Shown: positions 1-38,181 of the stretch, piece by piece
Layout of the letters: every line of letters starts with the position of its first letter
Numbering within the stretch: the first letter of the stretch is position 1
Source: a virus
Length of the DNA stretch: 38,181 bases
Virus record (IMG/VR): IMGVR_UViG_3300046028_002217
Span: 1 to 38,181 of that record
Strand: one strand, 5' to 3'
The notes under the pieces: generated by a model
The model's input: only the letters and a program-made list of their open reading frames with translations
Told to the model about the DNA's origin: nothing
Database searches by the model: none
Position numbers and translations under genes: made by a program

Positions 1-126
1 CCAGTAATGGACTCACCGATGTTACCAATGGCACCCTGATCCTCAGGCTTCCAAACGGTCTCCGGGGCCACATCAGTTGGCGCCGCACCACCTTGGCGAG
101 TCCGCATGATCACGGCCGTCAGTTTA
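1..126. repeat. Left copy of 126-bp terminal direct repeat
   Basis: Bases 1-126 are identical to 38053-38178; the last three bases of the window (38179-38181, tct) differ from 127-129 (cgg). The repeat lies inside a protein-coding gene that reads through it. This is what the overlap of a circular or circularly permuted genome looks like when an assembler leaves a k-mer-sized overlap. A packaged terminal repeat is possible but less likely, because P22-type phages package by headful. Confidence 0.95.
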
Positions 127-200
127 CGGGCCGCGTCCATGTCGCCAGCCTTGTCAGCGTTGACAAGAGCCGATTCAAGTTGCGCAAGAGTTGCCGCCAT
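1..200 (-). CDS. N-terminal part of gp16-like DNA ejection protein (continues at 38052)
   Basis: This is the true start of the large ejection protein whose remainder lies at 36204-38181. The ATG at 200-198 shares a base with the TAA stop of the preceding gene (TAATG). Reading on gives about 29 residues, beginning MAATLAQLESALVNADKAG, before the sequence meets the frame seen at the right end. Without the circular join the gene looks as if it started at a GTG at 38165. The complete protein would be 682 residues. In P22 the three ejection proteins gp7, gp20 and gp16 leave the capsid with the DNA and form a conduit across the cell envelope. This gene follows gp7- and gp20-like genes in the same order. 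Confidence 0.85.
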   Translation of the reverse strand, partial: MAATLAQLESALVNADKAGDMDAARKLTAVIMRTRQGGAAPTDVAPETVWKPEDQGAIGNIGESIT

Positions 201-1489
201 TAGCCGCCACCGTACTTCTTCAACAGTGCGTCAATGTCGCCAGCACTAGGTGCAGCCTGCGGGGTATCCGGTACTGTATCGGGGAGACCGTGCTTCTTGG
301 CCAGGTTGGTACGGCCTTTGAGGATCAGACGTTGGGCCTCTCTGACGTTCTCAAGTAGGCGCTCAGGAGATTGGCGAAGACTCAGGTTTTGCAGTGAAGA
401 CTGGAGCTTATCGCCCTCCTTCTCGCTCAGTGCTCCAGCACCTTTCATCTTCGGGATCTGTGACATGAATGCCTGCGACCCCAGTGTAGTCACCAGCTCT
501 TCGAAGTCGGCGGTCTCCTGTGACATAGTTGGCATGCGTGACGAGATAGGGCCGGCAGCCGCGCCAACAACCCCGATGGGCGTCTTCAAAACGCGGTCAG
601 CCGTGTTCAGGAAGTTGTCCATGTCACCGCGCGCTGACTCCACTTCAGCAGTTTTCTCACGGATTACTGTGTCACGCTTGTCCTTCATCTCTTGCAGTTT
701 GAGACCGAGTTCTTGGCGCTTGACCAAGTTACCTTCACGATTGATTTGTGCGTTCATCGCCGCGATGCCGGCGTTCTGCTTCGCGACCTTAATGTCCTCT
801 TGGATCTTCGTGATGTCCCAACCCTTCTTTTGAAGGTCGATCACGGCATTGGACTCGGCGAACTTCGCCTCAGTTGCAGCTTTAGAGGCTTTGGCCTGAG
901 CTTCAGTCAGTGTAGATGGGGCCAACGCTGCAGTGCGGCGCTCACCTTCCAATTTGGAGAAGTTCTCGGTGAATTTCTCAGGTCCCATGGCTGCGGACAA
1001 GAATAACCCGGTTGAAGTTGTCGCAGTCTCAGGATGCAGGTCAATCAGTTGGGCGAGGGTCTCGGCCGCCTTGGCATCCTTCTCATTCCCAGAATTACGC
1101 GCGGCGGCGGCCTGTTCAGATAGCAACGTCTTGGCAATGTCGGGTTTGCCAGCCTGCATCGCGGCATAAACTTGCGATGCCTGGTTAACGCGGGCACCCT
1201 GCTGCTCAGTGTTCAGTACGTCGTATGTGCGTTTGAATCCTTCGCTCAGTTGTGGGTACTTCACCATGGCACTAGCGATGGCAGCAGGTGTGGGGTTCTG
1301 CGAAATCTGCGCCAAATCAGCCTGCATGGCCTTTTGAGCTTCCAACGCGGCTTGCTTCTCAGCTGTTTGGGCAGTCAGAGCGTCGCGTTGGGCCATCGCT
1401 TGCGACATGCCAACAGCATTCTGCACGCCAGCCATGACGCTCTGCGTTGGATCTGGTACATTGAGAGAATAGTTGAATGGTGCAGCCAT
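200..1489 (-). CDS. gp20-like DNA ejection (injection) protein
   Basis: A 429-residue, strongly helical, Ala/Gln/Lys-rich protein. Its N-terminal half is low-complexity and coiled-coil-like (about residues 15-60 and 195-285). The C-terminal third carries the pattern, around residues 330-400, common in phage DNA ejection proteins (a helical segment with SQIPKMKGAGALSEKEGD). It has no signal peptide or membrane segment. The gene sits between the gp7-like and gp16-like genes, the P22 order 7-20-16, and is linked to them by a 1-nt gap upstream and a TAATG overlap downstream. By analogy it is packaged in the capsid and ejected ahead of or with the DNA. The assignment rests on position and composition more than on a clear motif. 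Confidence 0.75.
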   Translation of the reverse strand: MAAPFNYSLNVPDPTQSVMAGVQNAVGMSQAMAQRDALTAQTAEKQAALEAQKAMQADLAQISQNPTPAAIASAMVKYPQLSEGFKRTYDVLNTEQQGARVNQASQVYAAMQAGKPDIAKTLLSEQAAAARNSGNEKDAKAAETLAQLIDLHPETATTSTGLFLSAAMGPEKFTENFSKLEGERRTAALAPSTLTEAQAKASKAATEAKFAESNAVIDLQKKGWDITKIQEDIKVAKQNAGIAAMNAQINREGNLVKRQELGLKLQEMKDKRDTVIREKTAEVESARGDMDNFLNTADRVLKTPIGVVGAAAGPISSRMPTMSQETADFEELVTTLGSQAFMSQIPKMKGAGALSEKEGDKLQSSLQNLSLRQSPERLLENVREAQRLILKGRTNLAKKHGLPDTVPDTPQAAPSAGDIDALLKKYGGG

Positions 1490-1490
1490 C

Positions 1491-2135
1491 TTAGAATACC
1501 TTCATTGCTTTCATCATGCCCAGCTGGCCTACCGTACCAGCCAACCCACTCCACTGATTAGCCGTGGCTTGACCTGAGGCCAAGGCGGCACCAGCCTGCG
1601 CCTGGCCTTGTTGGCCAAGCAGGTTGGAGATGTTGGTACCAGTGTTTTGGGACGCGTTCGCTTGTCCGACGGCGGAGGCTTGGCCCAAACTTGACAACGA
1701 CCCCAGTTTTGTGAACTGTGATTCGATCAATTGGTTCAGAAGTTGTGGCCGGAACTGGGCCAACGCGCCTTGCACATTGCCGCCACGAAGTCCGCCAGTT
1801 GCAGATGCATTCTGAAGCAAGGCATTCTCGCCTTGGCGCTGCAACGCAGCAAACTGTGGCGAACCTTCCAATGCGCGTACGGCACCTTCTTGAGCCGCTT
1901 GGCCGCCAAGACCAACCAACGCGCCCTGGCCGGTGATTGCCTGCTCGCCAGTACTTACGTACGGGGACAGAAGCTTCTGCACTGCGTCAAACTGGCGGCG
2001 CTGCTCCGCAATTCCCGCCTCGGAAGCTGCGCCCTGGGCACCTGCTGCCGCGCTACCGGCCGAACGTTGGGCATCAGCAGACATCATTCCGCCCACGACT
2101 GTCGCACCGGCGACCGCAACCATTCCCCAACTCAT
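1491..2135 (-). CDS. gp7-like DNA transfer/ejection protein
   Basis: A 214-residue Ala/Gly/Gln-rich protein. A hydrophobic N-terminal segment (residues 5-20) is followed by the pattern QFDAVQKLLSPYVSTGEQA (about residues 48-66), which I recognise from the phage DNA transfer protein family of P22 gp7. The remainder is Gln/Ala/Gly repeats. It starts at an ATG overlapping the previous stop as ATGA and ends one base before the gp20-like gene. In P22, gp7 is ejected first and is thought to help DNA cross the outer membrane. The short hydrophobic N-terminus, rather than a cleavable signal, fits a protein delivered from the virion. Confidence 0.85.
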   Translation of the reverse strand: MSWGMVAVAGATVVGGMMSADAQRSAGSAAAGAQGAASEAGIAEQRRQFDAVQKLLSPYVSTGEQAITGQGALVGLGGQAAQEGAVRALEGSPQFAALQRQGENALLQNASATGGLRGGNVQGALAQFRPQLLNQLIESQFTKLGSLSSLGQASAVGQANASQNTGTNISNLLGQQGQAQAGAALASGQATANQWSGLAGTVGQLGMMKAMKVF

Positions 2136-2614
2136 GTCAGTACCTCCTGCACCGCGGTGCTTGATAGAACCCCAGGCTTCAATTGGTTGTTCACGTCATA
2201 CTTGGCCAACGCGTCAATCTCGACCATCTCAGCCTCGAGCGCACCGTCGGCGGAAGTCTTGTCTGTTTTGTGGACTGTCAGACAAACCACATCAGTGAGG
2301 GCCAAAACTATGCGCTTGGTACCGGTGTGGGATGCTACGATGTCACCGGGTTTGAGCACGTACGTCTCGCCCTGGCCAGCGACTTCGAGTTCACCAATGC
2401 AGCCAATGAAAAGGTGCTCTGTTTTGTGCACTTTACTGACCACAACTGTCCCACGCGGGATGGCGATCTTGCGGCAGTACATACCGCCTGCAAAATGGTG
2501 TTCAGTGTCCATGCCAGGTGCTTGTGGCATCTCAGCCATGACATTCTGCAAGGCTTGGACCTTCGCCCGATCAACTACGCTAGGTAGGTGGGCATTTTCG
2601 ACGGTGGCCAACAT
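2132..2614 (-). CDS. Cupin-fold virion-cluster protein
   Basis: A 160-residue protein. Residues about 50-115 read as a small beta-barrel cupin: a strand with RGTVVVSKVHKTEH, a turn, GELEV, then LKPGDIVASHTGTKRIVLAL. His residues in the first half (HKTEH) and in SHTG could bind a metal, but the full two-motif cupin ligand set is not clear. Acidic and helical stretches flank the barrel. AAGGAG precedes the ATG by a good distance. The gene lies in the slot P22 uses for gene 14 (between the tail needle and gp7), so it may be a virion assembly or structural factor. A sugar- or metabolite-binding role is equally possible. Confidence 0.7.
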   Translation of the reverse strand: MLATVENAHLPSVVDRAKVQALQNVMAEMPQAPGMDTEHHFAGGMYCRKIAIPRGTVVVSKVHKTEHLFIGCIGELEVAGQGETYVLKPGDIVASHTGTKRIVLALTDVVCLTVHKTDKTSADGALEAEMVEIDALAKYDVNNQLKPGVLSSTAVQEVLT

Positions 2615-2671
2615 TCACGCACTCCTTTTCAGGGACTTTGTGAGCTGCCGGCTGCTCGATACGCTCGGCTA

Positions 2672-2711
2672 GTGTGGTATTAGAACCACAATTGATGGTA
2701 TTCTAGCACAC
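2672..2711 (-). promoter_or_regulatory. Inverted repeat with a possible extended -10 promoter
   Basis: The 114-bp gap before the cupin gene holds an imperfect inverted repeat: GTGTG..TAGAA.CCA at 2672-2688 against TGG..TTCTA.CACAC at 2695-2711. On the minus strand it contains TGCTAGAAT (2708-2700), the form of an extended -10 element. No good -35 is visible. It may provide extra transcription of the ejection-protein genes or partly terminate the genes before it. Confidence 0.35.
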
Positions 2712-2728
2712 TTCTCTACGGTGTACCG

Positions 2729-3505
2729 CTAAACTGGCACCGGCGCCACCCAACCCCAGTACTCAGCTGAAACTGCAGCCGTGCCGGCAGAGGTCTTGGC
2801 CACAATATACACGTCAGTGACGGGCGAGATTGGGATGGGTGGTTCGTAGTCGTAATGTTGTGAGCCTGCAAGACCCACAAAGTATTGGGCCGCTTCGAGA
2901 GGCCTGAATGGGGCCGCAATAATATTTGCGCCATCGCGTGCCATCACGAGTACATCAACGGCCTTACCGGTGTCTGTACTCAAATTGGCCCCAGAGATCC
3001 CAGCGTAGTAACCAATCGGAACGCAGAAGTGGGATGAGAACGTCTGGCCGAAGGTGGCAGTGATACTCAAGATGCTAGTCCCACCTCCCACCACGCGAGT
3101 CAAGATGGCGCCCACATTCGAACCACCGTAGAGTCCCACCTCAGCAACCTCGGCTTTCGTTACGCGGATGAATGCGACAACTGACGCAACTGGGGTGAGG
3201 CCGTTCAATGTGACCGTTTCAGAAACCTGGTTAAAGGATGCATCCAGTCCAGACAGTATGACCTTCCGGGCTCCGAGTCCAGCTGCTGCGTCACTGGCGG
3301 ACGACGAGACCACCTCAACCAGTGACGCAACTGTCGGCATCCACGGAGTCGAGGCGCCGAGGTCATCGACCATAGTGAAGGACGTGCCGACAGTGGAATA
3401 TTGGCCAAACCGGCGCACCTGTGTGGCGTTCTGTGGCATGACCTGGATCGGCACCTGCTGTGCGCGTAGTTCGGCATCTGTAAGACCACCAAGAATAAGA
3501 CTCAT
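2729..3505 (-). CDS. Hypothetical virion protein after the gp10-like gene
   Basis: A 258-residue protein, Gly/Ala/Thr/Val-rich and predicted mostly beta, with no signal peptide or membrane segment. The start is the ATG at 3505: GGAG lies 6 nt upstream and the ATG overlaps the preceding stop as ATGA. A longer reading from an upstream TTG is possible but lacks a ribosome binding site. It lies in the region where P22 encodes its tail needle, between gp10 and the ejection proteins. It has no long coiled coil like gp26, so it is more likely a decoration or tail-attachment protein. I recognise no family. Confidence 0.75.
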   Translation of the reverse strand: MSLILGGLTDAELRAQQVPIQVMPQNATQVRRFGQYSTVGTSFTMVDDLGASTPWMPTVASLVEVVSSSASDAAAGLGARKVILSGLDASFNQVSETVTLNGLTPVASVVAFIRVTKAEVAEVGLYGGSNVGAILTRVVGGGTSILSITATFGQTFSSHFCVPIGYYAGISGANLSTDTGKAVDVLVMARDGANIIAAPFRPLEAAQYFVGLAGSQHYDYEPPIPISPVTDVYIVAKTSAGTAAVSAEYWGWVAPVPV

Positions 3506-3960
3506 ACGAAGCTCCAAGTGCTGCCAGTAATGCAGCGGAAATCGACGGTAGACCCGCGGCGGTTCAAGATGACTTCGGTTTCGGCGGGGTTACCAGGTGT
3601 GGCGATCGAGTTACCAGGTGAAGTCCTGATGGTCAATGCGCCTTCAACTGCAAGCGTAATGGACCACGTCTTGCCCTTGATGACCTCAACACAGGGTCGC
3701 AAGGTTACGACCACGCCGTCTGCGTTCACCACAACTGCTGGGAACTCGGTGGAGGTGGTGTAATTGGTTGAGACCTCGATGACGCCGGGGTTCTCCAATG
3801 CTTCGACACGATCCGTCAGAGCATTGATCACCTCATCAGATGCAGTCGCAGAGAGTTGTAGGTTCTCAAAGGCCTTGATGGCCTCGTGGTCTGGTAGGAA
3901 CTTGGCCAGCTGATCGCGAGTCAGCGGCCTGTTCTTCACGGTCGAAGTTGTAGTGGCCAT
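3502..3960 (-). CDS. Hypothetical tail-associated protein in the tail-needle slot
   Basis: A 152-residue protein in two parts. Residues 10-57 are helical with heptad-like spacing (LTRDQLAKFLPDHEAIKAFE, then ALTDRVEALEN). Residues 60-152 are Thr/Val/Gly-rich and beta, ending in WSFV. It starts at an ATG overlapping the gp10-like stop (TGATG) and its own stop overlaps the next gene. A short N-terminal helix with a beta tip, directly after gp10, is a plausible minimal tail plug or needle. There is no visible sequence similarity to P22 gp26, so this is a positional guess only. Confidence 0.75.
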   Translation of the reverse strand: MATTTSTVKNRPLTRDQLAKFLPDHEAIKAFENLQLSATASDEVINALTDRVEALENPGVIEVSTNYTTSTEFPAVVVNADGVVVTLRPCVEVIKGKTWSITLAVEGALTIRTSPGNSIATPGNPAETEVILNRRGSTVDFRCITGSTWSFV

Positions 3961-5363
3961 CAGACTGCCAGAGGTTCGACGCGGGCTTCAAGCCGGGCCA
4001 CTGTCAACTTCGAGTCACTGGTTCCACGGAACCGTTGGATTCGCCACTGGCGCATGGCACCTTGCTGTAGCCAAGTGATGCGCTTTAGACGCTCGCCTTG
4101 TTTGCCAACACGGATGTTCTTTATCATGCTCCAGGTCTCGCCATCCAAGGAGTATTGCGTCCAGATAATGGGATCCAATCCGAGTTCAACTCGGCCAGTG
4201 AGGCACACCAACTCGAGTTCGTGGAAGATTGCACCACGACCTTCGTTGTACGTGATCAGCGTACCGAACTCCCATCCGACTACTTCGCCGTAGTGGGAGG
4301 CAATGGTGTTGTCCATGTATCCGTGCAGCGCAGTGGTAGGATCCTCGGCCAGCCATCTGTCATAACACCAGACAAGGTTGCGTGCACGCAAGGCACCTTT
4401 GGTGAATAGACTTGAGGTCTGGGTAAACCAAACGGCTTCGCCCATCACTTGAGATGCTGCGCCATCATAGACCAGGGTTTGGTCTGGCAGTGTGATCCAC
4501 AGATGTTGGTGGCCACGATCTACACGAGCTTCAAGTGTAGCAAGTGCTAGCTCTGCCTCGGAATATCCAAGGAGAATCTGATCGATCTCACGCGTCGAGA
4601 TCTTTGTTGTTTGGCTATTGGAACCGAACCAGATTGCAGGAGCTTCATTGCGGCCAGAGCCTAGAAACGCGATACTCTCAAGGAATACACATGCGGCATG
4701 TGTACCAACAACACCGCGCTGGATCTGCGCACCTTCGATGCGACCAAACGGGAACAGGTCTCCACCAATGTTGTCAAACACCTCGATGGTGTTGCGGTTC
4801 AGCGCGTAGACTTCGTTGCGCACCTTTAACAACGCGACAACAGGATCTGGGTCTGCTTCAGCGGATCCGTACTTCAGCGGATTCACTTCGAACGGGTCAT
4901 TGAGTTCCGTCACGACCAATGAGGTTCCATCGGTCGTCATGAAGTAACCATCCACCCACACCATATCGACCACGGTGCCGAGATCTACGTCAGTGACCTG
5001 GTTGATCACGCTTCCGTTGTAGAGCCACAATTTCGCATTGGATGCGATAGCGAGGTAGTCGAACGAATAGTCGAAGGTAGCCTGCTTACCGTTATCACCA
5101 ACGTCGCCGATGATCTCAGTGGCACCATACTGGTCGATGCGGACCAACTTCGAACCCATGACGCGGTAGCAGTGACCTCGCCAATTAATACCTCCGCGGC
5201 CAAGTCCAGGACCTTCACCAAACTGCACTATGCCGTCGGCAGGTCGTAGGTACCCATTGGAGATACCTTGCTGCTGAGGCACAGGAACCAGGTTGCGTGG
5301 GTACGACACCCTGAAGTCAGGCGCCTCATTGGTATAGACACCATTGAGGACTGGGATCTGCAT
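3960..5363 (-). CDS. P22 gp10-like tail hub / packaged DNA stabilization protein
   Basis: A 467-residue protein with the length (P22 gp10 is 472 residues) and feel of the phage stabilisation family. The N-terminus has VSYPRNLVPVPQQQGISNGY and GLGRGGINWRGHCYRVMGSK. A repeated beta-propeller-like core follows, with FDYSFDYLAIASNAKLWLYN, MVWVDGYFMTTDG and EVYALNRNTIEVFDN. P22 gp10 hexamers close the portal after packaging and carry the tailspikes and needle. The gp4-like gene lies four genes upstream, with three small genes between, unlike P22 where genes 4 and 10 are adjacent. The ATG shares a base with the preceding TAA stop. Confidence 0.93.
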   Translation of the reverse strand: MQIPVLNGVYTNEAPDFRVSYPRNLVPVPQQQGISNGYLRPADGIVQFGEGPGLGRGGINWRGHCYRVMGSKLVRIDQYGATEIIGDVGDNGKQATFDYSFDYLAIASNAKLWLYNGSVINQVTDVDLGTVVDMVWVDGYFMTTDGTSLVVTELNDPFEVNPLKYGSAEADPDPVVALLKVRNEVYALNRNTIEVFDNIGGDLFPFGRIEGAQIQRGVVGTHAACVFLESIAFLGSGRNEAPAIWFGSNSQTTKISTREIDQILLGYSEAELALATLEARVDRGHQHLWITLPDQTLVYDGAASQVMGEAVWFTQTSSLFTKGALRARNLVWCYDRWLAEDPTTALHGYMDNTIASHYGEVVGWEFGTLITYNEGRGAIFHELELVCLTGRVELGLDPIIWTQYSLDGETWSMIKNIRVGKQGERLKRITWLQQGAMRQWRIQRFRGTSDSKLTVARLEARVEPLAV

Positions 5364-5662
5364 TATGCGCCGCCTTCGCCTGGTTGGATGTGGAGTGTGG
5401 TGCCAGCGGCTGAGATGTAGGCTACAGTGTTGTCGCCGTCGCCCTTCTGAACGATGACCTCGCTGCCGGCTCGGACTGGCATGTCCGCCGTGGTGGCGGC
5501 CTGTGCCCCATTACCAACACACACGTGGCAAATGTTGGCACCGACATTGACGAGGCGGACGGACTTTGCTGTGGCATTGATGGCCACGGAACCGGAAGCT
5601 GCGGCTGGGGTGGTAACCTGGTTGGCTCCACGTGTGGGTTGGAACGGTGCGCGGATAGTCAT
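5363..5662 (-). CDS. Small hypothetical virion protein (decoration-like)
   Basis: A 99-residue protein rich in Ala, Val, Thr and Gly with no membrane segment, reading as a single small beta domain. The N-terminus, MTIRAPFQPTRGANQ, resembles small proteins I associate with P22-like structural clusters in Proteobacterial phages. Two Cys (ICHVCV, residues 44-48) are present. AGGAG precedes the ATG, and the stop is fused to the gp10-like start (TAATG), so the two should be co-translated. A capsid decoration or head-completion role is an inference. Confidence 0.7.
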   Translation of the reverse strand: MTIRAPFQPTRGANQVTTPAAASGSVAINATAKSVRLVNVGANICHVCVGNGAQAATTADMPVRAGSEVIVQKGDGDNTVAYISAAGTTLHIQPGEGGA

Positions 5663-5679
5663 TTTGGGGTCTCCTGAAA

Positions 5680-6285
5680 TTAGCCTACACGGTACCAGCT
5701 GCTTGTGGCAGCATCGAACCGAAGTTTGAAGAAGTCATCGGCAGCCAGGACCAAAGGTTCACCGGTCACAGCCGTTGCGCCGTTGCCGTTGATGGTCAAA
5801 GCATTCACCAACTGCGTGCAGTTCACAAGTACTTCCTGCTTATCCACAGCATTGGCAACAGCTGGAAGCACGATGGCACCAGCGGCAAAGCCGGCAGTCG
5901 GTGTAAGGACCAGCCAGGTGCTGGCACCAGTATCGGTGACCTGAACACTGAATCCATTGGAGGACGGGGCGGCGCGCTGAGTCTCATACTGAGGCATTAA
6001 TCCTGCAGTGCTAGGGAACACTAGATTGGCTTGCATGTAGGCCAATACCAGATCTGCCGTAACCTTCACCGTGGTGCTCTGAGATGAGTCCTCGATGGCA
6101 AAATAGTCGTCATCTACGATCGGTTGGGCACTGGGAGTGAGATCTCCGACCGAATCGGACAGGACGTAGTCCTTTACTGTGGACATTGACGCCTTACGGG
6201 CGTCTCCGGCACCTTGTACGTAGACCGGAACCTGGTCGCCAGCAGACAGTGTGTCTGTGGACGAGAGTTGATTGATGGTTGGCAT
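5680..6285 (-). CDS. Hypothetical structural protein between gp4- and gp10-like genes
   Basis: A 201-residue protein. The N-terminal segment INQLSSTDTLSAGDQVPVY resembles openings of various phage virion and tail-fibre-like proteins. Residues 95-200 form a beta-rich domain with Val/Thr repeats, ending LRFDAATSSWYRVG, a motif often seen at the end of phage beta-sandwich domains. It has no signal peptide. It is placed between the gp4- and gp10-like tail genes and is absent from P22 itself. A fibre or decoration attached at the tail hub is plausible. Confidence 0.75.
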   Translation of the reverse strand: MPTINQLSSTDTLSAGDQVPVYVQGAGDARKASMSTVKDYVLSDSVGDLTPSAQPIVDDDYFAIEDSSQSTTVKVTADLVLAYMQANLVFPSTAGLMPQYETQRAAPSSNGFSVQVTDTGASTWLVLTPTAGFAAGAIVLPAVANAVDKQEVLVNCTQLVNALTINGNGATAVTGEPLVLAADDFFKLRFDAATSSWYRVG

Positions 6286-6293
6286 GATGGGTC

Positions 6294-6773
6294 CTAGTCA
6301 AACTCGATCGGACCATCTTGGCCGGCGAGCAATGGTTCAACTGGTTGCCGCATGAACGGGGTGTCCACACGGGTTGGCTTGTTACCAGCACCAACAGGCA
6401 GCGTGTCTGGGTACTGCATTTCCAATGGGGCGTTGGCACGCAGCAAGAGCAGGTTGTAACTGTTCTTCGCGGTTGCCTTAGTGTCGGGCGAAATCACCTT
6501 GCCATAACCAGGCGCGATACGTACGGCCAAGTTGGTATAGATGGCCTCGTTCGCAGAATCGGGTACACCTGTGGCGTCGGACTCAGTGCTGTTGCCTGGA
6601 CTCGATGGGAGCGGATACCCGAGGCGGATACCATACCCGTTCCACGTGGCCATCATGGCGTCGAGTTTGACCAAAGCGCTGTTGAATTGCTCAGGCGTCA
6701 AGTCATAGGCATACGAAGCAAGGCCTATCTCGTCGAAGGCCTGCAACACAAATTGGCGTTTGGTCCAACTCAT
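6294..6773 (-). CDS. P22 gp4-like tail accessory / head completion protein
   Basis: A 159-residue protein that matches the tail accessory factor GP4 family in length (P22 gp4 is 166 residues) and in its opening: WTKRQFVLQAFDEIGLASY, then LTPEQFNSALVKLDAMMATW. P22 gp4 binds the portal after packaging and forms the platform for gp10. It starts one base after the stop of the gene before it, and is followed closely by two small structural genes and gp10. The identification is from the family signature I recall together with position. Confidence 0.9.
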   Translation of the reverse strand: MSWTKRQFVLQAFDEIGLASYAYDLTPEQFNSALVKLDAMMATWNGYGIRLGYPLPSSPGNSTESDATGVPDSANEAIYTNLAVRIAPGYGKVISPDTKATAKNSYNLLLLRANAPLEMQYPDTLPVGAGNKPTRVDTPFMRQPVEPLLAGQDGPIEFD

Positions 6774-6774
6774 G

Positions 6775-7089
6775 TCAGTCTGCCTTCTTCAGCTGCTCTT
6801 CGATGGCTGCGGCAAGAGCTGCATCGGTTGTCTTCTTGCCAACCGAGATGCCGAGTTCTTTGGCCTTAGCTTCGAGTTCTGCGCGCGTGGGTGCGGCTTC
6901 AGATACCTTGCCTTCGTGGGCGTCAATGGCTTCGGGCAGAGTGGCGTGCCAGCCGTCGGCCAACTTCGCATCGAATTCCTCCTGGCTCTTGGCGGCCGAG
7001 AAGTCATAGGTGCCGCCAGCGCGGGAGTGAGGGCCAAAACCCTTGTACACAAGAGTGGAGAATTCTTCAGTTTCAACTTGTTCAGTCAT
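6775..7089 (-). CDS. Hypothetical protein with C-terminal HeH/LEM-like motif
   Basis: A 104-residue acidic protein. Residues 69-102 (PTRAELEAKAKELGISVGKK followed by a second helix) look like the short helix-extended-helix motif found at the end of many phage head proteins. The N-terminal half, with YKGFGPHSRAGGTYDF, is unassigned. It lies directly after the coat gene and its hairpin, and its stop is one base from the gp4-like start. In other phages proteins of this size and place are often head-tail joining or hypothetical head proteins. Confidence 0.75.
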   Translation of the reverse strand: MTEQVETEEFSTLVYKGFGPHSRAGGTYDFSAAKSQEEFDAKLADGWHATLPEAIDAHEGKVSEAAPTRAELEAKAKELGISVGKKTTDAALAAAIEEQLKKAD

Positions 7090-7113
7090 CTTGAACCTTT
7101 CAATGTGGAACGG

Positions 7114-7136
7114 AAAGAAGGGGTCGAAGCCCCTTC
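7114..7136 (-). terminator. Hairpin after the coat gene, probable attenuating terminator
   Basis: On the minus strand GAAGGGG (7136-7130) and CCCCTTC (7123-7117) form a perfect 7-bp stem around a CTTCGA loop, followed by TTT. It sits 12 bases after the coat stop and 28 before the next gene. The short T run suggests partial termination, which would raise coat mRNA over the tail genes downstream. Confidence 0.6.
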
Positions 7137-7147
7137 AATCAACTTGC

Positions 7148-8419
7148 TTAGGTCTGGCTGAACAGCAAGATGCCGCTCATTTCAGGTTGCTTGTTCACCA
7201 CACCGAACATGGTATCGAGACGATACTTGGTCTTCATGGTGTTGATGTCGTACCACTTCTGCATCACCAACTCGATGCCCTGGTCCGTGGCGGCGCGCAT
7301 CACTGCGGTACCGGCATCGGTAGGCACTGCGTAACGTCCGGGCAGGAGTTCCAGAGCGTCCTTCTGCCAGAAGGCGTTGACTGGTGCAGCCACGGTGTTC
7401 AGGAACACGATCGCGGAGGTGCCAGACTTGGTGTTAATCACGCAGTTCTGGTATTCAGCAGACGCGTCACTTGCCACTTGGTTCGTAATCATGGGAGGAC
7501 TAATCACCATGTGTGTGCCGTCGGTCACGGAGATGACACGGAAGGTCTTCAGCTGACCTGTGTCGCCCTTAGTGATGTGATGCACAGCATTCAGAGCGGC
7601 CACGGTGAAGCAGTCTCCTGCAACTACGCTAGCAGTGCTAGACACGGTCACGGACTGGGTGCGGTTATCAACGTTCAACACGCCGGCCACGGACGAGGTC
7701 GTCGCCTTAGGCACGTAGTAGTTGACTGCCGCGTCTTGGGTGCTGATAGTCAGACCTGCGCCGCCGGCGGCAGCTGCCAAGCGGTTTGCATAGTCCAGTT
7801 TGTAGGTTTCGAAACCTGCAACTGCACCGACGTAGGCGCGCTCGTAAGCCTTGTCAGACTTCTGGTTGCCGAACGAGCGTGATGCTGCCGACAGGTTGTT
7901 GGCCATGCCGTTGTAGTCACGAGTGGACAGTGCCAAGTAGCGATCGTACGAAGGTACACCCTGCTCGTTGAAGATGGCGTCGCACTGGGCCACGTCATCA
8001 AAACCAGCAGCTGCAGATGTGCGCTTCACAACCAGGGTACCCTGAGTTGCGGCCACGTTCATCAGTGCCACGTTGATGTCGCTTGCCAGTTTCTGCTTGG
8101 CGGCATCGCCCAGGCGGCCTTCTTGCAATGCGTCGCGCAGTTCCGTAGCAGTCAGGGTCCAAGGAACCGACTTCTGGAAACCGAGCGAGGCTGGCACGGA
8201 CAACTGGGTGAAGTCCTTGAAGTTGGACGTCATGTCAGTGCCGGTGAAGGACTGTGCAATGTAAGGCTGTGGACGCCAGATGGTATCGCGTGAACGCTCC
8301 ATCTCGGTGGATCCAACGGTGTACTTGGACACGTTGCGGGAAAGGACCAAGGCGTCTTGGAAACCTTCGAGAATGTCTTCAAACGCTACGCGTTCTTCTT
8401 TGGAAAATGCATTTGCCAT
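7148..8419 (-). CDS. P22 gp5-like major coat protein
   Basis: A 423-residue protein matching the P22 coat protein family in length (P22 gp5 is 430 residues) and signature. DTIWRPQPY lies near residue 45, TELRDALQEG near 90, and a helix around KQKLASDINVALMNVAATQG follows. The inserted-domain region has VDNRTQSVTVSSTASVVAGD and FRVISVTDGTHMVISPP. It forms the HK97-fold icosahedral shell around the scaffold. A strong AGGAG lies just before the ATG. The scaffold gene precedes it by 24 bases, and a hairpin follows it. Confidence 0.95.
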   Translation of the reverse strand: MANAFSKEERVAFEDILEGFQDALVLSRNVSKYTVGSTEMERSRDTIWRPQPYIAQSFTGTDMTSNFKDFTQLSVPASLGFQKSVPWTLTATELRDALQEGRLGDAAKQKLASDINVALMNVAATQGTLVVKRTSAAAGFDDVAQCDAIFNEQGVPSYDRYLALSTRDYNGMANNLSAASRSFGNQKSDKAYERAYVGAVAGFETYKLDYANRLAAAAGGAGLTISTQDAAVNYYVPKATTSSVAGVLNVDNRTQSVTVSSTASVVAGDCFTVAALNAVHHITKGDTGQLKTFRVISVTDGTHMVISPPMITNQVASDASAEYQNCVINTKSGTSAIVFLNTVAAPVNAFWQKDALELLPGRYAVPTDAGTAVMRAATDQGIELVMQKWYDINTMKTKYRLDTMFGVVNKQPEMSGILLFSQT

Positions 8420-8443
8420 GGTGGCTCCTAAATGATGTCAGGT

Positions 8444-9313
8444 TTAAGCCTTGTGCTTCTGCCGCTTGTACTCCATGACCTTCGTCATGTCGCCAGTTTT
8501 CTCAGCTTCAGCGCGCAGCCGCTCGAGGGTTGAGTCCACAGTTCCAGAGACTCGACCAGTGCCTTGCACGGTCTTCTCAGGGGCTGTGGCTGCTTTACGG
8601 TTCGTAACTTTCAATTGGGTCTCCAGTTTTGCAACCGCAAAAGCAAATTTCACGGGGTCTTTGATCGTTGCGAGTTCTGCCGCCTTCTTCGGGTTCTTAC
8701 CCAGCGCGTAAATCACCAGTGCTGAATTCTCAGCACCTTGCAAAACGATACCTTGTTGTGTGACGTTGAAGGTGTCTTGGACTGCGGCCTCGGCATCTTC
8801 AAAATCCTTTACCTTTAGCTCGCCTTTCAGCTTGCCGTAGGAATCCAACTTAGTCTGCCAAGCCTTCTGCTGCTCTTTCTGAGCCACTTCGGCTTCGGCC
8901 GCCGCCTTGTCGGTATCACGTTTCCGGTCATACCACTTCGACAGTTCTTGCTCAAACTTCTCTGTGTCGTAATCGAAGTCCTCAAGACTTGGCTTCTTGC
9001 CCAGGATTGCCGGCTTGGTCTCAGCAGTCGTAGTGGCTTTCAGTTGGTCTTCAAGTTCCCGGTTCTTGCGTTGAAGTTCACGATGATTCTTGCGTAGTTC
9101 ACGAACCCACTCAGGCGCATGCTCTTTCTCTTCGGGAGGTGGCGCTTCCTCACCAATGGCCACCACAACTTCATCGACGTCTTCATCCTTGGTCTCACCG
9201 CCTTGAACTTCGCCGGTCTCACCGTCAATGACAGTGGTCTCAACTTCTTCACCTGCGGTGTCTTCGAGTTCGATTACGTCGTCCAGTTGCTCGCCGTCTG
9301 CCTTTATTCTCAT
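8444..9313 (-). CDS. Scaffolding protein
   Basis: A 289-residue, highly charged protein. The N-terminal 75 residues are very acidic (Asp/Glu/Val-rich). Residues about 75-180 are helical and coiled-coil-like with QRKNRELEDQL. The C-terminus is a basic helix pair, ending TKVMEYKRQKHKA. P22 scaffold gp8 (303 residues) binds coat through a basic C-terminal helix-turn-helix, so the same design is visible here. It lies between portal and coat, the classic location. It would guide procapsid assembly and then exit. Confidence 0.9.
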   Translation of the reverse strand: MRIKADGEQLDDVIELEDTAGEEVETTVIDGETGEVQGGETKDEDVDEVVVAIGEEAPPPEEKEHAPEWVRELRKNHRELQRKNRELEDQLKATTTAETKPAILGKKPSLEDFDYDTEKFEQELSKWYDRKRDTDKAAAEAEVAQKEQQKAWQTKLDSYGKLKGELKVKDFEDAEAAVQDTFNVTQQGIVLQGAENSALVIYALGKNPKKAAELATIKDPVKFAFAVAKLETQLKVTNRKAATAPEKTVQGTGRVSGTVDSTLERLRAEAEKTGDMTKVMEYKRQKHKA

Positions 9314-9374
9314 GTCATACCCCGTTCAAACTCACCCATTGAAGCGGCTGGGTGGATACCGCATGATTCGGATT

Positions 9375-11489
9375 CTACTGTGGTATTGGACCAGCGGTGG
9401 GAATACTTGGGGCCGGGACCTGTTCCATGCCAGTGGGCCCCATAGCGGCGGGTTCCGGGGCTGGGATCTGGCCCATTCCACCAAACTTCTCGATGACTGC
9501 AATGGCCTGCGCCTGCTCTGCCGCATCCACCTCAGACATGGTCTTGATGGTCTCGGCGTGGGTCTTGTCCACTTGGGCGATGGTCAACACGGTATCGGCG
9601 CGGGACTTGGCTGCCTTGGCTGCTTCGTTCTCCGCCGCTTTCTCAAGGTAGACAGTGTTGGCATCGGGTTTTGCGCTCTCGGCCGCCTTGGCCAGTTCTG
9701 CCGCCTCTTCTTCACTTGGCTTCACAACGCCCATGTTGAGTAGTTTCTTGCGGAAGTAGTCGCGCACGTCACCGATGCCCTCGCCTTCCATGTTCATCAT
9801 GGCCATGGCACCGAGTACCTGCTTGGTCTCAGGGTCGTCGGTGATAGCCGCCATGCCAGTTAGAGCCCGGACCGTAGCTGCTCGCTTGCTAGCACTCGAT
9901 GGGCCGACCTCCACTGCCACGTCGAACTCGGCATCAGACAAGTCGTTCTCCACCTCTTGCGCACCGGTTTCCTGGTTCATCATTGGTCTAGCTAGTTCGA
10001 CCGACGCCATCTCGCCCTGCGGTCCAATGGACTTCATCTTGCGGCCTTCTTCCACAAAGATGTCCCGTGCCATGCTCAACCAAATCTCGCCGCTACGCTT
10101 CACGGCCTTAGCCATGTTGCTCATGTAGATGAACGTCTGCATGTCCAATTTGTTCTGGATCATCTCAACAGCTTTGCCGCTGATGTTAGAGACGATCTGC
10201 TCGCCTGCTTGCTGGTTACCCAGAACGTCTTGCATGTCCTGCTCAGTAATCTGCAGCAAGGCCGCCATGGCAGGCGGGATCTGGGGTGGCTTGGTGTATC
10301 CAATCGGGCCGCTTACCACTTGGTTGCCGTTCTGGTCTGTGATGGGATTGATCAGCAGGTATGGGTAATTCTTGAGGTTGTCCTCAGCCCACATGACTGC
10401 GTGCCCGGCAACTTGCTCAGGCGTAAGTAACGGCTTCTCAATGGAGGACAGTGCACTGATCTCACCGAGCTTGCTGAGTTGCATGTTCTTCAGGCGCTGG
10501 GCATCCTTGGCCAAGCGCACATGGCCCATGCAGCGTTCCACGTTATCCACGAACCAACGTTTGCCGTACATCGGCACGATGGGGATACACTTGCCGGCGA
10601 TGTAACCACAATCCTCAAGGACTTCCTGGCCGTTCATGATGTACTTGTGCACGCGCTTGCGCTTGAGTTTCTTCTGGCGCACCTCACGGAACCCAGTGGC
10701 TGAGAGGCGCTCCTCCAATTCAGGAGTGAGTTCAGCATCAGTGTACCGCTCTTCGTCGCCAGCCAGACCTTCGAAGATGTGAACTGTCTCGCCCTTCTCC
10801 TCGAGGCAGTAGTACTCCGCAATGTACACGACGTCTGGCGTGAGCCAGTCGAACTCAGATTGCTGGATGTCCTTGGGCCAAGATGCAGGGTTGTCGTCGT
10901 ACATCTCTTCGTATGCTGACCAGCTCATGGCAGTCAACACGTAGCAACGGCGGGCATCGCTCTTGTCCTGGCGCTTGGCATTCAGGTCGAAGAACACGGA
11001 GGAGTCCGCGTCAAAGATGGGTTCAATACGAATCCGCTGGCGCTCGTCTTCAGGGTCCTCGTCATCCTCGTAGACAGTGCGCAGACGCCAAGCACCAAAA
11101 CCTCCGCCCACGGCTTCTTCGAAGGCGTTATCGTAAGCCTCCTCAGCCACCGAGTCCTGCTCGTCTGCGCGGTAGAGACCGTCGCACGTCTCAGCAAGTT
11201 TGTCATACTCAGCACCCTCTTTGGACACGAAGTCCACAGTGATGCGGTTGTTACGATACTCGTTGATGATGCGGATTACGGCCAAATGGACCTTGTTCAC
11301 TTCGAACTTCGGTTTGTTGGCGAACTGCTCAGACAATGGACCTTCCCACTGGGCGCCTGAGATGGAGTAGAAACGGCGGTCTTGGAGGCACTGCAGACGT
11401 TCGTCGCGCAATGCTGATTGGATGTTTGCGAATTCAGTGAGCGCCTCGGAGTGGATACCTGCGAGGCGTTGTTCTTTGGTCTTAGCCAT
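9375..11489 (-). CDS. P22 gp1-like portal protein
   Basis: A 704-residue protein of the size of P22 gp1 (725 residues). Family-like segments include the N-terminus with FEVNKVHLAVIRIINEYRNN, then DNAFEEAVGGGFGAWRLRT, and CIPIVPMYGKRWFVDN. The C-terminal region is helical and ends Pro/Ala/Gly-rich; P22 portals end in a long helical barrel. The dodecamer forms the DNA entry and exit vertex and docks the terminase. It starts 3 bases after the large terminase stop with AAGG upstream. Confidence 0.95.
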   Translation of the reverse strand: MAKTKEQRLAGIHSEALTEFANIQSALRDERLQCLQDRRFYSISGAQWEGPLSEQFANKPKFEVNKVHLAVIRIINEYRNNRITVDFVSKEGAEYDKLAETCDGLYRADEQDSVAEEAYDNAFEEAVGGGFGAWRLRTVYEDDEDPEDERQRIRIEPIFDADSSVFFDLNAKRQDKSDARRCYVLTAMSWSAYEEMYDDNPASWPKDIQQSEFDWLTPDVVYIAEYYCLEEKGETVHIFEGLAGDEERYTDAELTPELEERLSATGFREVRQKKLKRKRVHKYIMNGQEVLEDCGYIAGKCIPIVPMYGKRWFVDNVERCMGHVRLAKDAQRLKNMQLSKLGEISALSSIEKPLLTPEQVAGHAVMWAEDNLKNYPYLLINPITDQNGNQVVSGPIGYTKPPQIPPAMAALLQITEQDMQDVLGNQQAGEQIVSNISGKAVEMIQNKLDMQTFIYMSNMAKAVKRSGEIWLSMARDIFVEEGRKMKSIGPQGEMASVELARPMMNQETGAQEVENDLSDAEFDVAVEVGPSSASKRAATVRALTGMAAITDDPETKQVLGAMAMMNMEGEGIGDVRDYFRKKLLNMGVVKPSEEEAAELAKAAESAKPDANTVYLEKAAENEAAKAAKSRADTVLTIAQVDKTHAETIKTMSEVDAAEQAQAIAVIEKFGGMGQIPAPEPAAMGPTGMEQVPAPSIPTAGPIPQ

Positions 11490-11492
11490 GAG

Positions 11493-12827
11493 TTAACCTT
11501 TCGAATTGAAGTGATGGAAGGACGCAAGAGGTTCGACCTTGACGTCCTTCTTGTTAGTGATGGGCCATTCATAATCGACACAGTAGCCGACGGCCGTGGT
11601 GATGTGCTGATAGTCACTGTCCTCTTCGAGGAAGGTGCTGCCCTTCTTGATCTGCACAGTGGCGAAGCCCTTGTGAACGTACTTGGCTCGCTCGATGTTC
11701 ACGAACAGGCTGACCTTGCCGGCAGCGTTCTTGATCTTGGCGCGAACAGCGTTCTGCCGGTCCTTGATTGCAGGAGCTGCCGCCTTGACCTTGCGTTCGA
11801 CCTTCCAGTTGTTGGAGCGCAGCACCTGCTCCATCTCGGTGTAGTCAGAAGCGTGCCCGTGCTTCTCACCAGCCCGGCCTGCTGGGTCGCCGTAGATGAT
11901 CACGTTGCGGTTCTGGTGGCTCTTGTACTTCTCCACGAACTCAATGGCCGACTGCCGAGCCACTGCGGACTGGAGCACGATCTCATCGAGGATGTAGAAG
12001 TCCTGGCCGCGACGCACTCCAACACCAGACGACATAGGTGTGAAGTTGAAGTCGTGGTGCCACATCAGTTGCTCGTGGGGCTGGATCGTCTCAGTGGTGT
12101 AGTTGTCCGGGCTGTAGTCCTCATACACACGACCTGATGCGGTCTCGAAGCTGGCCTCGTATTCCTGGCGGTATTGTCGCGGAGACATACGACGCTTGGC
12201 AGCATCGATCACGTCCTTGGGCAAGATGTCTGCGCTCTTCCAGGTGTAGAGTTTCCAATCAGGATCGCCCGACGCTCTGGCGTACTCGGCCATTTCGAAG
12301 TAGTGGTTTAGGCCGTCAGGAACGCCAATCAGCCAGCACCATGGACGGTAGTCAGGGCGTAGCGGATTGAACGTGTCTAGGGCCGGCGAGATGTTCTCCT
12401 GCCATGCTCCTTCGCGCACGTCTGCGATCTCATCGATAACGCCGCCGCCCCAGAGCACGCCTTCCATGCGTTGAGGTTGATCGAGACCAATGAGGCTGAT
12501 GGTAGATCCGTTGGGCAACCTAATCTGAAGCTCAGACTCACTGACGCTGCGGTCGCCGAGTACGGAGGTGAAACACAAGCGCTTGAGGTCTTGCCAGTAG
12601 ATGCGCTTCACCTGGTCCCGAGTGGGAGCCGCCACGAAGTAGGGCATTGGTTCACGCATGGCCTCACGGACCACGAAGCGCTTGGCGCGTTCAGTCTTAC
12701 CCGACCGGCGTCCTGCTGGAACCACCTTGAACCGTACCCTGTCTTCAACCAAGGCGGTCTGAACCGCGTGCTCAGTCAGTGGGTACCAACGTTCAGCGTC
12801 CTTGTTGGCAAGAAGCAATTGGGTCAT
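11493..12827 (-). CDS. terL: Terminase large subunit
   Basis: A 444-residue packaging motor. The Walker A motif is GRRSGKT (residues 39-45, after VVPA), and Walker B is GVIDE (129-133) in GGGVIDEIAD. A helicase-like motif III segment, IGVPDG, follows near 168. The RNase H-like nuclease domain has Asp259 (HHDFNF), Asp281 (ILDE) and Asp314 (YGDPAG) as likely metal ligands. It hydrolyses ATP to drive DNA into the procapsid and cuts headful ends. The start overlaps the stop of a 31-codon ORF (ATGA). Confidence 0.95.
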   Translation of the reverse strand: MTQLLLANKDAERWYPLTEHAVQTALVEDRVRFKVVPAGRRSGKTERAKRFVVREAMREPMPYFVAAPTRDQVKRIYWQDLKRLCFTSVLGDRSVSESELQIRLPNGSTISLIGLDQPQRMEGVLWGGGVIDEIADVREGAWQENISPALDTFNPLRPDYRPWCWLIGVPDGLNHYFEMAEYARASGDPDWKLYTWKSADILPKDVIDAAKRRMSPRQYRQEYEASFETASGRVYEDYSPDNYTTETIQPHEQLMWHHDFNFTPMSSGVGVRRGQDFYILDEIVLQSAVARQSAIEFVEKYKSHQNRNVIIYGDPAGRAGEKHGHASDYTEMEQVLRSNNWKVERKVKAAAPAIKDRQNAVRAKIKNAAGKVSLFVNIERAKYVHKGFATVQIKKGSTFLEEDSDYQHITTAVGYCVDYEWPITNKKDVKVEPLASFHHFNSKG

Positions 12828-12919
12828 AGTTGGGTGGCTAGTAAGATGAGGACCGCGGCAACCGGGTTGAACGGTGCTACACAGACTGCAACTACGATTG
12901 TGAAGTCCTTGAGCGTCAT
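12824..12919 (-). CDS. 31-residue membrane miniprotein between terminase genes
   Basis: A short ORF bridges the two terminase genes exactly. Its ATG (12919-12917) overlaps the small terminase stop as ATGA, and its TGA overlaps the large terminase start as ATGA. The product begins MTLKDFTIVVAVCVAPFNP and then has a second run, VAAVLILLAT, so two hydrophobic stretches are separated by a Pro-Asn-Pro turn. Precise coupling on both sides argues for translation. The function could be a small membrane protein, or translation alone could couple the two terminase genes. No homologue is known to me. Confidence 0.6.
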   Translation of the reverse strand: MTLKDFTIVVAVCVAPFNPVAAVLILLATQL

Positions 12920-13284
12920 ACTGGGAGCTTCTCAGCGATAGCCTTCAATGTGGCAGCCACGGCATCTGAGTTCCCATTGAGCGATACAGTTTGGACCGCA
13001 AGTTTTGGTGCGTAGAACGGAGATGCTGCCTTTGCAGCGTCAATTCGTGTGGGAAAGTCGGCATAAATCTCTTCCTCGATGAGGTCACGGCTTACTTCTT
13101 TGCCCTTGGTGTCATATTTAATGACCCAACGTTTGTGCTTGATGCCTTCACCGCGTGACACTTTCAGCAACCACTCGTGTGGGAGCAATCCTGTCTCCAT
13201 CGCGGCTTCACGAGCTTTGGCCGTGACCTTGGCAAGTGTGCCCTTTTTGCGCCCGGCACCTGGTCGCGCTCCACCAACTGGCAT
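12916..13284 (-). CDS. terS: Terminase small subunit
   Basis: A 122-residue basic protein. The start MPVGGARPGAGRKKGTLAKV is typical of small terminase subunits that recognise the packaging site. Helices rich in Lys and Arg follow, and the C-terminus has KLAVQTVSLNG. The start chosen is ATG 13284, with GGAGA 7 nt upstream; a TTG at 13299 in the same frame lacks a site. It is the first gene of the late block, directly downstream of the divergent regulatory region. It would bind pac-site DNA and feed it to the large subunit. Confidence 0.88.
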   Translation of the reverse strand: MPVGGARPGAGRKKGTLAKVTAKAREAAMETGLLPHEWLLKVSRGEGIKHKRWVIKYDTKGKEVSRDLIEEEIYADFPTRIDAAKAASPFYAPKLAVQTVSLNGNSDAVAATLKAIAEKLPV

Positions 13285-13334
13285 AATTCGTCTCCACAAT
13301 GATCCTGTGAATGGGTTTCACAAGCGATGGACGG

Positions 13335-13363
13335 ATCATAAACCGGTTCCAACAACGTGGAAA
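13335..13363 (-). promoter_or_regulatory. Candidate late promoter (minus strand)
   Basis: On the minus strand TTTCCA (13363-13358) and TATGAT (13340-13335) are separated by exactly 17 bases. They lie 51 bases before the small terminase start and would drive the late block. The -10 matches 5 of 6 and the -35 matches 4 of 6 of the sigma70 consensus. A palindrome AACCGGTT at 13341-13348 lies in the spacer. Confidence 0.5.
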
Positions 13364-13415
13364 CCGCCGCTCTTTATGGGCCCACAAATAACAGGCGGAA
13401 GTACCAAGTCCACAG

Positions 13416-13567
13416 TCTGCTACAGAATAGCGGTTAAAGGGCGTCTACTATCTTCTTTAAAGTAGACTAAAGAAGATAATAGAATAATAGAATAAGATCT
13501 TTAATCAGAAATAGATATAAAGGTAGGACGCCCTTTTTCTGTATCTGTAGCAGGATCTGTAGCAGAG
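13416..13567. promoter_or_regulatory. Three operator-like TCTGTAGCAGR sites
   Basis: The element occurs inverted at 13416-13426 (TCTGCTACAGA) and twice in direct orientation at 13544-13554 and 13556-13566, the last two spaced exactly 12 bp apart. They sit between the divergent late and early blocks and flank a hairpin region. Three matching 11-mers in a 150-bp region suggest binding by a regulator, possibly with looping between sites. Confidence 0.55.
13436..13538 (+). promoter_or_regulatory. Nested and mutually exclusive hairpins in divergent region
   Basis: An outer perfect 10-bp stem, AAAGGGCGTC (13436-13445) with GACGCCCTTT (13527-13536), is followed by T residues, as in a terminator. 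Inside, 13445-13459 pairs with 13468-13482 (14 of 15). A competing 7-bp stem, GTCTACT (13443-13449) with AGTAGAC (13461-13467), uses overlapping bases. The design resembles an attenuator or an operator cruciform, and no upstream plus-strand promoter was found that would transcribe it. Confidence 0.5.
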
Positions 13568-13583
13568 ACCTAAGCACTATAAT
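13555..13583 (+). promoter_or_regulatory. Candidate early promoter
   Basis: A perfect TATAAT at 13578-13583 lies 26 bases before the first plus-strand gene. The -35 position (13555-13560, ATCTGT) is poor and falls inside the TCTGTAGCAGR repeats, so the promoter may need an activator or be controlled by a protein binding there. Confidence 0.5.
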
Positions 13584-13609
13584 TAAACTTCATCAAATCG
13601 GAGTTCAAA

Positions 13610-13984
13610 ATGGAAAAAGCCTTACGAATCAAGGACTTAGAGCACATTGCCCACGTCATGGGGAAGTCAAAGCGCGAGGAAGTTCGCTTAAATCTACTCA
13701 GATTGCAGGAATTCCTCGGTTCAGAAGCCGACCTCTTTGTGGACGGCCGCAAGAAAATGTGGGGCCCGGAAGGTTCAGCTCGGGTCAAAGTTCAGACTCG
13801 CCCAGAGCGAAAAACCCATAAAGTAACGTGGCGTAATGGCGGAACTGTCGAAGTTACCACAACAGAAGCCGTCAAAATATCCCGCCGAAGGAGCGCCGGG
13901 GCACTGGCCGTAACGCTTAGTAAGAACGGCGGAACGTTCTCATTCAACGAAGACGACGACATCGTTACTATTCGGCGCCTCTAA
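13610..13984 (+). CDS. Hypothetical basic protein, first early gene
   Basis: A 124-residue Lys/Arg-rich protein. Residues 1-50 are helical (LRIKDLEHIAHVMGKSKREE, then LNLLRLQEFL). Residues 58-124 read as several beta strands (HKVTWRNGGTVEVTTTEAVK, TFSFNEDDDIVTIRRL). No known motif is recognised. It is the first gene transcribed away from the divergent region, preceded by GGAG, so it is a candidate early regulator or host-takeover protein, possibly acting on the repeats upstream of it. That role is inference from position and charge only. Confidence 0.7.
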   Translation: MEKALRIKDLEHIAHVMGKSKREEVRLNLLRLQEFLGSEADLFVDGRKKMWGPEGSARVKVQTRPERKTHKVTWRNGGTVEVTTTEAVKISRRRSAGALAVTLSKNGGTFSFNEDDDIVTIRRL

Positions 13985-14030
13985 TTTACATGAGATAGAA
14001 TCGACCTCGTCGGGCCAGTTAGCAACAGTC

Positions 14031-14180
14031 TCGCAGTATCCTGCGACTCCAGTGGCAAAACTCCTCAGCAAGGTTGATTGGTCCGACACCTTTCGTGCAG
14101 CTGAGCAAGTACGAAAGCGCCAAGCCTGCTGAGGAATTGGCGTTAAATGCCTGCGCCTCAAACGTATAACTGGAGTTTTA
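14031..14180 (+). promoter_or_regulatory. Highly structured leader of the primase-helicase gene
   Basis: The 196-bp gap before the primase gene holds a 6-bp hairpin (14031-14046) and a long nested stem. TCCTCAGCA (14062-14070) pairs with TGCTGAGGA (14127-14135), TTGG (14078-14081) with CCAA (14120-14123), and CTTTCGT (14090-14096) with ACGAAAG (14111-14117). AAAACTCC (14057-14064) is also the exact complement of GGAGTTTT (14172-14179), which contains the primase ribosome binding site. The TCC of that octamer is shared with the long stem, so the two structures exclude each other. An RNA switch, an sRNA or a protein-binding site are the options. Confidence 0.6.
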
Positions 14181-16277
14181 ATGGTAACCAAGAAGAGACC
14201 GGCCACTTCCGCCGACCCAAAAGCATTGTCCTTGGGTGAAGAGAAACTGAAATCCTCTGGGCTCACCTTAGAGGATGCAAAGATTCTAGGTATGCATTGC
14301 CTGGGCCAGCCCCAGACCCAAGCACTCCATCCTGCCTTCAGACCTTTGTGTAGTCTTCGTATTGACTACCATGGGCCTGATGGTCTCCCCATCATTGACC
14401 ACCCAGGTTCTACGTCGTTCTACCGTGTCCGCTACTTAGAAGTGTCTTCTGACTTCAGTGCGCTCACCGACAAGAAGCCGCCACGCTACGTTCAGGAGCC
14501 CAACACGGCCCCAGTTGCCTACTACCCGCGCAATCAAGATTGGTCCAAGATCGTTGGTGACGTCGACCAGCCCCTGATCCTCACTGAAGGGGAGCTGAAG
14601 GCGGCCAAGGCCTGCAAGGAAGGTTTCCCTACTGTTGGACTTGGTGGTGTGTACAACTGGCGCAGTCACAAGTTAGGTCTTGCCTGGCTGCCAAGTCTTG
14701 AGTTCATCATGTGGGTGAAGCGGAACGTCTACATCTGCTTCGACTCTGACTACATGACCAACCCCATGGTCTGCGCAGCACTCCGTGAGTTGGCAGATGA
14801 GCTGCACCGCCGTGGATCGTTTGTCCATCTCATTACACTGCCTGCGTTGCCGGGTGTCGAGAAGGTGGGTCTTGATGACTTCTTGCTGCATGCCGGCCCA
14901 TCAGCCACGTCGATGTTTGGGCAGTTGCTCACGGAAGCCGAGCCGCTTGGTCTGACCGCGCCGCTATGGGACCTGAACGAGAAGTACGTGTACGTTCAGG
15001 ATCCTGGCTTCGTCGTAGTGCAAGACACTCGGTTCAAGGCCTCACCAGGAGCATTCAAGGACCATCTGGAATCCACCTCGAACTACCACGAGCGCGGTCT
15101 CAGGCAAGACGGCACCGTGTCCTACAAGGCGGTCTCAGCAGCTGCGGCATGGCTGAAGTGGCCGTTGCGCAATGAGGTCACGAAGATTACATATAAGCCA
15201 GGTGGCAAGGTGTTCCTGCAAGAACCTCGGCCCATGTTTAATACTTGGACTGGTTGGGGCGTTGAACCTGAAGAAGGCGATGTCGACCCATTCTTGGAAT
15301 TGATTGGGCACATCTTCAAAGGATCTGAGCCCCAAGCCATTGAGTGGTTTCTGAACTGGTGTGCGTACCCACTGCAGCACCCGGGCACGAAGTTGTTTAG
15401 CTCCGCAGTCCTTCATGGTATCAAGCACGGCACTGGTAAGTCGCTGGTCGGATACACGCTTGGCCGCATCTACGGGCAGAACTTCACTGAGATCAGCCAG
15501 ATGGACCTGCACAACTCCTTTAATGAGTGGGCAGAAGGTCGCCAGTTTGTGATGGGCGATGATGTGACCGGTTCGAATAAGCGGGCAGATGCTGACTTCT
15601 TGAAGAAGCTCATCACCCAGCGTGAACTCCGAGTCAATGGGAAGTATGTGCCAACCTACGTAGTACCGGACTGTATCAACTACTTCTTCACGGCCAACCA
15701 TCCCGACTCGTTCTTTCTTGAGGATGACGACCGCCGGTTCTTCATCCATGAAGTGCAGGTAGGCCCCATGGATGAGGAGTTCTATATGAACTACGACCTG
15801 TGGCTCGATACTGGTGGCAGCAAGGCCGTGTTCCAGTATCTGTTGGACCGAGATACCGGTGCGTTCAACCCAGCGGCTCCTGCCTTCAAGACCTCAGCCA
15901 AGGAACGCATGATCGCGAACGTGCAGAGTGACTTGGCCGGTTGGGTCCGCACGTTGGTGGCCACTCCTGACTACACACTGAAGGTCGGCGAGATCGTGGT
16001 TGACAAGGATCTGTTCACTTCGAAGGAGTTGCTGCAGTTTTACGACCCATCTGGAAAGACTGGCACCACTGCAAACGGTCTTGGGCGCGAGTTGGCCAGG
16101 GCTGGGGTCCGCCAGATTTGCCATGGGAAGCCGATTCGGTTGTCTGATGGGTCACAAGGTCGGTTGTACGCGCTGCGGAACCTCGACCAGTGGATTGAGG
16201 CGACTCACCAACAGGCGGCGAAGCACTTGGATGATTGGGCGAAGAAGCAGGGTTCAGCAAAAGTTGCAAAATATTGA
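14181..16277 (+). CDS. Primase-helicase: DUF3854/TOPRIM-like plus SF3 helicase
   Basis: A 698-residue fusion. The N-terminal part has a TOPRIM-like pattern, LILTEGELKAAKACKEGF (residues 132-149), with acidic Glu136/Glu138 and then YICFDSD (Asp188, Asp190), like DUF3854 domains next to phage and plasmid primases. The C-terminal part is a superfamily 3 AAA+ helicase: Walker A GIKHGTGKS (413-421), Walker B with VMGDD (Asp460/461), sensor TANHP (about 504-508) and Arg finger candidates 518/519. It would open and prime the fork. The start ATG is preceded by GGAG, which can be sequestered by the leader. No separate DnaB-type helicase or DnaG primase is present. Confidence 0.9.
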   Translation: MVTKKRPATSADPKALSLGEEKLKSSGLTLEDAKILGMHCLGQPQTQALHPAFRPLCSLRIDYHGPDGLPIIDHPGSTSFYRVRYLEVSSDFSALTDKKPPRYVQEPNTAPVAYYPRNQDWSKIVGDVDQPLILTEGELKAAKACKEGFPTVGLGGVYNWRSHKLGLAWLPSLEFIMWVKRNVYICFDSDYMTNPMVCAALRELADELHRRGSFVHLITLPALPGVEKVGLDDFLLHAGPSATSMFGQLLTEAEPLGLTAPLWDLNEKYVYVQDPGFVVVQDTRFKASPGAFKDHLESTSNYHERGLRQDGTVSYKAVSAAAAWLKWPLRNEVTKITYKPGGKVFLQEPRPMFNTWTGWGVEPEEGDVDPFLELIGHIFKGSEPQAIEWFLNWCAYPLQHPGTKLFSSAVLHGIKHGTGKSLVGYTLGRIYGQNFTEISQMDLHNSFNEWAEGRQFVMGDDVTGSNKRADADFLKKLITQRELRVNGKYVPTYVVPDCINYFFTANHPDSFFLEDDDRRFFIHEVQVGPMDEEFYMNYDLWLDTGGSKAVFQYLLDRDTGAFNPAAPAFKTSAKERMIANVQSDLAGWVRTLVATPDYTLKVGEIVVDKDLFTSKELLQFYDPSGKTGTTANGLGRELARAGVRQICHGKPIRLSDGSQGRLYALRNLDQWIEATHQQAAKHLDDWAKKQGSAKVAKY

Positions 16278-16297
16278 AAAATATTTGTAAATAGGTG

Positions 16298-16327
16298 TTT
16301 ACAGGATGTGGAAACGGATTGCATAAT
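16298..16327 (+). promoter_or_regulatory. Promoter copy 1 of a three-copy phage promoter family
   Basis: TTTACA (16298-16303), an 18-bp spacer and CATAAT (16322-16327) are followed by CTAA. A TTGAAA element lies about 20 bp upstream, and the leader ends in TTGCTGAGGA just before the gene. The same layout with an identical spacer recurs before 20799 and 27556. Confidence 0.8.
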
Positions 16328-16378
16328 CTAATCATGGACAACGCAATAACGCTTGTTCAAACTTGCTGAGGACGCACC

Positions 16379-16696
16379 ATGATACAAATTCTGAACTTCC
16401 CACGTGACAACTTCGACCAAGACAACACTTTTGCATTTGTCTGCAAGGGTTTTCGTGGCAATGATTGCATAGCAACTGGCTATTTGTTCAACAGTGAAGA
16501 CGAAGGCAAGATCTACGTCATGAAGCAATCTGCGTGCCTGAAAAGTGCCTACACTGCCAAGGATGACGAAGAGCGCGCTCGGTTGAGTGCCCAGGCGCCA
16601 GTACGTAATGGCGACATAGTTGAAGTTGGTGGTCATCAGTACACTGTGAAGATTCTTGGCAATTACAGTGATGCCGGATACTTGGCCGCGGTTTAA
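16379..16696 (+). CDS. Hypothetical protein, first gene behind promoter copy 1
   Basis: A 105-residue protein with mixed alpha/beta composition: an N-terminal region with FPRDNFDQDNTFAFVCKGF, a Lys/Glu-rich middle, and a C-terminal domain with NGDIVEVGGHQYTVKILGN, resembling a small beta-barrel. It has no membrane segment. GAGGAC precedes the ATG. It sits alone between a promoter and a hairpin, so it may be its own transcription unit, expressed strongly. No family is recognised. Confidence 0.75.
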   Translation: MIQILNFPRDNFDQDNTFAFVCKGFRGNDCIATGYLFNSEDEGKIYVMKQSACLKSAYTAKDDEERARLSAQAPVRNGDIVEVGGHQYTVKILGNYSDAGYLAAV

Positions 16697-16704
16697 TTTT
16701 CAAC

Positions 16705-16722
16705 GGTCCGCTTCGGCGGGCC
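16705..16722 (+). terminator. UUCG-capped hairpin after the 105-residue gene
   Basis: GGTCCGC (16705-16711) and GCGGGCC (16716-16722) form a 7-bp stem with one G-U pair around a TTCG loop, 8 bases after the stop. The tail is AATTAAATT rather than a T run, so it may act as a weak terminator or an RNA-stabilising end. Confidence 0.5.
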
Positions 16723-16742
16723 AATTAAATTGAAACCGCATG

Positions 16743-16770
16743 CTTACAACCCTCGAAAACAAAATATAAT
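16743..16770 (+). promoter_or_regulatory. Candidate promoter for the small-gene run
   Basis: CTTACA (16743-16748) and a perfect TATAAT (16765-16770) are spaced 16 bp apart. The palindrome CTCAGCTGAG (16773-16782) follows at the expected start of transcription. Its GCTGAGG resembles the element at the end of the leaders of the three-copy promoter family. Confidence 0.55.
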
Positions 16771-16818
16771 AACTCAGCTGAGGGAATTGTCCCAATGCGC
16801 TACCAACTGGAGAATGTT

Positions 16819-17019
16819 ATGAACGCAAAAGAGATCAAGGCCGCTTTGGCTGACGAAGGTGTGCAAGCTGCGATTGAGAAGCAAGTTGCCGCCGCTGTGA
16901 AAGCCGAGACCAAGCGTGTCCTGGCTGTAATCAAGGAAACCGAAGTGCCTGAAGAAGGCGCCAAAGCCGTGAAAGCTGCCATCAAGGACATCACCGGCCG
17001 TATCAAGGACGTTGCGTAA
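16819..17019 (+). CDS. Small helical Ala/Lys/Glu-rich protein
   Basis: A 66-residue protein predicted to be almost entirely helical (MNAKEIKAALADEGVQAAIE, then VAAAVKAETKRVLAVIKE). The charge distribution is amphipathic and it has no Cys and no membrane segment. The start chosen is ATG 16819, with GGAGA 5 nt upstream. An in-frame ATG at 16795 behind GAGGG would add eight residues. A strong terminator follows, so with the promoter at 16743 it forms a single-gene unit. It could be a small DNA-binding or nucleoid-like protein; no family is recognised. Confidence 0.7.
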   Translation: MNAKEIKAALADEGVQAAIEKQVAAAVKAETKRVLAVIKETEVPEEGAKAVKAAIKDITGRIKDVA

Positions 17020-17034
17020 GCAGTTCCAATCCTG

Positions 17035-17061
17035 AGAGGAGACTTCGGTCTCCTTTCTTTT
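17035..17061 (+). terminator. Rho-independent terminator with UUCG loop
   Basis: AGGAGAC (17037-17043) and GTCTCCT (17048-17054) form a perfect stem around TTCG, extended by two weaker pairs, and are followed by TTCTTTT. It lies 16 bases after the stop of the 66-residue gene. Confidence 0.88.
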
Positions 17062-17090
17062 CACCACAAATGTAATTAAGGAGTTTCACA

Positions 17091-17300
17091 ATGCGTTGCT
17101 ATCTCGTAACTGGACCAGGCACCAAGCGCTACGCTTCCACGAATGCTGATGCCAAAACCACTCGCGATGAGTTGGTTGAGCAGTTGGGCGCCAAGAAGAA
17201 GGACATTGAAATCAAACAGGTCGACGTTCCAGTCGCCAAAGCTGAGTTGCTCGAGTTCATCAACGCCCTGTGCGTTGAAACTGACGTCAAGGAGGCCTAA
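17091..17300 (+). CDS. Hypothetical small alpha/beta protein
   Basis: A 69-residue protein that begins MRCYLVTGPGTKRYASTNAD and continues with helices (DELVEQLGAKKKDIEIKQV, AKAELLEFINAL). The pattern of a strand, a loop and two helices suggests a small compact domain. TAAGGAG lies 9 nt before the ATG, and the gene begins right after a terminator. The stop is separated by one base from the next start. No family or catalytic motif is recognised. Confidence 0.72.
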   Translation: MRCYLVTGPGTKRYASTNADAKTTRDELVEQLGAKKKDIEIKQVDVPVAKAELLEFINALCVETDVKEA

Positions 17301-17301
17301 G

Positions 17302-17460
17302 ATGCGCCGTAGCCGGTTGTATTACTCGTGGCAAGATCGTGTGCAAGAGGTACTGGGGTGGGGTCTCCTTGGCATCTGTGCCGTGGCAACGTTCCCAATG
17401 TTCGGTATCTTGGGCAAGATTTGCTACTCGGCATTCATGTTTGGGTGGGGCTTGGTATGA
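17302..17460 (+). CDS. 52-residue membrane protein
   Basis: A short gene with an excellent AGGAGG site 7 nt before the ATG, one base after the stop of the gene before it, and an ATGA overlap with the next start. The N-terminus is polar and basic with aromatic residues (RRSRLYYSWQDRVQEV). It is followed by two hydrophobic runs, LGWGLLGICAVATFPMFGIL and CYSAFMFGWGLV, which could be one long or two short membrane segments. The product is probably an inner-membrane protein. Its function is unknown; position next to the J-domain gene may mean a shared host-interaction role. Confidence 0.7.
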   Translation: MRRSRLYYSWQDRVQEVLGWGLLGICAVATFPMFGILGKICYSAFMFGWGLV

Positions 17461-17750
17461 GTAAGGCGTTCGCAACTTTAGGGATTCCTGAGACTGCGAC
17501 GCCTGCGGAGGTGAAAGCTAAATGGCGAGAGCTATGTGGCATTCACCACCCAGACCGTGGCGGCAATCCTGTGGACTTTAATACGATCCGCAAGGCTTAC
17601 AAGATCGCCATGGACGAGGCGTTGGCACCCAAGGCATGTCCCCAGTGCTCAGGACTTGGCAAGGTTAAGCAAGTTCATGGGTTTCATTCAATCGACCTGC
17701 CCTGCGTGTCCTGTGCAGGTTCAGGCCATGTTCTGGAGCACCGCGCATGA
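17457..17750 (+). CDS. Mini J-domain protein with DnaJ-like zinc motifs
   Basis: A 97-residue protein. Residues 1-55 form a J-domain: FATLGIPETATPAEVKAKWR, then the invariant His-Pro-Asp at 31-33 in IHHPDRGGN, then a third helix. Two DnaJ-type zinc repeats follow, C61PQCSGLG and C83VSCAGSG, enough for one zinc site of the two in full DnaJ. J-domains stimulate the ATPase of DnaK. The start is ATG 17457, which overlaps the previous stop. It would recruit host DnaK to a phage substrate. Confidence 0.88.
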   Translation: MSKAFATLGIPETATPAEVKAKWRELCGIHHPDRGGNPVDFNTIRKAYKIAMDEALAPKACPQCSGLGKVKQVHGFHSIDLPCVSCAGSGHVLEHRA

Positions 17751-17899
17751 ATAAGAACCATATCTTGGTGGCATATCTCGTGCCAACTCAACTCTCAGTG
17801 TTTGTGGCGAAGATCTATGGGTACCACGCGCCCGGTTGTCTAGCCGTGTTTATGGACCGCACTACGAAAGTCTTTGCGATTCACGAGGTCCCACTATGA
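17747..17899 (+). CDS. 50-residue hypothetical protein, coupled both sides
   Basis: A 50-residue ORF whose ATG overlaps the J-domain gene stop (ATGA) and whose TGA overlaps the next start (ATGA). It reads MNKNHILVAYLVPTQLSVFV, followed by a beta-like second half with LAVFMDRTTKVFAIHEV. It is mildly hydrophobic but not clearly a membrane segment. Exact overlap on both sides in a run of coupled genes is the evidence for translation. No family is recognised. Confidence 0.6.
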   Translation: MNKNHILVAYLVPTQLSVFVAKIYGYHAPGCLAVFMDRTTKVFAIHEVPL

Positions 17900-18420
17900 C
17901 ATCATCCACACACCTTGCGACCCACCTCGACCGCGCAATGATCTGCACAACATTCGCCAACGATGTAAACCCGTTTCGCACCATCCGCAAAGCAGCGCCA
18001 AAGATGACCAGGCGCGAGGTGTGTAATTTTGTGCAATCCACGGGCCGCGCTGTAACCACGCATGAGGTGATGGTGCATTTCGACTTGCCTCTTACAAATG
18101 TCAGCCGATTGCTCTCAGAGTTGCGCAAAGAGGGTGCAATTTCATGTTCAAAGCACGTCAACACGGGTGATAACCAAGACCTGCGAACTAAGAACGCTTA
18201 CACCTACATCCGACCGTCGCAAGAGGGCAGAACTGATCGAATCGGGCCGATCATTGAATATCTGATCGCAAACCCGTTGGCAACGCTGAAAGAACTGTCT
18301 GAAGTCACGAAGCTGACATTGATGGAGGCTGCGCAGATCATGCACCACAGCACCAAGAAGTCTGGCCGCACGCTGCGCAAGAGGGTTGACGGGCGTTACG
18401 TTTACTGGGCTGCACCATGA
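17896..18420 (+). CDS. Tandem winged-helix DNA-binding protein
   Basis: A 174-residue protein with two helix-turn-helix regions. The first is about residues 36-88, REVCNFVQSTGRAVTTHEVM then LPLTNVSRLLSELRKEGAI, a classic recognition helix and wing. The second is about residues 118-172, IIEYLIANPLATLKELSEVT with a recognition helix, and ends with GRYVYWAAP, typical of a wing strand. It is likely a transcription regulator, possibly of the repeats in the divergent region or of the three-copy promoters. It has no peptidase domain such as CI-type repressors have. The start is ATG 17896, overlapping the previous stop. Confidence 0.75.
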   Translation: MTSSTHLATHLDRAMICTTFANDVNPFRTIRKAAPKMTRREVCNFVQSTGRAVTTHEVMVHFDLPLTNVSRLLSELRKEGAISCSKHVNTGDNQDLRTKNAYTYIRPSQEGRTDRIGPIIEYLIANPLATLKELSEVTKLTLMEAAQIMHHSTKKSGRTLRKRVDGRYVYWAAP

Positions 18421-18941
18421 CCACCTACACAATCACAGAGAGCCAGCGCCAGCAGTTGCTAGACCTTGCCATGCCCGTGGTGTCCACGCCAAACAGGATT
18501 GCATTGAAGATGCTGCAATCACTCACCCCAAACAGCGGTGAGGCGGTTGGTTTCATGTGGCAGCATGAAGACACAGGGCGTATCGGTTTTGCAGATATGG
18601 GCCAGAAGCCAATGTGGAAAAAGGGCAACCCACGATTGAAAATCATCAAAGACATTTTCACCGCACCAAGCACCAAGCCTGCCGATGCTCGCTGTTGCAA
18701 TCACGACTCAGACTGTGCAGTTCACAATATGCCTGCGTACCCCGCTGGTCCGTGTGACTGCTCCATGAAAACCGAGTCAGTCGTCCCGAGCGAAGGGCAA
18801 CTGCACGAAGGTATTAAGGCACTGCTTCTGTGCGGAAATTCAGAGATAGAGTCCCTGTCTCCACTCATGTATGAGACATACACAGACGATGTTCGGCGCG
18901 TTTACGTTGCTATGTGCGCCCCACAAGGAGAAACCGAATGA
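18417..18941 (+). CDS. Hypothetical protein with Cys-rich segment
   Basis: A 174-residue protein. The first 85 residues are mixed alpha/beta. The middle has a Cys/His cluster, CCNHDSDCAVHNMPAYPAG then CDC (about residues 93-115), resembling short motifs in uncharacterised phage and prophage proteins and possibly zinc-binding. The C-terminal 60 residues are acidic and helical. The ATG overlaps the previous stop (ATGA), and the stop overlaps the next gene the same way. The function is unknown. Confidence 0.7.
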   Translation: MTTYTITESQRQQLLDLAMPVVSTPNRIALKMLQSLTPNSGEAVGFMWQHEDTGRIGFADMGQKPMWKKGNPRLKIIKDIFTAPSTKPADARCCNHDSDCAVHNMPAYPAGPCDCSMKTESVVPSEGQLHEGIKALLLCGNSEIESLSPLMYETYTDDVRRVYVAMCAPQGETE

Positions 18942-19162
18942 AACTCGTAGACAACGTAACGGTGCTCAATGTAACTACGTCGCTCCCAATACCTGTAGAG
19001 CGCGTACTGTCCGAAGCCATGAAAGCAGAGCCTCAGATTGCAATCGTAATCGGACAGGACAAGGATGGTGCGTTGTACTTCGCATCTTCTGAGGCTGACG
19101 GAGGAACGGTCTTGTGGTGGATGGAGAAAGCAAAACGCGCATTGATGGAGATTTCGGAATGA
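18938..19162 (+). CDS. Hypothetical small alpha/beta protein
   Basis: A 74-residue protein: MKLVDNVTVLNVTTSLPIPV, then a helix, a strand pair (IAIVIGQDKDGALYFASSEA), and a C-terminal helix with WWMEKAKRALME. AAGGAG precedes the ATG at 18938, which overlaps the stop of the preceding gene. Similar small proteins in prophages are often hypothetical accessory proteins. No motif was recognised. Both ends are coupled to their neighbours by ATGA-type overlaps. Confidence 0.7.
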   Translation: MKLVDNVTVLNVTTSLPIPVERVLSEAMKAEPQIAIVIGQDKDGALYFASSEADGGTVLWWMEKAKRALMEISE

Positions 19163-19653
19163 CACAACAAACTGAGCGCGATGCGCTGATTGCGTTTCTT
19201 AAACACGCTGAAGATGCGTATCACGGGACTCCGGGCAAGGCTCTGCTAACTGACTCAATACAGATGATCGAGGCGCAAGCCCAGCGGATCGAAACCCTTG
19301 GTAACTCGAAAGCTGTGATGGCGGCATCAGTGGGGTTGTTGCGGTACGAACGCGACACACTCCGCGCTGAACTCGATGCGATCAAGGTGCAGGAGCCTGT
19401 TGCTGCGCGTTGGCCGACAGTTCCGGGGAGCCACCAATATTGCGGGTGCAAAGGTTGCGTTGATTTGGGCGGAGACATGGAACTTCTCTACGCCGCACCA
19501 GTAGCACCAGTCAAGACAGTGCAGCCACTGACTCGCAAGGAAATTAGCGACCTATACGCAGAGGCAACCAGCCAAGCATTGCGCCCTCAAGACGAGTTAC
19601 TTGTGACGTGTGTTGTAAGGGCTGTTGAAGCACACATCAAAGGACAGGCATGA
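19159..19653 (+). CDS. Hypothetical accessory protein with coiled coil
   Basis: A 164-residue protein. Residues 1-76 are helical (QTERDALIAFLKHAEDAYHG, then a coiled coil with MIEAQAQRIETLG and RYERDTLRAELDAI). A Cys cluster HQYCGCKGC follows near 96-101, then the spacer LYAAPVAP, which I recall from lambdoid and prophage accessory proteins. A helical C-terminal domain closes it (QPLTRKEISDLYAEA). The start ATG 19159 overlaps the previous stop. The composition is modular and typical of variable accessory proteins; the function is unknown. Confidence 0.7.
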   Translation: MTQQTERDALIAFLKHAEDAYHGTPGKALLTDSIQMIEAQAQRIETLGNSKAVMAASVGLLRYERDTLRAELDAIKVQEPVAARWPTVPGSHQYCGCKGCVDLGGDMELLYAAPVAPVKTVQPLTRKEISDLYAEATSQALRPQDELLVTCVVRAVEAHIKGQA

Positions 19654-20516
19654 AGCCAATGCTCGCATCTCCCGCTGGGGAGTTTCTCCCATTCCCAATG
19701 CTGCTCAGCCCCAAGCTGGACGGCATTCGCTGCCTGGTCATTGACGGCGTGGCGGTCGGCAGGTCCTTGAAGCCAATCCCTAATAAGTACGTTCAACTAC
19801 TGTTCGGCCACCCTGAGTTCAATGGACTCGATGGCGAATTGGTCGTTGATTCACCCATTGCCAAAGATGTGTTTCAAGTGACGTCGTCCGGTGTCATGAG
19901 CGTCGAGGGTCAACCCAAGGTGAAGTTCTACGTGTTTGACGACTTCAGCCACGGGGCCTGGTTTACCAAGCGCCTGGATTCGGCTTTCAAACGTACCAAG
20001 AAGCATACTCATTTCGTGCAAGTGCCGCATGACATAGTCCGCTGCATGGAAGACATCTCGATGCACGAAGAGAAGTACCTTGCAACTGGCTACGAAGGAG
20101 TAATGCTGCGCCTTCCTGAAGGTCCGTATAAGCATGGCCGCTCAACTACTAAAGAGGCATGGTTGCTGAAGGTGAAGCGCTTCGAGGATAGCGAGGCAAT
20201 CGTGGTTGGGTGTACCCAACTCATGCACAACGCCAATGAGGCGAAGCGCAATGAACTTGGCCAATTGGAGCGCTCCAGTCACAAGGCGGGCAAGATTGGC
20301 AAGGAGATGCTTGGAGCGCTCATTGTGAAAGACCTCAAGACCAAAGTGGAATTCGACATCGGCACCGGGTTTACTGCAGACCAACGCTCTACGTTGTGGG
20401 TTGACCGCGACAACCTGCTTGGGAAGGTAGTCAAGTACAAGTTCCAACCCACTGGTGTGAAGGACAAACCGCGGTTCCCAGTGTTCCTTGGGTTCAGGTC
20501 GAAGGTGGATCTGTGA
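19650..20516 (+). CDS. ATP-dependent DNA ligase
   Basis: A 288-residue minimal ligase, a nucleotidyltransferase plus OB fold. Motif I is KLDGIR with Lys22 as the adenylated residue. Motif III is LDGELVV (about 60-66), IIIa is YVFDDF, IV is YEGVMLR, and V is WLLKVKRF. The C-terminal OB domain contains FDIGTGFTADQR. It seals nicks in the phage DNA using ATP, in the replication and repair cluster. The small size resembles viral and minimal bacterial ligases. The ATG overlaps the previous stop as ATGA. Confidence 0.93.
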   Translation: MKPMLASPAGEFLPFPMLLSPKLDGIRCLVIDGVAVGRSLKPIPNKYVQLLFGHPEFNGLDGELVVDSPIAKDVFQVTSSGVMSVEGQPKVKFYVFDDFSHGAWFTKRLDSAFKRTKKHTHFVQVPHDIVRCMEDISMHEEKYLATGYEGVMLRLPEGPYKHGRSTTKEAWLLKVKRFEDSEAIVVGCTQLMHNANEAKRNELGQLERSSHKAGKIGKEMLGALIVKDLKTKVEFDIGTGFTADQRSTLWVDRDNLLGKVVKYKFQPTGVKDKPRFPVFLGFRSKVDL

Positions 20517-20716
20517 TTACCGATACGGTTCGCATTGACGCCATCGCAGAGCACGGTCTCTGTGTTGTGGCGCACGACTACCTTGGTGAACACGGGTGGG
20601 AGCGCACATGGTCTTGTCACTACCAGCAGGAGAAGGCGGTAGTTGGTGCCACCATCCGTGACGTAATTGATTTGGCGCTCTTGGATCTAGGTGTTGGAAA
20701 TATTTTGCCAAATTGA
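20513..20716 (+). CDS. Hypothetical small protein with GTG start
   Basis: A 67-residue protein starting at GTG 20513, whose last bases overlap the ligase stop. It contains VRIDAIAEHGLCVVAHDYLG, then WERTWSCHYQQEK and a C-terminal hydrophobic helix IRDVIDLALLDLG. It is not obviously catalytic. It is the last gene of the run and lies directly before promoter copy 2. No family is recognised. Confidence 0.6.
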   Translation: MITDTVRIDAIAEHGLCVVAHDYLGEHGWERTWSCHYQQEKAVVGATIRDVIDLALLDLGVGNILPN

Positions 20717-20725
20717 AATTACCTG

Positions 20726-20755
20726 TTTACAAGCTACGGAAATTCACTGCATAAT
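20726..20755 (+). promoter_or_regulatory. Promoter copy 2 of the three-copy family
   Basis: TTTACA (20726-20731), an 18-bp spacer and CATAAT (20750-20755) are followed by CTAACCACGA. A TTGAAATT element lies just upstream (20713-20720), and the leader ends in CTGCTGAGGA before the ATG at 20799. It is nearly identical to the copy before 27556 over this core. Confidence 0.85.
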
Positions 20756-20798
20756 CTAACCACGACCAAATTATGGCCGCAACTGCTGAGGAAACCAA

Positions 20799-21194
20799 AT
20801 GGCTACTGAAATTAAATACAAATTCCCCAAGGCACTGGGTGCCTGCGCGGACAACCTGTTTGAGCTGCGCAACAAGCGCTTAGCTGAGCAGAAGAAAGTC
20901 GATGACATCGAGTCCGAAGAGAAAGCTCTCAAGGCTCACATCATCGAGAACCTGCCCAAGTCAGAAGCATCTGGTGTGGCTGGCAAGTTTGCCCGCGTCA
21001 CTGTCGTGACTAAGCAGGTGCCTCAAGTCAAGGACTGGGATGCATTCTACAAGTATGTGAAGAAGACTGGGTCCTTCGACATGATGCAGAAGCGTCTATC
21101 AGATGCAGCCATTAAAGAGCGTTGGGAAGCTGGCAAGGAAGTCCCAGGTGTTGAGCACTTCAACGCCGTATCTGTGTCCATCAACAAGGTTTAA
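20799..21194 (+). CDS. Hypothetical replication-cluster protein
   Basis: A 131-residue charged protein. The N-terminal half is helical and coiled-coil-like (ELRNKRLAEQKKVDDIESEE). The second half reads TVVTKQVPQVKDWDAFYKYV followed by a helix and the ending VEHFNAVSVSINKV. Proteins of this pattern occur beside DNA-binding and polymerase genes in other podoviruses, to my recollection, and it may be a replication partner. GAGGA lies 8 nt before the ATG, behind promoter copy 2, implying strong expression. The function is not established from sequence alone. Confidence 0.72.
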   Translation: MATEIKYKFPKALGACADNLFELRNKRLAEQKKVDDIESEEKALKAHIIENLPKSEASGVAGKFARVTVVTKQVPQVKDWDAFYKYVKKTGSFDMMQKRLSDAAIKERWEAGKEVPGVEHFNAVSVSINKV

Positions 21195-21204
21195 CAATTG
21201 GGAT

Positions 21205-21222
21205 CTTGGGGCGCGGCCCAAG
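21205..21222 (+). terminator. Weak hairpin between replication-cluster genes
   Basis: CTTGGG (21205-21210) and CCCAAG (21217-21222) pair around a GC-rich 6-base loop, 10 bases after the stop. Only scattered T residues follow, so it may be a weak terminator, a processing site or chance. Confidence 0.3.
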
Positions 21223-21276
21223 GTTCTGATCTTCCAACTCCGCGCACTCGTCACTAACCACTAAGGAACCATTACC

Positions 21277-22101
21277 ATGGCAACCAAGAAAACACAAACA
21301 ACTGCTCTCGTCCGCTGGGATGAGGAACTCGCTAAGCAAGCTGAAGTCGCCGCCGGCATGGAAGCCAACACTGGAGGCGGGCAATTCTTCAGCGCGAAAG
21401 GCGGCATCCTGTCTTGGCAAGATGCCCCATTGCCTGGCAACCAGATGGCGGTCGTCATCTTGGATAGTATCTTTGAGACCACCTACTATGAAGGCAAGTA
21501 CGATCCTGACACTCCTCAAACACCGACCGCCTTCGCGTTCGGCCGCGATGAGAAAACCATGACTTGGCACGAGAACTCTGACCCTGAGTTTGCTGGCCAG
21601 TTGTGCAGTGAAAGTGAAGTCTGCGAATGGGGCTCTGCTGATACCGGCCGCGGCAAAGCTGCTCGTGAGACTCGCCGTCTGGCGATGATCCCTGCGGGCA
21701 ACTTCGACCAAGCAGGCAAATTCGTGATGTTTGACGGCGAGGACCACTACGCTTCGACGGCCATCGGCTTCATGAAGTTACCTGTCACGTCTGTCAAGGG
21801 CTACGCCAGTTTTGTCAAGCAGGTGGCCGGCGCTTTGCGTCGTCCTCCATTTGGCATCGTGACCAAGGTCAAGGTTGTGCCCGATCCTAAGACCCTGTTC
21901 AAAGTCGTCTTCGAGCCGATCATGAATATCCCCGATGAGTTCATGAGTGCCATCATGCAGCGTCATGAAGAAGCAAAGTCGACCATCGACTTCCCGTACC
22001 AACCTACAGAAGAAGTCGCACCGACTCCGAAGCGTGGCAGTCGCGCAGCGCAGAAACCTGCGGCAAAACCTGCAGCTAAGCGTGGTCCGCGTAAGTACTG
22101 A
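21277..22101 (+). CDS. Hypothetical DNA-metabolism protein with basic tail
   Basis: A 274-residue protein. The N-terminus has Gly-rich GGGQFFSAKGGILSWQ, followed by beta-rich stretches (MAVVILDSIFETTYYEGKYD). A Cys pair lies in LCSESEVCEW. The C-terminal 35 residues are Lys/Ala/Pro-rich (KRGSRAAQKPAAKPAAKRG). An OB-type single-strand DNA-binding protein with a basic tail would suit its place between the 131-residue protein and the polymerase. That is inference: no clear single-stranded DNA-binding signature is visible, and no other candidate for that job exists here. A strong terminator follows. Confidence 0.7.
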   Translation: MATKKTQTTALVRWDEELAKQAEVAAGMEANTGGGQFFSAKGGILSWQDAPLPGNQMAVVILDSIFETTYYEGKYDPDTPQTPTAFAFGRDEKTMTWHENSDPEFAGQLCSESEVCEWGSADTGRGKAARETRRLAMIPAGNFDQAGKFVMFDGEDHYASTAIGFMKLPVTSVKGYASFVKQVAGALRRPPFGIVTKVKVVPDPKTLFKVVFEPIMNIPDEFMSAIMQRHEEAKSTIDFPYQPTEEVAPTPKRGSRAAQKPAAKPAAKRGPRKY

Positions 22102-22119
22102 TCCTTTGCAGGAGCCTTT

Positions 22120-22157
22120 GCCCAGTGGTTTGTTAGAGAATCACTGGGCTCTTTTTG
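22120..22157 (+). terminator. Rho-independent terminator before the polymerase genes
   Basis: GCCCAGTGGTT (22120-22130) pairs with AATCACTGGGC (22139-22149) with one G-T pair. The loop is 8 bases, and the tail TCTTTTTG follows directly. It separates the strongly expressed genes behind promoter copy 2 from the polymerase block, which probably receives read-through. Confidence 0.9.
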
Positions 22158-22173
22158 ACTCTGGAGCAACCAA

Positions 22174-22377
22174 ATGAAGAAACCAATATCCAAGCCCACG
22201 TTTTACTCATGGATCGTACTCAATGACAAGCTGCGTAGTGCCGATGAGGTGATGTGCCAAGTCCTTTTGAAGGACGAACTTAAAGGCCGCAAGCGTAAGC
22301 AGTTCATTAAACGCATCCATAGCCGGCTGAACAAGGTGCGTGCTGACCGTGAACGCGCAGAATTGGGCGCGTCATGA
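22174..22377 (+). CDS. Small basic protein before DNA polymerase
   Basis: A 67-residue Lys/Arg-rich helical protein: KPISKPTFYSWIVLNDKLRS, then EVMCQVLLKDELKGRKRKQF and RIHSRLNKVRADRERAE. High positive charge suggests nucleic-acid binding. It starts after the terminator, and its stop overlaps the polymerase start (ATGA), so the two proteins are co-translated. Phages often place a small protein of this type before the polymerase; no family was identified. Confidence 0.7.
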   Translation: MKKPISKPTFYSWIVLNDKLRSADEVMCQVLLKDELKGRKRKQFIKRIHSRLNKVRADRERAELGAS

Positions 22378-24299
22378 AGCAGCCAAAACCTGTCACCATT
22401 GACTTTGAGACATTCGGAATTGAGGGCCGCCCGAAATATCCGCCCATGCCTGTTGGCGTGTCAATCAAGTATCCAGGCAAGAAGGCTAAGTACTTTGCGT
22501 GGGGCCATCCCACTGGCAACAACTGCTGCTTCTCCGAAGGCAAGGCTGCAGTGGCCAAGGCCTACGAGTGCAAGGATGGGGTCCTGTTTCAGAATGGCAA
22601 GTTCGACGTCGACGTCGCAGAGGTCCATCTTGAGTTGCCCATACCAGCGTGGGACAAGATCCATGATACCATGTTCCTGCTCTTCCTAGACGACCCTCAT
22701 CAGTTAGAACTGGGCCTCAAGCCCTCGGCCACTCGGTTGCTTAACCTGCCTGCTGACGAGCAAGACGCTGTGGGCAACTGGCTTATAGTGCATCAGCCAG
22801 TCCCTGGCGTCAAGATCAGCAAGTCCAAGAGTTCAGACCACTACTTCGGTCGGTATATTGCCTACGCTCCAGGCGACCTTGTGGGGACCTACGCCAACGG
22901 CGACGTAGACCGTACTGAAGCGTTGTTCAACATGTTGTGGAAGAAGACTTCCGAACGGGACATGCTAGTCTCCTATGACCGTGAGCGCAAGCTGATGCCT
23001 ATTCTGCTGGAGATGGAGCGGCAAGGTCTTCAGATGGACCACGCTCGACTGGCTGCGGACGTCACCATGTACAACGAGTGGCGCACCAGGATTGACGCCT
23101 GGGTCATCAAAACACTCAAGGCTGATACAGATATCAACCTCGACTCAGGAGCTCAACTGGTGGACGCCATGGTGGCAGCAGGCAAGGCAGACCCAGATCT
23201 GATGCCGCGGACTCCTACAGGCAAGTTCCAGACGAACAAGGAGGCTCTGCTGCTTGGAGTCACCGATAAGGTCTTGCTGGGCGTGCTCAAATACCGCACT
23301 CAGTTGAATACCTGTTTGAATACCTTCATGCAGTCGTGGTTGAGAACCGCGAACGCTTCTGGCGGCCTCATCTTCACCACTTGGAATCAAATCAAATCAC
23401 CGTCTGGCGACGCCAATGTGGGTACCCGCACAGGCCGGCTATCATCCACACCGAACTTCCAGAACATCCCAAATACGTTTGCGCCCATCTTCGCCCACGA
23501 CGAACCTGATGCGGCCAAGGCGAAGAAATTGCCCAAGTGCCCATGGAAAGATTTGCCGCGGCTACCCAAGGTCCGCAGTTACATCACGCCATTTGCCGGT
23601 GAGGTGTTCATCGACCGAGATTATTCACAGCAAGAACCGCGCATCTTGGCGCACTTTGATGGTGGTTCATTGATGGACAAGTATGTCGCGGATCCGTGGA
23701 TTGACTTCCATGACTACGCAAAGGCCGAGCTTGAGAAAATGGGCAAGTTCTATGACCGTAAACCTGTGAAGAATACGAACCTCGGTTTGATCTACGGTAT
23801 GGGTGTTGGTAAATTAGCCATCAAGAACGACATGACGGTCGAAGAGTCTGGTGAATTAAAGAAGGCCATTCTGAAGTTGTACCCAGGACTTGGCCAGATG
23901 TACAAGGACATGAAGCTGCGCGCCAAGACTAAGACGCCGATCCGCACGTGGGGTGGTCGTGAATACTACTGCGAGGAGCCGAAGTTCATCGATGGCCGCA
24001 TTCGTGAGTTCGACTATAAATTGGTCAATGTGCTCATTCAGGGATCTGCCGCAGATTGTACCAAAGAAGCCCTAATCCGGTACCGTGCGGTGAAGCACCC
24101 TGATGCGAAGATCGTGCTGAACGTGCACGACCAAATCACAGTAAGTGTGCCCAAGAAGATTCTCAAGGCTGAGATGGAAGTACTCCGCCAGACTATGGAG
24201 TCGGTTGAGTTTGATGTCCCAATCCTGAGTGAGGGCGCAGTGTCCTCAACCAACTGGGATGAATTGAAAGATTTTGACAAGAAAGGTAAGGTGCTCTAA
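22374..24299 (+). CDS. Family A DNA polymerase with 3'-5' exonuclease
   Basis: A 641-residue replicative polymerase. Exonuclease motifs: Asp10-x-Glu12 (DFET), NGKFD (Asn74, Asp78), and Tyr173-x3-Asp177. Polymerase motif A is DYSQQEPRI (Asp416), with an unusual Gln-Glu-Pro. Motif B has Arg462, Lys466, Leu470 and Tyr474, aligned with E. coli 754/758/762/766, so position 762 is Leu. Motif C is VHDQ (His585, Asp586, Gln587) where most have HDE. It has no 5' nuclease domain. It would copy the phage genome with the primase-helicase at 14181. Confidence 0.95.
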   Translation: MKQPKPVTIDFETFGIEGRPKYPPMPVGVSIKYPGKKAKYFAWGHPTGNNCCFSEGKAAVAKAYECKDGVLFQNGKFDVDVAEVHLELPIPAWDKIHDTMFLLFLDDPHQLELGLKPSATRLLNLPADEQDAVGNWLIVHQPVPGVKISKSKSSDHYFGRYIAYAPGDLVGTYANGDVDRTEALFNMLWKKTSERDMLVSYDRERKLMPILLEMERQGLQMDHARLAADVTMYNEWRTRIDAWVIKTLKADTDINLDSGAQLVDAMVAAGKADPDLMPRTPTGKFQTNKEALLLGVTDKVLLGVLKYRTQLNTCLNTFMQSWLRTANASGGLIFTTWNQIKSPSGDANVGTRTGRLSSTPNFQNIPNTFAPIFAHDEPDAAKAKKLPKCPWKDLPRLPKVRSYITPFAGEVFIDRDYSQQEPRILAHFDGGSLMDKYVADPWIDFHDYAKAELEKMGKFYDRKPVKNTNLGLIYGMGVGKLAIKNDMTVEESGELKKAILKLYPGLGQMYKDMKLRAKTKTPIRTWGGREYYCEEPKFIDGRIREFDYKLVNVLIQGSAADCTKEALIRYRAVKHPDAKIVLNVHDQITVSVPKKILKAEMEVLRQTMESVEFDVPILSEGAVSSTNWDELKDFDKKGKVL

Positions 24300-25024
24300 T
24301 GGCAACGAAGAAAGTCATCCCGATCAAGAACATTACAGCTTGGTCATTCAGTCGGTACTCCACTTATAAGCAGTGCCCGGCCAAGCTGAAATACACGGTC
24401 TTTGACAAGCTTAAGGAGCCGCCCAATGCAGCCATGGTGCGCGGTGCCGCGATCCACACCTTGGCTGAGGACTACGTGAAGGGTAAAGGCAGGGCACTAC
24501 CACCTGAGTTAAAGCTCTTTGGCGACCTCTTCAAGATGCTGCGCAAGCAATACAAGAAGTCCATCAACGGCATGGTGGTTGAAGACAATTGGTCTTTCAC
24601 CAAGGACTGGGAAGAGACTGAGTGGAATAACTGGGTACATTGTGCGGTCCGCATTAAACTCGACTGTGCCCACCATGAAGGTGACGATGTCATGATCGTG
24701 ACTGATTGGAAGACTGGCAAATTCCGCGTTGAAATGAACGAGGATTACGTTGAGCAGCTTGAGCTTTACGCACTGGCAGCTTTGCTACTACACCCCCATC
24801 TTAAGGAGGTCCGCCCTCGCTTGGCCTACCTCGACCAAGGAACAATTTATCCACCAGAGGATAAGCCGCTGATCTTTGTCCGTGCCGACATTGAGAAGTT
24901 GAAGAAGTTGTGGGCCAAGCGTACGAAGGCAATGTTAAACGATACCACCTTCGCGCCTCGGCCCAACGACAAATGCCATTGGTGCTTCTTCAGCGCCAGC
25001 AAGAATGGTCCCTGCAAATACTAA
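24299..25024 (+). CDS. Cas4/RecB-like PD-(D/E)XK nuclease with Fe-S cysteines
   Basis: A 241-residue nuclease. Motifs: RGAAIH (His53), Asp122, TDWKTGK (Asp136, Lys138), and QLELYA (Gln153, Tyr157). Cysteines at 26, 226, 229 and 239 have the spacing of a 4Fe-4S cluster, as in AddB and Cas4. It is likely a DNA exonuclease used in recombination, end processing or host DNA breakdown. It directly follows the polymerase (overlapping by one base), which argues for DNA replication and repair rather than CRISPR function. Confidence 0.88.
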   Translation: MATKKVIPIKNITAWSFSRYSTYKQCPAKLKYTVFDKLKEPPNAAMVRGAAIHTLAEDYVKGKGRALPPELKLFGDLFKMLRKQYKKSINGMVVEDNWSFTKDWEETEWNNWVHCAVRIKLDCAHHEGDDVMIVTDWKTGKFRVEMNEDYVEQLELYALAALLLHPHLKEVRPRLAYLDQGTIYPPEDKPLIFVRADIEKLKKLWAKRTKAMLNDTTFAPRPNDKCHWCFFSASKNGPCKY

Positions 25025-25034
25025 GGAGAATGTG

Positions 25035-25571
25035 ATGGAAAACGTGATGGTAGATCTTGAAACTCTGGGCCGCGGTCCAGGTTGCGTGGTACTCTCAATT
25101 GGTGCTGTGACTTTCGATGAGAATGGTCTCGGCGAAGAGTTCTACATGGTTGTGAACCAAGAGAGTTGTGAGGAGCATGGTCTCCTGACTGACCCTGAGA
25201 CACTTGCGTGGTGGGAGAAGCAGAACCCCGAAGCCCGTAAAGTTCTGGATGAGGCCAAGACTGGTGGGGTACCGCTGCCTATGGCGCTGGCTGCATTTTC
25301 TGAATACGTTCGCGAGTACGGTCCTGGCAAAGTCAAGGTGTGGGGTAATGGTGCCAGCTTTGATAACGCCATCATTGCAGCGTGCTACGGGGCCATCGGT
25401 GAGAAGTTGCCCTGGCAATTTTGGAACGACCGCTGCTACCGCACCTTCAAAGCCATGTTCCCAACAGTTAAGTTGGAGCGCCAAGGAACTTATCACAATG
25501 CCTTGGATGACGCGAAGACCCAAGCTGAACATGCGGTGATGTTGTTGGGGGCCTTGAATGGACGAGGTTGA
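25035..25571 (+). CDS. DEDDh 3'-5' exonuclease (DnaQ/RNase T-like)
   Basis: A 178-residue exonuclease. Motifs: Asp7-x-Glu9 in VDLETLG, Asp110 in GASFDN, and His154/Asp159 in HNALDDAKTQ. AAGGAG lies 6 nt before ATG 25035. It could proofread or trim 3' ends of single-strand intermediates. The polymerase already has an exonuclease, so this one more likely acts in repair, recombination or RNA processing. It falls between the Fe-S nuclease and the VRR-NUC, forming a cluster of three nucleases. Confidence 0.9.
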   Translation: MENVMVDLETLGRGPGCVVLSIGAVTFDENGLGEEFYMVVNQESCEEHGLLTDPETLAWWEKQNPEARKVLDEAKTGGVPLPMALAAFSEYVREYGPGKVKVWGNGASFDNAIIAACYGAIGEKLPWQFWNDRCYRTFKAMFPTVKLERQGTYHNALDDAKTQAEHAVMLLGALNGRG

Positions 25572-25746
25572 CCACCAGATTGACCGAGACCTTGCGTGGG
25601 ACGAGGCCAGAGTGCGGGCCATCCGAGACCAAGCTGCCAAGATCCCAGTGGGCGAACCAGGTGAGTGTATGAAGTGCGGTGAATACTTCGTACGGTTAGT
25701 AAATAGCACCTGCGCGCGCTGCCGAGATCTGCACAGGCTCCCATGA
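25558..25746 (+). CDS. DksA/TraR-like C4 zinc-finger protein
   Basis: A 62-residue protein. A helical N-terminus with IRDQAAKIPVGEPG is followed by CMKCG and TCARC (residues 37-55), a four-Cys zinc site in the layout of DksA/TraR. TraR acts on RNA polymerase without ppGpp, so a phage version could tune host transcription. Its start overlaps the end of the exonuclease by 14 bases and its stop overlaps the next start (ATGA). Confidence 0.75.
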   Translation: MDEVDHQIDRDLAWDEARVRAIRDQAAKIPVGEPGECMKCGEYFVRLVNSTCARCRDLHRLP

Positions 25747-26111
25747 AGGAATCTAAAATCGAGAGCGATGCCTGCGACCTTGTGTGGAAGCACCTTGGGA
25801 TCGTAGGTTCAAAACTCGTGACACCGGGCGACACCGGGTATCCAGATAGAATCTTCTGGCTACCTGGAGGTCGCCCGGTGTTGATTGAGTTCAAACGGTC
25901 TGGCGAGGAGCCAACGCCAAAGCAAGAATACATCCACGCCCAACTCAAGAAACTGGGCTACCAAGTAGAGGTACATGACAATGCAATCCGAGCTTTTTCC
26001 GCAATCATCGATGCCGTGGCAACCACACGCCTATCAAAAGAAGGCCGTGAAATTCTTGCTCGAGCACGCAGCATCTGCGCTGTTCTTAGATCCAGGTCTG
26101 GGGAAGACTAG
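25743..26111 (+). CDS. VRR-NUC nuclease
   Basis: A 122-residue nuclease of the VRR-NUC family (PD-(D/E)XK). It shows GYPDRIFWL (Asp35), LIEFKR (Glu49, Lys51) and KQEYIHAQLKKLGYQVEV, the typical end. VRR-NUC proteins cut branched DNA and are often next to phage helicases. The last 137 bases overlap the start of the helicase in another frame, so the final 45 or so residues are constrained by the helicase sequence. The ATG overlaps the previous stop. Confidence 0.9.
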   Translation: MKESKIESDACDLVWKHLGIVGSKLVTPGDTGYPDRIFWLPGGRPVLIEFKRSGEEPTPKQEYIHAQLKKLGYQVEVHDNAIRAFSAIIDAVATTRLSKEGREILARARSICAVLRSRSGED

Positions 26112-27450
26112 CATCACGTTGGCCGCCATCAAACTGCTCAAACAGAAGAAGATCCTGAGCAAGGTGTTGCTCATTGCCCCATTGCGCGTCTGCCACCTTG
26201 TCTGGCCCGTAGAGACGACCAAGTGGACTGACTTTAACGGCCTCAAGATCGTGGTTCTGCACGGCCCAGGAAAGGACGAACTGCTGAAGACTGAGGCAGA
26301 CATCTACGTCATCAATCCTGAGGGCCTGGACTGGCTCCTGCAAGCCAAGAAGAGCAAGACAGTGACTGGCAAGACCAAGGTTGAGGTCGATCTACGCCGC
26401 TTTAAGAATTTAGGATTTGACACTCTAGTTGTGGATGAACTGTCCAAGTTCAAGCACACGAACACAAACCGCTTCAAAGGTCTCAAGCACGTGTTGAATA
26501 CGTTTGCCAGGCGTTGGGGTCTTACAGGTTCTCCAGCCTCCAATGGGCTGCTTGACCTGTTTGGCCAGTGTTTTGTGCTCGACCAAGGTCGTACGTTAGG
26601 CCCGTACATCAGCCACTACCGCATGAAGTACTTTGTGCCAAGCCATGACGGGTTCAACTGGAATATCCGTGAGGGTGCTGAGCAGGAGATCTACGACCGC
26701 ATCCGCCCACTGGCTTTGCGCATGGCGGCTGATGACTATCTCGACATGCCCGCTCTCATTGAGAACAATATCAGGGTCGACCTGCCAGACAAGATCATGG
26801 CTATGTACACCACATTGGAAGATGACCTCATTGCTAAACTCGATTCGAAGGTCATTGTAGCGAGCACCGCTGCGGCAGCGTCAATGAAATGCCGCCAGGT
26901 GGCCAATGGTGGGATCTACCTCGACCCAGAAGTTCAGGCGTTGGTCAAACTGCCCAAGTCAACGCGCGAGTGGGTGAACCTCCACACTGAGAAAGTGGAT
27001 GCGCTTGCCGATCTTATTGAGGAGCTGCAAGGGTCACCGCTGTTGGTGGCATACGACTTCGCCCATGACCTCGATCGACTGCAAGAGAAACTCGGCAAGG
27101 AGGTCCCATATATCGGTGGTGGGGTGAATTCTAAACGCGCATCGGAATTGGTAAACCAGTGGAACGCTGGAAAACTTCCAGTATTACTTGGTCACCCACA
27201 GGCGATGGGCCACGGATTGAATCTGCAGGAAATGGGGCACCATGTAGCTTGGCACTCAATGACGTGGGACTACGAGTTGTATGACCAGTTCATTCGCCGG
27301 GTTCTCCGCCAGGGTAACAAAAGCAAAAAGGTGTTCGTACACCACATCATGGCGCGTGACACAGTGGACGATGTGATGTTATCGACTGTGAAATCTAAAC
27401 GTCGTGGACAAAACGCCCTATTTGATGCGCTGAGGAAATTGCGCAAATAA
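25975..27450 (+). CDS. SNF2/DEAD-type DNA helicase
   Basis: A 491-residue SF2 helicase. Q motif HAYQKKA (18-24), Walker A PGLGKTS (40-46), motif II DELS (154-157), motif III LTGSPAS (near 188), and motif VI QFIRRVLRQG. It unwinds or remodels DNA using ATP, probably with the VRR-NUC that precedes it. Starts at 25975, 25981 or 26011 (third) keep the Q motif; GAGG fits the second ATG best by spacing. The overlap with the VRR-NUC is therefore at least 101 bases. Confidence 0.9.
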   Translation: MTMQSELFPQSSMPWQPHAYQKKAVKFLLEHAASALFLDPGLGKTSITLAAIKLLKQKKILSKVLLIAPLRVCHLVWPVETTKWTDFNGLKIVVLHGPGKDELLKTEADIYVINPEGLDWLLQAKKSKTVTGKTKVEVDLRRFKNLGFDTLVVDELSKFKHTNTNRFKGLKHVLNTFARRWGLTGSPASNGLLDLFGQCFVLDQGRTLGPYISHYRMKYFVPSHDGFNWNIREGAEQEIYDRIRPLALRMAADDYLDMPALIENNIRVDLPDKIMAMYTTLEDDLIAKLDSKVIVASTAAAASMKCRQVANGGIYLDPEVQALVKLPKSTREWVNLHTEKVDALADLIEELQGSPLLVAYDFAHDLDRLQEKLGKEVPYIGGGVNSKRASELVNQWNAGKLPVLLGHPQAMGHGLNLQEMGHHVAWHSMTWDYELYDQFIRRVLRQGNKSKKVFVHHIMARDTVDDVMLSTVKSKRRGQNALFDALRKLRK

Positions 27451-27474
27451 TTTGCACTATTTTGAAATTGGGTG

Positions 27475-27504
27475 GTTACAAGGTGCGTAAATGCACTGCA
27501 TAAT
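27475..27504 (+). promoter_or_regulatory. Promoter copy 3 of the three-copy family
   Basis: GTTACA (27475-27480), an 18-bp spacer and CATAAT (27499-27504) are followed by CTAACCACGA. A TTTGAAATT element lies upstream and TTGCTGAGGA sits before the ATG at 27556. It starts the block that contains the nucleotide-modification genes. Confidence 0.85.
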
Positions 27505-27555
27505 CTAACCACGAACACACAATAACGTTGTTCGAAACCTTGCTGAGGAAATATC

Positions 27556-27960
27556 ATGGCTGTTAAAACTTACAACACTCGCGACTCCGCTACTTCTGCA
27601 CTGCGCAAACTTGGACTCCAAGCCCGTGACTACAACTTGTTCATCACAAAAGTAGATGGCAAGTTCGAATGCAAACTCGGAGCAGCTGCCGCCCACCTTG
27701 AGTCACTGAAGAACCCTGTGCCAGCACCTGAAGCGCAGCCAACCGCCAAGATCGCTCGCGCCAAGTCGGACGTACCGGCTAAAGCTGCTGGCGTGGGTAT
27801 TTCGGCCACTGCGCGCGCATTGATTCTCGATGGCAAGACCAATGCCGAGGTCTGGGAAATCCTCCAAGCCAAATTCGAACTCGATCACTCTAAGCGCCAC
27901 TACCCAACTTGGTACCGCTGCGAAATGAAGCGTACCGGTCTCCTGCCACAAGACGCATAA
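27556..27960 (+). CDS. Hypothetical protein with C-terminal KR-WYR domain
   Basis: A 134-residue basic protein. The N-terminus (residues 1-50) is alpha/beta (RDSATSALRKLGLQARDYNL). A flexible Pro/Ala linker follows (PVPAPEAQPTAKIARAK). The C-terminal domain (about 79-131) carries ALILDGKTNAEVWEIL, then KFELDHSKRHYPTWYRCEMK. The same domain closes the 28313 gene product. It looks like a small nucleic-acid-binding helical domain. It is the first gene after promoter copy 3, implying high expression. Confidence 0.75.
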   Translation: MAVKTYNTRDSATSALRKLGLQARDYNLFITKVDGKFECKLGAAAAHLESLKNPVPAPEAQPTAKIARAKSDVPAKAAGVGISATARALILDGKTNAEVWEILQAKFELDHSKRHYPTWYRCEMKRTGLLPQDA

Positions 27961-27964
27961 GGCC

Positions 27965-28096
27965 ATGAAGGTCCGCGTTCATTACCGTGGCGGCCTAGCC
28001 GTCGACTTCGTGATGCCTGGCAGTACGCCCATGGATGACTTCGTGCGAATGGCCAAGGTCCACGGCATCATCAAATCGATTGAGTTCCCAGAATGA
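27965..28096 (+). CDS. 43-residue hypothetical protein
   Basis: A short ORF: MKVRVHYRGGLAVDFVMPGS, then a helix with DDFVRMAKVHGII and the ending SIEFPE. The strand-loop-helix-strand order suggests a small folded domain. It begins 4 bases after the 134-residue gene stop and its stop overlaps the next start (ATGA), so it is coupled to what follows. No strong ribosome binding site is visible, which suggests coupling from upstream too. Confidence 0.6.
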   Translation: MKVRVHYRGGLAVDFVMPGSTPMDDFVRMAKVHGIIKSIEFPE

Positions 28097-28323
28097 AAAC
28101 CATCGAAATTGAAGATGAGAGTACGGCAACTGAGAAGAGGTTCCAACTCTATATCAACGGAGGTCCTCGCGCTTTGGTCCTCAAGAAGGGCGGGGACACT
28201 CAACTTGTGTGGCAAGTACAAGGTCCGCAGTACTGGCCCGATGCCAAGGTCCTGCTGCAAGGACTGCTCGAACTGTCCGTAATAGCTGATAAACTCTCAG
28301 GAGAAAAGAAGAATGGCAACTAA
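28093..28323 (+). CDS. Hypothetical 76-residue protein
   Basis: A 76-residue protein: MKTIEIEDESTATEKRFQLY, a beta section with GGPRALVLKKGGDTQLVWQV, and a helical end with LLQGLLELSVIADKLS. It has no membrane segment. It overlaps its predecessor by an ATGA and the next gene by 11 bases, whose ribosome binding site (GGAG) falls inside it. No family is recognised. Confidence 0.68.
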   Translation: MKTIEIEDESTATEKRFQLYINGGPRALVLKKGGDTQLVWQVQGPQYWPDAKVLLQGLLELSVIADKLSGEKKNGN

Positions 28324-28942
28324 GAAGAAACCAGAGGCAGAGGCATTTACTATGTCTGCATGCCATGACCGCCAACGTCGTACGTGCATCCAAGTGTGCC
28401 GCGACGAAGATGTTGTGAAGTATATCCCACTTGACATCGTGACTGGACTCGAGGTCCATACAACGTCAGTGGACTCATTCGACCAAAGGTTCACACCAAT
28501 GGACGGATACCCCGCTGCCAAGGCGTGCCAGTTGTACCTCAACTACAGCCAGGACATCGGGGCGAGCAAAGAGGCCTTGGACTACCTTGGCCAAATCATC
28601 AACGTGAGTAAACAGGAGTCCGATATGGCCACCAAGAAGAAAGTCTCAACCGAGCAACCCGCGCCTGTAAAGAAGGTCGCGGCAAAACCCGCCGCCAAGG
28701 TCGCAGTGAAGCCCGCGCCTGCAAAGAAAGTCGCGGTAAAACCTACCACCAAGACTGGCGAGAAGAAGCCATCCGCCGCGATGATGTTCCAAGACCTGAT
28801 CATGGCGGGCAAATTGGCCGACGACCAGATTTTCGAAAAGGTCCAGGCAGTTTTCGGCCTTGACGAGAAGAAACGCGGCTACGTTAAGTGGTACCGCAAC
28901 CATCTGACCAAACTTGGCCAGAATCCCCCAGCAGCGAAATAA
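28313..28942 (+). CDS. Two-part protein: hypothetical N-terminal domain plus KR-WYR domain
   Basis: A 209-residue product. Residues 1-104 form a domain of unknown function with CHDRQRRTCIQVCRDED. Residue 105 is a Met preceded by AGGAG with correct spacing (28625), and both halves begin MATKKK. Residues 105-209 have an H1-like Lys/Ala/Pro tract (AAKPAAKVAVKPAPAKKVAV), then the same domain as the 27556 gene product, with DLIMAGKLADDQIFEKVQ and KKRGYVKWYRNHL. It is probably a fusion of two former genes that may still yield a separate 105-residue protein. Confidence 0.75.
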   Translation: MATKKKPEAEAFTMSACHDRQRRTCIQVCRDEDVVKYIPLDIVTGLEVHTTSVDSFDQRFTPMDGYPAAKACQLYLNYSQDIGASKEALDYLGQIINVSKQESDMATKKKVSTEQPAPVKKVAAKPAAKVAVKPAPAKKVAVKPTTKTGEKKPSAAMMFQDLIMAGKLADDQIFEKVQAVFGLDEKKRGYVKWYRNHLTKLGQNPPAAK

Positions 28943-28967
28943 TCTCCCTCAATTCTAAGGAATTACC

Positions 28968-29756
28968 ATGGCTACCACACGCAAAGAAAAGACACGCGAC
29001 GACCGCGAATACGACACCACACAACTCCGCGAAGCGGGTCACGGCAAGACTCTGCACCGTGACTACTCGGCGCATTTTTGGCGTTGGAGCTTTGCCCGCC
29101 GCTTCATCACGTCGAAAGATAACGTGCTTGAGGTCGGTTGCGGTGAAGACCGCCCGTTGTCGAAGATCCTCACTGGCGGCGCTGCGGGCCACGTCAACCA
29201 CTACACGGGTGTGGACCTCAACAAGCTGAAGCCATCTGGTTCTCAGCGCCTGACATTCCATGGCGAGTTCAACTTTGTTGAGCGCTACAAGGAACTCCTG
29301 AAGGCGCGCCCTGAGGGCTTTGATGTCGTGGTCAACTACGAAGTCATTGAGCACATGAAGGTTGAGCACGGTGTGACTCTGCTCAAAGCCATGTTTGCCT
29401 CACTGAAGCCTGGTGGCGTGTTGCTCTTGTCTACGCCCGTCTATGACGGTGTACGCCATGCAGCTAACCACATCCATGAGTACACGGTGCCTGAACTGCA
29501 GAAGTATGTTGAGAAGACTGGCTTCATGGTTGAGCAGCGTTTTGGTACCTTCATGGACATCAAGCACATCGGTAAAACTGATTCGGGCGACCAGAAGTTG
29601 AACGACGCCGTCAAGGTGCTGCGTCCTAAATTGGCCGAGTACTTCGACAACGATGCCATCAGCAACATCTTTGGCCCGCTGTACCCAGACCATTCCCGCA
29701 ACAACCTGTGGGTGTGTCGCAAGCCTGTTGCAGTTGCAAAGCGAGGTGCAAAATGA
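28968..29756 (+). CDS. Class I SAM-dependent methyltransferase
   Basis: A 262-residue methyltransferase. Motif I is VLEVGCGED (53-61), acidic residue Asp83 follows in YTGVDLN, NYEVIEHM (123-130) is in the motif IV position, and LKPGGVLLLSTP closes the core. No DNA-type DPPY/NPPY or PC motif is visible, so it is not a standard adenine or cytosine DNA methylase. It lies at the head of the nucleotide-modification genes and may methylate a nucleotide, base or another small substrate. The stop overlaps the next start (ATGA). Confidence 0.88.
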   Translation: MATTRKEKTRDDREYDTTQLREAGHGKTLHRDYSAHFWRWSFARRFITSKDNVLEVGCGEDRPLSKILTGGAAGHVNHYTGVDLNKLKPSGSQRLTFHGEFNFVERYKELLKARPEGFDVVVNYEVIEHMKVEHGVTLLKAMFASLKPGGVLLLSTPVYDGVRHAANHIHEYTVPELQKYVEKTGFMVEQRFGTFMDIKHIGKTDSGDQKLNDAVKVLRPKLAEYFDNDAISNIFGPLYPDHSRNNLWVCRKPVAVAKRGAK

Positions 29757-30145
29757 TCGGTAATGTCGCAGAGTTCCATGAGAAGTTCGGCCTCCCCATG
29801 GGGACTGTGGATCATCTGACGCCGAGTCAACACACTCAGGACTTCCGTGTTGGGTTCCTCAAGGAGGAGCTCCAGGAGCTTCAAGAGGCGTTGGCCACTG
29901 GCGACAAGGTGGGTGCATTCGACGCACTCCTGGACCTTGCCTACGTGACCTACGGAACTGCGCTCTTCATGGGCGTCAGTCCTGCCCAGTGGCATGCCGG
30001 TATGCACGCGGTCCATTCAGCTAACATGGCGAAGGTGCGCGTGGAGTCTGCAGCTGACTCGAAACGTGGTAGTGCGTTTGACTGCAAGAAGCCCGAAGGT
30101 TGGGTTGGTCCAGAAACTCGCTTGAAGGAAATCTTGACATGGTAA
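29753..30145 (+). CDS. MazG-like nucleotide pyrophosphohydrolase
   Basis: A 130-residue all-alpha NTP pyrophosphohydrolase. It shows FLKEELQELQEAL (Glu38, Glu39, Glu42) and FDALLDLAYVTYG (Asp57, Asp61), the ExxE...DxxxD metal site of the MazG/PRA-PH fold. The C-terminus PEGWVGPETRLKEIL is typical of phage members. It releases PPi from a (d)NTP. T4 dCTPase gp56 belongs to the same broad fold, and here the enzyme precedes a dCMP-hydroxymethylase-like gene. The substrate is not fixed by sequence. Confidence 0.88.
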   Translation: MIGNVAEFHEKFGLPMGTVDHLTPSQHTQDFRVGFLKEELQELQEALATGDKVGAFDALLDLAYVTYGTALFMGVSPAQWHAGMHAVHSANMAKVRVESAADSKRGSAFDCKKPEGWVGPETRLKEILTW

Positions 30146-30162
30146 CACGGAGAACTCTCGAT

Positions 30163-30531
30163 ATGAAAACGAAATCACTGCTCCCATCCACGCAATTGGC
30201 CGAGTGTTCCACCGTTGAACTTCTGGAAGAACTCCAATCTCGCGGTGGCCACCCAGGTGCATTGGCTGAAGCTGCACTGCTCTGTGTTCGCAAGAGCCAG
30301 GACTACAACCAAAATGCTGCGGACATGGATCCGCACAAGATTGACAGGTCCTCGTACTTCCCATTCGGGGCCGTGAGCTACGCGCAGATGCTGCACACGA
30401 AGTCCCAGCGTTTCAACTCACTGGTCCTCAAGGAGATGCGTGGCCAAGACGCAAACTTCGAGGGTCTTCGTGACACGGCACTGGACATCATCAACTACGC
30501 TGGCTTCTTTGCCGGCCAACTGAAAGGCTGA
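30163..30531 (+). CDS. Nucleotide-modification-associated domain 1-like (DUF1599-like) protein
   Basis: A 122-residue protein. It has CVRKSQDYNQNAADMD (residues 41-56), SYFPFGAVSYAQMLHTKSQR (64-83) and DTALDIINYAGFF (104-116), matching the K-x-x-DY ... K-x-x-R ... D-x-INYA pattern I recall for DUF1599/Nmad1. That domain was described in connection with phage base-modification clusters. The start is ATG 30163 behind GGAGA; an ATG at 30139 is also in frame. It lies between the pyrophosphohydrolase and the thymidylate-synthase homologue. Confidence 0.75.
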   Translation: MKTKSLLPSTQLAECSTVELLEELQSRGGHPGALAEAALLCVRKSQDYNQNAADMDPHKIDRSSYFPFGAVSYAQMLHTKSQRFNSLVLKEMRGQDANFEGLRDTALDIINYAGFFAGQLKG

Positions 30532-30532
30532 G

Positions 30533-31315
30533 ATGGACTTCTCTCAAACCTGGCTCAATGCTCTTGATGACATCTTGAAGAACGGAGCACCTGTTGCACC
30601 GCGCGGCAAGATGACGATGGAGATGCCGCAGCGCACAATGGCGGTGAACATGCGCCAACCTGTGTTGCGGGTTCCCGACCGCAGTCTGAGTTACAAGTTC
30701 ATGGCTGCTGAGGCCTTCTGGATCCTGTCTGGCGATGATCGAGTGGAATCGATTGCCCCATACAACGCGCGGATCAAAGACTTCTCTGATGATGGTGAGC
30801 GGTTCTTCGGTGCCTACGGGCCCAAGATCAAAGCTCAACTGCCATACATCGTGGAGAAGTTACTGACCGATCGTGACAGTCGTCAAGCTGGTCTGACCAT
30901 CTGGCGTGAGAGTCCACCTCAGACGAAGGATGTGCCGTGCACCGTGGCGGTGTTCTTCAATGTCCGCGGGTCTCTACTCAATGCACACGTGTTCATGCGG
31001 TCATCCGATGTGTGGCTGGGTGTTCCATATGACGTATTCAACTTCAGCATGCTCAGCCACTTGGTGTGCGGACTGTTGAACGAACAACTGTTCATGGAGT
31101 CTCGAGTGTCACCTGGGACCCTGTTCTTGACTGCCGCATCGAGTCACCTGTACGAGTCAAATTGGGGTGATGCCAAGGTCTGCCTCAATAGCAAGATCTT
31201 GGCGCAACCTGATACGGACATCCTGCTGTGGAATGATGCGGCAAATCTCATGAAGGTGCTTGAGCAACTCCGTGAGAGTCGACCAGGTGACCCTCTTCGT
31301 TGGTGGGAGGTGTAA
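30533..31315 (+). CDS. Thymidylate-synthase-family enzyme, probable dCMP hydroxymethylase
   Basis: A 260-residue member of the ThyA/dCMP hydroxymethylase family. Catalytic Glu60 is in EAFWILSGDD, the SR pair is at DSRQ (Arg117), nucleophile Cys136 is in DVPCTVAVFF, MRSSD is at 155-159, and HLY is at 205-207. At the residue after GVPY, E. coli ThyA has Asn177; here it is Asp167, as in T4 gp42 (Asp179), which selects dCMP over dUMP. Cys is followed by Thr as in T4. The reaction would be CH2-THF-dependent 5-hydroxymethylation (or methylation) of dCMP. A few ThyA variants could share Asp, so biochemical proof is lacking. Confidence 0.85.
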   Translation: MDFSQTWLNALDDILKNGAPVAPRGKMTMEMPQRTMAVNMRQPVLRVPDRSLSYKFMAAEAFWILSGDDRVESIAPYNARIKDFSDDGERFFGAYGPKIKAQLPYIVEKLLTDRDSRQAGLTIWRESPPQTKDVPCTVAVFFNVRGSLLNAHVFMRSSDVWLGVPYDVFNFSMLSHLVCGLLNEQLFMESRVSPGTLFLTAASSHLYESNWGDAKVCLNSKILAQPDTDILLWNDAANLMKVLEQLRESRPGDPLRWWEV

Positions 31316-31316
31316 C

Positions 31317-31784
31317 ATGAGACCCAGTCGTGATGTGTGGGCCATGAAATTGGCTTTGTTGACGGCCCAACGGACCACCTGCTGCCGAAGGGCAGTTGGG
31401 TGCGTCCTGTTGAATGCTAGGGGCCACGTGTTGGCCACTGGTTACAACGGCGTGGCTGCCGGGCTTCCTCACTGTAACGAGCATGACCAGTACCATCCGA
31501 TTGGGTTTCCGAATGCATGTTCTGGGGCCCATGCGCCAAGTGGTACGAATCTTGATGGGTGTCAAGCTATCCACGCGGAGCAGAACGCTCTACTGCAGTG
31601 CAAGGACATCTACGCCATCCACACTTGCTATGTGACGGCCAGTCCTTGTGTCACATGCTGCAAACTGCTACTGAACACTGGGTGTGAAAGGATCGTCTAC
31701 AAGGATGAATACCCGCACTCCGCAGCAGGAGATTTGTGGACCGGCGCTGGAAGGACCTGGGAGCGGCTTCTTGTGGAGATTTAG
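31317..31784 (+). CDS. dCMP deaminase-like zinc enzyme
   Basis: A 155-residue member of the cytidine/dCMP deaminase fold. Motifs HAEQN (His86, Glu88) and SPCVTCCK (Cys111, Cys114) build the catalytic zinc site. Extra Cys/His residues (TCC at 21-23, HCNEH at 52-56) could bind a second zinc, as in T4 dCMP deaminase. It turns dCMP into dUMP for dTMP synthesis. It is the last gene of the plus-strand block, right after the thymidylate-synthase homologue, with GGAGG before its ATG. Confidence 0.92.
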   Translation: MRPSRDVWAMKLALLTAQRTTCCRRAVGCVLLNARGHVLATGYNGVAAGLPHCNEHDQYHPIGFPNACSGAHAPSGTNLDGCQAIHAEQNALLQCKDIYAIHTCYVTASPCVTCCKLLLNTGCERIVYKDEYPHSAAGDLWTGAGRTWERLLVEI

Positions 31785-31799
31785 CTAGTTTGGGTCCTC

Positions 31800-31871
31800 A
31801 GGAATGATCCTAGAGGAGACAGAAGAGCCTAGGCCATAGTAACTGGTGGCCTAGGCTCTTTGCTCATTCCT
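31800..31871. terminator. Nested bidirectional terminator between convergent blocks
   Basis: AAGAGCCTAGGCCA (31823-31836) pairs perfectly with TGGCCTAGGCTCTT (31847-31860) around a 10-base loop. An outer 8-bp stem AGGAATGA (31800-31807) pairs with TCATTCCT (31864-31871). It lies between the deaminase stop and the holin stop and can end transcription from both sides. Short T runs follow on each strand. Confidence 0.88.
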
Positions 31872-31893
31872 ACGTGGCTCCTGTCAGCCCCTG

Positions 31894-32313
31894 CTACTTC
31901 ACAGCACCTTTAACCTTCTCCCAGGACCGTCCTGCCACGTACCCGGTCATTACGACACCAAAAAGCGTCAGCACCGGCTCAGGAATGGCACTCATCCAGG
32001 CCTTGAAGCCGAGTGTGAAGGCCGCTGCCGCTTCTGGGCGGAAGATCGTGAGCACTCCCATTGGGATACTCCACAGCAGTAGGATGTAGACCACATACAG
32101 GAACGACGGCCGTGCACGGCTGGTCCAAGGATCTGAGGACTGGGCTTCGGCGATGATGGCACTCAACTGCACCTTGATCTCGTCAAGTTCACCGGCCTGC
32201 TGGAGTTTGAGTAGTTCCAACTGAGCCTGCGCCTTCTGAGCAGGATCTGGGAACAGCTTATCGATGAGTTTGCCACCGATGCCGAAGATAGAACTGATGG
32301 TGATCGGGTCCAT
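31894..32313 (-). CDS. 3-TM holin family protein
   Basis: A 139-residue protein with an amphipathic N-terminal segment (DPITISSIFGIGGKLIDKLF), a helical cytoplasmic part, and hydrophobic segments at about residues 71-90 (FLYVVYILLLWSIPMGVLTI) and 114-125, consistent with the 3TMS holin type. Its ATG overlaps the endolysin TAA (TAATG), with AAGGAG upstream. It would form the inner-membrane lesion that releases the endolysin. It is the last late gene before the bidirectional terminator. Confidence 0.82.
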   Translation of the reverse strand: MDPITISSIFGIGGKLIDKLFPDPAQKAQAQLELLKLQQAGELDEIKVQLSAIIAEAQSSDPWTSRARPSFLYVVYILLLWSIPMGVLTIFRPEAAAAFTLGFKAWMSAIPEPVLTLFGVVMTGYVAGRSWEKVKGAVK

Positions 32314-32708
32314 TATGGATACTCCTTGCGTGGAAGTTGAAAGTGCGGACCATCTGGGAACGACAACCAACTACCGCCCCATTCAATGTGGATGCCGAGT
32401 TCCTCAGCTGCCAAGTTCATGGCGCGAGCAATCTTCGTGTAGAGTGGCCAATCCCAGCGAACCTCATTCTTGCCATCGATCATGACGTAGGCTGCCACAT
32501 CGATGGCGTGACCTGTCAGGTGGCGGCTGTTCTGCGTCCTACTGGCTCCAGACTTGACCAGTTGCGCTTGGCGCTCAGCAGTACGGAGACCTTCAGTAAT
32601 GGCGAAGTCAACCTCAGATATGTCGATGGCGCGCATGGCCACCTTGACAAGATCTGGGTGTACACCAATCAAGTTGTTCAGCGACCGCGGACCGAATTTG
32701 AACGTCAT
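32313..32708 (-). CDS. Endolysin, M15 (VanY/D-Ala-D-Ala type) peptidase
   Basis: A 131-residue peptidoglycan peptidase. SRHLTGHAIDVAAY gives zinc ligands His63 and Asp70, and DGPHFQL gives His122, the pattern of M15 phage L-alanyl-D-glutamate peptidases. No signal peptide is present, so release depends on the holin next to it. The ATG overlaps the preceding stop as ATGA. It is a single-domain enzyme without a binding domain, as usual for Gram-negative hosts. Confidence 0.93.
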   Translation of the reverse strand: MTFKFGPRSLNNLIGVHPDLVKVAMRAIDISEVDFAITEGLRTAERQAQLVKSGASRTQNSRHLTGHAIDVAAYVMIDGKNEVRWDWPLYTKIARAMNLAAEELGIHIEWGGSWLSFPDGPHFQLPRKEYP

Positions 32709-32959
32709 GGCTTGTCCACCTTTCCGTCGAGCTTGTCCTCAATGCGGTCCAACTTGGAGAAGAGTGCTTTGCTCATCTCATGGAACTCGTCGCGCTTGAC
32801 GTACGCACCAGCAACGAGAATCTCAATGGATGCGACCTTCTCGGCCAACTCCTTGTCAGACTTTTGGAGGTCCTTGACTGCTTGCCATACGGCGTTGAGG
32901 AGAAAGCCGATGAGGGCTCCGAATCCACTTAAGAGCCAGTTGATGAGTGCTTGATCCAT
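32705..32959 (-). CDS. Single-TM coiled-coil protein in lysis cassette
   Basis: An 84-residue protein: an N-terminal membrane segment (LINWLLSGFGALIGFLLNAV) and then a heptad-rich stretch (KDLQKSDKELAEKVASIEIL). It resembles inner-membrane lysis accessory proteins (a holin-like or inner-membrane spanin-like design). The start is ATG 32959 behind AAGGTG; an in-frame GTG lies 9 bases upstream. No Rz1-type lipoprotein gene was found nearby, so a spanin role is only one option. Confidence 0.7.
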   Translation of the reverse strand: MDQALINWLLSGFGALIGFLLNAVWQAVKDLQKSDKELAEKVASIEILVAGAYVKRDEFHEMSKALFSKLDRIEDKLDGKVDKP

Positions 32960-32960
32960 T

Positions 32961-33260
32961 TTAGACACCTTGGAGGGCCTCGATGTGTTTGCCGCTTGGG
33001 GCGATGTAATTGAGCACAGCTGCTATGGGCCGTGCAACTGAACCGCGCCAATCTTCCCATGTGATGAGGCGATTGAGACGGGTACTGAAGGTCCACTCAC
33101 CGTACCTAGGCCACTCCCAGAATGCCAGTGACAACTCAGTGTAGTTGGCAATGACATCGATAAGAAGCGCGAGAACAGTGACTGGGGCAATAATGCGCCA
33201 CCAACCACCGCGCTCATACTGGATGGCCAGTGGGTACAGGAGTGCCAGCAAGATGGTCAT
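32961..33260 (-). CDS. Two-TM membrane protein of the lysis/tail region
   Basis: A 99-residue protein: MTILLALLYPLAIQYERGG, a second hydrophobic segment (APVTVLALLIDVIANY), then Trp-rich WEWPRYGEWTFSTRLNRLIT. Similar proteins appear near lysis genes in phages of Burkholderiales and related hosts, to my recollection, and are uncharacterised. The ATG overlaps the preceding stop (ATGA), and the stop precedes the next gene by one base. A holin-related membrane function is plausible. Confidence 0.7.
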   Translation of the reverse strand: MTILLALLYPLAIQYERGGWWRIIAPVTVLALLIDVIANYTELSLAFWEWPRYGEWTFSTRLNRLITWEDWRGSVARPIAAVLNYIAPSGKHIEALQGV

Positions 33261-33499
33261 GGCTTCGGGTACTTGGCCTTGACCATGAGACAGGCATCCT
33301 TATATGCCTGGATCTGCGCGGCATCATCCTTGACCAGACCGTCGATCAACTCGGCGATAGGTGGGTACTCAACACGGCGAAGATCCGCGTAGGTAGGTTT
33401 GCGAGACTCTTCCCATGCCGCAATCTCGTCAGGAGTTGCTTCGCGGTCGCCAAGGACCATGTCGCCTTGGTAGATATTTCCGTTTTTGTCGATGAACAT
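33257..33499 (-). CDS. Small tail-fibre-associated protein (XkdW-like pattern)
   Basis: An 80-residue protein beginning MFIDKNGNIYQGDM and ending DACLMVKAKYPKP. The RVEYPPIAELIDGLVKDD core and KAKYPKP end match a small phage protein pattern often annotated XkdW-like and found directly after tail-fibre genes. The start is ATG 33499, with GAGG 9 nt upstream; the ATG at 33508 leaves no space for a site. It may be a tail-fibre partner or assembly chaperone. Confidence 0.7.
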   Translation of the reverse strand: MFIDKNGNIYQGDMVLGDREATPDEIAAWEESRKPTYADLRRVEYPPIAELIDGLVKDDAAQIQAYKDACLMVKAKYPKP

Positions 33500-33501
33500 G
33501 A

Positions 33502-34371
33502 TTACCATCCTCGGTTTACTAGAAGTTTATACTTCCACGATGTTGAAGTCACCACACTGGGCGCACCGCCGCCCTTGTTATACAGAAGGAGTGCACCTGC
33601 GTAACTACTCATGAAGACGACATTAGTGGTGAATCCCACGGCGAAACTGTTATTTGCGGCAATACCTATTGACGAGACATCCAACACGTCGCCAACTGCG
33701 TATCCCTTGTCAGTCGTAGTGCACTCAATCAGTACCTGAGCACGTTGCGCTACAACACCCAAATTTGAATTCTTAGATGTCAACGCTGTGGTACTTGGCA
33801 GCGTGGCAGTGTACCCAGAGTCATACCGCCCCATCAGCGCATACCAGACAATCGCAGTCACTACGCCACCAGCCACCGTGACCTCACCAACGAACACGCG
33901 GTAAGTCTGAGTGGCGGCAGAACCGTTACCGACCTTGCCCTGCATCTCTTGGATGTTGAAGGTGAACTGGCCAGAACCAACCACATCTGTGCCTCCCCAA
34001 CGGTATGTGGGCGCAAGAGTCGTACTTCCTGGAGTGCAGGTTCCGTCGGCCGCAATGTCCAAGTACAGGAACATGGTTCCATTGGTACTCAGTCCTGACC
34101 ACGATGGGTTCAGGATCGCTCCGATGCGGTCACGTGTACCATTGACTGCAGTGGCCACTAACGTACCTGCCGCGGTCACCGTGGTAGACCCAGTGCCACC
34201 TCCGAACGCGGCGAACCCGTTGGTATCGACTGGACCATTGAGAACAGTCTGGCGGACTGCGGGCTGGCCGCCTTTGGAGATGCCATCCTGGTCGAAGACC
34301 ACGGCTTCTACTCCTCCGACTGACAGGGCACCTTGGGTGCCGCCTGGTTTTGCTGTGATTGCTGTTGTCAT
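33502..34371 (-). CDS. Tail fibre/tip protein with C-terminal receptor-like domain
   Basis: A 289-residue beta-rich protein. The N-terminus resembles phage tail-fibre starts (MTTAITAKPGGTQGALSVGG). The last 80 residues share a pattern with the end of the next upstream late gene (34381): EC....GY.VGD, then N.F.V....T.VV, and a final W...L..R. GGGAG lies just before the ATG. It is a probable part of the receptor-binding tip. Confidence 0.75.
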   Translation of the reverse strand: MTTAITAKPGGTQGALSVGGVEAVVFDQDGISKGGQPAVRQTVLNGPVDTNGFAAFGGGTGSTTVTAAGTLVATAVNGTRDRIGAILNPSWSGLSTNGTMFLYLDIAADGTCTPGSTTLAPTYRWGGTDVVGSGQFTFNIQEMQGKVGNGSAATQTYRVFVGEVTVAGGVVTAIVWYALMGRYDSGYTATLPSTTALTSKNSNLGVVAQRAQVLIECTTTDKGYAVGDVLDVSSIGIAANNSFAVGFTTNVVFMSSYAGALLLYNKGGGAPSVVTSTSWKYKLLVNRGW

Positions 34372-34380
34372 TACTTCTCC

Positions 34381-34905
34381 CTAGTTTAGGCGGTAAGGTA
34401 CTACGACCAGCCGCCAATTAGCCGCGGTTGCCCCAGCTCGGGCACCTGGAGTGGTCTTGTTGAGGATGGTTAGAGCCACATTGTTAGATGTCAGGATTAC
34501 TACGCTGGTTGCGTCGTAGACCACGTCAAACCCATTTACTTCCGCACCTCTATTCTGCGCTACTCGGTCGCCTACCGAATAACCCTGTTCGGCAATCATG
34601 CACTCCGCGTAAGCTACGGTGAACGCGGGAATGCCGCCCAGGTTATGTGCCGCGGTGGTCTTTACGCTGGCAGCTATGGATGGGCCGTAGATACACGGAG
34701 TACCTGCCGTAAAGGTACCGGCAGCAGTTTGTGGGAATACGACTTTGCCGTCGGCACCCACCGTCAAAATATCCTGCGTTACTGCGCCTGCGTTACCGCG
34801 CGCCAACTTCGCAGTTCCGTCAACGTTCGTCTGAAGGACGAAGTTCTGAGTTGCGGTGACGGAATCGCCCAACTGCAACTGGTTTACAACATTTTTGCCT
34901 GCCAT
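34381..34905 (-). CDS. Tail fibre-like protein
   Basis: A 174-residue protein. The N-terminus VVNQLQLGDSVTATQNFVLQ followed by KLARGNAGAVTQDILTVGAD is a common phage tail-fibre attachment pattern. The C-terminal domain has MIAEQGYSVGDRVAQN and ends WRLVVVPYRLN, paralogous to the domain of the neighbouring 33502 gene. AAGGAG precedes the ATG. It would belong to the host-recognition module together with the proteins on either side. Confidence 0.75.
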   Translation of the reverse strand: MAGKNVVNQLQLGDSVTATQNFVLQTNVDGTAKLARGNAGAVTQDILTVGADGKVVFPQTAAGTFTAGTPCIYGPSIAASVKTTAAHNLGGIPAFTVAYAECMIAEQGYSVGDRVAQNRGAEVNGFDVVYDATSVVILTSNNVALTILNKTTPGARAGATAANWRLVVVPYRLN

Positions 34906-34914
34906 GTGAACTCC

Positions 34915-35436
34915 TTATGCGACACGCACAATAGTGAATGTTGGGGTGATCGCGGCTAGTGACGAACCATCTGAGTGGGCGCGCACCAAACTACCGGCTG
35001 GTAGATATCCAACCCAAGACGCATTCTCAGCAATACCTGCGCCACCTCCACTAGAAGAAAGGCGGTTGGCAACACTGATGGTGTTGATAGATGTGGATAA
35101 TTGAGTTGAATTGTTGGAAATTCCAAGATTCACATTACCACCACCGCTGAATGTGATGGCGTAGACACCATTTGCATTGATGGTGAACAAATTGCCCAGC
35201 GTCGCAGAGTCTGTGTACGCGATGTCAAGACCTTGATTGGTCTCAGTGGTCGTGAACCTTGGAATGCACGTGTTCGTGCTTCCAGAGCCGGTATACCCGC
35301 TCAGACGTACCATGCTGGGCAATGCGCCAGGTTGTGTCTTCACTGGCGTCACTGCTCCGTTTGCCAAGTCTGCAGTTTGTACTGCACCATCTTGGATGTT
35401 GTCGATGCCGGAGGTTCCGGAGATTGTGGTGGTCAT
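34915..35436 (-). CDS. Tail fibre/tip protein with C1q-like jelly-roll domain
   Basis: A 173-residue protein. The N-terminal linker reads TTTISGTSGIDNIQDGAVQT. The C-terminal domain (about 55-173) has TINANGVYAITFSGGGNVNL and WVGYLPAGSLVRAHSDG, the layout of the C1q/TNF-like trimeric domains found at phage fibre tips. The ATG at 35436 is fused to the previous stop (TAATG). It is probably a trimeric receptor-binding tip carried by the head-binding protein before it. Confidence 0.75.
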   Translation of the reverse strand: MTTTISGTSGIDNIQDGAVQTADLANGAVTPVKTQPGALPSMVRLSGYTGSGSTNTCIPRFTTTETNQGLDIAYTDSATLGNLFTINANGVYAITFSGGGNVNLGISNNSTQLSTSINTISVANRLSSSGGGAGIAENASWVGYLPAGSLVRAHSDGSSLAAITPTFTIVRVA

Positions 35437-36194
35437 TACACGATGCTCCAAGTTGAGCCAGTGGGCACAGTGACTGTGACGCCATCAGCGATGGTTACGG
35501 GGCCTGCACTCATGGCATTCTTGCCGGCAGTGATGGTGTAGTTCGTGGTGATGGTCTTGTCGCCCTCATAGAAGACGCCATTGATCGCTCCACCACCTCC
35601 ACTACCTGAGAGGCCAACCGAGCGGAACTCAGTGCCAGTGCAAGTAATGAAGCAACTCTGACCGGCAGTCAGGTCGAGCGTGGCGGCACCGTCAATCAGT
35701 TCGCTGCCAGCAGGATTGATGGTGATCACACCGGCACCAGTGTTGATCACACCAACCGAGAACCCATTGCCCAGAGTGGCTGCAGCAGTGAGCGCCAAGG
35801 TCCAAGTACCGGAACAGAGCAGGACTGAACCTTGGTCAGATCCAACCACCGTGTAGGCGCCAGTCTTGGGGACCGTGGTTGCAATCAACGAAGCACTGCG
35901 TGCAGTGGCATTCAACGACTGGTAAACCATGGAACCGTTCTTGTTCTTCACGGCAATGGAGTAATCACCATTCGTGTAGATGACTGCCGGGGAACCACTT
36001 CGCATTGGGTAACCACCCAACGTGCGAACAGGTTGCGCCGCAGGAATAGTCAGTGCGGCATCCCAGTAGATACTGGTTGGACTCGACTCAGCCGGAACAC
36101 CAGGGGCTCCGATGTAGATGTACCCGTCTTCCAACGGGTTGCCGTCAATGTCAGTGATGACAGGGAACGGCGGCATGACAGATAGTGCAGACAC
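35436..36194 (-). CDS. Head-binding fibre base with P22 tailspike-like N-terminus
   Basis: A 252-residue protein. Residues 1-97 resemble the P22 tailspike head-binding domain (ITDIDGNPLEDGYIYIGAPG, IPAAQPVRTLGGYPMRSG, GDYSIAVKNKNGSMVYQSLN), which docks on gp4/gp10. The rest is a beta domain ending in YTITAGKNAMSAG and VPTGSTWSIV, a common fibre tail motif. The enzymatic beta-helix of P22 tailspike is absent, so it is an adaptor, not a depolymerase. The start is GTG 36194 with GGAG upstream; ATG 36176 is an alternative. Confidence 0.85.
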   Translation of the reverse strand: MSALSVMPPFPVITDIDGNPLEDGYIYIGAPGVPAESSPTSIYWDAALTIPAAQPVRTLGGYPMRSGSPAVIYTNGDYSIAVKNKNGSMVYQSLNATARSASLIATTVPKTGAYTVVGSDQGSVLLCSGTWTLALTAAATLGNGFSVGVINTGAGVITINPAGSELIDGAATLDLTAGQSCFITCTGTEFRSVGLSGSGGGGAINGVFYEGDKTITTNYTITAGKNAMSAGPVTIADGVTVTVPTGSTWSIV

Positions 36195-36203
36195 TGAGTG
36201 CTC

Positions 36204-38181
36204 CTAGTTAGTTGAACTGCCGAGAGCGCGTTGCACTCGGGCCTTAGTTTTAGCATCCTTGATGCCTTTGCCAATCAGACGCATACTCGTCAGAACTGGG
36301 GCTGGCACACCGGCTGTACCACTGATAGCCATGTCCAGAGCGGCCAAGACCACACTGGCCGTGTTACTCGTATTCACCGCGCCAGGTGGAGCTGTGAGTA
36401 CGTCCTTGGCCACATCGTTGATTGTACGCAGTTGCTCAGCGCCCTTCTTACCGAACACAAAATCCAACTTGCCAGAGCGGTCCAGTGCTGAGATGGTGCG
36501 GTCCAGTTGGGCAGCAGACACGATCTGGTTCCCCAACTCGTCACGAGCAACATTCTTTGTGGCCTCATCCTTGATGTGCTGGAGGGTTCCACCCTGAAGT
36601 TCACGCCATGCTTGCTGGCCACCAGGACCCTCAGTCTGGAGCAACCGGCGCATCTGGCGGACCGTGTCCAACGAAGCAGACGGGTCGATGATCGAGCGCT
36701 TGAGCACGTCCTCCATAGCAATGGCGCGGTCTGCAGTTCCTCGTTTGGTGCCAAGCAGGTTCTTCACCAGGCCAATGTTCTCGTAGTCATTCGCATAGCG
36801 AGACCGAGCAGCACGCGCCGAGCGGTACAGCGAACCGCCCTGGCCCTCAGTGGCGTCGTCGATGAGGCCCTTCATGATAGCCGCTTGGCGGATGTTCGTA
36901 GACTCAGCATTGGTGGCACCGTTGATGGAGCGGCGGAACAACTCGGCCGTCTTCAATGAGACAGGTTGGGCAACGAGGTTCCCGGCAGAGTCCTCAACTG
37001 CAATGCCAAGTTGTAATGCCTTTGCCTTCGTGGCCTTCAAGACATTAGCCACCTCAGCTTCTGGGGCACTGTCCACCAAGTGTTGAACCACGTTATTCAG
37101 TGACACTGGAGCTTCCATCTCGCCAGCCTTCTCGGCATCCTTATACAGGGTGCGGATGCGGGTCTTGTCGCGTGCAGCACGGTCGCGAAGAGCTTTGTCA
37201 ACACTCAATCCAACCGAGCGGACATCAGTTGCTTCGGCACCAGTCTGATCGATGAAAGAATCGAGGTTCTGCTGGAGTTGCTTATTCTGCTCGGCAAAGC
37301 GCTGGCGAATAGGTTCACCAATTGCTGGATCCTTGGCTGCCTCGCGCTCGAAGCGCTGCTGCTCGAATTGGCGAGTCTTTTGACCCTCGGTCAACTTGAT
37401 GGGGACTGGAAGATCTTCTGCAGCCACTTGGCGCATGGTTCCGACGTCAGTACCGGCCGAACCTCCAGATGCCATGGTGCCAGGAGTGGGTGCCTTCGGT
37501 GGAACTACGCTCTTGGCCACGTCAGCAATGGATTTGCCAGACTTCGCCGCTTGGGCAACGCGCGTGGCCGCCTGTTTCACTGCAGGCATCGCTATTTGGG
37601 CGCCTTTGGCAACTGCTTGGCCACCGGCTCCGCCAACTCCCGCGAGTGCCACATCCGCAGGATTGAACTCGCCGCCAGTTGCAACTTGGGAGGCTTCGAT
37701 GGCTGCCTGGGTACCGGCCGCAGTTGCTCCGGCTCCGGCCAACGTTGTGGCTCGACCTGCAGGGGTGAATGCCGCGACACCGGACAAAACACGTGGAATA
37801 TCACCGACGGTTAGACCTGGTGTGACGGCGTATTCTTTCTGATCCTTAGAGGATTTTAGAATGTAGTTGCCCTTATCGTCTTGGCGAACTTGGACGCCTG
37901 GGTAGTTGGCCTGAATGACCTTCACGGTCTCATCTGGGTTGCTCAAGAGTGTACCAAGACCAGTCTTCATGCCTGCCACGCTGATGTCGTTCAGCTCAGG
38001 CATGCGGACCCACTCAGGCAGAGCTTGTGTCTCAGGAGTGGCCCGTTGGGCGCCAGTAATGGACTCACCGATGTTACCAATGGCACCCTGATCCTCAGGC
38101 TTCCAAACGGTCTCCGGGGCCACATCAGTTGGCGCCGCACCACCTTGGCGAGTCCGCATGATCACGGCCGTCAGTTTATCT
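36204..38181 (-). CDS. gp16-like DNA ejection protein, main part (split by window ends)
   Basis: The bulk of a 682-residue ejection protein; the start lies at base 200 across the circular join. The open frame runs to the last base of the window, so this end is an assembly break, not the gene start. A hydrophobic Ala/Gly-rich region lies about one third along (LSGVAAFTPAGRATTLAGAG), followed by long helical stretches with many Arg/Ala/Glu. P22 gp16 is 609 residues and is ejected last, acting in the inner membrane. It precedes the tailspike-like gene exactly as in P22. Confidence 0.85.
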   Translation of the reverse strand, partial: DKLTAVIMRTRQGGAAPTDVAPETVWKPEDQGAIGNIGESITGAQRATPETQALPEWVRMPELNDISVAGMKTGLGTLLSNPDETVKVIQANYPGVQVRQDDKGNYILKSSKDQKEYAVTPGLTVGDIPRVLSGVAAFTPAGRATTLAGAGATAAGTQAAIEASQVATGGEFNPADVALAGVGGAGGQAVAKGAQIAMPAVKQAATRVAQAAKSGKSIADVAKSVVPPKAPTPGTMASGGSAGTDVGTMRQVAAEDLPVPIKLTEGQKTRQFEQQRFEREAAKDPAIGEPIRQRFAEQNKQLQQNLDSFIDQTGAEATDVRSVGLSVDKALRDRAARDKTRIRTLYKDAEKAGEMEAPVSLNNVVQHLVDSAPEAEVANVLKATKAKALQLGIAVEDSAGNLVAQPVSLKTAELFRRSINGATNAESTNIRQAAIMKGLIDDATEGQGGSLYRSARAARSRYANDYENIGLVKNLLGTKRGTADRAIAMEDVLKRSIIDPSASLDTVRQMRRLLQTEGPGGQQAWRELQGGTLQHIKDEATKNVARDELGNQIVSAAQLDRTISALDRSGKLDFVFGKKGAEQLRTINDVAKDVLTAPPGAVNTSNTASVVLAALDMAISGTAGVPAPVLTSMRLIGKGIKDAKTKARVQRALGSSTN
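38053..38178. repeat. Right copy of 126-bp terminal direct repeat
   Basis: This is an exact copy of bases 1-126. Joining 38052 to base 1 restores one uninterrupted minus-strand gene whose start codon is at 200. The unique genome length would then be 38,052 bp. The three unmatched terminal bases may be a read-end error or minor strain variation. Confidence 0.95.

Follow-up and report, generated by a model that had tools for sequence, protein, structure and literature searches.

Does the RNA in front of a phage primase gene carry a fold that governs translation of that gene, and if so, which strands take part in it? The question is raised by the window analysed here, the whole stretch of a single virus record (38,181 bases), in which a primase gene occupies positions 14181-16277 of the + strand and encodes a 698-aa protein with DUF3854 and DUF5906 domains (Pfam and PHROG matches, the latter to phage primase families). 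The ATG lies at 14181, and GGAG of the ribosome binding site (RBS) lies five bases 5' of it. The original prediction proposed that an octamer, AAAACTCC (14057-14064), pairs with GGAGTTTT (14172-14179), which includes the RBS, in one state, and that a 9-bp stem formed by TCCTCAGCA (14062-14070) and TGCTGAGGA (14127-14135) replaces this pairing in the other. All of these coordinates are exact, the complementarity can be read directly in the sequence, and octamer and stem do overlap at 14062-14064. Each alone is only mildly unusual: dinucleotide shuffling of the leader yielded an exact complement of at least 8 bases over the RBS core in 2.1% of cases, and 1.8% of the shuffles of 14031-14180 contained a 9-bp Watson-Crick stem. 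With a minimum free energy (MFE) of -66.5 kcal/mol, 13985-14200 folds better than shuffles (z = -2.06), 5 of 200 of which were equally good. An ORF of 124 aa without a Pfam or PHROG match (13610-13984, +) ends just 5' of the leader.

Relatives were collected through the primase protein, because nucleotide searches of phage sequences with the leader region gave no matches. The closest annotated relatives of the primase are those of AXL3, PW916 and ctUtU524 (protein identity 52-57%). The first protein scan yielded twelve IMG/VR relatives with sequence 5' of the primase (identity 79-84%), and later scans added about 240 hits, in which the same contigs often recur and the leader is sometimes missing. 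More than 40 distinct leaders (given L numbers here), those of the cultured phages AXL3 and PW916 among them, contain the element described below, either 5' of the primase or 5' of an endonuclease-like ORF that has been inserted ahead of it. Pattern scans for copies elsewhere were negative beyond primase and endonuclease-plus-primase loci, the leftover candidates being chance matches or a contig end. In the more distant phages M6, Ab18, RHph_I65 and Mcat4, the primase gene closely follows or overlaps the preceding annotated gene and leaves no room for a leader, so the element is confined to one clade. One leader, L118 (DYMC01000001.1), comes from a record titled as a Lentisphaera MAG; since its leader and primase are the same as those of virus contig L059, the contig probably stems from a phage and was binned with a bacterial genome.

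Comparison of these sequences indicates that the leader is a real folded RNA, the shape of which is kept in dozens of related phages while its letters change. In the upstream regions of the relatives, CUCAGCAA, ACACCUUU and GCUGAG occur in constant order with variable sequence between them, and the helices were recognised by reading complementarity instead of letters. The element extends from about 14009 to 14180 (about 170 nt, + strand) and comprises five helices, P1-P5. P1 is formed by GTCGGGCCAGTTAGC (14009-14023) and GTTGATTGGTCCGAC (14073-14087, next to a conserved ACCTTT), a duplex of 15 bp including 4 G-U pairs (-23.0 kcal/mol), which ranges from 11 to 20 bp across phages, differs in sequence in nearly every one of them and shows compensatory changes. 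Between its strands lies the P3 hairpin UCGCAG-UAUC-CUGCGA (14031-14046, pair probability 0.86), and a hairpin of other sequence is found at the same place in relatives. P3 is followed by the 5' strand of P5 (P5a, GACTCCAGT, 14045-14053) and by the 5' strand of P2 (P2a, TCCTCAGCA), with the near-invariant core CUCAGC. Downstream of P1 are the P4 hairpin (CTTTCGTGC-loop-GTACGAAAG, 14090-14117, pair probability 0.99), the arms and loop of which covary, the 3' strand of P2 (P2b, TGCTGAGGA, probability 0.93 with P2a) and the 3' strand of P5 (ACTGGAGTT, 14169-14177), which includes GGAG (14172-14175).

P1 and P2 cross and form a pseudoknot, which was absent from the earlier account and is invisible to nested folding because of this crossing. 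Of the further stems that the MFE fold of 13985-14200 places inside P2, only the P4 hairpin is conserved; the other one is built with the 3' strand of P1. In nested chain-growth folding, P1 appeared at about 14090 and P4 at about 14120, and P2 together with P5 took over only once the RBS had been made, although nested energies cannot decide whether P1 coexists with P2 and P5 in the full pseudoknot.

Pair counts were limited to an alignment of 13 sequences from the close clade, because MAFFT misaligns P1 across families; alignment-free swap tests were used for the other families. In the alignment, 96.2% of the cells are standard pairs, compared with 33-48% when the partners were slid. Changes on both sides were found in 10 pairs, 8 of which belong to P1 (8 of its 12 pairs), and 29 cells are changed on both sides (shuffles, 8.8); both the double-change cells and the covariation score exceed all 500 shuffles. 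Covariation in related phages, on which the original prediction had staked itself, was looked for and found, and its claim of a structured leader RNA 5' of the primase gene is borne out by the related leaders. Across 39 families, a P1 strand pairs over 14.3 bp with the partner from its own family and over 6.2 bp when partners are swapped, a test that is favoured by the way the stems were picked, which the shuffle control repeats. For the combined architecture, 23 of 24 families had an observed score that none of 40 shuffles reached; among intragenic control windows, 1 of 91 reached a score of 60. A covariance model built from the relatives only matched the element alone in the window (14063-14134, 11.1 bits, E 0.096), and the same model found only leaders in 48 other sources. 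Among near-identical leaders (L001-L008, L020, L037 and L045-L063), an alignment also shows that the middle of P1 is hypervariable yet paired, with nearly constant neighbouring sequence.

The strand that folds can be told from the wobble pairs. In a strand-symmetric stem score over 48 distinct elements, P1 contains 74 G-U and 13 A-C pairs, where several of the A-C pairs come from stems stretched past P1 and the 48 elements are related and not all independent. Because G-U far exceeds A-C, the folding strand is the + strand RNA, and the structure is not a DNA cruciform. A conserved structured RNA on the coding strand and directly 5' of a gene is what a cis-acting, RBS-sequestering leader should present, and this is what was found.

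The RBS itself is paired by a strand other than the octamer. A second exact 8-nt match, ACTCCAGT (14046-14053) with ACTGGAGT (14169-14176), was absent from the earlier list and is the preferred pairing, with a mean pair probability of 0.90 compared with 0.00 for the octamer. When the leader was folded with competing constraints, forcing the octamer cost 7.2 kcal/mol (-53.9 vs -61.1). In addition, L047, L050 and L199 share the window's anti-RBS strand CTCCAGT and its P5, but carry GTCATCCC at the octamer site. In its favour, the octamer matches the RBS region exactly over 8 bp and shares 3 nt with P2a, and 2.1% of shuffles contain such a complement by chance; even so, it is an alternative anti-RBS strand that is not conserved, and a switch in which it alternates between the RBS and the P2 stem is the least credible of the explanations considered. 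What survives of the claim of mutually exclusive folds is the competition for shared strands, in which the octamer is not supported as the switch strand.

The sequestration of the RBS, which had also been claimed, stands with P5. When the anti-RBS strand between P1 and P2 was paired with its own RBS in 34 families, the score was 17.7, compared with 14.0 for swapped RBSs; none of 5000 permutations, which count families as independent, reached this value, and the highest was 15.85. The RBS is paired with a leader strand and this pairing covaries, as in RBS-sequestering leaders, although not universally, with a weak P5 in L066, L068, L070, L252 and L265. Examples of the pairing are UCCUUCUUGUCA/UGACAAGAAGGA in L072, CUUGUCACCC/GGGUGACAAG in L255 and AUCUCCGGU/ACCGGAGAU in L059. 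P2b may be an addition to the element, because families without it (L071, L234 and L358) retain P5.

Endonuclease-like ORFs lie between the element and the primase gene in L006, L012, L047, L050, L057 and L199; they are of at least two unrelated kinds, one of which has a weak Pfam HNH match. Where such an ORF intervenes, it is this ORF whose RBS is clamped by P5. The pairs, identified by eye in the sequences, are GGGUC/GGACCC in L006, CUCGGGUC/GACCCGAG in L057, and CUCCAGU/ACUGGAG, which is the window's own P5, in L047, L050 and L199.

These pairings also bear on the idea of an origin or primer element, in which replication would be initiated by the transcript or by the DNA of this region and the structure would serve that purpose. 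The element always adjoins the primase gene, where two transcription arms diverge and the AT skew flips sign, as such a role would have it, but P5 tracks the RBS of the adjacent gene, the excess of G-U over A-C speaks for RNA, and a better origin candidate with repeats and an AT-rich tract lies 450-750 nt upstream. We regard this role as highly improbable.

The 5' end of the transcript was considered next to P1. A -10 hexamer, TAGAAT (13996-14001, +), was recognised by sequence 7 nt 5' of P1; as the -35 of the window is poor (TTTACA at 13985-13990, just 5 nt from the -10), transcription of its leader may start at a promoter farther upstream. In most relatives, a promoter scan found TTTACA or TTTACG, a spacer of 17 or 18 and TAnnnT, ending 5-7 nt before P1, so that P1 should begin at about +1. 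A helix that starts at about +1 in most relatives, and that is the strongest and most variable of the element, would also suit an mRNA stability element, in which P1 together with the knot shields the early transcript against decay and the RBS pairing is secondary. Since this leaves both the conserved RBS pairing and the conserved loop and P2 sequences unexplained, it is given slightly less credence still than the origin.

The helices, the folding strand and the clamp on the RBS have been shown by comparison of related leaders, and the reading that we prefer, with a probability of roughly three in four, is that the element is a pseudoknotted, cis-acting leader RNA that serves as a translational operator of the phage primase. 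In the proposed mechanism, P1 would begin near the first transcribed base and form upon synthesis of its 3' strand, P3 and P4 would fold locally, and P2 would close the domain across P1. P5a, held between P1 and P2, would then clamp the primase RBS through P5, and a paired RBS would be the default state of the full-length leader. The clamp would lower translation and would be set, in an autogenous control, by a product of the phage, for which the primase or another replication protein is the likeliest candidate. We infer that the leader may in this way control entry into replication, as had been suggested.

The moving part of such an operator would be a choice made by P2a. The P4 loop contains GCTGAG (14100-14105), the complement of the P2a core CUCAGC, and since the loop and P2b have this sequence in common, either can serve as the partner of P2a (GCUGAG in the loop or GCUGAGG in P2b). 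Both partners have changed along with P2a in L203 (P2a CUCGGC, loop GCCGAG, P2b GCCGAGAG) and in L255 (P2a UCGGCAG, loop CUGCCGA, P2b CUGCCGAGGA), and the loop alone tracks P2a in the diverged phages L358 (GUAGCUCC/GGAGCUAC), L263 (UGGACCUUC/GAGGGUCCA) and L071 (CUAAGCGGU/GCCGCUUAG). In eight families, the pairing of P2a with its own P4 loop scored 19.0 and with swapped loops 13.7 (0 of 20,000 permutations, again with families counted as independent), a result that is helped by the selection of the hairpins partly by that very pairing. The loop match is broken in L119, and L070, L251 and L276 are without it. The mutually exclusive fold is more likely to reside in P2a, with the P4 loop and P2b as its rival partners, than in the octamer. 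It is tentatively suggested, at clearly less than even odds, that the element represents a new class of phage RNA switch, in which CUCAGC, within a pseudoknot, picks either the loop or a distal strand with the loop's sequence and thereby opens or clamps the primase RBS, and in which the primase or its partner decides between the two and determines when replication begins.

A switch of this build could also answer to a metabolite. The preQ1-II and ZTP riboswitches have a hairpin in or beside a pseudoknot and an RBS sequestered by a long-range helix; a pseudoknot and an RBS clamp are usual riboswitch components, and near-invariant unpaired segments stand here next to fast-changing helices. CUCAGCAA, ACACCUUU and GCUGAG would then form a ligand pocket (e.g., for a nucleotide) that switches P5. 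However, no Rfam class matches, the element was found only before the primase gene or an endonuclease ORF plus primase and never before metabolic genes, in which it differs from riboswitches of the preQ1-II/ZTP type, and P2a and the P4 loop are wholly rewritten in some families. A metabolite riboswitch is therefore considered unlikely.

Searches with Rfam release 15 (riboswitch, ribozyme, intron and leader families) gave no score above the gathering threshold, and permissive Rfam scans gave chance hits only (microRNA and snoRNA families) or none; the element is apparently uncatalogued. Its closest counterpart is the gene 32 operator of T4, T2 and RB69, also a leader pseudoknot of a phage replication gene 5' of the start codon, beside which lies the T4 homing endonuclease gene segG, much as an endonuclease-like ORF lies beside the element in some relatives (PMC535899, PMC3014915). 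In gene 32, the RBS is part of an unstructured, UUAAA-rich region that comes after a pseudoknot of ~28 nt (PMC535899, PMC3014915). The present element differs in preceding a primase gene, in its length of about 170 nt and in its five helices; a pseudoknot 5' of the RBS is there (P1 with P2), whereas the RBS lies inside P5, and no UUAAA repeats are found between P2b and the start codon in the window sequence. Since its RBS lies in a helix and the UUAAA region is absent, the element is of the same kind as the T4 gene 32 operator but not of the same family. The S4 alpha operon operator likewise combines a pseudoknot around the translation start, alternative folds and translational control. The S15 (rpsO) operator, which is named in PMC3014915, shares these features with the present element. 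Compared by description only, both differ from it in sequence and topology and in serving a ribosomal protein instead of a phage gene.

The crossing order P1, P2 5', P1 3', P4, P2 3' is also that of HDV-like ribozymes. P1 has 11-20 bp here and about 7 there, an insert of 30-50 nt separates P1 from P2, and there is no P3 between P2 5' and P1 3'. An HDV-like ribozyme, as well as a group I intron core, which was considered from the topology, was rejected on helix lengths, spacers and the lack of an Rfam match.

T4 gene 32 is the main known example of a phage replication gene whose translation is governed by an RNA pseudoknot. According to a review of 2010, gene 32 was possibly the only viral pseudoknot used in translational autoregulation (PMC3014915). 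The words "promoter", "terminator" and "RNA structure" are absent from the text of the AXL3 paper, and the element is apparently not described there (PMC7504290); a literature search of limited journal coverage, in which absence is not proof, found no description of it. A widespread primase-leader pseudoknot in a different phage group, cultured phages included, would represent an independent instance, the databases would gain a new RNA family, and the timing of replication in such phages would become testable with simple reporter and probing experiments.

A further observation concerns the region upstream of the leader. The motif CTGTAGCAG has only three exact copies in the 38-kb window, at 13417-13425 (-), 13545-13553 (+) and 13557-13565 (+), which adjoin an AT-rich tract (13440-13530) between the divergent arms. 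Repeats of the TGTAGC type are found 180-900 nt 5' of the primase gene in most relatives, and the CTGTAGCAG repeats are candidate iterons of an origin or a candidate site for an early regulator.
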